A stretch of 64,000 bases of DNA, from contig CALXLX010000051.1 of assembly GCA_944389315.1 (NCBI GenBank), positions 1-64,000 of the forward strand, given 5' to 3'. The stretch's first letter is position 1. Each line of letters opens with the position of its first letter. The notes beneath the pieces were generated by a model. It was not told where the DNA came from. It was given only the letters and a program-made list of their open reading frames with translations, and did no database searches. Shown here piece by piece: positions 1-64,000 of this stretch. Source of the DNA: an uncultured Opitutales bacterium (lineage in GTDB: Bacteria > Verrucomicrobiota > Verrucomicrobiia > Opitutales > Intestinicryptomonadaceae). The position numbers and the translations under genes were made by a program.

Positions 1-1
1 G

Positions 2-115
2 GGAGTGCGCTACAGCTATCTGACGGAGAAGTCTGCGGACATGAGGTACAACTACAATGTGGGCGGGCACGACCAGCATTTGTGGTTTGGCGCGAAGGTG
101 GACTTTGGTTTCTAA
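2..115 (+). CDS. C-terminal end of an autotransporter-like outer-membrane beta-barrel protein (partial)
   Basis: The reading frame enters from the left edge and ends at TAA. The 37 visible residues alternate polar and hydrophobic/aromatic positions and finish with the sequence KVDFGF, a terminal phenylalanine as used for insertion of beta-barrels by the BAM machinery. This fits the last strands of an autotransporter or other outer-membrane barrel. The passenger or main part lies outside the window, so its role cannot be stated. A strong hairpin terminator follows closely. Confidence 0.55.
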   Translation, partial: GVRYSYLTEKSADMRYNYNVGGHDQHLWFGAKVDFGF

Positions 116-138
116 ACGAAGAAAAGAGTATTTGCAAT

Positions 139-175
139 AAAAAATCCCCGTTACGGATAGTTCGGGGATTTTTTT
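139..175 (+). terminator. Rho-independent terminator after the partial barrel gene
   Basis: A perfect inverted repeat (AATCCCCG ... CGGGGATT) is flanked by an A-run on the left and a T-run on the right. It could therefore act on both strands. It closes the upstream barrel gene and separates it from the next gene. Confidence 0.85.
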
Positions 176-207
176 ACCCTCGGTACAATCAACGAAAGAA
201 TCTATAT

Positions 208-1917
208 ATGAGAGGAATGTTGGCAAGAACGGCAGGCATGTTAGGCGCTTTTTTATTTGCATGCGCGGGGGTATTCGCGCAGGAGCAGCCCGAAAATTTG
301 AGGAATTTCATAAACGGGGAGATAGCCGCGGGCAAGAAGGAGATAAAGGTTCCCGCGGGAACATACAGGCTTAAGTCGGAGAACAGGCAGCATTTGGTGT
401 TCAGGAATCTCAAAGGAGTGCACATAGACGCGCGCGGGGTAAAGCTAATATGCCTGGACACGACTAGGGCCGTGACGATAGACAAGTGCGAGGATTTCAC
501 TTTGGAGGGGCTTTGGATAGACTATGATCCGCTGCCGTTTACGCAGGGGAAGATAGTAAAGATTTCCGACGACAAGACCGTCACGGAAGTCGAGATATTC
601 GACGGGTATCCGGACTCTAAGGAAGTGGAGATAACGCCCGACAAGTACGAGATATTCAACCCGCAGACGCGCAGGCTGCGCACATGGGATTCCTACTCGA
701 ACAAGATAAACGTTCTCTCCGACAAGCGTTTTGAGGTGATAAGGCCCTATTCAAACGCGCTGGTCAGGAGAGCCATAGAGCAGGTGGGAGACCATGTCGT
801 CACGGCTGTCAGGAACATAAAGCATCCCATTCCGCACGCGATAATGCTAAGCGACTGCAAGAACGTAAAGCTCAAGGGCATAAAGCTCTACGCGGCAGAG
901 GGTTTTTCATATTTCGAGGAGAATTGCATAGCCACCGTTTACGAGGACTGCCTGGTGGACCGCTGCCCGCCCGAGGCCGACATAGCAAAGCGCGAGTTTC
1001 CGCGCCTGCGCGGCGGCAATGCCGACGGATTCCACAGCAAGTATTCCCAGAATGGCCCGGTGTTGATAAACTGCAAGGCTATGTACGGCGGGGACGATTG
1101 CGTTGCAATAAGCGGCAGATATTTCCATTGCGTCTCTGGGAAAGGGAATGTCCTGAGGGTAGCGACATTCGTAGACAAGATGAATTTCGACGTTGGCGAC
1201 GAGGTTGAGATATTCTCCCCCAGGACCGGCGCATTGGAATACTCCAAGGTAAAGAGCATTGCCGAGGCAGAGCCTCTTACGCAGGAGGAGTTCGACTCCA
1301 TAAGCAAAACGATATTTCCCCGGACGGTTTACAGAACTTCAAATTTGAAGCGCGAACGCATAAAGGTTTATACGGTGGAGCTTGAGACCGCGCCGCAGAA
1401 GCTGGACCCTGAGAGCATGATATGCGCGGTAAACAAGATAGGAAACGGCTTTAAGATTATAGGCGGCGCCTTCGGGAACAACAGGTCGAGGGGCATGCTG
1501 CTGAGGGCTTCAAACGGGCTTGTTAAGGGTGCGAGAATAGAGGGAGCGCGCATGTCGGGCATACTTTGCGCCCCGGAGATATACTGGTACGGGGCGGGGC
1601 ATTCCCGCTCGGTGAGGATAGAAAACTGCGAGATAATCGCGGGCATGCATCCTGCGATATGCGTGTATTCCATGTCTTTGGGTAACAAGTTTTCCCCCGC
1701 GGGCGCGCACCGCAATATAAGCATAGTGGGCAACCGCATACGCGGGTATTATGAGCCCCTGGTATTCCTTTCGTCCATAAAGAATCTTTCCTTCTCGGGC
1801 AACAAGATTACCAGGGACGAAGAACCCTATTACGAGCACGAGTTCTTCCCCTGGCCGATTTCTCCTTATAAATTCGGCTGGGAGGGCGGAGACGTCTTTA
1901 AAGCCCAGTGCGATTGA
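208..1917 (+). CDS. Exported parallel beta-helix protein, GH110/GH28-like
   Basis: A 569-residue protein. The start at MRGMLARTAG is chosen because it begins a typical signal peptide ending near VFAQ; the frame stays open upstream but that part would be unusual coding sequence. The body has the short repeating strands of a pectin-lyase-type right-handed beta-helix. Two segments resemble the aspartate-bearing loops of glycoside hydrolase families 28 and 110: NADGFHS near residue 275 and YGGDDCVAISG about 20 residues later, followed by a VGDEVEIFSP stretch that recalls the inserted barrel of GH110 alpha-1,3-galactosidases. The assignment to a glycosidase is inferred from these motifs; substrate is unknown. 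It stands alone and is followed by another exported protein gene. Confidence 0.55.
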   Translation: MRGMLARTAGMLGAFLFACAGVFAQEQPENLRNFINGEIAAGKKEIKVPAGTYRLKSENRQHLVFRNLKGVHIDARGVKLICLDTTRAVTIDKCEDFTLEGLWIDYDPLPFTQGKIVKISDDKTVTEVEIFDGYPDSKEVEITPDKYEIFNPQTRRLRTWDSYSNKINVLSDKRFEVIRPYSNALVRRAIEQVGDHVVTAVRNIKHPIPHAIMLSDCKNVKLKGIKLYAAEGFSYFEENCIATVYEDCLVDRCPPEADIAKREFPRLRGGNADGFHSKYSQNGPVLINCKAMYGGDDCVAISGRYFHCVSGKGNVLRVATFVDKMNFDVGDEVEIFSPRTGALEYSKVKSIAEAEPLTQEEFDSISKTIFPRTVYRTSNLKRERIKVYTVELETAPQKLDPESMICAVNKIGNGFKIIGGAFGNNRSRGMLLRASNGLVKGARIEGARMSGILCAPEIYWYGAGHSRSVRIENCEIIAGMHPAICVYSMSLGNKFSPAGAHRNISIVGNRIRGYYEPLVFLSSIKNLSFSGNKITRDEEPYYEHEFFPWPISPYKFGWEGGDVFKAQCD

Positions 1918-1932
1918 CGATGTCTTTGCGGG

Positions 1933-1966
1933 TGCGGCGCGCATTTGGCGTTTGCCGCGCCTTTTA
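1933..1966 (+). terminator. Possible terminator hairpin after the beta-helix gene
   Basis: A G+C-rich imperfect inverted repeat (GCGGCG ... CGCCGC type) about 16 bases after the stop codon is followed by a short CTTTT run. The T-tract is short, so termination may be partial. Confidence 0.4.
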
Positions 1967-2087
1967 TGTTGACGGGCGAGCCGCCGCGTGAGCCTTTAAA
2001 GGGGATATTCTTACTGCAGACGATATTTAATTGCTTTTTTGCCAACCTGAAATATCAATAAATATTCAACAGATTTCATTAATTGCC

Positions 2088-4967
2088 ATGAAGACAAGTT
2101 TTTATAAATCGATGCTTGCCATTGCGCTTTCGGCGTTCTTTTTTTGCGGCCTTTTTGCTTCGGAAAATAAGATATCTTCCGGCGGAGCGAAAGTCGCTGT
2201 AGACGAGGCGTGCAATATTGTGTTTGAATCGAACGGCATAAGGGTGATAGCCACTCCGTCCTTCGAGGTGTTTTATACGGACAGAAACCCGAAGCTGAAG
2301 ATGAGCCCGTCGGGGCTCGACAAGGGGATTTTATACAACGTCCCCTCATGGGAGAGAAAAGGGCTCGATAAAAAGTATGTGTTGAGGACGAAAAAGGCCT
2401 CGGACAACGAGATAGGAGACGGTTTTGACGACAGCATAATACGCGCGAAGAATACCGTAGCGAGAACCGCCAACGTGTGGATGTGCGCGCCGTCCGAGAA
2501 GATAAAGGCTTCTTCGGCGAAGGTGGAATCCGGCGTTATAAGGCTGTCTTTCCCTGAGAGCGAGAAATTCTCCCTCGAAGCGAAGATATATTTCCCAAAA
2601 GGCTCGGATATTCCTGCGATGGAGTATTCCTTCAAGCCCAAGGCAAAAGGGTACTACTCCGTGGCCTTTGTCGGCCTGCCCGCGTACGGTTTTGACGAGG
2701 TTGACGGAATTTGGCAGCCTTTCATCTGGCAGGGCAAGAGATTTCCCGCCCAGCCCTTTGCGACGCCGGCATTCGAGTGTTCTTTGCCCGCCACCTTTGT
2801 GAATGTGGGCGGAGACGTCTTCGGCATTGCCGCGGACACTTCTGAGATTCCTTTTATGCCCTTGCCCAAGCTCGACAACAGCCGTTTTGCGGTTGCTCTT
2901 AGAACTTTGGACGGCAAGGCCGGCAGCTTCATACTCTCTCCCATACTCGGAGGATATGGCTCTTTGATGAAGCCCGGCGACGTCCACAACTTCAAGATGC
3001 GCATCTTCACCGCGAAGGGCGACATAACCGACGCCTACGAGCGCATGGCGCGCACGCTTTTTAAAATGCGCGACTACCGCCAAAACGAGATATGCTCCAT
3101 AAACGAGACTTTGGAGAACATGATAGACTATTCCATGAGCGGATACGCGCAGTTCATAGACGAGATGAAAGGCTGCTCCTACGCAACCGACGCCCCCGGC
3201 ACGGTGAAGAACGTATCGTGCTTAAATCCGCTCGAGGTTGCTCTTGTTGCGGACTCCGACGCGGTTTACGACAAGCGGGCCTATCCTATAATGGAGTACC
3301 TTCTTTCGAGGGAAAAATTCCTGCTTGCGCTGGACAAGAACTGCAAGATACAAAACCCGTCGCGGAATATGAACGGGCCGTGCACGCCCGTGAGCGAGAT
3401 GGCCGTTCTCTACGGTATCAGCCGCGGGGCGAGCCCCATGTTCATGATGCACGCAAAGGCTCTTTTCCCGAAATACAGAATTTTGAACCTCAACGAAGTT
3501 TCCGGCGGATCCGCCTGGCAGGACGCGCTCGACATCTACATAAACGGCGGCGGCGACGAGTATCTCCAGAAGGCAAAGGAGGGAGCGGATAAATACATTG
3601 CAAAATACATAGATTCCGCCCCGCAGGAGTTCGACGACCAGAGCTTTTTCTGGACGAGCTTTGCGCCGCGCTTTGTTGATTTGTACAGGCTCTACGAGGT
3701 GACAAAAGACAAGCGCCATCTTGCCGCTGCCCGCAAGGCTGCGAGGCTGTATGCCATGTTTGTGTGGATGTGCCCGCAGATTCCCGCCGAGAAGATAACC
3801 GTCAACCCGGACGGCAAGGCTCCGTGGTACGGCTACCTGAAGGGCAAGGGGCACAAGCGCATGTCTGCTCCGCGCGAGGAGGTCGACGCGTGGCGCCTGT
3901 CGGAGATAGGCCTTACGCCCGAGTCTTCGGGTACGATGAGCGGGCATAGGGGTATATTCATGACGCACTACGCCCCGTGGTTTATGCGCATAGGCGCCGC
4001 TTCGGGGGACAGATTCTTGAAGGACATATCCAGGAGCGCCGTTGTAGGCAGGTATCGCAATTTCCCGGGCTACCATATAAATACGGACAGAACCACCATA
4101 TACGAGAAGGCCGATTATCCCTTGCGCGATCCCAAGGAGCTCAGCGTAAACTCCTTCCACTACAACCATATTTTCCCGATGATCTCCATGCTCATAGACT
4201 GGCTTGTAGCCGACATAGAGGCGCGTTCTGGCGGGGAGATTTCCTTCCCGGCGCGCTATATAGAGGCGTATTCGTACATGCAGAGCAATTTCTACGGGGA
4301 CAGGGCGGGAACTTTCTTTGGACGGAAGGCGTACATCTGGCTTCCGAAGGGCCTGCTCGACTCCACCTCCAACGAGCTTAATTGGCTTTCGGCCAGAGGC
4401 GAGAACGGCGGCTTGTACATAGCATTTGCAAACCAGTCGCGCAGGAGCGCGGGGGCCAAGATAACGCTCAATAAGGAGCTTGCGGGGCTGCCCGATGAGG
4501 CGGAGGTCCTGCTGTACAAGAACTCGGAGAAGACTCCGTTTAAGAAAGTCACAGCAAAGGACGGGGTGTTCGAGGTAGATGTTCCGCCTATGGGCATGGT
4601 AAGCGCGGTGATAGAATCTGCAAAGCCTCAGGTAAAATTCCAGAGCAATTTCCTCAAGATGTCGGCCGCAGACGCTTGGAGCAAGGACTATGAGGAGCTT
4701 TCCGTGGGCAATGCCAGAGCCATGATAATAAACTTCGGCACGGACAGGGTGTCGGCGTTTGTGTATCTTAAGGACGACGATTCCGCAGTGCGCAAGGCCC
4801 GCCTGAAATATTCCGAAGGAGGCAAGGAGAAAGTCCTCGAGGACGCGGAGTATCCGTACGAGTTTACCGTCAGGCTCTCCGACGCCGACAAGTCTTTCGA
4901 CTACGTGCTTGAAACGGAGCTTGTCGACGGTTCGGTAAAATCCCAAAAGGGGCGACTTGAAAAATAG
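2088..4967 (+). CDS. Large exported protein of unknown function
   Basis: A 959-residue protein starting at MKTSFYKSML, which gives a clear signal peptide cleaved near LFASEN. The N-terminal ~350 residues look beta-rich; the middle (about 370-760) is helical with repeated aromatic-rich helix pairs (for example DYSMSGYAQF, ILNLNEVSGG, YNHIFPMISM), reminiscent of the alpha/alpha-toroid domains of polysaccharide lyases and hydrolases; the C-terminal ~200 residues are beta-rich, compatible with sandwich domains. I recognise no catalytic signature that names a family. Its place beside an exported beta-helix protein suggests a role in glycan breakdown, which is inference. Confidence 0.5.
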   Translation: MKTSFYKSMLAIALSAFFFCGLFASENKISSGGAKVAVDEACNIVFESNGIRVIATPSFEVFYTDRNPKLKMSPSGLDKGILYNVPSWERKGLDKKYVLRTKKASDNEIGDGFDDSIIRAKNTVARTANVWMCAPSEKIKASSAKVESGVIRLSFPESEKFSLEAKIYFPKGSDIPAMEYSFKPKAKGYYSVAFVGLPAYGFDEVDGIWQPFIWQGKRFPAQPFATPAFECSLPATFVNVGGDVFGIAADTSEIPFMPLPKLDNSRFAVALRTLDGKAGSFILSPILGGYGSLMKPGDVHNFKMRIFTAKGDITDAYERMARTLFKMRDYRQNEICSINETLENMIDYSMSGYAQFIDEMKGCSYATDAPGTVKNVSCLNPLEVALVADSDAVYDKRAYPIMEYLLSREKFLLALDKNCKIQNPSRNMNGPCTPVSEMAVLYGISRGASPMFMMHAKALFPKYRILNLNEVSGGSAWQDALDIYINGGGDEYLQKAKEGADKYIAKYIDSAPQEFDDQSFFWTSFAPRFVDLYRLYEVTKDKRHLAAARKAARLYAMFVWMCPQIPAEKITVNPDGKAPWYGYLKGKGHKRMSAPREEVDAWRLSEIGLTPESSGTMSGHRGIFMTHYAPWFMRIGAASGDRFLKDISRSAVVGRYRNFPGYHINTDRTTIYEKADYPLRDPKELSVNSFHYNHIFPMISMLIDWLVADIEARSGGEISFPARYIEAYSYMQSNFYGDRAGTFFGRKAYIWLPKGLLDSTSNELNWLSARGENGGLYIAFANQSRRSAGAKITLNKELAGLPDEAEVLLYKNSEKTPFKKVTAKDGVFEVDVPPMGMVSAVIESAKPQVKFQSNFLKMSAADAWSKDYEELSVGNARAMIINFGTDRVSAFVYLKDDDSAVRKARLKYSEGGKEKVLEDAEYPYEFTVRLSDADKSFDYVLETELVDGSVKSQKGRLEK

Positions 4968-4998
4968 AGGCGCCAAAAAGAGAGAAAAATAGTTTTCC

Positions 4999-5862
4999 AT
5001 GCCAAAACGAAGCGGAAAGAAACAGGCGGCGCTGCTATCGGTCATCGCTGCGGTATTTCTGACAGCCTTCAAGGTGGTTGTGGGAGTTTCCACGGGGAGT
5101 TTGGGCATACTGTCCGAGGCGCTGCACTCCACGCTCGATTTGGTCGCCGCGCTCATAACGTGGTTTGCCGTGAGAATATCGGACAAGCCCGCCGACAAGG
5201 ACCACAACTTCGGGCATGGAAAGGTGGAAAACCTCTCTGCGCTCTTTGAAACCCTGCTGCTTTTTGCAACCTGCTTTTGGATAGTTTATGAGGCGTCGTG
5301 CCGCCTTGCAGCGGGTGGGGTCGGCATAGAGGTCGGGTTTTGGAGCTATGCGGTGGTGGTCGTCTCCATAATTGTGGACGCAAACCGTTCAAGGGTTTTG
5401 ATGAAGGCGGCAAAAAAATATAAAAGCGAGGCTCTCGAGGCCGACGCTCTCCACTTTTCCACAGATATATGGAGTTCTGTCGTCGTGCTCGCGGGGCTGG
5501 TGCTATCGTCGTTTGAAATCTATGTGGCGGACAGTATCGCAGCTTTGTGCGTGGCCTTTGTGGTCATGTTCGTAAGCTACAGGCTCGGCAAGCGCTCCAT
5601 CTTTGCCCTGATAGACGGCGTATCGGCGCACACACGCAGCGAGGTTTGCGAAATTATAGAGTCTGTAGAGGGCGTTAAGCGTTTCCATTCCGTGCGCGTG
5701 CGCAGCGCGGGGCCGGAGACTTTCGTGGAGGCGAACATTCACGTATCTGCAAACCTTTCTATAGTCGAGGCGCACGACATTTCCACCCACGTCGAAAACG
5801 CCCTCAGAAAGCGTTTCGGGAAATGCATAATAAACGTCCACATAGAGCCCGACTCCCACTGA
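4999..5862 (+). CDS. Cation diffusion facilitator (zinc/iron-type) transporter
   Basis: A 287-residue inner-membrane exporter of divalent metal ions driven by the proton gradient. The CDF signature is clear: an intramembrane metal site contributed by the HSTLD motif (His43/Asp47) and by HFSTD (His152/Asp156), plus the FGHGK loop (His73) between the second and third membrane helices. Six hydrophobic segments precede a cytoplasmic C-terminal domain from about residue 205 that carries conserved histidines (VEANIHVS, AHDISTHVENAL, NVHIEPDSH). Length is normal for the family. The next gene starts only 5 bases after the stop, so the two are probably co-transcribed. Confidence 0.9.
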   Translation: MPKRSGKKQAALLSVIAAVFLTAFKVVVGVSTGSLGILSEALHSTLDLVAALITWFAVRISDKPADKDHNFGHGKVENLSALFETLLLFATCFWIVYEASCRLAAGGVGIEVGFWSYAVVVVSIIVDANRSRVLMKAAKKYKSEALEADALHFSTDIWSSVVVLAGLVLSSFEIYVADSIAALCVAFVVMFVSYRLGKRSIFALIDGVSAHTRSEVCEIIESVEGVKRFHSVRVRSAGPETFVEANIHVSANLSIVEAHDISTHVENALRKRFGKCIINVHIEPDSH

Positions 5863-5867
5863 TATTT

Positions 5868-7550
5868 ATGAAGACATTGAAATTCTTAAGAAGACTGCCC
5901 GCATATTTTGCGGTTTTATCCTTATTGTCCGCCTGCAATTCCGCAAGGGAGGCGGAGAGTGCCGATAGGGCGGATATAGTCATTTACGGGGGCACGTCTG
6001 CGGGGGTTGTATCGGCGATAAGGGGGGCGCAGTCTGGAAAGAAGGTTATACTTGTTTCACCCACGCAGGAGCTCGGCGCGATGAGCAGCTCCGGTCTTGG
6101 GCTGACGGATTCCGGTAAGACGGAAGCAATAGGCGGGCTGTCTTTGGAGTTTTACAAGCGCGTCTATGCCGAGTATCAGAAGCCCGAAAACTGGTACGCC
6201 GAGCGCCAAAGCGATTTCAAGGGGCGCGGTCAGGGCACCAAGGCAATAGACAATAAGAAGAAAGTAATGTGGATTTTCGAGCCCCGCATAGCCACGGCCG
6301 TTTACGAGAAGTGGCTTGCGGAATATCCGAACATAAAAATCTTCAGAAACGAGTATCTCGACAGGGAAAACGGCGTGGAGATGTCCTCCGGGCGCATAAA
6401 GTCCATAACAACCCTCAGCGGCAAAAAATTTGAGGGAAAAATTTTTATAGACGCCACCTTTGAGGGCGACCTGATGGCTTCTGCCGGCTGCGAGTATGCG
6501 ATAGGCCGCGAGGGCAACGAGAAGTACGGCGAGACATACAACGGCTACAGGGCGGATTTGCGGCACAACTACCATAATTTCTCGGTGAAGGTGGATCCGT
6601 ACAAAATCAGGGGAGATAAATCCAGCGGCCTTCTTAAGTATATATCCGACGAGGCCCCCCTGAAGGGCGGCGAGGCCGACAGTAAAATTCAGGCGTACAA
6701 CTACCGCATTTGCCTTACGGACTACGAGCCAAATAAAATTCCGCTGACCAAGCCGGACAATTACAATCCCGAGGATTATGAATTGTGCGGAAGGTGGTTT
6801 GAGGCATATCCCGATGCGAGCCCGCTTATAATATCGCGCATGCCAAACCGCAAGACGGATATAAATAACAGGCAGGCTTTCTCCACGGACTTCATAGGCG
6901 AAAACTACGATTATCCCGAGGCCTCATATGCCGAGAGGGAGCTTATCGTAAAGCGCCATAAGGACTACCATTTGGGATTGCTGTATTTCTGGAATACGGA
7001 TCCGCGCACTCCGAAGGAGTTTAAGGACAAGATAAAAAATCTGGGCCTGCCCAAGGACGAATTTAAAAGCAGCGGAAACTGGCCTTATTATCTGTATATC
7101 CGCGAAGCCCGCAGGCTAGTGGGAGACTACGTCATGACGGAGCACGACTGTCTCAACGAAAAGGCCACGCCCGAACCCATAGGCATGGGCTCTTATACGA
7201 TAGATTCCCACAACACTTCCCGCTACATCGACGCAGACGGATTTGTCCAAAACGAGGGGGACGTGGAGGTCAACATTTCAAAAAGCGGCCCTTACAGCAT
7301 AGCGTACGGTTCCATAATCCCCAAGCGGGAGGACTGCAAGAACCTGTATGTTGTCTGCGCGCTTTCGGCGTCGCACACGGCTTACGGCTCTATAAGAATG
7401 GAGCCCGTCTTTATGATATTGGGCCATTCGGCGGCGGCCGCGGCGGTGCAATGCATGAACACAGGCCGCGATGTCCAGGATATAAACTATTCGCAGCTGG
7501 CCTCCACCCTCCGCAAGGAAGGGCAGGTGCTCGGTATTTCAAAGAGGTAG
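5868..7550 (+). CDS. FAD-dependent oxidoreductase, exported lipoprotein
   Basis: A 560-residue protein beginning MKTLKFLRRLP with a lipoprotein signal (LSAC lipobox, Cys about residue 24). An N-terminal dinucleotide-binding fold follows: IVIYGGTSAG, matching the GxGxxG-type FAD site, then the ELGAMSSSGLGLTD segment typical of the FAD_oxidored family (Pfam PF12831). Members are abundant in glycan-degrading Planctomycetes and Verrucomicrobia and are presumed to oxidise sugars or related compounds; the substrate here is unknown. The closing segment CALSASHTAYGSIRMEPVFM is also typical. It lies 5 bases after the metal exporter gene. Confidence 0.8.
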   Translation: MKTLKFLRRLPAYFAVLSLLSACNSAREAESADRADIVIYGGTSAGVVSAIRGAQSGKKVILVSPTQELGAMSSSGLGLTDSGKTEAIGGLSLEFYKRVYAEYQKPENWYAERQSDFKGRGQGTKAIDNKKKVMWIFEPRIATAVYEKWLAEYPNIKIFRNEYLDRENGVEMSSGRIKSITTLSGKKFEGKIFIDATFEGDLMASAGCEYAIGREGNEKYGETYNGYRADLRHNYHNFSVKVDPYKIRGDKSSGLLKYISDEAPLKGGEADSKIQAYNYRICLTDYEPNKIPLTKPDNYNPEDYELCGRWFEAYPDASPLIISRMPNRKTDINNRQAFSTDFIGENYDYPEASYAERELIVKRHKDYHLGLLYFWNTDPRTPKEFKDKIKNLGLPKDEFKSSGNWPYYLYIREARRLVGDYVMTEHDCLNEKATPEPIGMGSYTIDSHNTSRYIDADGFVQNEGDVEVNISKSGPYSIAYGSIIPKREDCKNLYVVCALSASHTAYGSIRMEPVFMILGHSAAAAAVQCMNTGRDVQDINYSQLASTLRKEGQVLGISKR

Positions 7551-7753
7551 TTGGCGCTTCATGTTGCGAACTTGCCGTGGAGGAATTTTACCGTTCTTTT
7601 GCAGGAAATTTTCCCCGCGGCATTTGCGTATGAACAGGCATAGCTGACGCCCGCGGGCTGCATGTTTTCCGCACATTTTCGGGATAAAGCTCTTATGCTT
7701 GGAGGAAAATTTTGGGTTGAACGGAGGGGGATTTTCGGTTTTAATAATCTTTT

Positions 7754-8143
7754 ATGTTTAGGTTTCTACTTATTACCCTGGTTTCCGCCCTGCTTTGCGC
7801 ATGCGCCTCTAAAAATACCCCCCTTGAATTTACGGAGGTGGACATGCAGTCGGATAATGTCGTGTCTGTCGGGCAGTGCTTTAAAGTTATATTAACATCA
7901 AACCCTTCCACGGGGTTTACTTGGGAGCTGGTCCAGCCGGACAGCGACGTTCTATCCCTCGGAGGGTCTGACTACGTCGCGCCGGATAAAAAACTTGCGG
8001 GCGCGCCTGGCAAACAGGTCTTCTATTTCCGCGCCGAACGCGTCGGAGAGCAGACTTTGAATTTTGAGTGCAGACGCTCTTGGGAGGAGCGCAAGCTCAA
8101 GGCGCTTCAGGCAATATCCATGAAATTTAAAGTGGAAAACTGA
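7754..8143 (+). CDS. Chagasin-like (I42 family) cysteine-protease inhibitor lipoprotein
   Basis: A 129-residue protein with a lipoprotein signal (ALLCACAS). Three loop motifs of chagasin-type inhibitors are present in order: NPSTGFTW (canonical NPTTGF), GAPGKQVFYFRA (canonical GxxGxxxxxF/W) and RRSWEE (canonical RPW). These loops enter the active-site cleft of papain-like proteases. The expected location is the periplasm or outer membrane, where it may protect against host or self proteases. It has its own short upstream region and no obvious operon partner. Confidence 0.85.
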   Translation: MFRFLLITLVSALLCACASKNTPLEFTEVDMQSDNVVSVGQCFKVILTSNPSTGFTWELVQPDSDVLSLGGSDYVAPDKKLAGAPGKQVFYFRAERVGEQTLNFECRRSWEERKLKALQAISMKFKVEN

Positions 8144-8479
8144 CGCGTTTTTTTCCCGTAGGGATATTTTTTTATTTTATGCGCGGCAGCTCAAAGTTTC
8201 CGCGCGCTTTCGCGCGGCGGGCGCCTTGCCGCAATATCCTGCCTGATGCTGATAAAAGCCGCAGGCAAACGCGCTGCGCGCCTTTATCCTGCGCCGGCAT
8301 TTCCCCCGCCATGATGCCTGCCTTTGCCTCATAATGCGGGTTCCTCTAAAAAAACGGCGGGCAAAACAAATGTTTGCCCGCCGCTTTTAGCCTGTAAATT
8401 TCCTTGTGGGCTTGGAAAAATACCCACTATTGCGCGGAAAATTTTTCCCCATGAGCCTCTTTGTGGTAGGGGGATTTTT
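8144..8479. other. Intergenic region with several hairpins
   Basis: This 336-base stretch lies between the convergent chagasin and dapF genes. It holds a G+C-rich hairpin around 8199-8217 (CCGCGCG ... CGCGCGG), the main terminator at 8347-8382, and two small hairpins near 8406-8427 and 8465-8484. No convincing reading frame was seen. Confidence 0.5.
8347..8382 (-). terminator. Rho-independent terminator for dapF
   Basis: An 11-bp inverted repeat (CGGCGGGCAAA ... TTTGCCCGCCG) with a 7-base loop. On the minus strand it is followed by a run of seven T, so it is a strong terminator for dapF. On the plus strand it has a weaker T-tract and may also stop the chagasin-like gene. Confidence 0.85.
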
Positions 8480-9322
8480 CTACCGCAGAATCTCGGGATC
8501 CATGTCGTATAAGCCCACTCTCGTGGCAGGGCCCGTCATGGTTATGGAAAAGTCCGGAGCTATTTTTATCGAGAGCTTTCCGCCGGGCATGTGCACAGTT
8601 ATGTCGGAATCGCAAAGGCCTATTTTGTGGGCGACTGCCGCCGCCGCGCTCGAGGAAGACCCGGAAGCGAGCGTGTATCCGGCGCCCCTCTCCCATATCT
8701 GTATCTCTATGTTGTTTCTGTCGAGAGCCTTTAGAAGCTGCACGTTTGTGCGGTTCGGGAAAAGGCTTGTCATGTTCTCTATGTGCGGGCCTATCTGCCT
8801 GGCGAGGGCCTCGGAAATATCGTCGAGCGGAAGCACGCAGTGGGGGTTGCCTATGGTCGCGCAGCAGTACTTGTACTTCTTGCCGAGTATTTCAAACTCG
8901 CGGTTTATTACCTCGCCTGCGGGGCCGTTTACGGGAATCTTCGCGGCGTCGAAACTCACCTTGCCCATCTCCACTGTAATCTTTGCCCCCTTCTCGGATA
9001 CGGTGCTTCTTACTATGCCACCGAGAGTCTCCAAAGAAAATTCCTGGTCCTCTTTAACAAGACCCATATCGTAAAGGTATCGGGAGAATATCCTTATGCC
9101 GTTGCCGCTCTTTTCGGCCTCGGAGGCGTCGGGATTTATTATGCGAAGCTTGAAGTCTGCCTTGTCGCTCTTCTCCGGCCCGAAGAGTATGCCGTCGCTG
9201 CCAAGCCCAAAATTGCGGTGGCATATCGTAATTATGTCCTTGTCTGAAGGCAGGGCAGGGCAGTCTTTGGGGTCCAAAACAAGATAGTCGTTGCCTAGAG
9301 CGTGGTATTTTGAAAACTTCAT
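8480..9322 (-). CDS. dapF: Diaminopimelate epimerase homologue with Ser in place of both catalytic Cys
   Basis: A 280-residue DapF-family protein, expected to interconvert LL- and meso-diaminopimelate for lysine and peptidoglycan synthesis. The start at MKFSKYHALGNDY is supported by an AGGAG site about 8 bases upstream, although the frame is open further. Substrate-binding motifs are kept: HALGNDY, NPDASE, IGNPHC, RTNVQ and WERGAG. The two catalytic cysteines of the family (CGNG and ACGSG motifs) are serine here: EKSGNG (Ser72, codon AGC) and ASGSSS (Ser220, codon TCC). The double replacement is directly visible. Whether the enzyme still works, belongs to a Ser-type subfamily, or acts on another substrate is open. 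Confidence 0.85.
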   Translation of the reverse strand: MKFSKYHALGNDYLVLDPKDCPALPSDKDIITICHRNFGLGSDGILFGPEKSDKADFKLRIINPDASEAEKSGNGIRIFSRYLYDMGLVKEDQEFSLETLGGIVRSTVSEKGAKITVEMGKVSFDAAKIPVNGPAGEVINREFEILGKKYKYCCATIGNPHCVLPLDDISEALARQIGPHIENMTSLFPNRTNVQLLKALDRNNIEIQIWERGAGYTLASGSSSSAAAAVAHKIGLCDSDITVHMPGGKLSIKIAPDFSITMTGPATRVGLYDMDPEILR

Positions 9323-9390
9323 TTTGCTTACTCCTGTTAAATTTATCCTGCGCATAGTGCCCCTCGGGCTTACTTCTTTCAAGTCTTTTA

Positions 9391-9419
9391 TAAAAAAAGA
9401 CGGGGCCTTTAGCCCCGCC
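9391..9419 (-). terminator. Rho-independent terminator of the WbsX/GH99-like gene
   Basis: On the minus strand the repeat GGCGGGGCT AAA GGCCCCGTC forms a stable stem followed by seven T. It lies between the end of the WbsX-like gene and the dapF start, so the two genes are transcribed separately. Confidence 0.85.
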
Positions 9420-9449
9420 TCTTGCGCGAAAATCTTATCTGCCCCGGTA

Positions 9450-10637
9450 TTACTTTTCGGCGTCCTTCTTGAATACGCGCCTTACAGCCTCAAGATAGGC
9501 CCAGCCGAAGTATTCGTCGGGCTCGAGGTAGGAGCCCTCCGTCCACTCGTTCCAGGAGTTTACGGTTATGAGCTTCGTGTCGGGATTGTGTTTGTCCGTC
9601 CAATCCTTTGCCTTGCGCAGATATTCCTCGAACTTGGCGGGGTTGGAATTCATCACTATGGGCGTGAACCTGCCGGCCGGATAGCGCATATTGTTGTCCC
9701 AGCCTATGGATACATGGCAAAAATACGGTATGGAGGCCGTGCCGGCGAGCTTGTCCCAGTTGGATACGTTCCAGTCTCCCCATTCCTTGTAGTCCATGCC
9801 GCCGGGCGCGCGGTAGTGCACCCATTGGTAGCTCGTAAACGAATCGAGCCCCAGAAATTCCACTATCTTTTTCGACGTTGGAGTGGAGTCTCCGGGAACG
9901 CCCTGCAGCCCCTTGGGAAGATTCCAGCACATGGTCTGTATGTGAACCCCAGGCAAGCCAGAGTCAACTGCCTTCTGCTTCATATAGTCCAAAGCCGCCT
10001 TTGCGTTCTCCACGCCGCCGACTCCCTTTATAAACGTGCCAAGCTCGTATATGCTAAATACTGGCTTGCCGCCTATCTTGTAGTAGTTTGGCTGCTTGAA
10101 GTATTTTTCTATCACGCGGTCGGCTATCTTCTTAAACTCCTCGAGCTTGACCTCTCCGGACCATATTACATTGTCCAGATGCTTGTAGGCGACTTTGTTG
10201 TCCCAAACGTCTACTACGTTGTGGTTGGCCCACATCAGGAAGAACTTCATTCTGCCATTGTTCTTCGCCTTTAGGAACCCGTTGTTGAGAGCCTCCTCGA
10301 GGAAGGGCTTGCCCTCGTACCAGTACCAGTCGAATATGAATACGTTTACCCCGTAGTCGGCCGCGGCGTCTATCTTCTTTGCCATCACTTCCGGATCGGA
10401 CTCGTCCGTATAGCCCCACACGGGAACCCTCGGCTGGTAGTGGCCGACAAACTTCGGCACAGCCTCGTAAACATTCTGCCATTCCCCCTTGCCGTCCTTG
10501 AATACGCCAAGCTCCTGCCACCGCGGTTCCGGATGGTATGCGGGCCAGTAGTAGGCCGCTATGTCGTAGGCTTGCGCGGTCAGCGCGCTCAGCCCCAAAA
10601 CGCATATTGCGCTTTTTAATAAGCTATTTATTTTCAT
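9450..10637 (-). CDS. Exported WbsX/GH99-like glycan-active protein
   Basis: A 395-residue protein with a signal peptide (MKINSLLKSAI ... LTAQA). The mature part matches the WbsX family (Pfam PF14307), a TIM-barrel group related to GH99 endomannosidases: it starts with IAAYYWPAYHPEPRW, has VFIFDWYWYEGKPFLEEAL and FFLMWANHN, and closes with the characteristic WNEWTEGSYLEPD. Although named as glycosyltransferases in O-antigen loci, exported members in gut and marine Verrucomicrobia and Bacteroidetes are probably glycosidases. The presence of a signal peptide favours the latter here; substrate unknown. Confidence 0.75.
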   Translation of the reverse strand: MKINSLLKSAICVLGLSALTAQAYDIAAYYWPAYHPEPRWQELGVFKDGKGEWQNVYEAVPKFVGHYQPRVPVWGYTDESDPEVMAKKIDAAADYGVNVFIFDWYWYEGKPFLEEALNNGFLKAKNNGRMKFFLMWANHNVVDVWDNKVAYKHLDNVIWSGEVKLEEFKKIADRVIEKYFKQPNYYKIGGKPVFSIYELGTFIKGVGGVENAKAALDYMKQKAVDSGLPGVHIQTMCWNLPKGLQGVPGDSTPTSKKIVEFLGLDSFTSYQWVHYRAPGGMDYKEWGDWNVSNWDKLAGTASIPYFCHVSIGWDNNMRYPAGRFTPIVMNSNPAKFEEYLRKAKDWTDKHNPDTKLITVNSWNEWTEGSYLEPDEYFGWAYLEAVRRVFKKDAEK

Positions 10638-10764
10638 GTGCGTGTCTTTTTTTGTTGTGTTTTTTAAGATTGAAATACCCCTGTGAAAACTACAGAAGTA
10701 TTATTTACTTCTTAAAGTTTTGCATTGCAAGAAAAAGCAAAATAAACAAGAAAAATCCAACGCA

Positions 10765-11589
10765 ATGAAAGAATTTGAATTTACACTCACTGCGATGAAC
10801 GGCTCTTTGGACGCCACTCTTTGCGCTTCAGATAAAACCTACGCGTACAGTGCCTTCCACGAGCTCGAGCAGGAAATGCTTTTTTTGGAGGACAACCTCT
10901 CCGTGTACAAATACGGAGGCGATGTGAACATCATAAATTCCATGGATGTTGGTTCGAGCGAGCGCATAAGCGAGCATACCATGCAGTGCCTGAAGATTGG
11001 CGCGGAGGCCTATCTTATGAGCGGTGGAGTTGTAGACGTGACTATGGGCGCGTATTTTATCAAGAACAAGGGTGCCGACGTGAAAGAGTGCGGGAAAATC
11101 ACCCTCGACATAGACACCTCCAGCTATCTTGTCAGGAAAAAGAGCTACGGCGCGCTGGACTTTGGCGCCCTGGGCAAGGGATATGCCCTCGACGTGCTCT
11201 CCTCCATGCTCTCCAAGGATTGGAATATAAAGAATGCGTTTTTCTCCTTCGCTTCAAGTAGCATTTGCGCCATGGGGCATAGGGCCGACGGCTCCGTATG
11301 GAAGGTGTCCCTGGGCGGGAAAGGCGAAATAGAGCTCAAGGACGAAAGTCTCGGAGCCTCGGGAACGGCTGTCTTGGGCGAGCATATAATAGACTGCCGC
11401 AACCCGGAGGAAAAGCCAAAGACAAATTTCAGGACCTGGGCCATATGCAAAAACGCAGCGATAGCCGACGCCATGTCCACCGCCTTTATGGTTCTGTCGG
11501 TGGACGAGGCCCGCGAGATATGCTCAAAATACAACATAAGGGGCTATATACAGCAGGACAAGGATTCCGAAATAACACCCCTTACATAG
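10765..11589 (+). CDS. apbE: ApbE-like FAD:protein FMN transferase
   Basis: A 274-residue ApbE-family protein, which attaches FMN to threonine of flavoproteins such as Nqr or Rnf subunits. Family features are visible: LDFGALGKGYALD (canonical DLGGIAKGYAxD), AFFSFASSSICAMG, SGTAVLGEHIIDCRNPEE (canonical SG ... HIIDPRTG) and ADAMSTAFMVL with the metal-binding Asp. There is no signal peptide, unlike many ApbE lipoproteins, so it probably acts in the cytoplasm. The start MKEFEFTLTAMNG is preferred over upstream codons. It is divergent from the WbsX-like gene, and no flavoprotein target lies nearby. Confidence 0.75.
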   Translation: MKEFEFTLTAMNGSLDATLCASDKTYAYSAFHELEQEMLFLEDNLSVYKYGGDVNIINSMDVGSSERISEHTMQCLKIGAEAYLMSGGVVDVTMGAYFIKNKGADVKECGKITLDIDTSSYLVRKKSYGALDFGALGKGYALDVLSSMLSKDWNIKNAFFSFASSSICAMGHRADGSVWKVSLGGKGEIELKDESLGASGTAVLGEHIIDCRNPEEKPKTNFRTWAICKNAAIADAMSTAFMVLSVDEAREICSKYNIRGYIQQDKDSEITPLT

Positions 11590-11935
11590 GGATATCTTTT
11601 GCATTTTTTTTACCCCCCCAGAGCCTGGGCCAAATATGCGGGTTTCCCTCAGGGCTGTTTGCGCGTTTTCCTATGCCGCATATGAAGGAATTTCCCAGCA
11701 GTGCCCGGATATAATCCCCCATGCGTGCAAAAAATTACGGCCTATGGGCGAGGCTTGCGCTTATTTGCTTTTAATTGCATCTTTTTTTTCAGCAGACATA
11801 TTCTCTTATCGCCTTTGAGAGCATTTTTGCGGAGCTATCATAAAAATGCGGCCTCCTAAAAATAAAAAAACGCGGATCTAAGGATCCGCGCAGATGAAAA
11901 GCCCGATCCGCCACGCAAGTGACGCCGGATTTTTG
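11590..11935. other. Intergenic region between convergent genes
   Basis: The stretch separates apbE from the minus-strand pair. Its right end holds the terminator at 11864-11890. The remainder has short A/T runs and no convincing reading frame or structured RNA that I can support. Confidence 0.4.
11864..11890 (-). terminator. Rho-independent terminator for the minus-strand exported-protein pair
   Basis: Perfect 8-bp inverted repeat CGCGGATC ... GATCCGCG with a 4-base loop, followed on the minus strand by seven T. It lies about 45 bases after the stop codon of the second gene of the pair. Confidence 0.85.
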
Positions 11936-12823
11936 CTATTTTCCCTTCTTTTCCGCCTGGATTTTTAGCAGCTCCTCTTGCGTGAGAACAAGGTACAACT
12001 TTGATAGATCCACCTCTATGATGTAGGACTTCGCATCGCCAAGGCCGTATTTTTGCTTGAGCTCGTCCTCGTTCTGCTTGAGCGCCTTCTCAGCAAGGCT
12101 TATCTTCTCCGTCAGTGACATCTGTTCCGTCGGGTCCGTGGTCTCGGAAAGCTTGACCCTGAGCTTGTCCGCCTCGGCCCTGCGCGTCAGAGTAAAGGCT
12201 ATGGCCTTTTGAAGCTCCTCGTTGGCCTTTGCCCCGTCCACATTTTTCATGATGTAGAAGTTCTTTCCGTCTCGCTCTATAATCTTGAGCGGGTCAAGCT
12301 CCATGCCGGAGGCGGAACGCAGGTTTGAAAGCTCATCCGCAGTAAGAGGCACGCATATGCTCGTTTTCAGGAAAACCTGCCTGTACTGCCTGTTCGACGC
12401 GAAGGAATATATCCTTATCATGGCCTTCTCGTTGGACTCAAACTCGTCCTCCAACTGCTTTATCTTGTTCTGAAGCTCGGCGCGCTCGTCTGAATTCTCG
12501 ATTTTCTCGAGCTTGAGCTTGTACTCGGATATCGCCTGGGCGTACTGCCTCATTATATTGACGTTGCGCTGGAAAGTGTCGTTCTTCTGCGGGGTGTCGA
12601 AAACCCTGACAAGCATGAAGGCGTTGGACCCCAGCATCACAACGTCTCCTATCTTCTCCTGCGCTGGCACCTGCACCGCGGTGGTTGCCTCCGCAGGCTT
12701 TTCGGCAGCCTTCTGGGGCGCGGCGGAGGCGGTTTCCCCGCCCTCATCGGCGTTGGCGCAAAGCGCAAAAAGAAGCGGCAAAACCGCGCTCAAACGTATT
12801 ATGGGCTTTATCATTTCTGTCAT
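11936..12823 (-). CDS. Exported coiled-coil protein of unknown function
   Basis: A 295-residue protein with a signal peptide (MTEMIKPIIRLSAVLPLLFALCANA; the start could also be the second Met). After an Ala/Pro/Glu-rich linker come two charged heptad-like stretches (about residues 90-135 and 215-265) that suggest coiled coils. No family is recognised. Its start overlaps the stop of the preceding gene by 4 bases (ATGA), showing translational coupling. It faces a divergent ABC exporter gene cluster, so it may work with that cluster; this is inference. Confidence 0.65.
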   Translation of the reverse strand: MTEMIKPIIRLSAVLPLLFALCANADEGGETASAAPQKAAEKPAEATTAVQVPAQEKIGDVVMLGSNAFMLVRVFDTPQKNDTFQRNVNIMRQYAQAISEYKLKLEKIENSDERAELQNKIKQLEDEFESNEKAMIRIYSFASNRQYRQVFLKTSICVPLTADELSNLRSASGMELDPLKIIERDGKNFYIMKNVDGAKANEELQKAIAFTLTRRAEADKLRVKLSETTDPTEQMSLTEKISLAEKALKQNEDELKQKYGLGDAKSYIIEVDLSKLYLVLTQEELLKIQAEKKGK

Positions 12824-13449
12824 TTTTCTTCTTTGTCGTTTTGAAATATGTATAGCCTACCGGCTATCTTGGGAGTGGATCCAACGCTCTCCTTTTCCTC
12901 GGATTCGTATTTTGTCAAGTCGCGTATTATCGTTGCATGGAAGGTGTCAAGCTCGGCCTCGTTTGCGACGGCGTATTCTATTGTCTTTGCGTGCGTAGTT
13001 GACGGGTAAACCTTTGTGACAGTGTCCGCCCCGTCAACAACTTTGGAATACTCCGTTTGCTTTTTTATTTCGCTTTCAAGCTTGTCCATCCTGTTGTAGG
13101 CAGAATCAAAAACAGAGGTCGCCTGCTTTGAATCCGCCTTGGGAAGGCTGGATTTTACCATGCCGGCCATGTCTTTGGCTTCGGGCGCGCGCATGTTGTA
13201 TATCCTAAGAAGCGAGTCCGAATTTTCAAAATCTATGGAAATCTCCTTTATTATCAGCCCGTTTAACAAATAAACCTGCTCCGAGACGGAGTTTATCTTC
13301 GCGTGTTTTGCAACAAAAAGCGTGCCGTTGGGGAACTCTATCCCGAAATAATCCTTGTTGGCGATTTTTGAGTCGTCAACTGTCAGCGCGGATAGAACTG
13401 TGGTTTGTATATAATAAAATACCAAAATCCACTTGATAAAGGTTTTCAT
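12820..13449 (-). CDS. Exported protein of unknown function, coupled to the coiled-coil protein
   Basis: A 209-residue protein starting MKTFIKWILVFYYI, a hydrophobic leader ending near VLSA. The remainder is mixed alpha/beta with a polar central helix (MDKLESEIKKQTEY). The frame is open for a further 366 bases upstream, but that part runs antisense through the ABC exporter gene and is rejected. It overlaps the next minus-strand gene by 4 bases. Only 40 bases separate its start from that of the ABC exporter gene on the other strand. No family recognised. Confidence 0.6.
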   Translation of the reverse strand: MKTFIKWILVFYYIQTTVLSALTVDDSKIANKDYFGIEFPNGTLFVAKHAKINSVSEQVYLLNGLIIKEISIDFENSDSLLRIYNMRAPEAKDMAGMVKSSLPKADSKQATSVFDSAYNRMDKLESEIKKQTEYSKVVDGADTVTKVYPSTTHAKTIEYAVANEAELDTFHATIIRDLTKYESEEKESVGSTPKIAGRLYIFQNDKEEK

Positions 13450-13489
13450 GGTTGCATTTATCGCTCTTTTTTGAGATAACGCAAGAGCA

Positions 13490-15235
13490 ATGTTAAGTTG
13501 TGAGAATTTGACGGTAAGAGTTGCGGGAGCGGAGAAACCCATACTTGCAAAAGCGTCGGTGTCGTTTAAGCCGAAAGCGATGAACGCCGTGATTGGCCCT
13601 TCGGGCTGCGGGAAGACCACATTGCTAAAAGCCATGATGCGCATATTGCCCGCGGAGGGAAAATCGTTCTTCATGGGGCAGCCTGTCGAAAAGAGCGAGG
13701 ATCTTGTGGGCAAGGTGGGGTTCGCCCCCCAGTTTACATGCGCCCACCCGAAACTTACCGTCAGGGAAAGCTTGAGGGGAGTTCTCGATTTGACCGTGGC
13801 GGATCCCTCCCGCAAAAACGGCAGGGAGGATTACATCCTAAAAATTACGGGTTTGGCGGAACATGCGGACAAGTTTGTCTGCTCTTTGTCAGGAGGGCAG
13901 CTGCGCAGGCTGGGGCTGGCCCTCGAGCTGGCCAACGACCCTCCCGCTATGTTTTGCGACGAGGTCACCACAGGGTTAGATCCGCTATCTGAGAACAACA
14001 TCCTAGATTTCCTAAAAAGCCTTTGCCTGTCCGAGGGGAAAACCTTTATCTGCATAATCCACAATCTTGCCAAGCTCGACTACTTCGACTTGATAACCGT
14101 AATATACGAGGGGGAAGTCGTATTTCAGGGAAGTCTGGCGCAGATGAAGGAGTATTTTTCGCTGGAGTCGGCTTTGGAGCTTTACGATGTGCTCAATTCA
14201 AAGAAGATAGACTACTGGCGGGCAAAATGGGCTCAGAAGGGGCACTCTGTCGGGGGAGACCGCGCGTCGGGCGAAGGGTGCGAAAATGCCGGCGGAGGCG
14301 CCGCCGCCGATAGCCCCAATGCCGTGGGTCCGGATGGGCAACCGGAGGGCCGCTCCGGCCGCAGAGGGGCGGGGCGCCCCGGGGTTATATACCAGTTTCT
14401 GACCCTTCTGAGGCGAAGGGGCGTGCTGTTCTTCAGGGATTCTGGATATATGCTCCTTACTTTGGGCATAACTTTCGGATTTCCCATAGTGGTTGTGATA
14501 TTTGCTCTCGGCGGATTGCCGCAGATAGAGAGCTTGTCCATAGAGAGGAATATGGGATTCATCGAGGAGATGAAGGCGAGTTTGGGCATGCAGATATCGG
14601 CGGCGCACGCTTCGGCTTTGGTCACGGGTCTGATACTGTTCCAGGTTGTGCTTTTGGCATTGATGGGGGCCAACAATTCCGCAAGGGAGATTGCCGGCGA
14701 ACGCCAAATTTACGAGAAGGAGCGCCTCTTGGGCCTGAGCCCCGTAGCCTACGCGCTTTCAAAGATGGTGTTTACCGGAGTCTTAGCCGTGCTCCAGGGC
14801 ATATGGATGTGCGCCTTCGTAAAATATGTGTGCAAATTCCCGGGAGATTTTCTTCCGCAGGCTGCCGTGCTTTCGGCCGTGTGCCTTACGATGACGGTGA
14901 TATGCCTGTCCTTTAGCGCCTTGCTGTCGACGGCGGACAAGGCCAATTTGGTCTCCATATACCTAGTGGGGTTTCAGCTTCCTCTCTCCGGCATAGTCCT
15001 GGCCCTTCCCGAGGCGCTAAAATGGGTTTGCAGGCCTTTTATAAGTACGTATTGGGGGTGGGCGGGCTACATGGGCTCCATGAAAGATTCAAGGCTTTAC
15101 GATGCGTTCGTGCAGACCCAGGCTTCCCCGGAATTCATCCCGAGCCCGTCGGCCGCCGCGGCGGTTTTGTTCGCCCAGTGCGCCGTTGCGGCTTTGTTCG
15201 TGCTGAAGGGTTGCTACGATAAACGCTGGAACTAA
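13490..15235 (+). CDS. ABC exporter, ATPase fused to membrane domain (ABCG-like half-transporter)
   Basis: A 581-residue fusion. The N-terminal ATPase has Walker A GPSGCGKTT (residues 36-44), the signature LSGGQ (133-137), a Walker B with MFCDEVTTGLDP, and an H-loop FICIIHN. A Gly/Ala/Arg-rich low-complexity linker spans about residues 255-300. The C-terminal ~270 residues are an ABC-2-type membrane domain with about six hydrophobic segments. The order ATPase then membrane domain is that of ABCG/White-type transporters, which export lipids or other hydrophobic compounds as dimers. Two further exported-protein genes follow on the same strand. The cargo is unknown. Confidence 0.85.
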   Translation: MLSCENLTVRVAGAEKPILAKASVSFKPKAMNAVIGPSGCGKTTLLKAMMRILPAEGKSFFMGQPVEKSEDLVGKVGFAPQFTCAHPKLTVRESLRGVLDLTVADPSRKNGREDYILKITGLAEHADKFVCSLSGGQLRRLGLALELANDPPAMFCDEVTTGLDPLSENNILDFLKSLCLSEGKTFICIIHNLAKLDYFDLITVIYEGEVVFQGSLAQMKEYFSLESALELYDVLNSKKIDYWRAKWAQKGHSVGGDRASGEGCENAGGGAAADSPNAVGPDGQPEGRSGRRGAGRPGVIYQFLTLLRRRGVLFFRDSGYMLLTLGITFGFPIVVVIFALGGLPQIESLSIERNMGFIEEMKASLGMQISAAHASALVTGLILFQVVLLALMGANNSAREIAGERQIYEKERLLGLSPVAYALSKMVFTGVLAVLQGIWMCAFVKYVCKFPGDFLPQAAVLSAVCLTMTVICLSFSALLSTADKANLVSIYLVGFQLPLSGIVLALPEALKWVCRPFISTYWGWAGYMGSMKDSRLYDAFVQTQASPEFIPSPSAAAAVLFAQCAVAALFVLKGCYDKRWN

Positions 15236-15289
15236 TTGCGCCACCGAAATGTCTTGAATATTTGCGGGGCATAAAAAATAATTAAGAAC

Positions 15290-15670
15290 ATGAAAGCAAA
15301 GATACACCCCGCGCTGGTTGCGCTTATAATACCGCTTGCGGCGGTTGCCGTCGGAGGATTGATCGTGCTCTTTGGCGGGCGTTCGGGTTCTTCGGCGGAG
15401 ACGTTTTCCTACGATCGCTACATAAAGGCCCCCGGCCAACTGACGGGGAACGAATACTCATTGCGCGCGGAGATAGACTTGCTTCTCTCGGAGGCTGACG
15501 GCGGAAGAGTTGTCTCAGTGAAGTGTTTGGACGGTGATTTCGGGGAGAAGCTTGCGGTGTTTGTGCCCAACGGCGTGGGAGACGCCATTTATACGGGGCA
15601 GCGTTACGAGATGTCCGTAAAGATAGGGCCCAAGGGCAGGGTGGTAGTCAATAAAATGAAAAAGTTCTGA
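15290..15670 (+). CDS. Small membrane-anchored or exported protein of unknown function
   Basis: A 126-residue protein with one N-terminal hydrophobic segment (about residues 8-28) and a small beta-rich domain (SVKCLDGDFGEKLAVFVP, YTGQRYEMSVKIG) that could be an OB-like fold. It begins 55 bases after the ABC exporter gene, and the next gene starts one base after its stop, so it is probably the second gene of an operon. No family is recognised. Confidence 0.6.
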   Translation: MKAKIHPALVALIIPLAAVAVGGLIVLFGGRSGSSAETFSYDRYIKAPGQLTGNEYSLRAEIDLLLSEADGGRVVSVKCLDGDFGEKLAVFVPNGVGDAIYTGQRYEMSVKIGPKGRVVVNKMKKF

Positions 15671-15671
15671 T

Positions 15672-17558
15672 ATGAAGCAGCTCGGGAATATTTTTGCGTT
15701 TGCGGTTATGGTTTGCTCGGGAGCGTCACTTTCGGCGCAGATGCCCGGAGGAGTGGCTGCACTGCCGGCGGCGCAGACGCCGCCCGTTGCGGCGCCAAAT
15801 CCGACGGTCAACGAGCACAACTACAGGGCTTTTGAAAGCAAGACCTCGGAGAATCTCGTAGACAGGCTCTTCGACGTGAACAAAGACTCCTTCGATCTCG
15901 AAAACGGGACGTATAATTGGAAGGGGAAGACTTTTAACATAGGCAACACGCGCGTTGTCAAAGCACGTTTCGAGAAGTATCTTTCCACTCCCGTGCCAGA
16001 GCAGAGCTATAAGGAGTACAAGCGCATAATGGACGAGATATCCTCCGCGCTTTCGGCGAGCAACGACAATCTCGACGAGGATGTAATCCGCTATGAATGG
16101 AAACGTCTGTTCGATGCGGCGGAATACGACATAGACGGAAATTTCTGCATGCTTATTGCGAACAATGTTTATGCAACCTGGCGCATGAGGTCGGAATACG
16201 ACATATTCAAGGGCAGGGAGGGCGCACAGGAGCTTTTCAAAAAATCCGAGGAGACAAAGCTGATAGGCAGAATGATGCTTGCCAACGAGGTCCGCCAGGC
16301 GACTTCCGTCCGCAGGGCGATAAAAGACCCGAAGCTTTCGAGGCATTCTCAGCAGAGCATAGAAAACGCCACGCAGGACGTCGCAAAGGCTTCGGCGGAC
16401 CTTCTCGCAGCCAAGACGGAAAAGGAGATTACGGGGATACAGTCTGTTCTCAGATACCAATCCCAGACTTTGTCGTTTTTGCTCGGGAGGAAGTTTATTC
16501 ATGCGCAGATATCCTGCGCTTTTTACAGGCATCTTTTCAGGGGCAGGGCCCAGGAGCTGACCGTTGGGCTTAAGGAGGTTAAGGACTTGTTTCCCGTATC
16601 GGATTTCGTCCCTACGAACGACTCTCTCGAGAACATCGCATTGGAGGCGCTAAACGACGTGCGCGGAGGCATGTCGGCGGTGGAGGCTCTGTACTCTTCA
16701 AACCAGCGTTACAATGCGCTGATGAGGCTTATGGAGACTTTTGTCCTCGGGGAATACTGCATGGAGGTTCAGATGTTCCCGTTTGAAAAGAAAGCGGTGC
16801 TGTTGAAAATATACAGGGAGCTTTCAACCATTCAGAAGCTTGTAGACAACAAGGATTACGGCGCGATAGAGGAGTCCGTAGCACAGATGGAAAAGCTATG
16901 CTCGGATTTCCCCAGCTCGGAGATACTTTCAGGGGTAAAGACCGCGCAGAGGGTCAGCAACATGCATCTTATGTCCGCGCGGCAGGCTGCAATTGCCGGG
17001 GACGCGGAGGGCGTCAAGCGCAGCATTGAAGAAGCCGCAAAGGTGTGGCCGCTTAACCCGGAAATAGCGAAGCTCAACGACGAGATAATAGGCATGGCTT
17101 CGGGGTCCGCAAAGTTTACCGAGAAGTTCGACAGCCTCTACGACAGCGGATCTTTCCGCCAGATAGTTGCCGAGGCTCCGGAGTACGGCATCGTGTTTGC
17201 CAGAGATGCGGAGAGGGCCAAGAAGCTTAAGGACATCGTCTCAAAGACAGGCCAGATAGATATGCTTATTGCCCAGGCGGCGGAGTTTGTCGCGCAGAAG
17301 AATCCGTATTACGCATGGGAGCTTTTGGAGAGCGCAAAGAAGATAGAGCCGTCGGACCCCGAGCTGGCGAGGGCCATGTCCAACCTTGCTCCTCATGTAG
17401 CCGACTACGTCAAGTTGTTGAGCTCGGCGGCAAAGGCGGAGGAAAACGGCAACTGGGCGGAGGCGCTTAACTTGTATCTTGCCGCTCAGAAAATTCTGCC
17501 CGCCTCGGCAACCTGCCGGCAGGGCATAGAACGCACCGCGCCTCTTTACAACAAGTAG
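15672..17558 (+). CDS. Exported helical (TPR-like) protein of unknown function
   Basis: A 628-residue protein with a signal peptide ending near LSAQ and a Pro/Ala-rich linker. The rest is almost wholly helical; the C-terminal third has repeated helix pairs resembling tetratricopeptide repeats (for example ARQAAIAGDAEGVKRSIEEA, AAEFVAQKNPYYAWELLES, AAKAEENGNWAEALNLYLAA). TPR domains mediate protein contacts, so a scaffold role in the periplasm is plausible. It is the last gene of the plus-strand ABC exporter operon and ends before a strong bidirectional terminator. Confidence 0.65.
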   Translation: MKQLGNIFAFAVMVCSGASLSAQMPGGVAALPAAQTPPVAAPNPTVNEHNYRAFESKTSENLVDRLFDVNKDSFDLENGTYNWKGKTFNIGNTRVVKARFEKYLSTPVPEQSYKEYKRIMDEISSALSASNDNLDEDVIRYEWKRLFDAAEYDIDGNFCMLIANNVYATWRMRSEYDIFKGREGAQELFKKSEETKLIGRMMLANEVRQATSVRRAIKDPKLSRHSQQSIENATQDVAKASADLLAAKTEKEITGIQSVLRYQSQTLSFLLGRKFIHAQISCAFYRHLFRGRAQELTVGLKEVKDLFPVSDFVPTNDSLENIALEALNDVRGGMSAVEALYSSNQRYNALMRLMETFVLGEYCMEVQMFPFEKKAVLLKIYRELSTIQKLVDNKDYGAIEESVAQMEKLCSDFPSSEILSGVKTAQRVSNMHLMSARQAAIAGDAEGVKRSIEEAAKVWPLNPEIAKLNDEIIGMASGSAKFTEKFDSLYDSGSFRQIVAEAPEYGIVFARDAERAKKLKDIVSKTGQIDMLIAQAAEFVAQKNPYYAWELLESAKKIEPSDPELARAMSNLAPHVADYVKLLSSAAKAEENGNWAEALNLYLAAQKILPASATCRQGIERTAPLYNK

Positions 17559-17721
17559 AGGTATCCTCCATTTTCCGCAGAGGAGAGAAAATCCATGAGC
17601 ATAAGGCGTATCTTTATGCATTCGGCTCGGCGGCGGGCTTACTCGGAAAGCTCGAGGCTGAATGTTTAGCGCAATATGTTCTTTATATTATGCGCCGGGC
17701 GATGCCCTCTTTTGGCGCAAT

Positions 17722-17757
17722 AAAAAAACTCCGCGGATATTTCCGCGGAGTTTTTTT
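17722..17757. terminator. Bidirectional Rho-independent terminator
   Basis: A long perfect stem (ACTCCGCGG ... CCGCGGAGT) flanked by a seven-A run and a seven-T run. It lies between the convergent TPR-like gene and purE and should stop transcription from both sides. Confidence 0.9.
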
Positions 17758-17772
17758 AATAATGAGCTTTTC

Positions 17773-18303
17773 TTACTTCACCTCGGGAAATTGCGCGTTT
17801 TCAACGTCGAGAGTTTGTTTAGCCCTGTATTCCTCGAGGGTCTTGGCGAAAGTTTCATCTTGCAATGCCAGCACCTGGAGCGCGGCAACCGCGGCGTTGA
17901 CCGCTCCGGCCTTACCTATCGCAAAAGTGCAAACCGGCATGCCGCGCGGCATCATCACCGTTGAGAGCAGCGAGTCTAGACCGTCTAGAGCCCAGCCTTT
18001 CATGGGAACCCCGAAGACCGGAAGAGTCGTTTCCGAGGCGCATACGCCCGCAAGATGCGCCGCGCCGCCTGCGGCTGCTATTATTATCTTTATGCCCCTG
18101 TCCTTTGCTGTGGATACTATTCTCGCGGTTTTCGCGGGCGTGCGGTGGGCGCTGGATATGTTCTTTTCGTAGGCTATGCCGAACTTCTCAAGCTGGCGCG
18201 CGCAGTGGACCATGGTTTCCCAGTCGCTGGCGCTGCCTATTATTATGCTGACGAGCGGTTTTTCCGAAGAGTTTGTGCTGTTCATGAATGAAAATAATTT
18301 CAT
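17773..18303 (-). CDS. purE: N5-carboxyaminoimidazole ribonucleotide mutase, class I PurE
   Basis: A 176-residue PurE, which converts N5-CAIR to CAIR in purine synthesis. Class I signatures are present: IIIGSASDWETM, SSAHRTPAKT, AAAGGAAHLAGV and FGVPMKGWALDGLDSLLS. The start MKLFSFMNS is chosen because a GGAG lies about 9 bases upstream; an ATG two codons earlier and another six codons later (18285) are alternatives. No purK gene lies next to it within the window. Confidence 0.92.
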   Translation of the reverse strand: MKLFSFMNSTNSSEKPLVSIIIGSASDWETMVHCARQLEKFGIAYEKNISSAHRTPAKTARIVSTAKDRGIKIIIAAAGGAAHLAGVCASETTLPVFGVPMKGWALDGLDSLLSTVMMPRGMPVCTFAIGKAGAVNAAVAALQVLALQDETFAKTLEEYRAKQTLDVENAQFPEVK

Positions 18304-18506
18304 TCGCATAGACTCCAATCAAGAATAATCTTTCCTTTTCGGAGGCCCTAAAACACGGGCGGAAGGGCGCGCGCATCGCAAGAATTAGAACAAAAGCTCT
18401 CTGTTCTAAAAATTTTTTCTGCGAATTTTCTTTCAATTGGGGAATTTAAGAGTAAAGTCTGCGGCGCTTTTTTTATTATAAAAGCAATTTTTAACCAACA
18501 CAGGAA

Positions 18507-19787
18507 ATGAACAGAAGATTATTGTTTGTTATCCCGTGCGTCGCACTAACTTATGTCGCATGGGGTTCGGGTTTTCAGATTATAGAGCAGGGCGCGTCGA
18601 ATATCGGCACGGCGGCGGCGGGTGCGGTCACCAACGCAAATGAGGACGCCACGGCGGCGTATTGGAATCCGTCGGCGATAGCCTTCTCCAACTTTACCTC
18701 AAAGATTGATTCGTCTTTGAGCGTGATAGTTCCATCCTTCGTCTTTTCGGACGCCGGCACTACGGACAAGTTCGGCCAGCCGGTGGAAGGCAACGGCAGC
18801 GGGAACGGCGGAAAGACCGCTTTGGTTCCTAACCTATATATGGCCCACAAGTTCTCCGATACATGGATGGCTACGCTGGCGGTAAGCTCTCCTTTCGGCC
18901 TTGAAACCTGTTACGACAACGACTGGATAGGCCGCTACCACGCGGTAAAGAGCGACATTCTGACCCTCGATTTCAACCCGAGCATAGTCTACAAGCCCAC
19001 GGATTGGCTGTCTTTTTCGGTAGGCGCTTATGCGCAGTATATAGACGCGGATCTGTCGAGCTATTTGCAGCTGGCGCCGGCGGGGTCGGGGATTCCGGAT
19101 ATACATTCGGAGATAGAGGGCTGCGGTTGGAGCGGCGGGGCGACAGTTGGCGCTACGGTCAAATACGACGATTTTGGAAGGATAGGCTTCAGCTGGCGCA
19201 GCGCGGTGAAATACGAAATCTCTGGAGATTTGAGTTTCAGCCCGGTGATAAGCCCGGCGTTGAATCCCCAGAAGGTTTCCGCAGACCTTACTTTGCCGGA
19301 CGTCTTTACCGTAGGCATCTATCAGAGGCTCTGGGGAGATCTGGAGAAGTTTGCCGTCATGTGCGACTATTCCTACACTCGTTGGAGTGTCTTTGAGGAG
19401 CTGAATATAGAAAATTCCGGGACTTCGGTTTCCTACACGCCCGAGAATTGGAAGGATACGTCGAGGGTGTCTTTTGGCATACATTATTATTTGGACGACA
19501 ACATCACTCTCCGCATAGGATCTGCATGGGACGAAAGCCCTGTTAAAAACGAGCTTTTCAGAACCCCGAGGGTTCCCGACGGAGACAGACTTTGGCTCTC
19601 CTGCGGCATAGGATACAAGTATAAGGGCATAAACATAGATTTGGCCTACACCTATCTTATGTTCCTGCCGCCTACTATAAACAATTCCGCAAAGCCCGGC
19701 ACTCCAGAATCGGACAAGGGCAGAATATACGGCTCCTACGAGGGGCATGCCCATGTGATATCCATGCAGGTGGGTTTTGTCTGGTAG
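18507..19787 (+). CDS. FadL/OmpP1-family outer-membrane transporter
   Basis: A 426-residue outer-membrane barrel that takes up long-chain fatty acids or other hydrophobic compounds. The signal peptide ends near TYVAWG, and the mature N-terminus GFQIIEQGASNIGTAAAG followed by NANEDATAAYWNPSA is the classical FadL plug region. Beta-strand alternation continues to a terminal VGFVW, with an aromatic last residue for barrel assembly. An AGGA site lies about 6 bases before the start. It appears to be transcribed alone. Confidence 0.88.
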   Translation: MNRRLLFVIPCVALTYVAWGSGFQIIEQGASNIGTAAAGAVTNANEDATAAYWNPSAIAFSNFTSKIDSSLSVIVPSFVFSDAGTTDKFGQPVEGNGSGNGGKTALVPNLYMAHKFSDTWMATLAVSSPFGLETCYDNDWIGRYHAVKSDILTLDFNPSIVYKPTDWLSFSVGAYAQYIDADLSSYLQLAPAGSGIPDIHSEIEGCGWSGGATVGATVKYDDFGRIGFSWRSAVKYEISGDLSFSPVISPALNPQKVSADLTLPDVFTVGIYQRLWGDLEKFAVMCDYSYTRWSVFEELNIENSGTSVSYTPENWKDTSRVSFGIHYYLDDNITLRIGSAWDESPVKNELFRTPRVPDGDRLWLSCGIGYKYKGINIDLAYTYLMFLPPTINNSAKPGTPESDKGRIYGSYEGHAHVISMQVGFVW

Positions 19788-19820
19788 CGCCTGCTTTTTC
19801 GCATGCATGCGGCCCAAAAA

Positions 19821-19870
19821 GGGAGGCTCGCGGTCCATGGACTTTGAGCCTCTCTTAAATTTATATTTTT
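19821..19870 (+). terminator. Probable terminator after the FadL-like gene
   Basis: Inverted repeat GGGAGGCTC ... GAGCCTCTC (one G-T pair) with a 16-base loop, followed by an A/T-rich tract rather than a pure T-run. It lies 33 bases after the stop codon. Confidence 0.5.
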
Positions 19871-19926
19871 CTCTTGACCATTTTTCTGTTGGAGACAAAA
19901 TCCATACCTTTAATTTTTAAGTAGCA

Positions 19927-20211
19927 ATGGATTGCCAAACAGAAATAACCCGCACTTTTACCGTCCTTAACAAGATGGGCATACATGCGCGTCCCGCGGC
20001 TATGATAGTGCGCATATCCAACAAGCATTCCGATGTAGAAGTCTGGGTGGAAAAAGACGGCGAGCGCGTCAACGGCAAGAGCATAATGAGCCTGATGATG
20101 CTTGCGGCGGGAAAGGGGTCGGAGCTGAAATTCATAGCTTCGGGCGAGTCCGCCCCGGCCATGTTCGACGAGCTTGCCGACCTTTTCGAGCGCAAGTTTG
20201 ACGAAGATTAA
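19927..20211 (+). CDS. ptsH: HPr-family phosphocarrier protein
   Basis: A 94-residue HPr. The phosphorylated histidine is in NKMGIHARPAA (His20), and the regulatory serine region is conserved in VNGKSIMSLMMLAAGKGS (Ser52, equivalent to Ser46), the site used by HPr kinase in organisms that have it. No PTS permease or enzyme I lies nearby, so it may act in regulation (PTS-Ntr-like) rather than sugar uptake; rpoN also occurs in this window at 47.2 kb, but not adjacent. Followed directly by a strong terminator. Confidence 0.9.
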   Translation: MDCQTEITRTFTVLNKMGIHARPAAMIVRISNKHSDVEVWVEKDGERVNGKSIMSLMMLAAGKGSELKFIASGESAPAMFDELADLFERKFDED

Positions 20212-20236
20212 AATATTCCCTGTTCAAGAAATTTTT

Positions 20237-20263
20237 AGGCGCACATTTTGTGCGCCTTTTTTA
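20237..20263 (+). terminator. Rho-independent terminator after HPr gene
   Basis: Inverted repeat GGCGCACA TTT TGTGCGCC followed by a run of T, 26 bases after the HPr stop codon. Confidence 0.88.
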
Positions 20264-20344
20264 TTTCCCCCTCTGCCTATGGTTATTTTTTTCGCATTTT
20301 TCTTCGTTGGAAGGGCAGGGGAAGGCGGCAAATAGCCGGCGCAA

Positions 20345-20384
20345 AAATAAACAACTCCCGCAAGGTTTTGACCCATGCGGGAGT
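20345..20384 (-). terminator. Probable terminator of the OprB-like gene
   Basis: On the minus strand the repeat AACTCCCGCA ... TGCGGGAGTT has a 13-base loop and is followed by TGTTTATTTTT. It lies 50 bases after the stop codon of the porin gene. Confidence 0.7.
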
Positions 20385-20433
20385 TATCGCTTTGCAAATG
20401 CTCCCCGGGCGTGCCTTTCCTATGCCCGAGGGT

Positions 20434-21942
20434 TTAGAATGAGACTATAAGCTGGCCCCCGATGACGAGGCAGTCGTCTATGGAGTCGTTCCCGTAGGGC
20501 CTGAATATGTATTGGATGTCGGGCTGTAAGGAGACGTTTTCGTTTAGCTGTATAACATAGGTTGCCTCCACGACCATCTCGTACGAGGCGTCGTATCCGA
20601 CGTTCGCGCGGTTTTGATTCTTGCTAAACCAGCCCCCGAGCCACGAGAAGTATATGCCGTCGTCTGGACGCTGGGGGACGAACCCTTGCAGCTGTATGCC
20701 GGCGTAGCCCATCCACGGCATTAGCGTCACGCTCTGAACCGGCGATATCTGGGCGCCGAGCCATGCGCTGAGGTATTTGCCCGGGTTGTTTGCGTCTCTC
20801 CAGAGCATCTGCTGGGCTTGGGCGTAGAGGCCGTACCCGTTTTCGCGGCCGTAGTTGAAATTTCCCGTATCGTATCCGCCAAAGTAGTACCCGCCTATCT
20901 GATAGACCCCTTCCAGGCCCGTGTCGGCCTTTGTTGTTCCGTCGGCGTTCTTTTCGCCGAGAAAAACCGGGCTCCAGGCTGCCTGGAACATAATCATGAA
21001 CCCGTCTTCGGAGGAGATTTTCATGTCGCAGCCGTCCCAGTTCGGAGAGGAAAGATTTTTCGGGGCTTGATATACGCCCGCGGCAAAGCTCAGGTCTTTC
21101 GCCGCCGAGTACTGCATGTCCGCTCCCCACGTTGCTATCGGAGACGACGTAAAGGGCGAATTGTAGAATATCGCCTCCGGTGTGCCGCTTATCCCCCCGC
21201 TTACAAGATTCCCCAATACAGGCAAAGAGCCGAAGACCCCCGACATGGACACCCTCCCGAGCCTTGCGGAAAGTTCCCCTCCGCAAATTTCCATATTCTG
21301 CCTAATGTACAGCTGGTAGAGCATTGCGCCGTTTGCGACGTAGGATTCCGACACCGTAAATGCGTTGCCTATTTTGCCGCTCAAATTGCCTCCCGCGTTG
21401 TACGCTCCGGATATTACTAAGTTTGCCTTATTCCAGCCTAGAATCTTCTCCATGTCGAGATTCAGCCCGTATATCATCTCGTGAGTGTAATCAGTGCCCT
21501 GCAAGTCGCCCCCGTAGGGATTTGAAAGAAGGACCGCGTAGTAGTCGAAAAATACCTTTGCGCCGCTTTGCTTCTGAATGGCGCTCTGGGCTTTTCCTAT
21601 GCCGCCGCACAGGGCGTTAAGCCCGAAGTTGCCGCAAGGAAGCTGCCATTTGTCTTCGGCCGTGGACGTTGGCGCGGCATTTTTCATTTTCGCCTCGGAG
21701 TCTGCCCTTATCGTAAGGCGTTTTTTTAGCGCCCCGGATGTTGCTCGGCGGTCTTCTTTTCTTATGCCGGGGCCGATTTCTTTGCTTGCTGCCGATGAAA
21801 CCGCTTGCGCGGCTTTCCCTTCCGGCGAAGGCTGACGGCACCCCGCCGCGCCGTCCTGCGCGCGCACCGCGCCGCATGACGCAGCCAAAAATACGCACAA
21901 CCAAGCCAAAAGCGCGCGTTTGCATAGGTGGGATATTTTCAT
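20434..21942 (-). CDS. OprB-family carbohydrate-selective porin
   Basis: A 502-residue outer-membrane protein with a signal peptide ending near GAVRAQ, a ~75-residue low-complexity Ala/Lys-rich stretch, then an OprB-type barrel (Pfam PF04966): SGAKVFFDYYAVLLSNPYGG, NLDMEKILGWNKANLVISG, LYIRQNMEICGGELSARLGR, and the closing VSLQPDIQYIFRPYG ... LIVSF, with a terminal Phe. OprB porins pass sugars. This fits a glycan-using lifestyle. The next gene on the minus strand lies beyond a terminator, so it is probably monocistronic. Confidence 0.85.
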   Translation of the reverse strand: MKISHLCKRALLAWLCVFLAASCGAVRAQDGAAGCRQPSPEGKAAQAVSSAASKEIGPGIRKEDRRATSGALKKRLTIRADSEAKMKNAAPTSTAEDKWQLPCGNFGLNALCGGIGKAQSAIQKQSGAKVFFDYYAVLLSNPYGGDLQGTDYTHEMIYGLNLDMEKILGWNKANLVISGAYNAGGNLSGKIGNAFTVSESYVANGAMLYQLYIRQNMEICGGELSARLGRVSMSGVFGSLPVLGNLVSGGISGTPEAIFYNSPFTSSPIATWGADMQYSAAKDLSFAAGVYQAPKNLSSPNWDGCDMKISSEDGFMIMFQAAWSPVFLGEKNADGTTKADTGLEGVYQIGGYYFGGYDTGNFNYGRENGYGLYAQAQQMLWRDANNPGKYLSAWLGAQISPVQSVTLMPWMGYAGIQLQGFVPQRPDDGIYFSWLGGWFSKNQNRANVGYDASYEMVVEATYVIQLNENVSLQPDIQYIFRPYGNDSIDDCLVIGGQLIVSF

Positions 21943-22258
21943 AATAGCTTCTTCTTATTTTATGCCCTTTCGGCCCGAGGCAACATTCTAAATGCAATAT
22001 CGTAAATATGGGCTTTCTTTTGCGGTTTTTTATGCCGCGGAGGATTCTTGCCCGGCGCCTCTTGCCTCAGGGTAGGGGGAGCGGAAACCGCATGCCGGCG
22101 CATGAGTCGAAAGGCCAAAATGTTTGTGCAGTCGGCCATGCTGCGGATTTAAAAAAGACATAATATGATAAGTTATGCTTATCTGTAATTTAACGACTTG
22201 CCGGCGCGCACGTATAAAGGCGCGCAGCCAGCGCCAGGCCTGCGTCAAAGGACGCGAT
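21943..22258. other. Upstream region of the OprB-like gene
   Basis: No gene is supported here. The region includes G+C-rich hairpins near 22030-22110 and an inverted repeat GATAAG ... CTTATC at 22167-22183 that could be an operator for the porin gene, though nothing else supports this. Confidence 0.3.
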
Positions 22259-22292
22259 AAAAAAAGCGTCCGGAAAGATTCCCGGACGCTTT
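22259..22292 (-). terminator. Rho-independent terminator after rplS
   Basis: On the minus strand AGCGTCCGGG ... CCGGACGCT is followed by seven T, 20 bases after the rplS stop codon. It ends the rpsP-trmD-rplS cluster. Confidence 0.88.
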
Positions 22293-22311
22293 AAGTCGAA
22301 AATGTTTTCTG

Positions 22312-22671
22312 CTACGCAAAGAGGCGCTTTTCCTTGACCTTGCTGGCCTCCTTGCCGACCCTGTCGCGCAGATAGTAAAGGCGCGCGCGCATCGTGACGG
22401 ACTCCCTGTCAACCTCTATCTTCTCGATGTTGGGGCTGTTCACGGGGAATACGCGCTCTATGCCCTCGCCGTAGGATATGCGGCGAACCGTGAAAGTCTC
22501 GTGTATGCCGCTGCCCTTCCTGGCTATCACTATGCCGGAGAATATCTGTATTCTCTCCTTGTCGCCCTCGCGGACTTTCGTGTGCACGCGTACTCCGTCG
22601 CCAACCTTGAAGTTCGCGACGTCGGTCTTTATCTGGTCTTTGGTTATGTCTTTTAACAATTCCTGGTTCAT
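22312..22671 (-). CDS. rplS: 50S ribosomal protein L19
   Basis: A 119-residue L19, which sits at the 30S-50S interface. It starts [13 protein letters not shown] and has the family core [48 protein letters not shown] and [13 protein letters not shown]. Its start codon overlaps the trmD stop by 4 bases, the usual trmD-rplS coupling. An upstream open extension runs inside trmD and is rejected. Confidence 0.97.
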
Positions 22672-23360
22672 TGTCTTTCCTGTTCTTTTAAAATGTCCGG
22701 TCTTCTTTGTTTTGTTCGCTGCAGTTGTTGTGCGCGTCGCCAGCGCGCGATTTCGGCGTGGTTGCCCGATAACAGAACCTCCGGAACTTTCATTCCTCGA
22801 AATTCGCACGGACGGGTATATTGTGGAAAAGAAAGTAGATTGCCGTTAAATGAGTCGTTAGTCAAGGAATTTTCTTCACCCAAAACTCCGGGCACATATC
22901 TGGCCACGGCATCGGCCAAAACGGCGGCAGGAAGGGTGCCGTTCGTAAGAACGTAGTCCCCTATGGAAATCTCCCTGTCTATTATGCACTCCCTTATGCG
23001 TTCGTCTATGCCCTCGTAGTGCCCGCTGAGTATTATAAGATGCTTCTTGCCCGCAAGCTCGGAGGCTATGGCCGCGCTCATGGGCTCCCCGTCCGGGCAC
23101 ATGTATATGCGCACGCAACCGGGCGTCTGCAGCTCCTCTATGGCGTCGAAAACGGGCTCCGGCTTAATGACCATTCCGGGCCCCCCCCCGAAGGGCCTGT
23201 CGTCGGTCGTGTTGTGCTTGTCCTTGGTCCAGTCGCGCAGATTGTGTATCCTTACGTCCAATATGCCGTTGGCCGTGGCTCTGCCCAACATGCTCTCGGA
23301 CATAAACCCGCCGAGCATGTCGGGAAAAAGCGTAAGAAAATCTATCCTCAATGAGGCCAT
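22668..23360 (-). CDS. trmD: tRNA (guanine-37-N1)-methyltransferase
   Basis: A 230-residue TrmD, which methylates G37 of tRNAs reading CNN codons and prevents frameshifting. It begins [16 protein letters not shown]. The trefoil-knot SAM site is visible: [39 protein letters not shown] and the C-terminal [12 protein letters not shown] ... [10 protein letters not shown]. The coding strand has a run of nine G within the PFGGGPG motif. It is followed by rplS with a 4-base overlap. The usual rimM gene between rpsP and trmD is absent here. Confidence 0.97.
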
Positions 23361-23599
23361 GGTCAAACTTCTGTGTGTCTTTGTTCGTATTCCCTGCCTG
23401 AGACCGGGCTTTGCCTTCCTTCCGGATAAATATTTCCCTATCCCGTATCCGTTTAGAATGGCGGCCGCGCGCTTGGCAAAATAAAACTTCGCCCGCGCAG
23501 CCTTTCCGCGGAATAAAGACGCTCCCACCGGCTCTTTTGGAAACTTTGAACTTTACCTTCCGGATTTTACCCCCGGGCGGAAAAGCCACGCCGCATCCG
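23361..23599. other. Non-coding stretch where rimM would be expected
   Basis: The gap between rpsP and trmD has a frame open upstream of trmD, but its translation is Lys/Arg/Ala-rich without family similarity and the trmD start is clear. No RimM-like sequence is present. The rpsP terminator occupies the right part of the gap. Confidence 0.4.
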
Positions 23600-23651
23600 A
23601 AAAATAAAATATCGCACCCGACGGGATTCAACACCCTGCCTGTGCGATATT
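23600..23651 (-). terminator. Probable terminator after rpsP
   Basis: On the minus strand ATATCGCAC ... GTGCGATAT with a long loop that can form additional pairs (CAGGGTG ... region) is followed by TTTATTTTT, 33 bases after the rpsP stop codon. It suggests that rpsP and trmD are at least partly separate transcripts. Confidence 0.6.
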
Positions 23652-23683
23652 TCAGCGCCTATATGCCTGCCCGAAACAGACTC

Positions 23684-23947
23684 TTAGGCCTTCGCCTCCG
23701 CAGCCTTGCGGACGCGCTTGACTATGGACTTTGCCGTCTCCGACATCTGGGCCCCTACGCCCGTCCAATAATCAACCCTGTCGAGCTTGATGTCGAACTC
23801 GGTGTCCTTACCTTTAGCCTGCGGGTTGTAGTTGCCGAGTATCTCGACAAACCTTCCGTCGCGCTTGTAGGACTTTTCCGTGACGACCATGCGGTACATA
23901 GGCGAATGTATCGCGCCGTGTCTTTGTAATCTTATAGTAAGTGCCAT
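23684..23947 (-). CDS. rpsP: 30S ribosomal protein S16
   Basis: An 87-residue S16, a small-subunit assembly protein. It has the family opening MALTIRLQRHGAIHSPMYRM, then RDGRFVEILGNYNPQ and LDRVDYWTGVGAQMSETAKS. Length is normal. It is the first member of a cluster that ends with trmD-rplS. Confidence 0.97.
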   Translation of the reverse strand: MALTIRLQRHGAIHSPMYRMVVTEKSYKRDGRFVEILGNYNPQAKGKDTEFDIKLDRVDYWTGVGAQMSETAKSIVKRVRKAAEAKA

Positions 23948-24035
23948 TTTTGAATTATCCTTAAAATTTAAAACGCTACAAAGAATAGCCTGAGCCGCTC
24001 TTTGTCAACAATTTTTTATTTTCGTTTTCCGAGGC

Positions 24036-24947
24036 CTATTGGGCGTCGAAATCCTTAAACTCGGCTACGGACTTTATCTTTAGGTCCCTGCTGATGCGTT
24101 TTCCCATTCCAGCGAGGATTCCGCCGGGGCCGCACTCGTAGAACTGCTCCACGCCGAGCGCCGCCGCCGCGTTCTGGCAGTCCGCCCAGCGGACGGTGGA
24201 AACTACCTGGCTGACGAGATTCCTCTTGATGTCCTCCGGATCGGAAACCTCCTTGCCGCTGACATTGGTGAACACCTTTATAGACGGACTCTTAAATTCC
24301 ACCGTCTGGAGGAATTTTTCAAAAGCGTCCCTCGCGGGCTTCATCAACCTGCTGTGGTACGCCCCCGCAACTTTAAGCGGCACTACCATCTTGAAGGATT
24401 TGTCCTCCTTGGCCGCCTTCACGGCCTCTGCGATCTTGTCCGCCTCGCCCGATATGACAACCTGTCCGGGGCAGTTGAGGTTGGATATGTCAACGTCGAA
24501 CCTCTCGGCATACTGCCTTGCCTGCTCCTCTGTCGCGCCTATGAGGGAGGCCATAGCGCCCTTGGAGGCGTCGCAGGCCTCCTGCATCAGCCTGCCGCGC
24601 TCCGCGACTATCTTCAGGCCGTCCTCGAAACTGTATGTGCCCGCTATCGCATGGGCTGTCAGCTCTCCCAGCGACAAACCTATCGCCGAGAGAAGCTCGT
24701 CGAGCAGGCCGCGCTTCCTCAAAATAGTGGCGGCGGCTATGCCGTGAAGGTAGAGGGCCGGCTGGCATACGCTGGTCTTCGTGAGAGTCTCCATGGGGCC
24801 CTCAAAGCAGTAGGAGGATATTGGCATGCCCAAAACCTCGTCCGCAGTTTTAAAGAGCTTCGCAACGTCGGCATCGGCGTCAAACAGGCTCTTTGCCATT
24901 CCGACGCTCTGCGCGCCCTGTCCGGAGAATAGTAATCCCGCTTTCAT
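24036..24947 (-). CDS. fabD: Malonyl-CoA:ACP transacylase
   Basis: A 303-residue FabD that loads malonate onto acyl carrier protein for fatty acid synthesis. It opens with LLFSGQGAQSVGM. The nucleophile is Ser92 in IGLSLGEL (the canonical GHSLGE has His before Ser; Leu here), and the catalytic His198 is in GAYHSRLM. It closes with ECGPGGILAGMGKRI. It begins 23 bases after the PqiC-like lipoprotein gene and is probably the last gene of the Mla-type operon. Confidence 0.95.
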   Translation of the reverse strand: MKAGLLFSGQGAQSVGMAKSLFDADADVAKLFKTADEVLGMPISSYCFEGPMETLTKTSVCQPALYLHGIAAATILRKRGLLDELLSAIGLSLGELTAHAIAGTYSFEDGLKIVAERGRLMQEACDASKGAMASLIGATEEQARQYAERFDVDISNLNCPGQVVISGEADKIAEAVKAAKEDKSFKMVVPLKVAGAYHSRLMKPARDAFEKFLQTVEFKSPSIKVFTNVSGKEVSDPEDIKRNLVSQVVSTVRWADCQNAAAALGVEQFYECGPGGILAGMGKRISRDLKIKSVAEFKDFDAQ

Positions 24948-24969
24948 GTCTATTTCTTATGTTTTTGGA

Positions 24970-25596
24970 TTATTGTTTTTTGGAAAGTTTATTAAGTTCT
25001 GCGGCGATCTCTCTCGAAATGTCCGCGCAGGCAAGATTTATCGCCTCAACATATGAATCCATCCCTCCCGTCACGGGATAGCTCTTGATGAAATCCTTGG
25101 AGCGCAACAAGCCTTTCTTGCTCTGCGAGAGTATCTGCCAGTTGGCCTTGAACGACAAGTCTCCTCCTATGGAACCTATGCACTCAAACACGGACACCTT
25201 TATCCACACCGCCTCTTTTGAAAACGCAACCGACGGATATACCGATATGTTGGAGTCCTTCGCGTTCGCCGAGATATTCTCCATCAAAATACGGCTGAAA
25301 CTCGCCGAAGGCGGCTCTATCCAGCGGTTGAACTCGGACACGTTCACCCGGTTGTCCCCGTCTGAGGTGACTATCTGCGTCCTGTCCATATAGGGGGGCA
25401 AAATTACCGGCATTAGCGTTGCGGAAACCCCGTTTTTCACCTCGGCGGCGGTCTTTATGCCGTCTTTTGCCGCAAGCTTGTAAAATACCGTGGGGTCCGG
25501 CTTCGGCGAAAGGGCGTCTCCAAGGCAGCCCGCCAATATCGCCGCCGACAACAGCGGCAGCGCGAATCTTGAAAGTACGGAAATCTTCCTGCTCAT
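24970..25596 (-). CDS. PqiC/YmbA-like ABC-transport auxiliary lipoprotein
   Basis: A 208-residue lipoprotein (signal ending AILAGC). It resembles the ABC-type transport auxiliary lipoprotein family (Pfam PF03886): MPVILPPYMDRTQIVTSDGDNRVNVSEFNRWIEP is the hallmark segment. In E. coli PqiC anchors the PqiB lipid-transport needle to the outer membrane. It lies 11 bases after the mlaD-like gene, which supports a role in the same inter-membrane lipid pathway. Confidence 0.8.
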   Translation of the reverse strand: MSRKISVLSRFALPLLSAAILAGCLGDALSPKPDPTVFYKLAAKDGIKTAAEVKNGVSATLMPVILPPYMDRTQIVTSDGDNRVNVSEFNRWIEPPSASFSRILMENISANAKDSNISVYPSVAFSKEAVWIKVSVFECIGSIGGDLSFKANWQILSQSKKGLLRSKDFIKSYPVTGGMDSYVEAINLACADISREIAAELNKLSKKQ

Positions 25597-25606
25597 AACA
25601 ATATCC

Positions 25607-26602
25607 TTACTTGTTCTTTGTTTCCTCCTGAGCCTTGCCCTTCAAAAGACTGCTCGGATTGCGCTGAATGTAATCCGCCAACGCCCTGACGGATGCGAAA
25701 GTGTCGCTTATGTTCTTAAGCGTCATGGCCAATTCAAACCGGAACGGAGACTGCGGGGCGATTATATCGTTTAGGTTCCCCAAGGCTTCGTTTGTCTCCA
25801 ATACCGTCTTGTCGACAGAATCGGCGATGTTGTCGAAACGCCCGCTCAACTTCTCGAGGAACATGCGGCTGTCCTTCAGCAGGGTGTGGAGCTCCTCGAG
25901 GGAGTCGCTTATGCCGGGGTCCGTCATCAGCTTGTCCGCGTCGTTCAGGGCCTTTAGAACGGAGTCGTTTATCTTGTCGGCGTCTATCTGGCTTATCTTG
26001 CTGTTGACCGTCAATAAAAGCCCGTTGGCGTTCTCGGCTATCTCCTGGAAGTCTATCCTCGAAACGTTGTTGAGCGTCATCTCGAGGGTCTTCATCATCT
26101 CCGTCGCGGCGGATTTCGCCGTGGGAATCTCCTTGAAGTCAGGATTGCGGTTCATCAGAACGTAGGGCTCGTTCTTGTCGGCGGCGAAGTCCAGCTCAAT
26201 ATACAGCATGCCCGTCACTATGCTCTGGTAGTTTAGGCGCGCGCGCAGGCCGTCCTTTATCTGCTGGGATATGTTCTCGCCAAGGGTTATCTGCGCGTGC
26301 TCCGTGCGCTTGCTGAGCGTGCGGGCGTCTATCGAATATATCAATACCACGTAGGAGTTGCGCATGTCGTTTAGCTTGGGGGAGCGCAGTATTATCTTCT
26401 CCACCTTGCCTATGGTCACCCCCTTGTATTTGACGGGCGCCCCCACGTCCAACCCGTTTATGCTCTCCGAAAAATACGAGACGAACATCTCCGTCTGAGA
26501 GAAGAACTTTGAGCTGCCCAGTATCATTACCGCGGCTACGGCTATCGCTATCGCGCCCACCACGAAAGCTCCTATCGCCGTTGGATTTGTCTTGATTGCC
26601 AT
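25607..26602 (-). CDS. mlaD: MlaD/MCE-domain lipid transport protein
   Basis: A 331-residue protein with an N-terminal membrane anchor (about residues 10-30) and an MCE domain (about 40-120: FVSYFSESINGLDVGAPVKYKGVTIGKVEKI). The C-terminal ~180 residues are helical (LTVNSKISQIDADKIND, FDNIADSVDKTVLETNEAL), compatible with the hydrophobic channel of MCE hexamers. It is the substrate-binding part of an inter-membrane phospholipid transporter. It starts 6 bases after the mlaF-like gene. Confidence 0.88.
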   Translation of the reverse strand: MAIKTNPTAIGAFVVGAIAIAVAAVMILGSSKFFSQTEMFVSYFSESINGLDVGAPVKYKGVTIGKVEKIILRSPKLNDMRNSYVVLIYSIDARTLSKRTEHAQITLGENISQQIKDGLRARLNYQSIVTGMLYIELDFAADKNEPYVLMNRNPDFKEIPTAKSAATEMMKTLEMTLNNVSRIDFQEIAENANGLLLTVNSKISQIDADKINDSVLKALNDADKLMTDPGISDSLEELHTLLKDSRMFLEKLSGRFDNIADSVDKTVLETNEALGNLNDIIAPQSPFRFELAMTLKNISDTFASVRALADYIQRNPSSLLKGKAQEETKNK

Positions 26603-26607
26603 TGTCT

Positions 26608-27390
26608 TTATCCCTTTGAGAGCGGATCGACGCCCCTGTTTAAAAATATTCTCACATTTTCGTCCGGACTTTCCAGTAGATCCTTCGGCGCGCCCACGGC
26701 AGTTTGCGTCTTGGTCTTGGCGTCCAGAAATATCGCCCGGTCCGCGATGGAAAAGATGCTCGAAAGCTCGTGCGTGACAACCACGACAGTTGCTCCCAAA
26801 CTGTCGCGCATCTGGAGTATCAGCTGGTCTAGCCTGTAAGATGAAATCGGGTCCAAGCCCGCGCTCGGCTCGTCGAAGAAAAGTATCTTAGGGTCGAGCG
26901 CTATGGCTCTTGCCAGGCCGGCGCGCTTGCGCATTCCGCCGCTTATCTCCGAAGGGTAAAACTCCCCGAAGCCCCTAAGCCCTACGAGCGCAAGCTTCAA
27001 ATTGACAAGCTCCGCCACGTCGCGCTGGTCGAGGTTCGTAAATTCAGTTATGGGCAAGGCGACGTTTTCCGACAAAGTCATGCTGGACCACAGCGCCCCT
27101 CCCTGGTACATCACCCCGAAGCCCCTGAGCATCTCGTCCTTCTCCTCCCGCGAGGCCGACGTAAACTCCTTGTCACCGTAGAATATCTTCCCCTCGGCGG
27201 GTTCTCTCAAGCCTATGAGGTTCCTAAGCAGGGTGCTCTTTCCGCAGCCGCTGCCCCCCATTATCACAAACACCTCCCCGCGCCTGACGGAGAAGTTCAG
27301 ATTTCTCATCACCACATATGACCCGTACGCCAGAGTCAGATTCTCGACCCTGATTGCGTCTTGCGGCGTATTTTTCTTCTCCGTCTGCAT
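26608..27390 (-). CDS. mlaF: MlaF-like ABC transporter ATPase
   Basis: A 260-residue ATPase of the Mla lipid transporter. Walker A GGSGCGKST, Q-loop MYQGGALWSS, signature segment EISGGMRKRAGLARAIALDPKILFFDEPSAGLDP with the Mla-specific SGGM, and H-loop VTHELSSIF are all present. Its start codon overlaps the last base of the permease gene. With the permease and MCE protein it forms the inner-membrane complex. Confidence 0.93.
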   Translation of the reverse strand: MQTEKKNTPQDAIRVENLTLAYGSYVVMRNLNFSVRRGEVFVIMGGSGCGKSTLLRNLIGLREPAEGKIFYGDKEFTSASREEKDEMLRGFGVMYQGGALWSSMTLSENVALPITEFTNLDQRDVAELVNLKLALVGLRGFGEFYPSEISGGMRKRAGLARAIALDPKILFFDEPSAGLDPISSYRLDQLILQMRDSLGATVVVVTHELSSIFSIADRAIFLDAKTKTQTAVGAPKDLLESPDENVRIFLNRGVDPLSKG

Positions 27391-28529
27391 CAGATCCCGA
27401 ATATGTTAAACGCCACCGCGAATACGGCGTCTATTACGACTATTGTAGTTATGCTCGCAACCACGCTTGCGGTGGTCGCAAGGCCGACCGCCGATGAGCT
27501 GTTCCCGCACCTCATTCCCTTCATGCAGCCGATTAAAGCAACCGCAATTCCGAAAACTACGCTCTTTAAGACGCCGGTGGAACATTGGGTTATCGTTAGG
27601 GCTTCGCAAGTCCTGTTCCAGTACTGGTCGTAGTTTAAGTCGAAAAGGCCTATGCCTATTACCATGCCGCCGAGCATCCCCATGACGTCGGCAAATATCG
27701 TCAGAAGCGGAAACACGCAGATCAATGCGACCATTCTTGGAAAGACGAGAAACTCCATGGGGGATATGCCGAAAGTGGAAAACGCGTCTATCTCCTCGTT
27801 GACTTTCATGGATCCGAGCTCCGCTGCGAACGCCGCGCCTGTGCGGCCGCTCATGACAACTCCCACCATTATCGCGCCCATCTCGCGGACCATCGCTATT
27901 CCCACGAGGTCCGCAACGAATATCTCCGAGCCGTATTTTGCAAGCTGCACCGCGCCCACAAACGCAAGAATCAGCCCCACGAGAAAACTTATCATGCTGA
28001 CTATCCCGAGCGCCTCCGGACCCGCGCGCTGTATGATGGTGAGCAAGTCGGATATCCTGAACCTTGCCTTGCCGCATGCGGCCCTGCACAGCATTATGGT
28101 AGCGCTTCCTATGAATTCCAGCTGGTCCTTGAACCCCTGCACACCCTCCATCGCGCCCGTCCCTACGCCGTACAGAAACCCTCCGTTGCTTTCCCCGCGC
28201 TTTGCGCCCTCGTTCTCGGGGACGGCCACCGCCAGCTGAAGCAGCTTGCGCGGGCCGTCCGGAAGGGTGGAGATGTCGAAATAGGCTGACTTCTTTTTGC
28301 AGTGGTCGTAGCAGTCCAAAAGCAGGCATATCAGGGACGAGTCGTACGACGTCATCCCGGAACAATCGCACTCTATCCTGCCCGCGGAGAATTTTTCCAA
28401 ACGCCCGAGCACCTCCTCGGAAGGCGCCCTCTTTGAAGATAAAACCCAGTCTCCGGAAAATTTAAGTACGGCAACTCCGCCAGATGCCTCAACGACATCA
28501 ACTCCAGCCGAATGTGCCTTGTTTTCCAT
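27390..28529 (-). CDS. mlaE: MlaE-like permease with N-terminal STAS-like domain
   Basis: A 379-residue fusion. Residues about 10-105 resemble a STAS domain (VAVLKFSGDWVLSSKR, IECDCSGMTSYDSSLICLLLD), the fold of MlaB, which stabilises MlaF. The remainder is a MlaE/YrbE permease with five or so membrane segments and the hallmark EVAREMG-like VGIAMVREMGAIMVGVVMSGRTGAAFAAELGSMKVNEEIDA region. Thus MlaB and MlaE functions appear joined in one polypeptide. First core gene of the mlaE-F-D-pqiC-fabD run. Confidence 0.9.
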   Translation of the reverse strand: MENKAHSAGVDVVEASGGVAVLKFSGDWVLSSKRAPSEEVLGRLEKFSAGRIECDCSGMTSYDSSLICLLLDCYDHCKKKSAYFDISTLPDGPRKLLQLAVAVPENEGAKRGESNGGFLYGVGTGAMEGVQGFKDQLEFIGSATIMLCRAACGKARFRISDLLTIIQRAGPEALGIVSMISFLVGLILAFVGAVQLAKYGSEIFVADLVGIAMVREMGAIMVGVVMSGRTGAAFAAELGSMKVNEEIDAFSTFGISPMEFLVFPRMVALICVFPLLTIFADVMGMLGGMVIGIGLFDLNYDQYWNRTCEALTITQCSTGVLKSVVFGIAVALIGCMKGMRCGNSSSAVGLATTASVVASITTIVVIDAVFAVAFNIFGI

Positions 28530-28582
28530 CTGTCCTTTTTATCGTTCTTCAACGGGGATATATAATACCCGCTTTCCCGAGT

Positions 28583-28598
28583 CCCGGGCGCGCCCGGG
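28583..28598. repeat. Perfect 16-bp G+C palindrome
   Basis: CCCGGGCGCGCCCGGG lies between the acidic-protein gene and mlaE. It can form a hairpin in RNA or be a protein-binding site. No T-run follows on either strand, so it is not a typical terminator. Confidence 0.5.
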
Positions 28599-28604
28599 GA
28601 TTCT

Positions 28605-29351
28605 CTATCTGAAATCGTCGTCGGAATCCATGCGGGAGTCCAAATCGTCGGTGTAGTCCCCGTATTCGTCGGTATCGCCGACATCGTCGTCGTCCCAATG
28701 CATGGTCTCGTCCTCCTCGATGTTCTCGTCGTCCTCGTCGGGGAGATCCTCTATGTCGTCGTACTTGTCCTCCTCGTCATCCTTCTCCTCGTCGTCCTCG
28801 CCCTCGTCCTCAAGGGAATATCCGTCGGGCACGTACTCGAGTATGTCCATGACCTCCGAAAACGCGTGTATGGCCTTGCCCTCCATATAGTCGTTCTGGT
28901 ACTTGTCTCGCACCTGCTCCTCAAGATCCTCTATCGTAAGGGGAACCTCAAAGTCGAAGCAGTCGTTGAGCATCTTGACCTGCAAACGCGTTATGTGGTC
29001 CAAAAACTCGGCGTAGGGAGACCTGTCGTCGTCAAGATTGTCGGGAAGAAGAAACAGCTGGGAGTCGGTGTCGAACACGGAGTCCTTCGAGCGCACAAGC
29101 TTTACGCCGTCGTCCCCTGATTTTGAATCTATCGCAAAGGTGTAGAACGCCTCCTCAACAAGGCTCTCGTCCAGCCCGTATTCCTTCAGCCCCATAAGGG
29201 TGTCTATCATGTGGTCGGCCTGCTTGGGGTCTATCACGCTCAGGCCGTCTATGTCCCAGTTTACCTTGTCGGAGGTTTCCGTAACCCACCAGTTCAGGTC
29301 GTTGCCGAGCCTCGCCTTGCACCACGATAACTTTGGAGATTTCTTAGACAT
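28605..29351 (-). CDS. Acidic-tailed cytoplasmic protein of unknown function
   Basis: A 248-residue protein without a signal peptide. Residues 1-175 look like a folded, mostly helical domain (LSWCKARLGNDLNWWVTET at the start); the final ~70 residues are almost entirely Asp/Glu (YSLEDEGEDDEEKDDEED and following). Such tails bind metals, basic proteins or mimic nucleic acid. No family recognised. It lies between an inositol-phosphatase-family gene and the Mla operon on the same strand; one speculative partner is the Lys-rich histone-like protein encoded at 42.4 kb. Confidence 0.65.
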   Translation of the reverse strand: MSKKSPKLSWCKARLGNDLNWWVTETSDKVNWDIDGLSVIDPKQADHMIDTLMGLKEYGLDESLVEEAFYTFAIDSKSGDDGVKLVRSKDSVFDTDSQLFLLPDNLDDDRSPYAEFLDHITRLQVKMLNDCFDFEVPLTIEDLEEQVRDKYQNDYMEGKAIHAFSEVMDILEYVPDGYSLEDEGEDDEEKDDEEDKYDDIEDLPDEDDENIEEDETMHWDDDDVGDTDEYGDYTDDLDSRMDSDDDFR

Positions 29352-29469
29352 ATCTTATTCTTTGTTTTTGCAGCCCGCCCGGGCACTCCGCCGGCGGCGC
29401 GTCGTATTTTTATATTGCGGGGAAAGTGAACACATTTTTATCCCGGGCGCAACCTATTTTTAAGCCCGC

Positions 29470-30243
29470 CTACGCCGCCCCTTCGTTTAGGGACTTTATC
29501 GCGTAATCGTGCAGGGCCTTCGTGCAGGCGGCAACGCAGCCGCGCTTGCCGAGATTGTCCGCGCCGTCCCAGTCGGAAAAGCAGATGCCCGCTCCCTTCA
29601 TGACGGGTATGAGCGGAACCAAGTCCCAAACCTCGAGGCGCGCGTCGAGCATGAGGTGCGCGCAGCCCCTGGCTATCAGCATGTACCCGAAGCAATCTCC
29701 CCAACTGCGAAATATGGCCGCCCGGTTTATAAGATTGCGGAAGTTCTGCGCGTTGTAGTCCTCCTCGGCATGCCTGTGGTCGGAGGTCAGCACCGTGGCT
29801 TTTGCGATGTCCTCAAGGTCGGATATTTTCACGGGAGAGCCGTTGAAAGTGCAGGTCTGGCAGTCGCCCACGCATCTTTGCTTCAGTATGGGCTGGTCTA
29901 TTACGCCCACTATAGGCTCCTTATTTTTCATAAGGCCTATTATCGTCCCGAAGAGCGGAACTTTGCTTATGAAGGATTTTGTCCCGTCTATGGGGTCTAT
30001 CACCCATACGTACTCGGCGTCTGTGTTTTCGTTTCCGTACTCCTCTCCTATTATGCCGTGGGAGGGAAAGCGCTTCTTTATCGCCTCGCGGAGCATCAGC
30101 TCAGTGTTCTTGTCGACGAGGGTTACGGGGGAGGAGTCGGCCTTGTAGTCGACTTTGATATCCCCGCTGAAATTTTTGGATATGTATTGGCCGCTTATGT
30201 CCGCCAGTTCGTTTATAAAATTCTTGAAAACCGATAATTCCAT
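29470..30243 (-). CDS. Inositol-monophosphatase-family phosphatase, HisN-like
   Basis: A 257-residue enzyme of the Mg-dependent inositol monophosphatase superfamily. Metal-site motifs are GEEYG, WVIDPIDGTKSF and ARLEVWDLVPLIPVMKGAG. The segment RSWGDCFGYMLIARG resembles the histidinol-phosphatase (HisN) subgroup rather than SuhB or CysQ. hisD occurs at 55.2 kb, not adjacent. The start at MELSVFKNFINE is preferred; an ATG seven codons upstream is in frame. Histidinol-phosphatase activity is inferred from motifs. Confidence 0.78.
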   Translation of the reverse strand: MELSVFKNFINELADISGQYISKNFSGDIKVDYKADSSPVTLVDKNTELMLREAIKKRFPSHGIIGEEYGNENTDAEYVWVIDPIDGTKSFISKVPLFGTIIGLMKNKEPIVGVIDQPILKQRCVGDCQTCTFNGSPVKISDLEDIAKATVLTSDHRHAEEDYNAQNFRNLINRAAIFRSWGDCFGYMLIARGCAHLMLDARLEVWDLVPLIPVMKGAGICFSDWDGADNLGKRGCVAACTKALHDYAIKSLNEGAA

Positions 30244-30282
30244 ATATCTTATAGGGTTTAGCATGGGTGCGCGTTTGGCAAG

Positions 30283-30927
30283 ATGAAAAAACTTTTCCCG
30301 AGTATATTTGCGGTTGATTTTGAAGGCTCCAAGAAGTCCGGAGTGGTGGAATTCGGCGTAGTCGAGCTTGCGCCTGACGGAACTATAGGCTTTTTCCGCA
30401 CCTCTCTATGCGCCCCCAAAAAACCATTGTCCGAGAGGGAAAGTTTGATTACGGGCATAGATACATCCGAGGCCTCTTGCGAATCTCCCTTTGACAGCCA
30501 CATAGAGTTTTTCGCGAAATTGCGTTCAAAGGGGGCCTTTGCCGCGCATAACGCCGCTACGGAAGACGCCTTTTTGCGCTCGTACGCCCCCGTGTTGGGC
30601 TGCGTCCCAAATTTCTTCTCAGGGGGAGCGTGCAACACTTGGGGCCCGTGGGTGGATTCTCTCGTTCTGGCGCGCTTTGCGGGGGTGGATAACCCAAAGC
30701 TTTCCGCCGCGGCGCAATATTTTCAAATAGAATGCGAACTAGAAGATGTTTCCATGCGCATATGCCCCGGCGGGCGGCGCAAATGGCACTGCGCACTCTA
30801 CGACGCCATAGCCAGCGCGCTCATAATAAAAAAGATACTCTCCCTGCCGGAATTCGGCGGAATCTCCTTTTCCTCATTCGGGGCAAGGTGCGGCGTGAAA
30901 GATTCGGGGCAGACGTCTTTTATATAA
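30283..30927 (+). CDS. DEDDh-type 3'-5' exonuclease domain protein
   Basis: A 214-residue protein of the RNase T / DNA polymerase III epsilon superfamily. Exo I is FAVDFEGS (Asp and Glu), Exo II is FAAHNAATEDAFL, and Exo III is WHCALYDAIAS with the His-x5-Asp pattern, so all four acidic residues and the catalytic His are visible. It is a stand-alone nuclease, possibly in DNA repair or RNA trimming. It is divergent from the phosphatase gene with only 39 bases between start codons. Confidence 0.82.
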   Translation: MKKLFPSIFAVDFEGSKKSGVVEFGVVELAPDGTIGFFRTSLCAPKKPLSERESLITGIDTSEASCESPFDSHIEFFAKLRSKGAFAAHNAATEDAFLRSYAPVLGCVPNFFSGGACNTWGPWVDSLVLARFAGVDNPKLSAAAQYFQIECELEDVSMRICPGGRRKWHCALYDAIASALIIKKILSLPEFGGISFSSFGARCGVKDSGQTSFI

Positions 30928-31262
30928 AGTTGTACTTTTCCCCCTGCATAGGCGTTTTTGCCTTCCTTTTGCTTGGGGCAATCTTAAATGCCTCGCAAAT
31001 TTTTACTCTTTTACCGCAGCTTGCCGTGGCGGATCAAAAAAACTATGTTCCGCCAAGAAAACAGGAGAGGGATGGTATATATTATTATTGCATGAAAGAT
31101 TTTTCCCGTCAGCCGGAAATTTCTTTTGTAGGTTCGATATGGCAACGGGCCGTGCTTTGCCTGTAAATTTAGGCGCCGCTTGTATATTATAATATGGGTG
31201 CTTTCACCAGGCCCGCTTTTGCCCGCCTGCGTGGCATGGGCTTTTATTATGGACTTGATAAA
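30928..31262. other. Upstream region of the DevB-like gene
   Basis: No gene is supported. A good -10-like TATAAT occurs at 31188-31193 without a matching -35 at the right spacing. The region ends in the hairpin listed next. Confidence 0.3.
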
Positions 31263-31290
31263 GGAGCGCGATGTCTTAAAAATGCGCTCC
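31263..31290 (+). promoter_or_regulatory. Hairpin that covers the ribosome binding site of the DevB-like gene
   Basis: GGAGCGC ... GCGCTCC forms a 7-bp stem with a 14-base loop ending one base before the ATG. The only Shine-Dalgarno-like sequence (AGGAG) is inside the left arm, about 25 bases from the start codon. Folding would place it close to the ATG or hide it; which one is not known. Confidence 0.4.
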
Positions 31291-31291
31291 C

Positions 31292-32221
31292 ATGAAGAAG
31301 TTTTTGCTTTTCATTCTTGCGGGGTTTTCCGCAAGCGGGTTGTCTTTCGCACAGGGCTCGTCCGCCGTGGCATGCCAGGGGACGGTTGTCCCCCAGACGC
31401 GCATTTCGCGCCTGGGTGCGTATAATCCGGCGGGCGCGCAAACGGTATTTGCGGAGGTTCTGGTCAAGAAGGGGCAGGCTGTCAAGAAGGGGCAGCCCGT
31501 AGCCCGCATAATGGGCTATGCGCGCGCGCAGGCCGCTTACCAGACGGCTTTGGCGGCAGAAAAGAGCGCCCAGGCGCAGGCCGATATGGCCATTCTAAGG
31601 CAGAAGAACCTCATAGCGGACCTCGAGGGCAACATGGCGCAAAACAAAAAGGTCTTGGACGAGAAGGACCCGCCGAGGCGCGAGAGGGAGCAGATAGAGT
31701 TCGAGCAGGATACGCTCGCAAGGCATCTTGCCCAGTCCAAGGCGATGCTTCCGCTGGTGCTTGCCGCGCAGAATGCCGCAGTCGAGCAGGCGCGCAAAGC
31801 CGCCGAAGAAGCGAAGGTTAATATGGACTCCTTCACGGTGCTTTCGCCCATAGACGGCAAGGTAATAGACGTCTACGCCAAGGCGGGGGAGGCTGAGGGC
31901 GAAAGCGGCGTGTGCGAGATTTCCGACACCTCAAAGATGTTCGTAGACGCGGAGGTTTATTTCAGCGACGTTCTGAAGGTTAAGCCCGGCGACAAGGCAG
32001 AGATTTTCTCGGACGCTCAGAAGGGCAGGAAATTCGGCGGCACGGTGGTGGAGGTTTCCTCCCAGGTGAAGCGCAACAATGTTTACAGTTTGGATCCCAA
32101 CGAGTATTCCGACACGCGCGTCGTAAACGTAAAAATAGCCGTGGACGACGGGGCGAGTTTCGAGAATCTCATAGGTTCGCAGGTTTCAGTACGCATACTT
32201 GTCTCAGATGAAAAGAGGTAG
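31292..32221 (+). CDS. DevB/HlyD-like periplasmic adaptor protein
   Basis: A 309-residue adaptor with a signal peptide ending near LSFAQ. It has the split biotinyl-lipoyl-like halves (VFAEVLVKKGQAVKKGQPVARIMG and FTVLSPIDGKVIDVYAKAGE) around a long coiled-coil hairpin (about residues 80-175), then a beta-barrel domain. This is the layout of membrane fusion proteins; together with the next gene it resembles the DevB-DevC pair that exports glycolipids in cyanobacteria. It overlaps the next gene by up to 23 bases. Confidence 0.8.
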   Translation: MKKFLLFILAGFSASGLSFAQGSSAVACQGTVVPQTRISRLGAYNPAGAQTVFAEVLVKKGQAVKKGQPVARIMGYARAQAAYQTALAAEKSAQAQADMAILRQKNLIADLEGNMAQNKKVLDEKDPPRREREQIEFEQDTLARHLAQSKAMLPLVLAAQNAAVEQARKAAEEAKVNMDSFTVLSPIDGKVIDVYAKAGEAEGESGVCEISDTSKMFVDAEVYFSDVLKVKPGDKAEIFSDAQKGRKFGGTVVEVSSQVKRNNVYSLDPNEYSDTRVVNVKIAVDDGASFENLIGSQVSVRILVSDEKR

Positions 32222-33401
32222 GGGAAAGTCCCTGCGGGAGCGCATTTTTCCTCTCGGCATACCCCTCGCGTGGCTTCAGCTGACCTCCGAGGGCAAGCGT
32301 TTTGCAGTCGCGATAGCGGGCATAACCTTTGCGGTTACGATGATGCTCTTTCAGATAGGCCTGCGCGGCGCGCTTTTCAGGCAGGCGGTCGCGCCCATAT
32401 CTTTGCTTGATTGCGACGTTGTCTTGGTCAGCCCAAACTACGAATATTTCGGGGTGGGAAGGGGCTTCCCGCAGGCGAGGCTGCATCAGGCGCGCGCTGT
32501 CGACGGCGTCAAGGAGGTATCCGGCCTGAAACTCGGGTGCATGTCGTTTAAGAATCCGGACAGCGGGCGCGAGAGGGACATATTTGTCATCGCCTTCGAC
32601 CCGTCAAAAGACGTGTTCTTGTCCGACGACATAAAAGCCGGGGCCCCCCTGTTAAAGGAAAACGGCGCGGTTCTTTTCGACGTGTTGTCCCGCGGGCAGT
32701 ACGGAGACGTGGAGGGGGCTTTCCTGAGGGACGGCTATGTAAATACGGAGCTTGCCAACCGCAAGGCGAGGGTCGCGGCGCTTATAAAAATAGGGGCCAC
32801 CTTCGCAGCGGAGGGAAACGTGCTCATGAGCCTTTCTACTTTCGACTCCATCTGGCCCAACGCCGCAAAGAACGTCTACAATGTGGGCCTGATAAAGCTT
32901 GAAAATCCGGACGACGCCGCGCTTGTCAGGGACCGGCTTAAGGAGATATACCCGCCCGACACCGTGGTGATGACAAGGGGGGAGTTTATCGACAAGGAGA
33001 AGGAATACTGGGCGGTCAGAACGCCTATAGGCTTTGTCATAGGGGCGTCCATGGCCGTGGCGATATTCGTCGGGGCGGTGATAGTCTACCAGATTCTCTA
33101 CACGGACGTTTCCGACCACATACCCGAATACGCTACCCTCAAGGCTATAGGCTTTGACGACAGGTTTTTCATATGGATAGTAATGCAGGAGTCGGCGATA
33201 CTTTCCGTATTGGGCTTCATGCCTGGCACGCTGCTTGCGGCGGGGCTTTACAAGCTGACAAGGGACGTCGCCAATATGCCCACAAGGCTCGAGTTTGTAA
33301 ACTTGCTGATAGTATTTACGATGTCGGTAGGCATGTGCATGGTAGCCGGGCTTCTTGCAACCCGCAAGTTGCGTTCAGCCAATCCGGCGGACATATTCTA
33401 A
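32199..33401 (+). CDS. DevC-like ABC transporter permease
   Basis: A 400-residue inner-membrane protein: one N-terminal membrane helix, a large periplasmic MacB/FtsX-type domain (about residues 60-275) and three C-terminal helices. The family opening LGIPLAWLQLTSEGKRFAVAIAGITFAVTMMLFQIG and the ending LATRKLRSANPADIF are typical of DevC. The start may be at 32199 or the in-frame ATG at 32208. No ATPase gene follows; the next gene is on the other strand, so the pair must use an ATPase encoded elsewhere. Confidence 0.85.
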   Translation: MSQMKRGRGKSLRERIFPLGIPLAWLQLTSEGKRFAVAIAGITFAVTMMLFQIGLRGALFRQAVAPISLLDCDVVLVSPNYEYFGVGRGFPQARLHQARAVDGVKEVSGLKLGCMSFKNPDSGRERDIFVIAFDPSKDVFLSDDIKAGAPLLKENGAVLFDVLSRGQYGDVEGAFLRDGYVNTELANRKARVAALIKIGATFAAEGNVLMSLSTFDSIWPNAAKNVYNVGLIKLENPDDAALVRDRLKEIYPPDTVVMTRGEFIDKEKEYWAVRTPIGFVIGASMAVAIFVGAVIVYQILYTDVSDHIPEYATLKAIGFDDRFFIWIVMQESAILSVLGFMPGTLLAAGLYKLTRDVANMPTRLEFVNLLIVFTMSVGMCMVAGLLATRKLRSANPADIF

Positions 33402-33430
33402 TTCTATTTCCCCGCGCGGCCTGGGGAAAT

Positions 33431-34330
33431 TTAGTGGTTTTTTAAATAGTTCCCCGGAAGGGTGGCGCCGCATTTCCCGCAGGACGAGCAGCCGTTGCAT
33501 ATGGGTTTCGACGCGCAGGTTTGGCAGGAGGGCAGATAGCAGGGCCTGTACAGATTATCCTCCTCCACGGGGCCGTATTCGTCGAAAAGCTTGAATTTCA
33601 GCGTGGAGGCGGGGCTGCTGAGGCCCGACTTAAAAGCCATGAGGCTTTGGGTTTTCTTGTCGGGAATCTTGTACCTCTTTGAGTCTTTGATGAACACGGT
33701 GCCCGTCTCTATGAAGAAAAAATCGACATTGTATCTTTTGCATTGGGCGGCCAGAGATTTCACCCAGTCGAAGTTGCAGGGCCGCGCGCCGTCGTAATTT
33801 TCGCCGCCGCAGACGACCTGCTCTATGCGTCCTGAGGCAAGATGCCCCTCTATGTCTATGGGCCCTATGAAAGGGGCGGCCATTATGCCCTTGTGCAAAA
33901 ACGGCAGATTTAAAAGAAACGGGATTCTCTCGTCGGCGCGCCGCTGGTTTTCGCAGGTTATGTTGAAAAATACGTTTTCCCAGCCGCCGCCCCAATTCTT
34001 CGGGAGCCTGTCGGAGACAAGCTCGGGGCGCTTTGTGAGCAGGTAGAATTTTACGTCGGAACGCAGCCTTATTATCTCCCAGGCTTCGTCGCGCCACGGG
34101 TCGGCTTCGGGGAGAAAGAAGTCGGAGGTCATGCACACTCGGATAAATTCCCCGCTCTTTATCTTGTAGTTTCCCTTTCTGTCGCGCGAGAGCGGATAGG
34201 AGAAAGAGGAAGTCCTGTATATGCGCCCGCCGTGTTCCCCGCGCATTCTGTCGAGAAAGTACATGTAGCAGTTCTGGCAGCCTTCGCTTATCTTGCGGCA
34301 GCCGTGCCACGGATTCCATATATCGTGCAT
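33431..34330 (-). CDS. DUF5131 (phage Gp37/Gp68-like) family protein
   Basis: A 299-residue protein. The opening HDIWNPWHGCRKISEGCQNCYMYFL is the hallmark of DUF5131, a family named after phage Gp37/Gp68 proteins whose three cysteines recall a radical-SAM iron-sulfur motif. Further motifs are MTSDFFLPEADPWRDE, FYLLTKRPE and VVCGGENYDGARPC. The C-terminus has a Cys-rich tail (about residues 260-292, several CxxC) that could bind zinc or iron-sulfur. Function is unknown. Its presence could reflect phage ancestry, but no other phage genes are near. Confidence 0.72.
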   Translation of the reverse strand: MHDIWNPWHGCRKISEGCQNCYMYFLDRMRGEHGGRIYRTSSFSYPLSRDRKGNYKIKSGEFIRVCMTSDFFLPEADPWRDEAWEIIRLRSDVKFYLLTKRPELVSDRLPKNWGGGWENVFFNITCENQRRADERIPFLLNLPFLHKGIMAAPFIGPIDIEGHLASGRIEQVVCGGENYDGARPCNFDWVKSLAAQCKRYNVDFFFIETGTVFIKDSKRYKIPDKKTQSLMAFKSGLSSPASTLKFKLFDEYGPVEEDNLYRPCYLPSCQTCASKPICNGCSSCGKCGATLPGNYLKNH

Positions 34331-34580
34331 ATAAAATTCTCCCTATCCCGGCGGCAGAGGCCAAAGAGCTTTTGCGCACGCGGGAGAAAAGATTCTTGCC
34401 TTAACCATAAGATTCCCATTCACCTCCTCAAGGAGTTTTTTTAACGCAGCTTCGGCGCGCAACATAGAAAGCGCATGAAACGCAGTGGGGGATAATCGGC
34501 TTGACATAAAATACTTGGAGCGCATACTGCATGCTTTTAGTTATATTGAAATTCCCAAGTAGAATTTTGAATAAGGGCGT

Positions 34581-35912
34581 ATGAAACAAAGAACCATTTT
34601 AAGGGAAGTGAGCATAAACGGCAAGTCTCTGCACACCGCAGCGGACGTGACGCTTTCCCTCAAGCCCGCCCCAGTGAACACCGGCCTGGTGTTCCGCAGG
34701 AAGGATATTTACGGCAAGCCCGAAATAAAACCCTCCATACAGCATGTGGGGGATCTCGTCAGAAATACGGGAATAAGCGAGGGCCATGTGAAGCTCTTTA
34801 CCATAGAGCACGTTCTCTCGGCTCTAAATGGGATGGGCGTTGACAACTGTTTCATAGAGATGGACGCTGCGGAGCCCCCCATATTGGACGGCTCGTCGAA
34901 GTTTTTCGTCAATCTCATACAGGAGGCCGAGCCCGTCGAGCAGGACGCGGAGCGCGAGTATTATTCCCTCAGCTCTCCGATATCGGTCAGCGAGGGGAAC
35001 CGCTCCCTGATTGCGCTTCCGTACGACGGCCTGAAGATAACCTGCACTTCCGCAGACGACAGGGGCTTCCACACGCAGCACCTTTCCATAGACATAGATC
35101 CGGACACCTACCAGCATGCGATAGCTCCGGCGCGCACCTTCACCATTTACGAGGACATAGAGGAGCTCCTCAAAATGGGCAAGATACAGGGGGGAAGCCT
35201 GGATTCGGCGATAGTCATCAAGGGCGACAAAATTCTTTCAAAGGAGCCCCTGCGCTATCAGGACGAGTTTGTACGCCACAAGATTCTGGACCTGATTGGC
35301 GACATAGCGCTTCTGGGCAGGCATCTTAAGGCGCACATAGTGGCCGTAAGGCCGGGCCATTCGCTCAATGCCAAGCTTACGGCAAAGATTTTCGAGCAGA
35401 TGACATCCGCTCCCAAGGAGCCGGAGGCGAAGCCCCGCAAGATCTCGACGAAAATCACCACCGAGACCCAGCTGGACGCCCGCAGAATATTGGAGCTTCT
35501 CCCGCACCGTTACCCGTTCCTGCTCATAGACAGGGTCGCGGAGTTTAGGGGCAATACGGAGCTTACCGCAATAAAGAATGTGACGATAAACGAGCCCTTC
35601 TTCCAGGGGCATTTCCCGGGAAGTCCCGTAATGCCTGGAGTCTTGCAGCTTGAAGCAATGGCGCAGGCGGCGGGCATTCTCATGCTCAGGCAGGTCGATT
35701 CTGAGGGCAAGCTTGCGTTTTTCATGAGCGCGGACAAGGTGAAGTTCCGCCGCACGGTAAAGCCGGGTGACCAGATCAAGATAGACGTCAAGATAACCAA
35801 GGCCAGAGGCACGAAGATAGCCTGCGCGGAGGCGGTATGCTCGGTTGACGGCAAGGCGGTGTCGTCGGCGGATTTGATGTTTACAATACTTCCCGCGAAC
35901 GAGGCTCCGTAG
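34581..35912 (+). CDS. lpxC-fabZ: Bifunctional LpxC-FabZ: UDP-3-O-acyl-GlcNAc deacetylase / 3-hydroxyacyl-ACP dehydratase
   Basis: A 443-residue fusion. Residues 1-275 are LpxC, the zinc deacetylase that commits precursors to lipid A; zinc ligands are His77 ([10 protein letters not shown]), His233 and Asp237 ([10 protein letters not shown]), and the catalytic His260 (RPGHSLN). A ~30-residue linker precedes FabZ (about 300-443), with the catalytic His344 in [14 protein letters not shown] and Glu358 in LEAMAQAAG. The fused form is known in Bacteroidetes, Verrucomicrobia and relatives. lpxA follows after 14 bases. Confidence 0.95.
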
Positions 35913-35926
35913 AAAAGATTTTTCAG

Positions 35927-36703
35927 ATGACAAAGGTTCATCCAACAGCGATAGTTGAGAAGGGCGCGCAGCTCGACGACGGGGTCGAGGTGGGCGCATA
36001 TGCGTATGTGGGCTCCGAGGTGTCCATAGGTTCCGGGACGGTCGTTGCACACCACGCCACGGTTGACGGATACACTTTTTTGGGCAGGGACAACCAGATT
36101 TTCCCCTATGCGTTCATAGGCGGAAAAACCCACGACTTAAAGTACAAAGGCGGCCGCACCGGCCTTAAGATAGGCGACAGAAACGTCTTCAGGGAGTACA
36201 CCACCGCGCATCTTGCAACCGCGGACGGCGGTTTTACGATAATAGGAAACGACAACAATATTTTGGCCTACAGCCATATCGCGCACGATTGCTTCGTGGG
36301 AAACAGGCTTGTGATGAGTTCCCATGCAGCTTTGGGCGGGCATGTTGTCGTTGAGGACTACGCCGTGATAGGCTGGGGCAGCGGGGTTCACCAGTTCTGC
36401 AGGGTGGGGGCATACGCCATGCTCAGCGCGTCGAGCAAGCTTGTTAAGGATCTTCCCCCCTTCTTGATGGCCGACGGTTCCCCCGCCGCTGTGTGCGCAA
36501 TAAACAAGATAAACATGCAGCGCAACGGGTTCTCGCAAGACGAAATAGAGACGGTCTTTAGCGCATTTAAGACAATCTATAAGCACGGTCTTTCAAGGAA
36601 GCACGCCATAGAGGAGCTGAAGATAGGAGCAAAGTCTGACTCGTGCGTGATGAAGCGCATAATAGAATTTGCCGAGACGCCTTCGGAGAGGGGCCTGCTC
36701 TAA
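35927..36703 (+). CDS. lpxA: UDP-N-acetylglucosamine acyltransferase
   Basis: A 258-residue LpxA, the first acyltransferase of lipid A synthesis. It has the left-handed beta-helix hexapeptide repeats over the first ~190 residues (VHPTAIVEKGAQLDDGVEVG, NIFLGRD-like segments), the catalytic-histidine region SHIAHDCFVGN, and a helical C-terminus (NGFSQDEIETVFSAFKTIY). It lies 14 bases after lpxC-fabZ, as is usual. Confidence 0.95.
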   Translation: MTKVHPTAIVEKGAQLDDGVEVGAYAYVGSEVSIGSGTVVAHHATVDGYTFLGRDNQIFPYAFIGGKTHDLKYKGGRTGLKIGDRNVFREYTTAHLATADGGFTIIGNDNNILAYSHIAHDCFVGNRLVMSSHAALGGHVVVEDYAVIGWGSGVHQFCRVGAYAMLSASSKLVKDLPPFLMADGSPAAVCAINKINMQRNGFSQDEIETVFSAFKTIYKHGLSRKHAIEELKIGAKSDSCVMKRIIEFAETPSERGLL

Positions 36704-36892
36704 GGGTATTTTTTCGGTAACAGGAACGCTGTTTCATTATTTTTTGCGGAGTATAGGGCCTTGTTGTAAACGCATTCCCAATGCAAGGCGGACGGGAGGA
36801 TTCCGCCAAGGTCCGAAGCCTCGTATGCAGCCGCAATAAGGCTTGTGTCCCGTGGGGTACGGCCGTTTATCTTTAGTATCTTGCAATCAGGA

Positions 36893-37513
36893 ATGAACCT
36901 TACGGAAAAATCCATAGAGATAGCGGCTTCCTTCGCGCGCAAGAGTCTCCCAAGGTTCGCCATGGACATGACTCTGGGCAACGGGCGCGATACCCTTGCC
37001 CTGGCTCGCATGGTGGCGGAGGGCGGCGCGGTTTTTGCCTTCGACGTGCAGGAGGCCGCAATAGAAAATTCCCGCAGGCTTATATTGGAATCGGGAGGGG
37101 AGGCTCTTTTGAAAAAATGCAGAATGTTTCTTCTCTCTCACGATAAATTTGCCGGGGCGGTCCCGGCGGAGGTTCTCAAGGATGTGTCGGTGGCGTTTTT
37201 CAATCTCGGCTGGCTGCCTGGGTCGGACAAGAGCGTTATCACGCGGGCTCAGTCGACATTGCCTGCGCTTAAGGCGCTGGAGGCTTTGTTCCGCCGCAGG
37301 GCGGAGGATGGACATGACAGCCTGCTAAACGTCCTCTCCTACAGGGGGCACGAAGGCGGGTCCGTCGAGTATGCCGCAGTGGGCAAATTCTTCAATTCTC
37401 TAAGAGCGGAAACGCCCCTTGGAAATGCGCGCGCCGAAGTGGAAGTTTACGGGCAGAGGGGAAACCCCTCTTGCCCCATACTGTTTTCCGCGAGGTTTTT
37501 CCCCGCGCGGTAG
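36893..37513 (+). CDS. YtqB/MnmM-like class I SAM-dependent methyltransferase
   Basis: A 206-residue Rossmann-fold methyltransferase. The SAM-binding motif AMDMTLGNGRDTLALARMV and FAFDVQEAAIENSRR match the YtqB family, whose members include MnmM, the enzyme that methylates the wobble uridine modification of tRNA. AFFNLGWLPGSDKS is a further family marker. The start MNLTEKSIEIAASFAR has a short AGGA about 4 bases upstream; upstream in-frame sequence is rejected. Substrate is inferred from family. Confidence 0.8.
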   Translation: MNLTEKSIEIAASFARKSLPRFAMDMTLGNGRDTLALARMVAEGGAVFAFDVQEAAIENSRRLILESGGEALLKKCRMFLLSHDKFAGAVPAEVLKDVSVAFFNLGWLPGSDKSVITRAQSTLPALKALEALFRRRAEDGHDSLLNVLSYRGHEGGSVEYAAVGKFFNSLRAETPLGNARAEVEVYGQRGNPSCPILFSARFFPAR

Positions 37514-37607
37514 TGATATTTCAAAAAGCGGCGGAGGGGGCAATTTCCGCGTTTTGTAAAAAAAGAGTTTCCAATTTGGGCCAATAGTGTAAAACTTCAA
37601 AGCGAAT

Positions 37608-38090
37608 ATGAATAAAGTACTGAAATTGCTTCTCGACTCCGAAGGGCTCTCAACAGAGCAGATAGGAAAGATACTAAAGCTGACGCCAAAGCAGCTCGAC
37701 GCCCAGCTTGAAAAACTTAAGGATGACAAGATCCTGCTTGGGTGGCGTCCTGTTCTCAATCCGGACGTCATGGCCGACTGTCTCGTGAGGGCGGCCATAG
37801 AGCTGAAGATAAGCCCCGAGCGCGGGGGCGGGTTCGACACTCTCGCCCAGCGCGTTGCGAAGTTTTCGCAGGTGGACTCCTGCTATCTTATGAGCGGCGG
37901 GTACGACATATTGCTCTTCGTCCACGCGAAGTCCCTTAAGGAGGTGGCGAGCTTTGTGTACGAGAAACTGGCCACCATACACGGGGTGCAGTCGACAGCC
38001 ACGCATTTCTTCTTGCGCACATACAAACAGCAGGGCTTCATGATAGCCAAGGATTCATCCGACAGCGACAAGCCCATAATATCGGCCTAA
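37608..38090 (+). CDS. Lrp/AsnC-family transcription regulator
   Basis: A 160-residue protein with an N-terminal winged-helix-like domain (residues 1-50, LLDSEGLSTEQIGKILKLTPKQL) and a C-terminal RAM ligand-binding domain (VRAAIELKISPERGGGFDTLAQRVAKF, VDSCYLMSGGYDILLFVHAKS). Lrp/AsnC proteins sense amino acids. An aminotransferase gene starts 10 bases after its stop, so it may regulate that gene or share its ligand. Confidence 0.85.
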   Translation: MNKVLKLLLDSEGLSTEQIGKILKLTPKQLDAQLEKLKDDKILLGWRPVLNPDVMADCLVRAAIELKISPERGGGFDTLAQRVAKFSQVDSCYLMSGGYDILLFVHAKSLKEVASFVYEKLATIHGVQSTATHFFLRTYKQQGFMIAKDSSDSDKPIISA

Positions 38091-38099
38091 AGGCGGGTT

Positions 38100-39284
38100 A
38101 TGAAGATGAAACCGACGAGAAATTTTATCGCTTCCCATGTCTCGGACATTCCAAAATCTGGCATAAGGGAGTTCTTTGCGATAGCCTCCACGATGAAAGA
38201 CGCTGTTTCTCTTGGAATAGGGGAGCCAGATTTCATCACTCCGTGGCATATACGCGAGGCCGCGATATTCGCGTTGGAACACGGCAAGACGTCCTATACG
38301 GACAACCGCGGCCTCAAGCAGCTGAGGGCGGAGGTTTCAAAGTACGTTGCGCGCAAATATTCTATGGAGTACGACCCTGAAAGGGAGGTACTCCTTACGG
38401 TCGGCGCATCTGAGGGCATGGATATGGCGCTCCGGGCGATTATAAACCCGGGGGACAAAGTGATGTTCCACGAGCCCTGCTTCGTATCTTATGAGGCTAC
38501 CATACGCCTTTGCCACGGCGTGCCGGTTCCGGTGTCCACACCCGCGGAAACGGGTTTTTCTCTCGATATGAATGCCGTGCGCAAGGCGTGGGTACCTGGG
38601 TGCAAGGCCATGATTATAAATTTCCCGACCAATCCTACGGGAGGTGTTGTTGACAAGAAGACGCTCGAGGAGCTTGCGGAATTTATAAAGGAGAAGGATA
38701 TGCTCGTCATAAGCGACGAGATATACTCCAATTTGCTCTTTGAGGGGACGCACACTTCCATAGCCTCGCTCGACGGAATGAAGGATCGCACAATATTCCT
38801 TCACGGCTTTTCCAAGGCGTTTGCCATGACGGGATTCAGAATGGGCTACGCCTGCGCGCCCGCGGAGATTATGGAGGCGATGGTTAAAATACACCAGTAC
38901 GCGATAATGTGCGCTTCGATAATCTGCCAGGAGGCGGCCATAGAGGCCCTCAGAAACGGAGATTCGGACATAGAGCAGATGCGCGACGAGTACATGACAA
39001 GGAGGGACTATATCGTCGGGCGCTTCAACGATATGGGCTTGAAGTGCCATCTTCCGAAGGGCACATTCTACGCATTTCCGTCGGTGAAAAGTTTGGGGTT
39101 GAAATCCGTGGATTTCGCAAAGAAGGCTTTGGAGCTGCAGAAGGTTGCGGTGGTTCCGGGGTCGGCGTTTGGCCCGTCGGGAGAGGGTTTTGTAAGGGCG
39201 AGTTTTTCTACGAGCTACGAGAATTTGATAGAGGCCGCAGACAGGCTCGAGCGCGCTGTCGCGAAGATGAGGAGGAAGAAATAG
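38100..39284 (+). CDS. Class I/II PLP-dependent aminotransferase (AspC/PatA-like)
   Basis: A 394-residue fold-type I aminotransferase. PLP site: [22 protein letters not shown], with the Schiff-base lysine in [17 protein letters not shown] and [10 protein letters not shown] are further conserved motifs. The family includes aspartate, aromatic and N-acetyl-LL-DAP aminotransferases; sequence alone does not decide. It is the second gene after an Lrp-like regulator, and der starts 3 bases after its stop. Confidence 0.9.
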
Positions 39285-39286
39285 GC

Positions 39287-40693
39287 ATGCCTTCCGAACA
39301 GAAATGCGTTGCGCTTGTGGGCAGGCCCAATGTGGGCAAGAGCAGGCTCTTTAACAGGCTTCTGGGGCGCAGGGTCTCCATAGTGCACGACCAGCCCGGC
39401 GTAACGAGGGACGTTCTCGCAGAGCCATTGGGCGAAAACGTCGTGTTGATGGATACGGGAGGAATGTTTGCCGATTTGCCCTAGGCGCAGAAGTCCATCG
39501 CCGCGGCGACCGACGCGCAGGCGGAGTTTGCCATAAACGCCGCCGACGCCATAATATTTGTGGTGGACGCCCGCGAGGCTCCTACCCAGCTGGACATGAG
39601 CCTTGCGGAAATTTTGAGGCGCTCGGGCAAGCCCGTGCTTGTGGCCGCGAACAAGGCGGATACTCCGGCGGTTTCTGTTGAGGACTACTACTCCCTGGGT
39701 TTCCCAGACGTGGTTGCCGTTTCCGCGGAGCACGGCATAGGCGCGGAGAGAATCACTGATTTTATCTCGGAGAAACTGGGAAAGATAATGCCGATAGAGA
39801 ATGCGCGCGCGGAGGGGTTGGTGTATCTGTGCGCGGCCGGCAGGCCTAATGTCGGGAAAAGCTCGGTGTGCAACAGGCTGCTTGGCTCCGACAAGCTCAT
39901 AGTGAGCCCTGTGGCGGGAACCACGAGAGACTGCGTCTGGCACGATATTTCATTCAGAAGCAAAAGGGGGGAAGACCTGTCCTTCAGGCTTTACGACACG
40001 GCGGGGTTGCGCACAAAGCGCAAGATAAATACTTCTTTGGATTTTCTCTCGGGGGTAAGGACGAAGAGCGCGATAGAAAATTCAGACATAGTTATGCTCG
40101 TCATAGACGCCCTTGAAGGCGTCTCGGAGCTGGACAAGAAGCTTGCCGGAGAGATACTGCAGGCTGGCGCGTCCATAATGATAGTCGTAAACAAGTGGGA
40201 CAAGGCGTCAGAGTTTTTCAAGCGCGGAACCTTAAAGGGGTACAAGAACCTTGCCGACTTTAAGGACGGCTTTGAGCGCGCAGTCAGGAAGGAGCTTTTC
40301 TTCCTCGCGGATTCCCCCGTGCATTTTGTCTCGGCGCTCGAGAATAGGGGCATGGAGTCGCTTCTAGAAGGGGCGGCGGGGCTCTATAAGAGAATGTTAA
40401 GGCCCATATCCACGGGAAGGGTAAACTCCGTGCTGCAGAAACTTTTGGAGGAGAATCCGCCGGCGCACATAGGGGGAAAGCGCTTCAAGATATATTATGC
40501 GGTAAAGACATCGGCTAGGCCGCTGACGTTTAAGATATTTTGCAATAAGAAAAGCATACTCACCCAGACATACCAGCGTTATCTAGAGAACGGCCTTAGG
40601 AGGGAATTTAAGCTCGGGGGGATATCCCTTAAACTCGACCTTGTCGGCAAGGAGCCCCGCGCACGGAAAGAAGGGGAAGGTGGCAGGAAATGA
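39287..40693 (+). pseudogene. der: GTPase Der interrupted by an in-frame TAG codon
   Basis: One frame of 469 codons encodes a full Der (EngA), the double-GTPase essential for 50S ribosome assembly. The first G domain starts [14 protein letters not shown] (residues 12-19 P-loop) with MDTGG; the second has [20 protein letters not shown] and VNKWDKA; a KH-like domain ends the protein. Codon 66 (39482-39484) is TAG, between FADLP and AQKSIAAA, while similarity continues uninterrupted on both sides. TAG is the normal stop of many genes here. A single C-to-T change (CAG to TAG) would explain it: sequencing or assembly error, a real mutation, or readthrough. fmt overlaps its stop by 4 bases. Confidence 0.9.
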
Positions 40694-41649
40694 ATATAGC
40701 TTTTATGGCTTCAGATGCGGTGGCGCTGCCGTCGCTTAAGATGCTCGCGGAAAACCGAGCGCACAGGCTTTCGTGCGTGATAAGCAATCCGGACAAGCCC
40801 AAGGGCAGGGGAGGGAAAATCTCCCCCAACGAAATTTCCGCATGGGCTCTCGAAAAGGGGCTGGAGTTGATGCGCCCGCAGGGGCGCCCGTCGGGGGCGG
40901 AGATTGAAAAGATGGCGTCGCTGGGCGTCGACTGCATTGTCGTAATGGCATACGGACACATATTGGGAGCCGACATACTCAATTTTCCAAAGTACGGCTG
41001 CCTGAATCTGCACGCGTCGTTGCTTCCCAAATACAGGGGAGCCTCCCCGATAGAGACTGCGCTTGCCCTCGGCGACAAGACTACGGGGGTAAGCCTAATG
41101 CGCATAGAGCCGAAGATGGATACCGGCGCGGTATGCGCCCAGAGGCTTGTTCCCATTTCTGACGACGACACTTCCGCGAGCCTGCGCGCGAAGATAGCCT
41201 CGTGCGCGGCGGAGCTTCTGTGCAGCAACCTTTCCAACATAGAGGCCTCCAAGACGATGTTTATCGCCCAGGACGATTCCGCCGCTACATACACGCGCAA
41301 GCTCGACAAATCCGATATGTTCTTGGACTTTTCAAAACCTGCGCGGGAGTTGTCGTGCAGGATAAGGGCCTTTGGCGGCGGCATATTTAATTTCGGCGGG
41401 TTGGCCATAAAGGCCGGAGATGCGAAAGCCTTGCCGTATCCGTTCTCAGAGCCCTGCGTTGCCGGCACGGTTCTGAAATCCGGGGACACTCTCGACATAG
41501 CGTGCGGCGACGGGGTCCTGAGCATTTTATCGCTGCAGAAACCCTGCGCGAAGATGCTTTGCGCGAGGGATTTTTTCAACTCTAATAAAATTCCCGCCGG
41601 AGTCGTTTTGGACAGCGTCTCCAACAGGCCGCTTCTTGTCCAGAGGTAG
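40690..41649 (+). CDS. fmt: Methionyl-tRNA formyltransferase
   Basis: A 319-residue Fmt that formylates initiator Met-tRNA. It has the catalytic-region motif LNLHASLLPKYRGASPIETAL, the earlier MAYGHILGADILNFP, and a C-terminal OB-like domain (AGTVLKSGDTLDIACGDG). Length is normal. Its ATG overlaps the der stop codon (ATGA), showing coupling. Confidence 0.95.
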   Translation: MNIAFMASDAVALPSLKMLAENRAHRLSCVISNPDKPKGRGGKISPNEISAWALEKGLELMRPQGRPSGAEIEKMASLGVDCIVVMAYGHILGADILNFPKYGCLNLHASLLPKYRGASPIETALALGDKTTGVSLMRIEPKMDTGAVCAQRLVPISDDDTSASLRAKIASCAAELLCSNLSNIEASKTMFIAQDDSAATYTRKLDKSDMFLDFSKPARELSCRIRAFGGGIFNFGGLAIKAGDAKALPYPFSEPCVAGTVLKSGDTLDIACGDGVLSILSLQKPCAKMLCARDFFNSNKIPAGVVLDSVSNRPLLVQR

Positions 41650-41871
41650 ATTAGTGCGGGGAAATTTTTTTCGTAAATGTTTTTACGGCGCGGCGCGGAA
41701 TATTTTTTTATCCCGCGCTTTTTTTTGCGGCGCATATGCAATCATTCGCGGAAAAACTTCCGCAAAAAATTCCGGCTGTATTTTTCCCGCATGCGGCGCT
41801 ATTAAAAATTTTTTATCGTCGAAAAGAAAAATTTTCTTTTTTTGTTTCGTTTTAAATTTCTATGGAAGCCC
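41650..41871. other. AT-rich intergenic stretch with A/T-run palindromes
   Basis: Part of a 729-base non-coding region between fmt and the histone-like gene. It has many runs such as AAATTTTTTT and AAAAATTTTTT that are self-complementary and differ strongly from the G+C-rich surroundings. Such A-tracts bend DNA and bind architectural proteins. Confidence 0.5.
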
Positions 41872-41940
41872 GCGAAGCCGCTAAAACAAAGGGTTTACCG
41901 GGGGTAGGTGCAGCCGTGTAGGAACCGCGGCGGCTTGCGC
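41872..41940 (+). ncRNA. Candidate structured RNA element
   Basis: A G+C-rich island of ~70 bases inside AT-rich DNA. Its ends can pair over about 10 bp (GCGAAGCCGC with GCGGCTTGCGC, one bulge), enclosing a loop region with GGGTTTACC, GGGGGTAGGTGCAGCC and GTGTAGGAACC that can form inner pairs (GGTT with AACC). I do not recognise an Rfam family: the GGTAGGT segment recalls c-di-GMP-I riboswitches but the other half is missing. It may be a small RNA or part of the leader of the histone-like gene. Confidence 0.3.
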
Positions 41941-42378
41941 TTAAAAATTTTCCCCGCGCGTATGTACGCAAAAATTTTTTTGAATTTTATTTTAGAGAGA
42001 GCGAAAAAAATTTTTTGCGCGGAAGTTTTTTTGTTGCAAAAAATTTTTCACGGCAACATATTGCACTTGGCAAAGTTAAAAATTCATAGCCGCCTTCTCA
42101 AATTAAAAAATGTTTTTAGGGAAAAATAAAGTATCGACAAAAGCGTTTTATGCGGACGCTTTGGGAAGGCATCTCTCTCTCTTTAAAAACTTGCGAAGTT
42201 CCATTTGCTGCCGTTATGATTGCGGGCAAGTTTCAACTGCATTTTTTAGTATTTTATATTTTGAAAAGTTTTTAGATATTTTCGCGGAGACTCCGTCGCA
42301 AGACGGGTTTTTCGGGCGCTTTCTGCGTGCGATAAACTCCGCGATCAACAAAAAAATAAACCAAAATACATAAATACC
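41941..42378. other. AT-rich upstream region of the histone-like gene
   Basis: Continues the AT-rich region with more A/T-run palindromes (for example around 41965-42055) and a possible hairpin near 42283-42312 (GGAGACTCCGTCGC region). No convincing gene. It probably holds the promoter of the histone-like gene. Confidence 0.4.
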
Positions 42379-42678
42379 ATGGCAGTAAAAAAAGCAGCAC
42401 CCAAGAAAACAGCAGCAAAGAAGGCTCCCGCTAAGAAGGCGGTAGCCAAGAAGGCCCCCGCCAAGAAAGCCCCGGCGAAGAAAGCTCCCGCGAAGAAGGC
42501 TCCGGCCAAGAAAGTGGCAGCGAAGAAAGCCCCGGCGAAAAAAGCTCCCGCCAAGAAGGCTCCGGCTAAGAAGGTGGCAGCGAAAAAAGCTCCCGCCAAG
42601 AAGGCTCCGGCTAAGAAGGTGGCAGCGAAGAAGGCTCCGGCAAAAAAGGCTTGCAGAAAGTGCGGCTGCAAAAAGTAG
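42379..42678 (+). CDS. Lys/Ala/Pro-repeat histone H1-like (Hc2-like) DNA-binding protein
   Basis: A 99-residue protein made almost only of repeats of the type KKAPA and KKVAA, with lysine near 40 percent. It resembles the C-terminal tails of eukaryotic H1 and bacterial H1-like proteins such as chlamydial Hc2, which condense DNA. It ends with a distinctive Cys-bearing segment (CRKCGCKK) that could bind metal or form disulfides. The repeat is also visible at the DNA level, so repeat number may vary between strains. A strong terminator follows. Confidence 0.85.
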
Positions 42679-42724
42679 TCCGCAAACGGCTCGCACGGCG
42701 CATAGCGCGCCGCGTGCGCCTTTG

Positions 42725-42764
42725 GACGGCGCAAGGGTACAAGCCTTTGCGCCGTCATTTTTTT
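42725..42764 (+). terminator. Rho-independent terminator after the histone-like gene
   Basis: Inverted repeat GACGGCGCAA ... TTGCGCCGTC with a short loop, followed by ATTTTTTT, 46 bases after the stop codon. Confidence 0.9.
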
Positions 42765-42784
42765 ATTGGCCTTGGATAATTGAA

Positions 42785-42965
42785 ATCTTAGAGGACAATT
42801 TCTCCGGGAATCTAAAGAATATGGCGTTTGGATTGTAGTTCCAGGGAGATTCGCGGGGCTTTTGGAGTCTCTGCAGGCTTTTGTCGGGGAAACAGCCTCA
42901 AAAAAATATGTCCAGCAGGCGGGGGGATTCTTGCGGATAGGAAATCCGGCGGGGCGCCGGATTCT
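42785..42965 (+). ncRNA. Candidate long-hairpin small RNA
   Basis: Between the terminator and the aminotransferase gene a -10-like GATAAT (about 42773-42778) is followed by a segment whose ends can pair imperfectly: ATTTCTCCGGGAATC (from 42798) with GATTCTTGCGGATAGGAAAT (to about 42944). Internal hairpins are possible (CAGGGAGA with GTCTCTG). A G+C-rich hairpin AATCCGGC ... GCCGGATT ends the segment at about 42963. The long interrupted stem of ~150-180 bases is the general plan of 6S RNA, but I cannot confirm that. Confidence 0.25.
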
Positions 42966-43165
42966 TGCGCCTTGCGATGCATAAGGGCTTATGTTTTTTC
43001 GGCGCGCACTATTGTTCCAATGATATTTATAGGCGTTTTTTTGTGTTTTCGACCGCAAGGGGTATCTTATTGCTTGATTTTTTTCCGTTCGGTTTCATTC
43101 TTTTCTCTCCGGTTTAACAAAGGCGTCGGGAGTTTTGTTTGAAACTCTATACGCGCAAAAAGATT
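42966..43165. other. Upstream region of the aspartate-aminotransferase-like gene
   Basis: No gene is supported. The stretch is moderately AT-rich and is expected to hold the promoter of the aminotransferase-tsaE operon; no clear promoter boxes could be assigned. Confidence 0.3.
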
Positions 43166-44347
43166 ATGAACAGCAGATTGTCAAACTGGGCACTTAACAT
43201 ATCTCCGTCTCCTACGCTGGCGGTTGATTCAAAGGCAAAAGCATTAAAGGCGGAAGGCAAGGACGTTTGCGGCTTCGGCGCGGGCGAACCTAATTTCGAC
43301 ACTCCCGACTTTATAAAGGAGGCCTGCATCAAGGCTATCGAGGCGGGAAAGACAAAGTATATCCCCGCGGCTGGGCTTCCCGATCTGCGGGAGGCTCTTG
43401 CGGCCTTCTACCGCGACGAAAAGCACATAGGCGGAGTTAAGGCTTCGGACATAATAATAAGCTCGGGCGGTAAATTCACCTGCTATCTTGCTATTCTGGC
43501 GGTCTGCGGAGTCGGCGACGAGGTTGTCATACCCGCGCCCTATTGGGTAAGCTATCCGGAGATGGTGAAGCTTGCGGGGGCTACCCCCGTATTTGTCTCC
43601 TGTTCGGACGAGTCGGATTTCAAGATAACTCCCGCCCAGCTCGAGGCGGCAATCACGCCCAAGACGAAGATGTTCATACTTACCAGCCCGTCGAATCCGA
43701 CTGGCGCGGTGTATTCGAGGGACGAGCTCAAGGCGCTGGCTGACGTTGCGATAAAACACGACATATTTATTCTTTCCGACGAAATCTACGAGTTTTTAAC
43801 GTACGACGGGGTCGAGTCTGTAAGCCCGGCGTCATTTTCGGCGGAGGCCCGGGAGCATGTAATTATTGCGTCGGGTTTCAGCAAGTCCTATGCGATGACC
43901 GGCTGGAGGCTCGGGACTTTGTGCGCTCCTTCGGACGTTGCGGCAGCGGTGTCGAAACTTCAGAGCCAGACTACCTCGAATGCCACTACATTTGCTCAGT
44001 ACGGCGCCCTCGAGGTATTCAAGCGCCCTGGAGAAGCAAAGCGCGCCAGGGAGGAAATGTTAAAAGTTTTCGACCGCAGGAGAATAACCCTTCTGGACGG
44101 GCTCAATGCCATAGACGGAATTTCCTGCCGCAGGGCTAAGGGGGCTTTTTATCTGTTCCCGAACATTTCCAAATTCGGAATGAGTTCCTCGGAGTTTTGC
44201 GCGAAGATTCTCGAGAAGGAGCTTGTTGCGATTGTCCCGGGAGTGGCGTTCGGGGCTGACGGCAACATAAGGTTCAGCTATGCCGTAGGTGACGATGTCA
44301 TATCAAAGGGTCTTGAGCGCATATCGCGCTTCTGCGCCTCGCTATGA
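43166..44347 (+). CDS. Aspartate aminotransferase-like class I aminotransferase
   Basis: A 393-residue fold-type I enzyme. It opens [23 protein letters not shown] and has the hallmark [43 protein letters not shown] and the PLP-lysine motif [17 protein letters not shown]. This is the AspB/AAT-Ibeta type, which transaminates aspartate and often prephenate. The ATG at 43166 is preferred to an in-frame TTG at 43139. tsaE overlaps its end by 4 bases. Confidence 0.92.
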
Positions 44348-44781
44348 GTTCTATCTCGGATTTCTCCGGTACGCACATCACGCGCGGGCGCGAGGAAACC
44401 GTGCGCTTGGGCGAGGATTTCGCCCGCGCGCTTCCGCCCTGCGCGACTTTGGCTCTCTACGGAGATCTGGGCAGCGGCAAGACTACTTTCGCCAAGGGCC
44501 TTGCGGCGGGGCTCGGCGTGGAGGATACGGTGAAGAGTCCGTCGTTTAATATATATTGCGTATATTCGGGCAGGGATAGGGCGTTTGTGCACATGGACGC
44601 CTACAGGCTTCAGTCGCCTGCCGCGTACGACGACTTGCTCATAGACGAGATAGCACCAGACCCAAAGATACTATGCGTGGAATGGCCGGAGAATGTTGAG
44701 CCTTCGCTGCCCGCGGATACGGTGAAAATTTTCTTTTCCATTCTGCCGGATTCCTCCCATATGATAGACGTAAAGGTCTGA
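44344..44781 (+). CDS. tsaE: tRNA threonylcarbamoyladenosine biosynthesis ATPase
   Basis: A 145-residue TsaE, the ATPase that recycles the TsaB-TsaD complex making t6A37 on ANN-decoding tRNAs. Walker [18 protein letters not shown], followed by [12 protein letters not shown] and [10 protein letters not shown], and VEWPENV are all characteristic. Its start overlaps the aminotransferase stop by 4 bases. A tsaB-like gene is found at 48.8 kb; tsaD is outside the window. Confidence 0.93.
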
Positions 44782-44787
44782 CTTTAG

Positions 44788-44816
44788 AGGGCTATGGGTT
44801 CACCAAGCCCTTTTTT
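44788..44816 (+). terminator. Rho-independent terminator after tsaE
   Basis: AGGGCT ... AGCCCT stem with a 12-base loop, followed by six T, immediately after the tsaE stop codon. Confidence 0.85.
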
Positions 44817-44916
44817 CTGCAAGGCATGATTCTGGCGGGGGAGGGAAAATTGCGCCGGTTTTTTCCGGAAAAATTTGTTCGCTAAGAGCCGGTAAATATA
44901 TTTTTTTATAGAAAAG

Positions 44917-45432
44917 ATGAGATTGTTTCTTCTAAGGCACGCCCATGCGAGGGACACTTGGCCCGATGAAACGCGCCATCTCAGCGCGCGCGGGCTTAAC
45001 CAGATAAAAAAGCTGTTCTCCACGCTGGACAAGTCTATGTTCTCGGACGTCGTGCAGATCTGGCATAGCCCTTATCTCAGGGCAAGGCAGACTGCGGAAG
45101 AGTTTAAGCGCATCGCCTCCATAGGCGCTCCGCTTGTTGAAAACGCGTTCTTGCGCCCTGCGGATTCCGCGGAGAACACCGCAAAAGACATAGCCATGCT
45201 ATCGTCTTTCGGGGGTGATTTGATGATAGTCGGGCATAATCCGCACCTTGAGCAGCTTTCGGATATACTCCTTGGCTCTGGCTCGGATTGCGGCAAGACG
45301 ATGTTCCACAAATGCACCCTTGCAATGTACATACTCTCAGAAGCTCCCGGGGTGTCTTCTCCATACGGCAGGTGGACTTTGTCCTTCCTAATATCGCCCT
45401 GCGTTTTAAACGCCGAAGATTTTGACTCTTAA
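44917..45432 (+). CDS. SixA-like histidine phosphatase
   Basis: A 171-residue member of the histidine-phosphatase superfamily, SixA type. The catalytic histidine is in FLLRHAHARDTW, the second conserved arginine in WHSPYLRARQTAEEF, and the second histidine in MIVGHNPHLEQLSDILL. SixA removes phosphate from histidines of phosphorelay or PTS proteins; in E. coli it acts on NPr. HPr and RpoN are both encoded in this window, so an HPr-like target is conceivable but not shown. Confidence 0.82.
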   Translation: MRLFLLRHAHARDTWPDETRHLSARGLNQIKKLFSTLDKSMFSDVVQIWHSPYLRARQTAEEFKRIASIGAPLVENAFLRPADSAENTAKDIAMLSSFGGDLMIVGHNPHLEQLSDILLGSGSDCGKTMFHKCTLAMYILSEAPGVSSPYGRWTLSFLISPCVLNAEDFDS

Positions 45433-45605
45433 ATAAGATCTCAAAGCCTTGACGCGTCTTTCTTGTGCAAACGCCGCCAAAGCATGCTTGTCAGCTTCTA
45501 TGGCATTTTGCGTTGCGTCGGTTTGCCGCAACCGACCCATGCAAGGGAATAAGAAACTTTTAGGGGAGTCTTTTTAATTTGGAAATATTCAATATAGGTT
45601 CTTTA

Positions 45606-46841
45606 TCAGAACCTGAATAGCCTGTCTGCCTTGCGCACGGGAGAGGGCGTCTTTAGAGTTATTACGTTTCCCTTCTCCGCCGAGTCGGCGGGTTTTGAGT
45701 CTATGAAAAACGATTCGGCATTCATTTTTAGGAAACCCGTCTTTGCGCCTTCAAACTGTATTTCGTCCCCGGCTTTTAAAGACGAGTTGTCTATGGATAT
45801 CTCGGCGACTCCCGCTTTGGGGTAATATTTTAAGACGTGTCCCAATATAATTTTGCGCTTTCGCGTCTGTACGCCTTTGCTCGTCCAGTCGCCCATGGGC
45901 CTGCCGTGGTAGAATCCGTCGGAAAAGCCGCGGTTGAACACGTCCATCAATGGCTCGACAAGCGGCTTTTGAAACTCCGCGTAGCCTTCTAAATTCCTGT
46001 TCTTTGCGATGAAATCTAGCGCGCTTCTATATGCCCTGACTGTCTCATAGACATATTCTGCGTTTCTGCTGCGCCCCTCTATCTTTAGGCTGTCAACGCC
46101 GGCCGAAACAAGCTTGTCTAGAAAGGGAAGGGTACATAGGTCCTTAGGGCTTAACACATAGCTTGGGCCGAGCCTGTAGGAGAAGCGCGGGTCCGAAGGG
46201 TCTGAAATTAAATATTCCCTACGGCAGGGCTGCGCGCATGCCCCCCTGTTTGCGCTCTTCCCGCAGGAAAATTCCGACATGAAACACCTGCCGCTTTCGG
46301 ATACGCACATGGCCCCGTGGGCGAAGACCTCTATGCGTATCTTTGAAGCGGCCTCCCGTCCGAGCTTTTTTCTTAGCGAAGCGCGCATCTTCTTTATGCC
46401 GTCCAAGGAACATTCACGCGCAAGCACAAAACGGCGTATCCCGAATTTCTCGTAATATTCCGCAACAGCTTCTGCGTTTGCCACAGAAGCCTGTGTCGAC
46501 AGGAAAACCTCCATCCCCATGTCCCTTGCAAGCCTTATTGCGCCAAAATCCCATGCTATCAGCGCGTCTATTCCGCAATTTTTTGCGCACTTTATGATGC
46601 GCTTGAGCATGGACATATCCCTGTCGAAGAAAATTGTGTTCAAGGCCAAGTAGGCCTTTGCTCCGGCTTCCGAGCAGATTTTTCTTATCCGCTTTAGATC
46701 TGCTAGGGAAAAGTTGCGCGCGCCAGCGCGCATGTTTGCCCCCTTTACGCCGAAGTAAACGGCGTCTGCGCCGGCTTTTAAAGCGGCGTCAAGGCAGGTG
46801 AAATCCCCCGCAGGGGCCATGAGCTCGGGAATCTTTCGCAT
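45606..46841 (-). CDS. U32-family peptidase/tRNA hydroxylation-like protein
   Basis: A 411-residue protein of family U32. It opens PELMAPAGDFTCLDAALKAGADAVYFG, has the Cys-rich motif GRCFMSEFSCGKSANRGACAQPCRREY, and LSPKDLCTLPFLDKLVSAGVDSLKIEGR. Several U32 members (TrhP/YegQ, RlhA, UbiU/V) are now known to hydroxylate RNA or ubiquinone and use an iron-sulfur cluster held by such cysteines; the collagenase annotation is historical. A 67-residue DUF6485 gene lies 6 bases upstream in the same operon. Confidence 0.9.
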   Translation of the reverse strand: MRKIPELMAPAGDFTCLDAALKAGADAVYFGVKGANMRAGARNFSLADLKRIRKICSEAGAKAYLALNTIFFDRDMSMLKRIIKCAKNCGIDALIAWDFGAIRLARDMGMEVFLSTQASVANAEAVAEYYEKFGIRRFVLARECSLDGIKKMRASLRKKLGREAASKIRIEVFAHGAMCVSESGRCFMSEFSCGKSANRGACAQPCRREYLISDPSDPRFSYRLGPSYVLSPKDLCTLPFLDKLVSAGVDSLKIEGRSRNAEYVYETVRAYRSALDFIAKNRNLEGYAEFQKPLVEPLMDVFNRGFSDGFYHGRPMGDWTSKGVQTRKRKIILGHVLKYYPKAGVAEISIDNSSLKAGDEIQFEGAKTGFLKMNAESFFIDSKPADSAEKGNVITLKTPSPVRKADRLFRF

Positions 46842-46847
46842 GGGGAA

Positions 46848-47051
46848 TTAGATTTTCCCCTCGTTTACGAGGCGGGCAAAGTGCTCGAAAGAGCGGTCGT
46901 AGGTCTTTTCGGCCTCGGGAGGAAAGAAGCATGCGGGAAGCTGCCTGCGCTCCGCATGCCGCTTGACACACTCGCAGCACAGACCCTGTTTGGGGCATCC
47001 GTCGTATGTGCACTTGCAGCGTTTGAGATTTTCCGTTCTTTTACATTCCAT
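46848..47051 (-). CDS. DUF6485 family small Cys-rich protein
   Basis: A 67-residue protein with eight cysteines, including CKCTYDGC, CCEC and the closing LPACFFPPEAEKTYDRSFEHF. These match DUF6485, a small family of likely metal-binding proteins of unknown function. It lies 6 bases upstream of the U32 gene on the same strand, so it may help the U32 enzyme (for example metal or cluster delivery); this is inference from position. Confidence 0.75.
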   Translation of the reverse strand: MECKRTENLKRCKCTYDGCPKQGLCCECVKRHAERRQLPACFFPPEAEKTYDRSFEHFARLVNEGKI

Positions 47052-47080
47052 ATGCTATAAGCTATGCCTGTTTTTATCGC

Positions 47081-47167
47081 GGGCAATCAAAATTTCCCTT
47101 CGGGGAGATTAAAATTTCCCTCTGGGGAGATTAAAATTTCCCTCTGGGCAATCAAAATTTTCCCTCC
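47081..47167. repeat. Tandem ~22-bp repeats between the DUF6485-U32 operon and rpoN
   Basis: Four consecutive units of 21-22 bases: two identical GGGGAGATTAAAATTTCCC (+TCT) copies flanked by two variants beginning GGGCAATCAAAATTT. Each unit is an imperfect palindrome centred on the A/T core (GGGA.ATT ... AAATTTCCC). The array lies 30 bases upstream of DUF6485 and 62 bases upstream of rpoN, so it may be a binding-site array affecting both divergent transcripts. It is not a CRISPR: no spacers are present. Confidence 0.8.
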
Positions 47168-47228
47168 GAGAAAGTATGCTTGAAAGCGGAGCGCCTTTGG
47201 ATTTTTATCTTTGTCTAAAACGCATAAA

Positions 47229-48683
47229 ATGCAGCAGGATTTGTCCCAGTCTCAGAAGGTGGAGCAGAGGTTGTCGTTGACGCCCCAGCTGAAACGGAGT
47301 CTGGAGATTTTGCAGGTGCCGTCGCTGGAATTGGAGGCTCTTGTGGCGAGGGAGCTGAGCTCAAACCCGCTGATTGAAGTTGTCGGCGCCGGCGACGAGG
47401 GCATAATATGCCCGCTAGATCCGCAAAAACAGCCCAAAAGCGGGCTTTCCGAGGGGGATTTTGACGATTCCCCCGATACCTCGTCCAACGGCGGGGAGAT
47501 AATACCGCGCGGGGAGGACTACTCAGAATATATGGAGGATTCCGGCGCGGATTCCCGGGAGGCAAACTCCCGGCGCGACTACATATTCAATTCCGTGGAG
47601 CAGAGGGAGTCCGCCATAGAGAATATATTGAGGCAGGCGTATCTCGACGCTCCCGACAAATCCACCGCAAACGCCTGCGCGTTTCTCGTCTCTCTGATGG
47701 ACGAACGCGGTTTTGTGCCCGAGGACGCTCTCGACAGAACCGAAAAAGCCGGATTCTCAAAGAGCGAGGCCTCGCGCGCGCTCGAGCTTCTCAGGGGCAT
47801 GGCGCCTTCTGGCATAGGCGCCTTCGACATGCGCGACAGCCTCATGCTTCAGCTTGAGCACATGGGCAGGGTGGATTCTGTCGCCTATAGGATTTTGCGC
47901 GACCATTACCAGCTTTTGCTGAAGCGCAGGATTTCGGAGATAGCCTCTCTAATGAGGATAGGCACGTCGGAGGTGGAGGAGGCAATCAATTCTCTATCCG
48001 AATTGAAAACCTCGCCGCTGAGGGATTTTGAAAGCCAGCAGAGCGACTATGTCTGCGTAGACCTCGTAGCCCGCCGCGGGGAGGACGGCCTGTGGCGCGC
48101 GCAGCTTACAAACGAGCGCATACCCGAGCTGCGCATAAATACGGACTACCGCAATATGCTCGCCCTCGGCAAACTCGGCAAAGAGGCGCGCGCGTACGTC
48201 GGGGAAAAGACCCGCGAGGGAAGGTTTTTAATAAACGCAATAGCCCACAGGCAGCGCACGCTAAAAAATATAGGAGACCAGATTTGCATGAGGCAGTCGT
48301 CCTTCTTTTCTGGCGGCGGCTTCGGCGCGCTGAAACCGCTGACTATGCAGACGGTTGCGGAGGCTCTTGATTTGCATCCCACCACCGTAAGCAGGGCCGT
48401 CAGCGAAAAATACATGCAAACGCCTTTCGGGGTTGTTCCGCTTAAGAGGTTTTTCGTATCTTCGGTTTCCTCGGCAGACGGCACGGACGACGTCTCCAAC
48501 GCAGCGGTAAAGAGCCTGATAGAGGAGATTATCGGCGGTGAATCCGCGGCGAATCCGCTGAGCGATTCCGAAATAGCGGATATTCTGAAGAAGTCGCACA
48601 ATATGTCAGTTGCCAGAAGGACCGTCGCAAAATATAGGGACAGCCTGGGTATACCTCCCAAGTCTATGCGGAGGAGATACTAG
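47229..48683 (+). CDS. rpoN: RNA polymerase sigma-54 factor
   Basis: A 484-residue RpoN. Region I is Gln/Leu-rich (QQDLSQSQKVEQRLSLTPQLKRSLEILQVPSLELEALV), followed by an acidic region II (about 70-115), the core-binding domain, a helix-turn-helix (TVAEALDLHPTTVSRAVSEKYMQTPFGVVPLKRF) and the C-terminal RpoN box VARRTVAKYRDSLGIPP. It directs transcription from -24/-12 promoters with enhancer-binding activators; none is encoded in the window. An in-frame TTG lies six codons upstream of the chosen ATG. Confidence 0.96.
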   Translation: MQQDLSQSQKVEQRLSLTPQLKRSLEILQVPSLELEALVARELSSNPLIEVVGAGDEGIICPLDPQKQPKSGLSEGDFDDSPDTSSNGGEIIPRGEDYSEYMEDSGADSREANSRRDYIFNSVEQRESAIENILRQAYLDAPDKSTANACAFLVSLMDERGFVPEDALDRTEKAGFSKSEASRALELLRGMAPSGIGAFDMRDSLMLQLEHMGRVDSVAYRILRDHYQLLLKRRISEIASLMRIGTSEVEEAINSLSELKTSPLRDFESQQSDYVCVDLVARRGEDGLWRAQLTNERIPELRINTDYRNMLALGKLGKEARAYVGEKTREGRFLINAIAHRQRTLKNIGDQICMRQSSFFSGGGFGALKPLTMQTVAEALDLHPTTVSRAVSEKYMQTPFGVVPLKRFFVSSVSSADGTDDVSNAAVKSLIEEIIGGESAANPLSDSEIADILKKSHNMSVARRTVAKYRDSLGIPPKSMRRRY

Positions 48684-48766
48684 GCGTTGCGGTTATGCAG
48701 CGGGAAACATTGTTATAAATTTGCTCGCAAAATGTTCGGACAAGGGCTTATATTCCGCCGAAATTT

Positions 48767-49480
48767 ATGAATTCTTCGGAAGAAATTTTAGAGAAAATTT
48801 CGCCCGGGCAAATCCGCAGCGCGCTGCTGGCGGACACATGTTTCGGGAGGGTTTCGGTCGGTCTTGTGTCCGGCGGAAAATTTGCGGTGGAGCTGTCGGC
48901 CGAGGGCGGCGCGATGGAGAATTTCTTTCCGCTGCTGTCAGAGCTTTCCGAAAAATCTTCCGTGCGATTGTCTTCGATAGAGGCCTTCGGGCTTTGCGAC
49001 GGGGTCGGGTCGGTGCTCGGCATAAGGGTTTCTTCGGCGGCGCTTTCAACCATGGCGCTGGCCTGCGGCGGGCGCAAAACATTGTTTACATGGAACCTCT
49101 TTGACGCCGCCAGGGCAAACGCCGACGAACTGTGCAAAAGCGGCGGGGATTACGCCGTGGCGGCACCGTCTCGCAAGAATTTTATAAACGCCATATGGCG
49201 CGAAGGCGGAGTGCGCGGTGAGGCCGAGCTCGAATGCGGGGCATTCGCGGAAAGATTCTCGGCTGGCAAGGCGCGCCTATTCTATATAAACCAAAGGCCC
49301 GTTTCCGACGGCCGGCTCTCGTTTCTCGAAACGGCCGAGACCATGCGGCTTTCTTTGGAAGATGTCTGGAAATACGCCTGCGAGGGCCTTGTTGAAATGC
49401 GCCGCAGGAGCATTCCGCCCGACGCTCTGCTGCTGTCGAAAAGGGAATACGTCAAATGGAACTCTCAAGCACGCATATAA
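48767..49480 (+). CDS. Divergent TsaB-like protein (t6A synthesis)
   Basis: A 237-residue protein. Its first ~120 residues align in pattern with TsaB: LLADTCFGRVSVGLVSGGKFA (canonical ALDTSTxxxSVAL), AMENFFPLLSELSEKSSV, and SIEAFGLCDGVGSVLGIRVSSAALSTMALA (canonical GPGSFTGLRIG). TsaB is the scaffold partner of TsaD in t6A37 synthesis. The rest is divergent. The neighbouring alanine-racemase-like gene overlaps its end by 25 bases; tsaB and alr are neighbours in many bacteria, which supports the call. Confidence 0.65.
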   Translation: MNSSEEILEKISPGQIRSALLADTCFGRVSVGLVSGGKFAVELSAEGGAMENFFPLLSELSEKSSVRLSSIEAFGLCDGVGSVLGIRVSSAALSTMALACGGRKTLFTWNLFDAARANADELCKSGGDYAVAAPSRKNFINAIWREGGVRGEAELECGAFAERFSAGKARLFYINQRPVSDGRLSFLETAETMRLSLEDVWKYACEGLVEMRRRSIPPDALLLSKREYVKWNSQARI

Positions 49481-50592
49481 GGTGCTCCGTAGGGATAGAT
49501 CTCTGCGCACTGGAACGCAATCTGGGCAGGCTTAAAAATCTGCTCAGCGTGTCGCAAAAATACATAGCGCTCGTCTCGGCGGACGCTTTCGGCTTCGGCG
49601 TTGAGGCGGCCGCCGTGCGCCTTATGCTCAGCGGAGCGGACGCCTTTGCCGTGACAAATTTGTCCGAGGGCGAGCGCGTGAGGGGAATAGGCGAGGGGTG
49701 GCCAGTAATAGTTATGAGCTCCTCGCTTCCGGGAGAGGAGGAGTTCTATTTCAGAAACGAGCTTCGGCCGACTCTCGTTGGCGTCGAGGAAATAGAGCGC
49801 TTTGCGGCTTGCGCAAAGCGGCTCGGGGAGAAAATAAAGGTTCACATGAGGGTTCCCAGGGCGGAGGATTTCTCTCTGCCCTCCCGCGAGGAGGCCCTTA
49901 AAATGCTCGATATGCTTCTGAGCGGAACTTTGCCTCTCGAGCTTGAGGGAATGTGCATAGCCGGCATGGGCAGCGGCGCCCCGGAGGAGGGCGAGACTCC
50001 GGATTTCGAGTTTTTGAAAAAGGCCGATTCGGCGTTGAGGGCGGCGGGCAGGAGAATACTCGTGCACCATAGCGACACTTTTAACCCGGCTTTGTTGCCG
50101 CCGAGCTTTGAGTCGGCGTTCAGGGCGGGGCTGGTGCTTTTTGGAATCAGCCCTAAGGAAGGGTCCATACTCGGAAATTTCAGGCCAGAACCCGTCATGA
50201 CGTTCAGGGGGGCTGTCAGCCAGGTGAAGATGCTCCCCAAGGGGGCGACTGTCGGCTACAACAAGACCTACACCCTTACGAGAGACTCCAAAGTTGCGCT
50301 TCTTTCCATAGGCTATGGAGACGGTCTAAGGCGCAATGCCGGGGAGCGCGGGCGCGTTTTGATAAACGGCAAGAGCCTGCCCATAATAGGCAGGGTGTCT
50401 ATGGACCAGGCGAGCGTCGATGTCACCGATCTTCCCGACGTGCAGGTGGGCGACGAGGCCGTTTTGATAGGTTCGAGCGGGAACGAGAGCATAAGCATAG
50501 AGCAATACTGCGACTCTTTGGGCATAAGCCCCGCAGAGGCTCTCACTTCAATCACAAAGCGCGTTCCCAGGTATTATAAGACGGTATATTAG
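49456..50592 (+). CDS. Alanine-racemase homologue lacking the PLP lysine
   Basis: A 378-residue protein with the full layout of alanine racemase (TIM-barrel plus C-terminal beta domain). Retained motifs include ADAFAVTNLSEGERVR, FRAGLVLFG, VGYNKTYT, LSIGYGDGLRR, GRVSMDQASVDVTDLPDVQVGDEAVLIG and ITKRVPRYY. However, the cofactor motif reads ALVSADAFGFG (residues 38-48) instead of VVKADAYGHG: the Schiff-base lysine is Ser41 (codon TCG) and the next pocket Tyr is Phe45. The TGMGRLG loop, the histidine of the THF motif and the terminal active-site Tyr also appear replaced. It is therefore unlikely to be a PLP racemase. It overlaps the tsaB-like gene by 25 bases. Confidence 0.85.
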   Translation: MELSSTHIRCSVGIDLCALERNLGRLKNLLSVSQKYIALVSADAFGFGVEAAAVRLMLSGADAFAVTNLSEGERVRGIGEGWPVIVMSSSLPGEEEFYFRNELRPTLVGVEEIERFAACAKRLGEKIKVHMRVPRAEDFSLPSREEALKMLDMLLSGTLPLELEGMCIAGMGSGAPEEGETPDFEFLKKADSALRAAGRRILVHHSDTFNPALLPPSFESAFRAGLVLFGISPKEGSILGNFRPEPVMTFRGAVSQVKMLPKGATVGYNKTYTLTRDSKVALLSIGYGDGLRRNAGERGRVLINGKSLPIIGRVSMDQASVDVTDLPDVQVGDEAVLIGSSGNESISIEQYCDSLGISPAEALTSITKRVPRYYKTVY

Positions 50593-50905
50593 TTTATTTA
50601 GCATCTGGAAGAGAGAAAAACCTTTGCCGTAATGGTACATAGGCTCAATGGAGGTGTTTTATAGCCTTTTATGTGCGCCGAAGTTATATATGTGCCCATA
50701 GCATGGCAGGGTTTTTGGAGACTGTTATAGTGAGGAAGCGTTCCCATATAAACAAAGGCGTATCTGGATTCTTGCGATAACCAGAAGGCGCCTTTTTCTA
50801 TGCAGGGCTTTGAAATTTTTTTCTTGTGCTTTGCATAAAAATTTTCATTATCCGCGGGAATTATTCAGATAAGCAATTTTTGTTGTTTTATTTGAAAATA
50901 CAAAA
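50593..50905. other. Intergenic region between the Alr homologue and tRNA-Thr
   Basis: No gene is supported. A weak terminator-like hairpin (AAGGCG ... CGCCTTTTT with an inner CTGG/CCAG stem) at about 50755-50800 may end the upstream transcript. The promoter of the tRNA gene should lie in the last ~100 bases. Confidence 0.35.
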
Positions 50906-50981
<76 letters not shown>

Positions 50982-50985
50982 CTTT

Positions 50986-51031
50986 AAAAAGCCCGCAATC
51001 CGCGTAATCAAACGCCTTGCGGGCTTTCTTG
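50986..51031 (+). terminator. Rho-independent terminator after tRNA-Thr
   Basis: AAAGCCCGCAA ... TTGCGGGCTTT with a 19-base loop, followed by CTTGTTTC. It begins 5 bases after the encoded CCA. Confidence 0.75.
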
Positions 51032-51045
51032 TTTCTCGGGAAAAC

Positions 51046-51080
51046 AAAAAAGCGGCCCTCCTTTGTTGAAGGAGAACCGC
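51046..51080 (-). terminator. Rho-independent terminator of the sialidase-like gene
   Basis: On the minus strand GCGGTTCTCCTT CAACA AAGGAGGGCCGC (two G-T or mismatched positions) is followed by TTTTTTGTTTT. It lies 22 bases after the stop codon. Confidence 0.85.
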
Positions 51081-51101
51081 CTTCCGGCAATTAAAACCCC
51101 A

Positions 51102-52490
51102 TCAGAGATACTTGTCGTCTTTCCTGACTCCGCCGCCGTATTTGAAGGGGCTTGAAATCTCCATCTTCAATGCGCTGTCTTTGTTGACAAGCTTGCCGGC
51201 CTCTATGTCGGCTTCGGTTATCTTCGCGAGAAGAATTTCATGGGCTTTATATGTTCCGCGCCCCCTGTCATAGGCGATATAGAGAAAACCGCCGTATTCG
51301 CAAACCGACGGATAACTCGTGTAGCGCTCGTCCAACAACAGTTTCTTCGGAAATGTTCTGCCTTCGTCGTAGCTTATATATGCGGTCATATTTATGCGCG
51401 AGCTCTTTACTGTCTTCCTCTTGCCGTTCTCCATATGGTAGATGGTCTTTTTGCCGCCTTTATCCAATTCGGTGGAAACATCGTTGCAGACATATATTAT
51501 GTTTCCGGATTTCGCCCGGAAAAATACGGATTTTGTGTCGCTCGAGACGTTCAAGGGGAAGCCGACTTCCTTCCAGGTCTTCCCGTTGTCATAAGATTCA
51601 AATCCGGTGGGGGGTTGGGACTTTCTCCTGACCAGCGCGTATATGCTGCCGTCCTTCCTCTGCAGCAGGGTCTGCTCGGCAAAGCTCGCCTCCGGGCAAT
51701 GCAGAGTGGATACGAAGTTTATCTTCCCGTCTATGTCCTCTGATATGAAAAACTGCTTGTCGGGATTATCCATCTGGGAGAATCTGTCGCCGGGGCGGAG
51801 TATGGAACCGTCCCTGAGTATCAGCGGCTTCATTATGGAAGCGTTGTCCCTGCACAGCAAGCGCGGCTTTGTCCAGCCCGGGTTCTCGGAGTCGGGATTC
51901 TCCATCTTAAACTCCCAAGTTGTGGTGGTCACGCCATCCTTGTCCCGCACGTCCATATTCCTCGCGACTACAAACCTGATTTTCCCCTCGGGATCTTTCC
52001 ACAGAAGCGGATCTGACGCCGAACCGTTAAGAATGGGGCTTGGGTCAAACACATAGACCTCCTTCCAAGTCTTGCCGAAATCTTCGCTCGTGGCGAGTAT
52101 CGAAAACTGCCCAAGGTGGTTTACGTTGTCTGGCTGGTAGTCGAATATCTTGTCGTCGGGAAGGCTGCGGGCGCGCTCGGCGTGCAGATTGCTCCCGAAC
52201 CATGCCGCCCAAAGCCTGCCATTGCCCGACACTTCTATAGTCGGGCACCCCTGGAAAACTCTAAGGCCTATCCTGTGAACCGCATTGCCCTTTTCGTTTA
52301 TTATTTTTGATATGTACGGCGGAGTCTTGTAGGTGATTCCGTAGGGATAGGTCTGGGATATGTCGCCTTGCGGAGGCGGCTCGGTGTCGCCGATTATGTC
52401 GCGGCAATCATTCGGGTATGCTGTTAGGGCCAGAGCAAAGGCGGATAGAATAGATAAGAAAAATCCCCGTTCCATAGTTTTAATCCCCAT
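51102..52490 (-). CDS. Exported sialidase/BNR-repeat family protein
   Basis: A 462-residue protein with a signal peptide (MERGFFLSILSAFALALTAYP if the second Met is the start; position 52475). It is a six-bladed beta-propeller of the BNR/sialidase type with Asp-box motifs SEDFGKTW, SYDNGKTW and SYDEGRTF. Conserved segments include WAAWFGSNLHAE, DPLLWKDPEGKIRF, and YALVRRK. It resembles exo-sialidases and related exported hydrolases in host-associated bacteria; specificity cannot be settled from these motifs. It is transcribed alone. Confidence 0.78.
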   Translation of the reverse strand: MGIKTMERGFFLSILSAFALALTAYPNDCRDIIGDTEPPPQGDISQTYPYGITYKTPPYISKIINEKGNAVHRIGLRVFQGCPTIEVSGNGRLWAAWFGSNLHAERARSLPDDKIFDYQPDNVNHLGQFSILATSEDFGKTWKEVYVFDPSPILNGSASDPLLWKDPEGKIRFVVARNMDVRDKDGVTTTTWEFKMENPDSENPGWTKPRLLCRDNASIMKPLILRDGSILRPGDRFSQMDNPDKQFFISEDIDGKINFVSTLHCPEASFAEQTLLQRKDGSIYALVRRKSQPPTGFESYDNGKTWKEVGFPLNVSSDTKSVFFRAKSGNIIYVCNDVSTELDKGGKKTIYHMENGKRKTVKSSRINMTAYISYDEGRTFPKKLLLDERYTSYPSVCEYGGFLYIAYDRGRGTYKAHEILLAKITEADIEAGKLVNKDSALKMEISSPFKYGGGVRKDDKYL

Positions 52491-52670
52491 TTTTTATTTG
52501 TTTTTAATATGCGTCCTAATTCAAAAAATATTTATTCCGGATGTGGAATAATGCGGTATTTATCCTATCGCCCTGAAGGTTTCCCGGAAGCTGCCTTTGC
52601 ATGCTGGTACAGGCGCGCTATATTCCCTTCCAGCCTTTAAAGGAGAAAAATATGGCCCGCAGGCTTATTC

Positions 52671-53663
52671 CTAAAACCCGAACAGTTCCCTTACCGTTTG
52701 AGCCTCAGACTTTAGCTCGTCCACGCTTGCGGATATTTTCTTCTTGGCAAACTCGCCGAGCTGCAGCCCTTTTACTATCTCCCAATCTCCGTCCGCCTTT
52801 ACACGCACGGGGAACGAACATATAAGCCCCTCGTCCACACCGTAGGAGCCGTCCGAAAGCACCCCAACGCTGTGCCATTGGCCCGGGGCGGAAGGGTAGT
52901 GGAGGCTCTTTATCGTGTCTATTACCGCATTTGCCGCGCTCGCCGCGCTAGACTTGCCCCTCGCGGCTATTATCTGCGCCCCGCGAGATTGCACCGTCTT
53001 TATAAAGTCGTTTTCAAGCCACTTCCTGTCCCCTACGGCTTCCTCCGCAGGCCGCCCACCTATGCGGGCGTTCTCAAAATCCGGATACTGCGTGGAGGAG
53101 TGGTTGCCCCATATGCATACATTTTCAACCTCCCCGAGCTCAACCCCGCTCTTTTTTGCAAGAAGGGCCTTCGCGCGGTTCTCGTCTAGCCTCGTGAGGG
53201 CAAACCAGTTCCGCGCGGGCATTTTGTCCTTTGCAAAATTCATGCCTATGTATGCGTTGGTGTTGCACGGATTCCCCACGACGAGCACCTTGGCGTCTGG
53301 CGCCTGCCTGGCTATCTGGCGCCCCTGCTCCATGAACATTCTGCCGTTGACCTCAAGCAAATCTGAACGCTCCATCCCCTGTTTGCGTGGCATGGAGCCT
53401 ATAAGTATTATCCAGTCCGCCCCCGAGAAACCTTGGGACAAATCCGTCGTGGAAGTCAGGCGCGCAAGCAGCGGAAATGCGCAGTCCTCAATTTCCATCA
53501 TCAGGCCCTCCCTTGCCGAATTTCTCGACGGGAATACGCCCATCAAGCCTATTTCAACGGGAGTCTCCTCCCCGAATACCCCTCCCGAGGCGAGCCTGAA
53601 CAGCAGGCTGTATCCTATGTTCCCCGTAGCTCCAGTTAAGACAACTTTTATCGGTTTTGCCAT
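52671..53663 (-). CDS. mdh: Malate dehydrogenase
   Basis: A 330-residue NAD-dependent malate dehydrogenase of the cytosolic-eukaryote-like type. NAD-binding VVLTGATGNIGYSLLFRLASG, substrate-binding arginine region SMPRKQGMERSDLL, VVGNPCNTNAYIGM, FALTRLDENRAKALLAKK and the catalytic-histidine segment VCIWGNHSSTQYPDF are all present. It acts in the TCA cycle. Single gene with its own upstream region shared with the divergent sigma-factor gene. Confidence 0.95.
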   Translation of the reverse strand: MAKPIKVVLTGATGNIGYSLLFRLASGGVFGEETPVEIGLMGVFPSRNSAREGLMMEIEDCAFPLLARLTSTTDLSQGFSGADWIILIGSMPRKQGMERSDLLEVNGRMFMEQGRQIARQAPDAKVLVVGNPCNTNAYIGMNFAKDKMPARNWFALTRLDENRAKALLAKKSGVELGEVENVCIWGNHSSTQYPDFENARIGGRPAEEAVGDRKWLENDFIKTVQSRGAQIIAARGKSSAASAANAVIDTIKSLHYPSAPGQWHSVGVLSDGSYGVDEGLICSFPVRVKADGDWEIVKGLQLGEFAKKKISASVDELKSEAQTVRELFGF

Positions 53664-53848
53664 ATTTGTATGTCTTGTGCTTGAAAAAGACCACCGCCGA
53701 CTTGCGAGGTGTCTTTTAGAAATCTAAAACATACCTCCCCCTTGTCAAAAGAAAAAGGCGCTAAATAATCTTGAAAAGCGCTCCAACTGTGCAATGCTTG
53801 GATCAGTAGGCTCTTTTTGGGGTCTATATATAGGGGTATATCGGATTT

Positions 53849-54493
53849 ATGGACGTCGCAAAAGTTGGAGTTGGTTCCATAAGCGTCCCGAAGGAGACTG
53901 CATCTGCTTCGGTGGATTCCGATATTGCCATAGTAAACCGCGTCAAGGCCGGAGACATGACGGCGTTCGACGAGCTTACAAAAAAATACAGGGAGCGTAT
54001 CTTCAGCGTCGTCTACAATATGGTCTCGAACCGCGAGGACGCCTTCGACATCACGCAGGACGTTTTCATAAAAGCCTTTACGGGCATAAACTCCTTCAAG
54101 GGCAACAGCGGTTTTTACACCTGGATTTACCGCATAGCGGTGAATATGTCCATAAGCTTCATTCGGAAGAACCGCTTCCGCAGATTTTTCAGCTTTGAAA
54201 ACGTCAACGAGGAATTGGCCCCGTCGGAGATAGTCGACAAGCTTATGATACATTCCTCGGGCCAAAAGAGCGCGGTTCTTAAAGAATTGCGTGAAAAATT
54301 GAACGAATCTTTGCAAAGTTTGTCTATAAAACATAGAACGGTTGTGGTTTTGCATGAGATAGAAGGCCTTTCCCATGATGAAATCGCAAAGATAACAGGT
54401 ACAACTTCTGCGACGGTCCGCACGCGTTTGCATTACGCAAAACAGCAGCTGCAGGCCCTTTTGAAGGACTATCTGGGCGGCCGTTCAAAATAA
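53849..54493 (+). CDS. Sigma-70 family (RpoE/ECF-like) sigma factor
   Basis: A 214-residue sigma factor. Region 2 is DELTKKYRERIFSVVYNMVSNREDAFDITQDVFIKAFTGINSFKGNSGFYTWIYRIAVN and region 4 is LSHDEIAKITGTTSATVRTRLHYAKQQLQALL. It belongs to the extracytoplasmic-function group. A gene for a one-membrane-helix protein begins 17 bases after its stop, as is common for sigma/anti-sigma pairs. The stress sensed is not known. Confidence 0.9.
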   Translation: MDVAKVGVGSISVPKETASASVDSDIAIVNRVKAGDMTAFDELTKKYRERIFSVVYNMVSNREDAFDITQDVFIKAFTGINSFKGNSGFYTWIYRIAVNMSISFIRKNRFRRFFSFENVNEELAPSEIVDKLMIHSSGQKSAVLKELREKLNESLQSLSIKHRTVVVLHEIEGLSHDEIAKITGTTSATVRTRLHYAKQQLQALLKDYLGGRSK

Positions 54494-54509
54494 ATCCCCA
54501 CAAAAAATT

Positions 54510-54971
54510 ATGCAAAAACCCGAAGATTTAAAACTTGAGGAGCTTCTTAAGCTCAAGAAAGCGGAGCTTCCCTCTAAGGTTGAATGGAACGAGTTTGACG
54601 AAGGACTTCGCAGAAAAATGGCGCTCTGCGTCGTAGGCAGGGAGTCTTTGTGGAATAGAATTTTATCTAAAGCGCCTGCGGGCTCGCTAAGATACGCCTC
54701 TGCGGGAGCAGCGCTTCTGGTTGTCGCGGCGGCGTTGTTTGTGCCTGCGTACATCTCTTCGGTGGATTCGGCTGCTGGCGGTTATATGCGCGCCATGGCT
54801 TCCGAGGGCGAGAGCCTGCCCAATCTTGCGGCCTCTTTTACGGGGAACGAGCTGTTGGGCTTGTCGGATTCGGAAAATCCGGTGGCGGCGAGCATGAGTG
54901 CGGGAGTTGCAGGGCCCGTCAGTTACGTGTCAGGGAATACGGCTTCTCTGGCCGGCCTGAACACTTACTGA
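54510..54971 (+). CDS. Single-pass membrane protein, possible anti-sigma factor
   Basis: A 153-residue protein with a charged N-terminal cytoplasmic part (residues 1-55, LEELLKLKKAELPSKVEWNEFDEGLRRKM), one membrane helix (about 64-82) and a small Ser/Gly/Ala-rich outer part without recognisable fold. The arrangement and position directly after an ECF sigma gene fit an anti-sigma factor, but no classical zinc or anti-sigma motif (HxxxCxxC) is present. The assignment is contextual. Confidence 0.5.
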   Translation: MQKPEDLKLEELLKLKKAELPSKVEWNEFDEGLRRKMALCVVGRESLWNRILSKAPAGSLRYASAGAALLVVAAALFVPAYISSVDSAAGGYMRAMASEGESLPNLAASFTGNELLGLSDSENPVAASMSAGVAGPVSYVSGNTASLAGLNTY

Positions 54972-54999
54972 GCATGCTTTTCCCCTCCGTTAGGACATG

Positions 55000-55029
55000 A
55001 AAAAGCCCCTTGTAAAAAGGGGCTTTTTT
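55000..55029 (+). terminator. Rho-independent terminator after the sigma-factor operon
   Basis: AAAAGCCCCTT ... AAGGGGCTTTT with a short loop, A-run before and T-run after; perfect stem of 11 bp, 28 bases after the stop codon. Confidence 0.9.
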
Positions 55030-55213
55030 GTATTTGCCAACCTGCGCGGCTTAAAATGCGTAAAAGGCTTGGAGCTATTAGGCCGAAAAACGCCTGAGGT
55101 CTTGCGTCTTTACGCCCGCGCAACGCGGCTATGCCGCCCATTTGAGCGTTCCTAAGCCGGCTTTAGGCGCAGCGGAGTCTGTTTGCTCCTTGCCGGAGGC
55201 GGCTGCAATTTTG

Positions 55214-56515
55214 CTAATCGAGCCTGATTTCCAGGCTTCGGCCGTGCGCGTCAAGACTTTCCATCTTGGCAAATTCCGCGACGGTTTTTAGGGCCCTCTT
55301 GCACGAACCGTTCGCCTTGGAGTACTTCACGTAGGAGCTTCTTCTCATGAAGTCCGACACCTGCAAGCCGCTCGAGAACCTTCCCGTGCGGCCTGTTGGC
55401 AGGGTGTGGCTCGGTCCGGCGCAGAAATCGCCAAGAACAGTAGGCGTTTCTTCCCCCACAAGCACGGCTCCTGCGGTGTGTATCAGCTTGGAGAGCTTTT
55501 CTGCCTCGGGCGCTTGGAGATGCAGCTCCATGTGCTCCGGGGCTATGAAATTTGCCGTTTCCGCCGCCGCCTCAAGATTGGGGACGTGTATTATGCATGT
55601 GCCCACATCTATTATCTTTAAGAGCTTTTCGGCTCTCGAAAGGCTCTTGGCCTGCTTGGGCAGCTCCTTCTTGACCTTTTCGGCAAGCGGCTTTGAGACT
55701 GTTATAAAATATATCTTCTCCTTGCCGCTGCCGTGTTCGGCCTGGGAGAGCAAGTCTGCGGCGACGAATTCCGGCTTTGCGCCGCCGTCGGCTATTATGA
55801 GAACTTCGCTCGGCCCCGGCAGGAGGTCTATGCCGACCTCTCCGAAAAGTATGCGCTTGGCCCCTATTACAAAGGCGTTTCCCGGCCCGAAAATCTTGTC
55901 GACAGGCTTTATGGACTTGGTGCCTATGGCCATTGCCGCTATCGCCTGGGCGCCTCCGACTTTGTATATCTCCCTTATCCCGAGCAGATCGAGCGCGCGC
56001 AGCAGGTACGCGTTTATCGAGCCGTCGGGCGCGGGCGGCGTGCATACGCATATCTCCCTGCAGCCGGCAATCTTCGCAAGGGTGCAGGTCATTATGACTG
56101 TGGATACCAACGGCGCCTGCCCACCGGGAATATACAGCCCAACCCTGTCTATCGGATAGAAATTTTCTCCCACGGTGGCTCCGTGGGGGTTTTTGGCGCG
56201 CCAGTTCTTCGGCTTAGTCTTGGAGTTGAAAAAGGATACATTCTTGATGGAATCCCTCAGGGCGTCGGCGTCCCTCTTTGAAACGAGCTTTCTGGCGCGC
56301 AGAATCTCATCCCCGGAAACCCTGATGTTCTTCGCGCTTATGTACGCCCTGTCGAATTTCTTGGTGGCTTCGAAAAGGGCTTTGTCTCCCCTTTTCCTCA
56401 CGTCCTCTATGACGGCCTTTGCCACGCTCTCGGCCTCGGGCGAGTTGGCCGCATTCGCGCACGATTTCTGTAAATCGGTCCAGAAATTCTTAGATGAATA
56501 CTCCAAAATTTTCAT
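55214..56515 (-). CDS. hisD: Histidinol dehydrogenase
   Basis: A 433-residue HisD that oxidises histidinol to histidine in the last two steps of histidine synthesis. Family segments are visible: VGLYIPGGQAPLVSTVIM, VGGAQAIAAMAIGT, KIFGPGNAFVIGAKR, LLSQAEHGSGKEKIYF (zinc-binding region), APEHMELHL (catalytic His/Glu) and GDFCAGPSHTLPTGRTGRFSSGLQV. The start at MKILEYSSKNF is preferred; an in-frame ATG seven codons upstream exists. No other his gene adjoins it. Confidence 0.95.
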   Translation of the reverse strand: MKILEYSSKNFWTDLQKSCANAANSPEAESVAKAVIEDVRKRGDKALFEATKKFDRAYISAKNIRVSGDEILRARKLVSKRDADALRDSIKNVSFFNSKTKPKNWRAKNPHGATVGENFYPIDRVGLYIPGGQAPLVSTVIMTCTLAKIAGCREICVCTPPAPDGSINAYLLRALDLLGIREIYKVGGAQAIAAMAIGTKSIKPVDKIFGPGNAFVIGAKRILFGEVGIDLLPGPSEVLIIADGGAKPEFVAADLLSQAEHGSGKEKIYFITVSKPLAEKVKKELPKQAKSLSRAEKLLKIIDVGTCIIHVPNLEAAAETANFIAPEHMELHLQAPEAEKLSKLIHTAGAVLVGEETPTVLGDFCAGPSHTLPTGRTGRFSSGLQVSDFMRRSSYVKYSKANGSCKRALKTVAEFAKMESLDAHGRSLEIRLD

Positions 56516-56742
56516 ATCTGTAAGCCAACTGTGCATCCGGCGCGGGATTTTTCAAACATAATTTTATCGCATGGGCGCTTATTCTTTCCTTCGGCCCTAA
56601 AGAGATGCCTCCCGTACCGATGTCCTTCGGGTGGATTTATTTGGTTGAAAAATATGCGCCTTTGTGCTCGAATTGTCGTTTAATATGGCATGGCCCTCTT
56701 TCAAGGCGGGCCTGTTTTGACTGTGCGCAACGCAAGTTCACT

Positions 56743-58635
56743 ATGAAAAATACCTTAAATTTGTTTATCGGAGCTCCCAGGAGACTGCTCCCGGGATTTT
56801 TCTCGCTTAGAACCCTCTTTATTTTTATCCTTTATACCGCAATAATATTCGGCTGTTTCGTACTGGCAATGCTGTTTAGGTTCGATTTTAAACTCGGGGT
56901 AATAGAGGATTACCACCCCCGGGAGGCCTTCTTGCTGCTGCTGTGCGTCAAAATGTTCTTCCTGGTGGCCTGCGGGCAGTTCAGGGATATGCTCACCTTT
57001 TTCCACATGCCCGATTTGCTCAGGATATTTTGGGCGATGTTCCTTTCCAGCTGCGTGCTGTTGCTGTGCAATTCTGCGTCGTGGTTCGTGTGGGTTCCCA
57101 AAGGGGTAATTGCGGTGGACTTCATCCTTTCCGTACTTTCCTTCGGAGCGCTGAGAATGTCATTGCGCATATTGAGGGAGCGTTCGTATAGGGCGGACGG
57201 CATAGGCATGGCGAAACGGGTGGCCATAATAGGGGCAGGCGACATAGGAACTACGATAGCCTCCAACCTCATCGCCCATAGGAACCTCGGCCTCCACCCC
57301 GTGATATTCATCGACGAAGACCCCTCCAAGCAGGGCAGGCAGATAAGCTCCCTAAACGTGATCCCCATGCCGGAAAGCTTCGTACCCCTGAAGAGCGTCT
57401 ACAAGGTGGACAAGGTGATAATAGCCATAAAGCACATATCTCCGGCCAAGATAAACAGCATAGTCAAGGAGTGCAGAATAGCAGATATAGACGTCTCCAT
57501 AATTCCCTCGACGGCGGATTTGGCCGAGGGTATTGTTAAAGTCTCACAGATCAGGAATGTGGAGATAGAGGACATCCTCGACAGGGATCCGGTGGAGCTG
57601 GATTCTGCGGAGATAGATTCCATGATAAAAGGCAAGGTTGTCCTTGTCACCGGGGCGGGCGGCAGCATAGGCGGGGAGCTCTGCCGCCAGATTGCGGCCA
57701 GAAACCCCTCTTTGCTGATATTGTTAGACCAGTGCGAGGTCCAGCTTTTTAAGATAGAGCAGGATTTGCGCGACTCCGGATACGGAGTGACAATGCTGAG
57801 CATTGTTGCCGATGTAGAGGACGCCCCGCGCATGAACTGCCTGTTCTCAAGGTACAATATAGATATCGTCTTCCACGCGGCGGCCCATAAGCATGTTCCC
57901 ATGATGGAAAGCCAGCCCAGCGAGGCTCTGCGGAACAACAGCCACGGAACTTGGGTCCTTGCAAATATAGCCTCGGAGCACGCAGTGGAAAAATTTATTC
58001 TCATATCCACGGACAAGGCCATAAACCCGACGAACGTGATGGGGGCCTCGAAGCGCCTCGCGGAGATGTTCGTCCATTCCATGGTCGGCAAGCCGGGCAA
58101 TAAGACGAAGTTCGGGGCGGTCCGTTTCGGGAACGTGCTGGGGTCTTCGGGCAGCGTCATACCGACTTTCAAAAAGCAGATAGCCAGGGGAGGGCCGCTG
58201 ACGGTCACACATCCGGATGTAACCCGCTATTTTATGACCATCCCCGAGGCGGTGGGGCTTGTGTTGCAGTGCGCAACGCAACTATCAGGGTGCGAAATTT
58301 TCGTCTTGGATATGGGCAAGCCCGTCAAGATTATAGACGTTGCCCGGAAACTTATAAATCTGAGCGGATTCAGGCCGGACATAGACATAGAGATAAAAAT
58401 AATAGGGCTGCGCCCGGGCGAGAAGCTTTACGAGGAGATACAGCACAAGGACGAGTCCGTGGTGCAGACGGCCCATCCGAGGATATTCGGCTTCATATCG
58501 GAGACCCCGTCTTACGAGGATATGAGCCGGATAGACCAGGAGATAATCGGCTTTTCCAACAAGAAGTCCGTCAACGAGATGAAGGAGTTTATACATTCCA
58601 AGGTGCCGGAGTACAAACCGCAGTTCTACCAGTAA
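56743..58635 (+). CDS. CapD/WbpM-like nucleotide-sugar 4,6-dehydratase/epimerase, membrane-bound
   Basis: A 630-residue inner-membrane protein. Four N-terminal membrane helices (about residues 15-155) precede a first Rossmann-like domain (AIIGAGDIGTTIASNL) and a C-terminal SDR domain (VVLVTGAGGSIGGELCRQIAAR, FHAAAHKHVPMMESQPSEALRNN, STDKAINPTNVMGASKRLAE, VRFGNVLGSSGSVIPTFKKQI). This is the FlaA1/CapD type that makes UDP-sugar precursors of surface polysaccharides. It is followed by a DegT-type sugar aminotransferase, which fits synthesis of an amino-deoxy sugar. The start MKNTLNLFIG is chosen; an upstream extension is possible. Confidence 0.92.
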   Translation: MKNTLNLFIGAPRRLLPGFFSLRTLFIFILYTAIIFGCFVLAMLFRFDFKLGVIEDYHPREAFLLLLCVKMFFLVACGQFRDMLTFFHMPDLLRIFWAMFLSSCVLLLCNSASWFVWVPKGVIAVDFILSVLSFGALRMSLRILRERSYRADGIGMAKRVAIIGAGDIGTTIASNLIAHRNLGLHPVIFIDEDPSKQGRQISSLNVIPMPESFVPLKSVYKVDKVIIAIKHISPAKINSIVKECRIADIDVSIIPSTADLAEGIVKVSQIRNVEIEDILDRDPVELDSAEIDSMIKGKVVLVTGAGGSIGGELCRQIAARNPSLLILLDQCEVQLFKIEQDLRDSGYGVTMLSIVADVEDAPRMNCLFSRYNIDIVFHAAAHKHVPMMESQPSEALRNNSHGTWVLANIASEHAVEKFILISTDKAINPTNVMGASKRLAEMFVHSMVGKPGNKTKFGAVRFGNVLGSSGSVIPTFKKQIARGGPLTVTHPDVTRYFMTIPEAVGLVLQCATQLSGCEIFVLDMGKPVKIIDVARKLINLSGFRPDIDIEIKIIGLRPGEKLYEEIQHKDESVVQTAHPRIFGFISETPSYEDMSRIDQEIIGFSNKKSVNEMKEFIHSKVPEYKPQFYQ

Positions 58636-58713
58636 GGTCGGCCTTTCTGCCGGGGATAGGGCGTTTCCTTTTCGCGAATATTAAATTGTAGTTGTTTTTA
58701 TTTGTATAGATTT

Positions 58714-59892
58714 ATGAATAAGGAGAATTTTAAGAGATGGCCGCATTTTGACGCGGCAGAAATATCTGCGGTGGCGGATGTGCTCCGCAGCGGTAAAATC
58801 AACCGCTGGACGGGAGGGGAAAACATCAAATTCGAGGAGGCCATCTGCAACTTTACAGGCGCCAAGAGGGCTATCGCAGTATCAAACGGAACTTTGGCTT
58901 TGGAGCTTGCCCTTAGGGGGGTATCTCTCGAGAGGGGCTCTGAGGTTGTAACATCGTGCAGAACATTTGTAGCCAGCGCAAGTTCGGTAGTCGCGCAGGG
59001 TGGGGTTCCAGTTGTGGCCGATGTCGACTTGGACTCCCAGTGCATAACCGCGCAGACCGTTGAAAAGTGCCTGACGAAGAAAACCAGGGGAATCATAGTA
59101 GTGCACCATGCCGGGTGGCCGGCCGATATGGACGGCATAATGGCTCTGGCTAAGGACAGGGGGCTGTTCGTCATAGAAGACTGCGCCCAGGCTCACGGAG
59201 CCGCGTATAAAGGCAAATCCGTGGGGTCCATAGGCGATGTCGGTGCGTGGTCGTTCTGCCAGGATAAAATCATCACCACCGGAGGGGAGGGCGGGGCGGT
59301 TACGACAAGCTCCGACGAGGCGTACTTTAAAATGTGGTCGTACAAGGATCACGGCAGGGACTACGACGCCGTCTATAACCGCAAGCATCCCGAGGGGTTC
59401 AGATGGCTGATAGAGTCATTCGGGAGCAATTTCAGAATGACGGAAATGCAGGCTGTTTTGGGAATTTCCGGCGTAAGGAAACTTGCAGAGTGGGTAAAGA
59501 GGCGCAGGGAAAACGCCGCTGCCTACATAGAGGCCTTGAAGGACATTCCGTGCGTGCGCGTTCCACTGCCGAAAGAGGGGGAGTTTTGCTCATATTACAA
59601 ATTCTATTTCTTCCTCAGGCCCGAGGCTATGAAAAGCGGAATATCCAGGGAGGAGGTCATCGCGAAGATAAATTCTTTGGGTATTCCGGCATTTTCAGGG
59701 ACATGTTGGAATATCTCGGCGGAGAAATGCTTTGTCGACCGCGGATGGGGCAAGTCTGCGGAGGATCTGCCCAATGCGGCGGTCCTTCGCGATACGTCGG
59801 TAATGCTCCTTACGCATCCTACCATAGAGCCGGAGGATTCCCGCTGGGCCGCTGAGGAAATCGCAAAAATACTGCGCGGAGTGTGCAGGTAG
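58714..59892 (+). CDS. DegT/DnrJ/EryC1-family sugar aminotransferase
   Basis: A 392-residue PLP enzyme of the nucleotide-sugar aminotransferase family. It has the opening WPHFDAAEISAVADVLRSGKINRWTGGENIKFEEAIC, the Rossmann-like VVHHAGWPADMDGI, FVIEDCAQAHGAAYKGKSVGSIGDVGAWSFCQDKIITTGGEGGAV (the PLP lysine is in QDKIITTG) and NFRMTEMQAVLG. It lies 78 bases after the CapD-like gene, and the two steps (4-keto formation, amination) are consecutive in amino-sugar synthesis. A terminator follows. Confidence 0.93.
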   Translation: MNKENFKRWPHFDAAEISAVADVLRSGKINRWTGGENIKFEEAICNFTGAKRAIAVSNGTLALELALRGVSLERGSEVVTSCRTFVASASSVVAQGGVPVVADVDLDSQCITAQTVEKCLTKKTRGIIVVHHAGWPADMDGIMALAKDRGLFVIEDCAQAHGAAYKGKSVGSIGDVGAWSFCQDKIITTGGEGGAVTTSSDEAYFKMWSYKDHGRDYDAVYNRKHPEGFRWLIESFGSNFRMTEMQAVLGISGVRKLAEWVKRRRENAAAYIEALKDIPCVRVPLPKEGEFCSYYKFYFFLRPEAMKSGISREEVIAKINSLGIPAFSGTCWNISAEKCFVDRGWGKSAEDLPNAAVLRDTSVMLLTHPTIEPEDSRWAAEEIAKILRGVCR

Positions 59893-59965
59893 GCTCTAAG
59901 ACCGGGAGGGAATTTTTCCCCTGACTATCCGCGGCTTTCCTGTCTTTCGGCCGCGGGGAAAAAAG

Positions 59966-59996
59966 TATCCGCACATGGGCGTGCGGATATTTTTTT
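59966..59996 (+). terminator. Rho-independent terminator after the DegT-like gene
   Basis: TATCCGCAC ATGGGC GTGCGGATA followed by a seven-T run. Confidence 0.9.
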
Positions 59997-60171
59997 ATCG
60001 GCGGCAGGGGCGTGAACATGCGTGGCAATCTGCGCGCGCCATCAATGTAAATAGCAGCTTGCCTTTACGGATTATTCCCAAAGGGCGATGGCTCATGTGC
60101 CGCAGCTTTGCAGAGCGCCAGATTCGGGCGGAATTATATATTGGTTGATTTTGAAGGACGAAAAGTTTAGT

Positions 60172-62490
60172 ATGCCTTCAGAATTTTTCATGGAGAGCGG
60201 AGAATACGCTGTATTGAAGGATCTGGCCATAATCGTATCGTCGGCGACTGTGGCCACATGGATATTTTCGTACCTTAAGCTGCCTGTTTTGGTGGGGTAT
60301 ATAGTGGTAGGCATTTTGCTCTCTCCGATTCTCGGGCTGTTGAACGAGTCGGAGATACTCAGCCAGGCGGGAGAGTTCGGCGTGATGCTGATGATGTTCT
60401 ATGTGGGCATGGAATTCGGGTTCGACCGGCTCAAAAAAGTGTTTCTGCCAAGCCTCTTCGGCGTCTGCGCGCTTGCCTTGGTGATGGGGGCCCTCGGGGT
60501 TGCTGCGGCGCGCCTGATGGGGATGGGACTGTCCGACGGGATATTCCTGGGCGGGATACTGTCTATGAGTTCCACTATAATAGTGGTGGAAAACCTCGGA
60601 ATGCGCGGCCAACTGCAGAAGCCCTTTGCGCAGATAGCCGTGGGCGTGCTGATATTCGAGGATATATATGCGGTCTTGCTGATGGTGGTTCTGTCGGGAT
60701 TGGCGGTCCAGTCGGAGAGCGGCATGGGCAGGATATTTGAGACCATCGTGCTGGCCAGCACTTTTGTCGTGGCGGTGTTCGTTGGCGGAAAGCTGGCGAT
60801 AAACATGCTCGCGGCAAGATTGTCCATCTCGAAGGAGCCACAAATGCTCATAATGTTCGCTATATGCATTGTGCTGGCGCTCGGATTCCTCGCAAAGCAG
60901 TTCGGCTTGTCTTTCGCATTGGGTGCGTTTCTTGCAGGGTCGGTAATATCTGGCTCCCCGGTGGCGGGAAAGGTGGAAAGGCTCATGTCGCCCTTCAGAA
61001 ACTTGTTCGTGGCGATATTTTTCGTCTCCGTTGGCACTATGATAAAGCCGGGACTCATACTCGATTTGTGGCTGCCTATAATTTTGCTCTCGCTTTTTGC
61101 GGTCGTATTCCAGATAGCGGCATGTTTCACAGGGGCGGTAATAGGCGGGGCGCGGGCTAAAGATTCCTTCCTGGCCGCCGTAAATATGGCCCAGATCGGA
61201 GAATTCGGATTTGTAATAGCCGGGCTGGGAATAGGGTCGGGCCTGATAGGGGATTCTGTGATGGCAATTACGATGGGGGTATCGTTCCTAACGGTGTCGG
61301 CAAATCCGTTCCTGGCGGAGCGCGCTCCCGCGGTGGCGAACTTCCTGTCCAAACGCGTCCCGTCGGCGGTGAGGAAAACCTTGAAAGGCTACGAGAGGGA
61401 ACTGACTAAAATAAAGGAGGCCTCGGTCAGACACGAGAGCCTGCATCTGGCCTTCAGGGGAATATCCATGGCGGCAATCTACGCCTTCCTGTTCAACGCC
61501 CTCGTAGTTACGGGCGCCTTTATCTCAAACGCAGTCGTGGATTCTATGCAAAGGCAAGCCCATATGTGGCTTTTATATACGGTCTGGAGCATTGTGGGAG
61601 CCCTTGCGCTGCCGCTTGCAGTGGGCTGCTTTAGAAAGGTGGAAGGCTGCGTGCGCTCTATTGCAAAAGCCTCGTTTCAGCCTCGGACATTCGGGAATGT
61701 CGTCTGCAAGATATTGTCCATCTCCGGAGGCGGCGCGGCTGCGGCTTTTTGCGCCCTGGTGTATTTCGGAGTCGCCCACGGCTATGTGGGAAGCGATGCC
61801 ATGCTGGGGCTGAATATAGTCTGCGGGCTGTTGCTGGGCATCGTATTTTACACCCCCTTGAGGACTTTTAACATATCCTTGGAGTCCAAATTTAAGCTGA
61901 TATTTCTGCGCCATCTCGAGAATGCCGACGCCTACCGCCACGACAGAATGATAGAAAAAATAAAGGACAGGTACTCCTGGGCCATGGATATATCCGAGGT
62001 CGAGCTTGGGGATCTGAGCCCCGCGGCGGGAAGGACGGTCGCCCAAACGGAATTGAGGCGGCTTACAGGCGCGGAGATAGTGGCGGTCAAGCGCGGGTTT
62101 TTCGTGATATATAACATATTTCCGGACACGGCCCTTTATCCGGGGGACGTGGTTGTCCTTTGCGGAGAGCCGTCGGAGCTGAAAGCTGCGGCGGAGACCC
62201 TGGCGGAAAAAGGGCGTTTCTCCTCGGCCGACGCCGTCGCGGAAAATCGGCTTTCGGACTTTTCCGTTTCGACTTTAAAGGTGCCGGAAGCCTCCGGTCT
62301 AACCGGGATAAACCTGCGCTCGGCGAATCTTACGAAACTTTATGCCGTGAAGATACTGGGAGTGGGGAAATCCGGCGAGGCGCTGCGCAGGCCCTCCCCG
62401 GACGATGTCTTTGAATGCGGAGATATGATCGTCGTCATGGGGGATTCAGAGAAAATCTCCGCGTTTAAGCGCGCCTTCGGGCTGGCGTAA
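60172..62490 (+). CDS. CPA2-family cation:proton antiporter (KefB/RosB-like)
   Basis: A 772-residue membrane protein. A ~12-helix Na+/H+ exchanger domain covers about residues 10-400 (LKLPVLVGYIVVGILLSP, FYVGMEFGFDRLKKV, LSMSSTIIVVENLG, FEDIYAVLLMVVL, FGLSFALGAFLAGSVISGSP); two or more extra helices follow (about 440-590), then a TrkA-C-like regulatory domain at the C-terminus (VVVLCGEP ... FECGDMIVVMGDSEK). Such proteins exchange K+ or Na+ for protons. The start at MPSEFFMESGE is preferred; a Met seven codons further is possible. Confidence 0.9.
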   Translation: MPSEFFMESGEYAVLKDLAIIVSSATVATWIFSYLKLPVLVGYIVVGILLSPILGLLNESEILSQAGEFGVMLMMFYVGMEFGFDRLKKVFLPSLFGVCALALVMGALGVAAARLMGMGLSDGIFLGGILSMSSTIIVVENLGMRGQLQKPFAQIAVGVLIFEDIYAVLLMVVLSGLAVQSESGMGRIFETIVLASTFVVAVFVGGKLAINMLAARLSISKEPQMLIMFAICIVLALGFLAKQFGLSFALGAFLAGSVISGSPVAGKVERLMSPFRNLFVAIFFVSVGTMIKPGLILDLWLPIILLSLFAVVFQIAACFTGAVIGGARAKDSFLAAVNMAQIGEFGFVIAGLGIGSGLIGDSVMAITMGVSFLTVSANPFLAERAPAVANFLSKRVPSAVRKTLKGYERELTKIKEASVRHESLHLAFRGISMAAIYAFLFNALVVTGAFISNAVVDSMQRQAHMWLLYTVWSIVGALALPLAVGCFRKVEGCVRSIAKASFQPRTFGNVVCKILSISGGGAAAAFCALVYFGVAHGYVGSDAMLGLNIVCGLLLGIVFYTPLRTFNISLESKFKLIFLRHLENADAYRHDRMIEKIKDRYSWAMDISEVELGDLSPAAGRTVAQTELRRLTGAEIVAVKRGFFVIYNIFPDTALYPGDVVVLCGEPSELKAAAETLAEKGRFSSADAVAENRLSDFSVSTLKVPEASGLTGINLRSANLTKLYAVKILGVGKSGEALRRPSPDDVFECGDMIVVMGDSEKISAFKRAFGLA

Positions 62491-62672
62491 AGTTTTTCCA
62501 TCCCCTGGCGGGCGCGTCTTTTTGGCGCGAGCATCCGCACCACTTGCCTGTTTTTTTTAGTTTTTCCGTTTCGCGCTCTTTTTTTATGGGGAAAAGCGAT
62601 TTTCCTAAAAAATACCAAAGTTTGGCGAAAATGCTTGAATACGTTCTAAAATTGGTTTTAATCTTTGAATTT

Positions 62673-63353
62673 ATGAAAAAGAAAACCGCTTTTTTGCTTT
62701 CCACGGCATTACTATTTGTGTGTGGATCCTTGTTGTCCGCTCCTAACGAAGATCCTGTTATAATAGACAACGGCAGAAACGGAGTGAAATTTGAGAGCAT
62801 ACAGAAATCCCAGATAAGTAACAGCGGGGGGCCTGTGACAAGGATAACAATACCCCTGAAGGCTTTGACCACCCCGGATAAGGACAAGTGGGTGCGCAAT
62901 GTGTCCGTGGAGCTCACCGTGGTGTACAGGGACGAAAAGGCAAAGAAGAAGGATCCCAGCTTTCTCGTGTTTAAGTCGTCCGCGAAGCTTTTTGCGATAA
63001 AGGTCAACCAGTCGACTCCGGTTCAGTTCTTCATCCCGTGGGAGGCGTATGAGATTTACGGTTTAAAGAACGCTCCCTGCGCATGGAGGATAAACCTGAA
63101 GGTCAACGGAGAGCCTGTCGAATGGACGAAGGCCAACATAGACTCCTTCTTCTTTATGGAGCCCTCCCTCATGAAGAAAACTACGGACTTGAAAGCCGCC
63201 TACGACGCATTTGACGAGTTGGTTAAGAAATCTGCCGGCTACAACGAGAACGTGTTGGTGCCGCTGCCTTTGGCTCCTTTCGCGATAAGGTACTACCAGT
63301 GCTATCGCAATCCCAACGAAGTTTCGCCGACCTATATAGTCAATTCACAGTAG
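62673..63353 (+). CDS. Exported protein upstream of pilM, Amuc_1102-like by context
   Basis: A 226-residue protein with a signal peptide (MKKKTAFLLSTALLFVCGSLLSA). The mature part is beta-rich and Lys-rich (ITIPLKALTTPDKDKWVRNVSVELTVVYRD, SAKLFAIKVNQSTPVQFFIPWEAYEIYG), which fits an immunoglobulin-like sandwich. In Akkermansia muciniphila a small exported protein (Amuc_1102) neighbours the PilM-like gene of a pilus locus; the same order is seen here. The link is from context, not from confirmed similarity. Confidence 0.55.
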   Translation: MKKKTAFLLSTALLFVCGSLLSAPNEDPVIIDNGRNGVKFESIQKSQISNSGGPVTRITIPLKALTTPDKDKWVRNVSVELTVVYRDEKAKKKDPSFLVFKSSAKLFAIKVNQSTPVQFFIPWEAYEIYGLKNAPCAWRINLKVNGEPVEWTKANIDSFFFMEPSLMKKTTDLKAAYDAFDELVKKSAGYNENVLVPLPLAPFAIRYYQCYRNPNEVSPTYIVNSQ

Positions 63354-63472
63354 GGTTTTTTTTAGATATCTCTATTCTGGATTCAGGTAGGCGGTATTTT
63401 TTGCTTTCCCGGAAGTCGGTTGCCGAATATTCCGTGTAGATACAAAATTTTATCCCATATAAATTCGAAAAT

Positions 63473-64000
63473 ATGAGTTCCAAAAATAAACTTATAATAA
63501 ATTGTACGTCCACTTCCGTTGTGGCGGGCGAGTTCTCCTCCGTAAACGGGCGTTTGGTTCTGCAGAACTTTAAAACGCAGGAGCTCTTGTACGACTACTC
63601 CAACCAGGAGCAATGGTGGCCGGCGCTGGAAGCAGCCCTGAAGGCGTTGCGCATGTCCGGAGAGGCGACTGTGATAGCTCCGGCGTTCATGCTTCTGACG
63701 AAGACCATAAAGGTTCCCAATGTGGGTTCTCAGAGCCAGTCGGACGTCATAAAGTTCGAGGCTTCCAAGGCTATACCCTACGACCTTTCCGAGGTTTCCT
63801 GGGATTACCAGGAAATAGCCAAGGACGAGGTCGAGACGGAAATACTGCTTGTCCCCATGCGCACTTCGGAGGCCGACAGGCTTTGCAAGGCCGTCATGGC
63901 CGCGGGCATAACCCCCAAAAAACTCGAGGCTTCGTCGATACTCGACTACAACGCATGGAAATATTGTTCCCTCGAGGAGGATGTCATGCTCCTGAATATA
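63473..64000 (+). CDS. pilM: Type IV pilus assembly protein PilM-like (partial)
   Basis: The first 176 codons of a gene that runs off the right edge. The protein lacks a signal peptide and opens SSKNKLIINCTSTSVVAGEF, a typical actin-like/FtsA fold start, followed by the SHS2-type segment VIKFEASKAIPYDLSEVSWDYQE, a hallmark of PilM, and LLVPMRTSEADRLCKAVMAAGITPKKLEASS. PilM binds PilN on the cytoplasmic face of the pilus machine. Further pilus genes are expected downstream. Confidence 0.85.
   Translation, partial: MSSKNKLIINCTSTSVVAGEFSSVNGRLVLQNFKTQELLYDYSNQEQWWPALEAALKALRMSGEATVIAPAFMLLTKTIKVPNVGSQSQSDVIKFEASKAIPYDLSEVSWDYQEIAKDEVETEILLVPMRTSEADRLCKAVMAAGITPKKLEASSILDYNAWKYCSLEEDVMLLNI

Follow-up and report, generated by a model that had tools for sequence, protein, structure and literature searches.

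Alanine racemase (Alr) is a textbook homodimer, a cell-wall enzyme and an antibiotic target. Its active site is built from the barrel of one subunit and the C-terminal domain of the other, as described for the S. aureus enzyme (PMC3245724). There, the first monomer holds the phosphate of pyridoxal 5′-phosphate (PLP) through Tyr43, Ser204, Ile222 and Tyr354, and the second monomer contributes Tyr265′, Tyr284′ and Arg290′ (entryway) as well as Met312′ (carboxylate contact) (PMC3245724). Lys39 and Tyr265′ serve as the racemisation bases, and the Y265A variant of the G. stearothermophilus enzyme (GsAlr) gained aldolase activity while racemisation was largely reduced (PMC6411801).

We analysed a window, i.e., the whole stretch of DNA, of 64,000 nucleotides from an uncultured Opitutales bacterium, which encodes an Alr homologue of 378 amino acids, here called A, that is full-length over both Alr domains. 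It was compared within its host family (f1), which comprises 19 genomes; 18 of these were readable and one (G009), reading N wherever sampled, was excluded. Residue numbers refer to GsAlr (1SFT) in a MAFFT alignment, the reference being identical to PDB 1bd0/1sft over its whole length. The gene and its informative codons are the following:

49456..50592, plus strand: alrA (protein A), a dead PLP barrel with an intact C-terminal domain, based on the ORF, motifs, Pfam/NCBIfam matches, conservation and dN/dS
49576..49578, plus strand: Ser41 codon TCG, at the place of the PLP lysine Lys39 of GsAlr; Ser or Ala in 18/18 A proteins
50257..50259, plus strand: Tyr268 codon TAC, corresponding to the catalytic base Tyr265′; present in 18/18 A, deleted in 16/16 B (the second homologue, introduced below)
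50332..50334, plus strand: Arg293 codon CGC, corresponding to the entryway residue Arg290′ (PMC3245724); Arg in 18/18 A, Ala or Ser in B
50401..50403, plus strand: Met316 codon ATG, corresponding to Met312′, a substrate-carboxylate contact (PMC3245724); Met in 18/18 A, Leu in B
50533..50535, plus strand: Ala360 codon GCA, at the place of Tyr354, which binds the PLP phosphate of its own subunit (PMC3245724); Ala in 18/18 A, Trp in B

Protein A matched PF00842 with 143.8 bits and PF01168 with 64.5 bits, and its 192.3 bits against TIGR00492, the NCBI curated alr model, exceed the cut-off of 168. Aligned to GsAlr, it carries the exchanges Lys39 to Ser, Tyr43 to Phe, His45 to Phe, Arg136 to Phe, His166 to Ala, Asn203 to Asp, Ser204 to Thr and Tyr354 to Ala, and retains Arg219, Tyr265, Tyr284, Arg290, Arg309, Met312 and Asp313. 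ORF and motifs thus read as given in the preliminary description, according to which the PLP lysine and most of the cofactor pocket had been lost while the motifs of the C-terminal domain were well kept; the catalytic residues of that domain are indeed intact in the alignment. A self-sufficient Alr chain should possess both Lys39 and Tyr265, of which A has the latter and lacks the former. Judged from its sequence, A is a protein under selection that cannot act as a stand-alone PLP racemase. The barrel of A also possesses invariant motifs of its own across the family. An AlphaFold2 prediction of the A monomer, based on a two-sequence alignment, reached a pLDDT of just 41 and was set aside.

Two genes precede alrA on the same strand:

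48767..49480, plus strand: tsaB-like gene, the ancestral neighbour of alr, with a weak TIGR03725 match
47211..48683, plus strand: member of gene family c2, the upstream gene in the order c2 - tsaB-like - alr

The c2 gene, recognised by its sequence, is presumably rpoN (sigma-54). The tsaB-like product is very diverged (31 bits against TIGR03725, cut-off 69; no Pfam match), and the last 25 bases of its gene, counting the stop codon, overlap the start of alrA. A role of A tied to this neighbour had been considered initially. However, the order c2 - tsaB-like - alr occurs also in outgroup families, there with an ordinary alr, whose place A holds in the host family; the arrangement is therefore ancestral, and a functional link between A and TsaB was rejected.

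In the host genome (G000; 2.27 Mb, 54 contigs, 91% complete), each Alr domain has two matches and no more, one in A and the other in a second homologue, B, which is encoded outside the window:

contig C47, near 28858-29928, minus strand: alrB (protein B), second Alr homologue

The genes for A and B do not share an operon, a point against the pairing proposed below; in genus g2, B lies mostly between yraN (UPF0102) and an MTHFR gene. With 237.9 bits, the B of the host genome passes the TIGR00492 cut-off of 168 as well. Its motifs VVKADAYGH, VDTGMGR, SHLSSAD, HNSAA and VRVGLLQYG are kept, and so are Lys39, Tyr43, His45, Lys129, Arg136, His166, Asn203, Ser204 and Arg219; position 354 is a Trp, as it is in most outgroup Alr. 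A deletion of about 15 residues, by contrast, has removed the loop with the catalytic Tyr265 (VxYGxTY in other Alr), no substitute Tyr occurs in the region of the deleted loop, and Met312 is replaced by Leu. B hence lacks the Tyr265 expected of a self-sufficient chain. Directly after the PLP lysine motif, Gly46, conserved in the outgroup, has become Cys or Ser in B (AYGHC or AYGHS; e.g., L053:3859-4929, minus strand). A PDB profile search with B returned no match at a very strict cut-off.

The losses in the two proteins are mirror images of each other throughout the family. Sixteen B sequences were available, 13 of them full-length and three split over contig ends, with the N-terminal pieces of the split ones carrying Lys39. 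All 18 A proteins have Ser or Ala at site 39, which answers the question raised at the outset of whether Ser41 is conserved among relatives, and all 16 B proteins have Lys there. Tyr265 shows the reverse, being retained by the 18 A proteins and missing through the deletion from the 16 B proteins; likewise, Met312 is Met in all A and Leu in every B. Lys39, Tyr43, Arg136, His166 and Ser204 are lost in all 18 A proteins and retained in the 13 full-length B proteins; position 43 is Phe in each A protein. Taken together, the barrel of B and the C-terminal domain of A contain the full set of Lys39, Tyr43, Arg136, His166, Ser204, Arg219, Tyr265′ and Met312′, according to the residue alignment and the subunit ownership reported for the S. 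aureus enzyme (PMC3245724).

This pattern was also found without hand-picked residues, using all columns conserved to at least 90% in the ordinary Alr of other families. Among the barrel columns, 22 were kept only in B and 4 only in A; among the C-terminal domain columns, 10 were kept only in A and 4 only in B (Fisher p = 0.001). At a threshold of 95%, the B-only columns of the C-terminal domain were 243, 352 and 355, and position 354 behaved similarly. Since residues 352 and 354 belong to the same subunit's site as Lys39 (PMC3245724), the split tracks which chain owns a given part of the active site, and not simply where the domains meet. Arg309 is an exception and speaks against a simple rule: it is listed as an entryway residue of the same subunit and is better retained in A than in B.

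The cells appear to depend on this pair for D-alanine. A clear D-Ala-D-Ala ligase (Ddl) was found in 16 of the 18 readable family genomes, and MurF in G002 and G017. None of the 19 family genomes contained a D-amino-acid transaminase scoring above the cut-off of TIGR01121. Ddl being present, D-alanine should be needed, and A and B are its only recognisable makers. As a candidate for a transaminase bypass in the host genome we considered the nearest protein, which turned out to be a branched-chain aminotransferase (IlvE-like; 444 bits, cut-off 363). The expectation that the cell has another D-alanine source was borne out in so far as a second alr exists, yet this gene lacks the other catalytic half, and no D-amino-acid transaminase scored above the cut-off. 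In the host genome there is no intact Alr, just the two homologues, each with half of the catalytic residues.

We conclude that the alanine racemase of this family is very probably an obligate heterodimer of A and B, in which one of the two active sites works. Association of the two proteins, racemisation of alanine by the resulting complex and its supply of D-alanine to the cell wall are inferred. In this heterodimer, the barrel of B would hold PLP on Lys39, together with Tyr43, Arg136, His166, Ser204, Arg219 and the strip around Trp354, and the C-terminal domain of A would complete B's site with Tyr265′, as the opposing acid/base, and with the contact through Met312′; the second site, composed of the barrel of A and the C-terminal domain of B, would be dead. 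An A-A dimer would bind no PLP and a B-B dimer would be without the second base for racemisation. As A has no PLP site but keeps the residues given to a partner, and B the reverse, only the mixed pair should work. The arrangement would have originated from a gene duplication, after which each copy lost the opposite half of the active site that they share.

There are precedents for a dead paralogue activating its partner, namely the prozyme of AdoMetDC in T. brucei (PMC5201418) and deoxyhypusine synthase (PMC3663545). By analogy, B, whose PLP barrel is complete, might perform the chemistry via a substitute base, and A might be solely an allosteric or stabilising pseudo-subunit that donates no Tyr265′. 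We consider this very unlikely, as it leaves the invariance of Tyr265′, Tyr284′, Arg290′ and Met312′ in 18/18 A unexplained and the deleted loop of B offers no Tyr to take over.

The same four residues bear on the suggestion, already contained in the preliminary description, that A is a conserved pseudoenzyme with a different role. Conservation and selection were confirmed, but a pseudoenzyme with an unrelated role should not selectively retain partner-acting residues, and in A these are invariant; half of a heterodimeric racemase is the likelier identity. In such a scenario, a B homodimer alone would be the racemase or catalyse a changed, e.g., aldolase-like, reaction, for which the aldolase activity gained by GsAlr Y265A (PMC6411801) is a precedent, and the invariant motifs in the barrel of A would fit a function of its own. 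The cells would, however, be left without a known D-alanine source despite their Ddl, and neither the preserved trans-acting residues of A nor the co-occurrence of A and B would be accounted for, making this explanation highly improbable. The proposed heterodimer could in addition be a reaction switch, with B-B carrying out another PLP reaction such as retro-aldol cleavage (compare GsAlr Y265A) until A binds and converts B into a racemase. This seems unlikely; if such a switch existed, D-alanine supply would depend on the proportion of A to B.

The heterodimeric reading agrees with the distribution of the two genes. A occurs in 18/18 readable family genomes and B in 16/18, always alongside A. 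In G004, A was found and B was absent from the readable sequence. This genome also lacks MTHFR, YraN, Ddl and MurF there, and at least 40 kb of it is masked, so that, like G009, it was counted neither for nor against the pairing. G007, which is 79% complete, has A only. The B of G003 is split over two short contigs, and its C-terminal part (L056:1-629) contains an in-frame TAA, which is either a sequencing error or the beginning of decay. For the two closest genomes, dN/dS came to 0.024 (A) and 0.073 (B). These values are rough, given that synonymous sites are nearly saturated, but A and B are each clearly constrained in the barrel and in the C-terminal domain. The single TAA in B of G003, on a short contig, could be taken as a hint that the unusual sequences are assembly or sequencing artefacts or degenerating copies, in line with the early caveat that relatives might carry Lys at the site and the copy in the window be degraded or erroneous. 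Comparison excludes this, as 18 assemblies are concordant and the dN/dS of A, about 0.02, is far below 1, so that we give an artefact practically no weight. A further scenario, in which the cells import D-alanine from their environment and the two genes persist as relics whose roles are new or fading, is scarcely credible: reduced genomes exist in other families of the order and an environmental supply is conceivable, but the strong purifying selection on A and B, the frames intact in nearly all genomes and the long conservation do not fit relics.

In the phylogenetic tree, A and B each form one clade with 100/100 support, with long stems of 2.84 (A) and 1.48 (B) changes per column, whereas the branches inside the clades are short. 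Each clade holds all three genera of the family, from which it follows that A and B both predate the family's radiation. In the outgroup Alr of the first alignment set, Lys39 and Tyr265 occur in all sequences covering these sites. Across the order, 301 of 373 genomes match PF00842, and nearly all of those outside the family have one match. We searched for the same split in 15 genomes of the order with two or weak PF00842 matches and found none; all copies covering the sites keep Lys39 and Tyr265. Two genomes of about 1 Mb in family f26, G149 (L141, L153) and G181 (L143, L154), each encode two very diverged Alr paralogues, of the KSDAYGLGA and KGYGYGLGL types, which keep Lys39 and Tyr265 where covered and may differ in specificity. 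A YggS-type (PLP homeostasis) PF01168 match is missing in G000, G001 and G005, and most other family genomes have one.

If the heterodimer is real, it would be the first case in nature of an alanine racemase that has to be a heterodimer; among the matching open-licence papers listed, none describes such an enzyme by title or abstract. A lineage that divided a shared active site over two duplicated genes would constitute a clean case of duplication, degeneration and complementation within one catalytic centre, and two genes plus a D-Ala auxotroph would allow a direct test of how obligate heteromers originate. The finding also carries a warning for annotation: the curated model calls both half-enzymes “alanine racemase”, which hides their dependence, and each seems redundant in metabolic models.

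Among the described systems, deoxyhypusine synthase of trypanosomatids (DHSc/DHSp; PMC3663545) is the closest functional parallel that we found, as an impaired and a dead paralogue are both needed, similar to what we propose for A and B. Unlike A-B, it is an unrelated eukaryotic heterotetramer, is described as working by allosteric activation and is not PLP-dependent. The AdoMetDC/prozyme pair of T. brucei resembles the proposal in that a dead paralogue is required for activity, but there the prozyme relieves autoinhibition allosterically and the catalytic chain itself is intact (PMC5201418). Ornithine decarboxylase is, like Alr, a fold-type III enzyme whose active site is shared between subunits. 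Tobias and Kahana (1993, cited in PMC5518511) reportedly placed this site between the subunits by means of mutant hybrids. These laboratory hybrids, as well as antizyme inhibitor, a regulatory pseudoenzyme, differ from a natural obligate pair such as A-B would be. Nearest by descent are Alr and DadX themselves (fold type III; GsAlr, 1SFT; S. aureus, PMC3245724), with which A and B share, by sequence, the two-domain full-length architecture. In the known homodimeric Alr, both sites work and each chain has Lys39 as well as Tyr265, whereas A and B possess one of the two residues each; the site proposed to form between them would nevertheless consist of the same residues in the same geometry.
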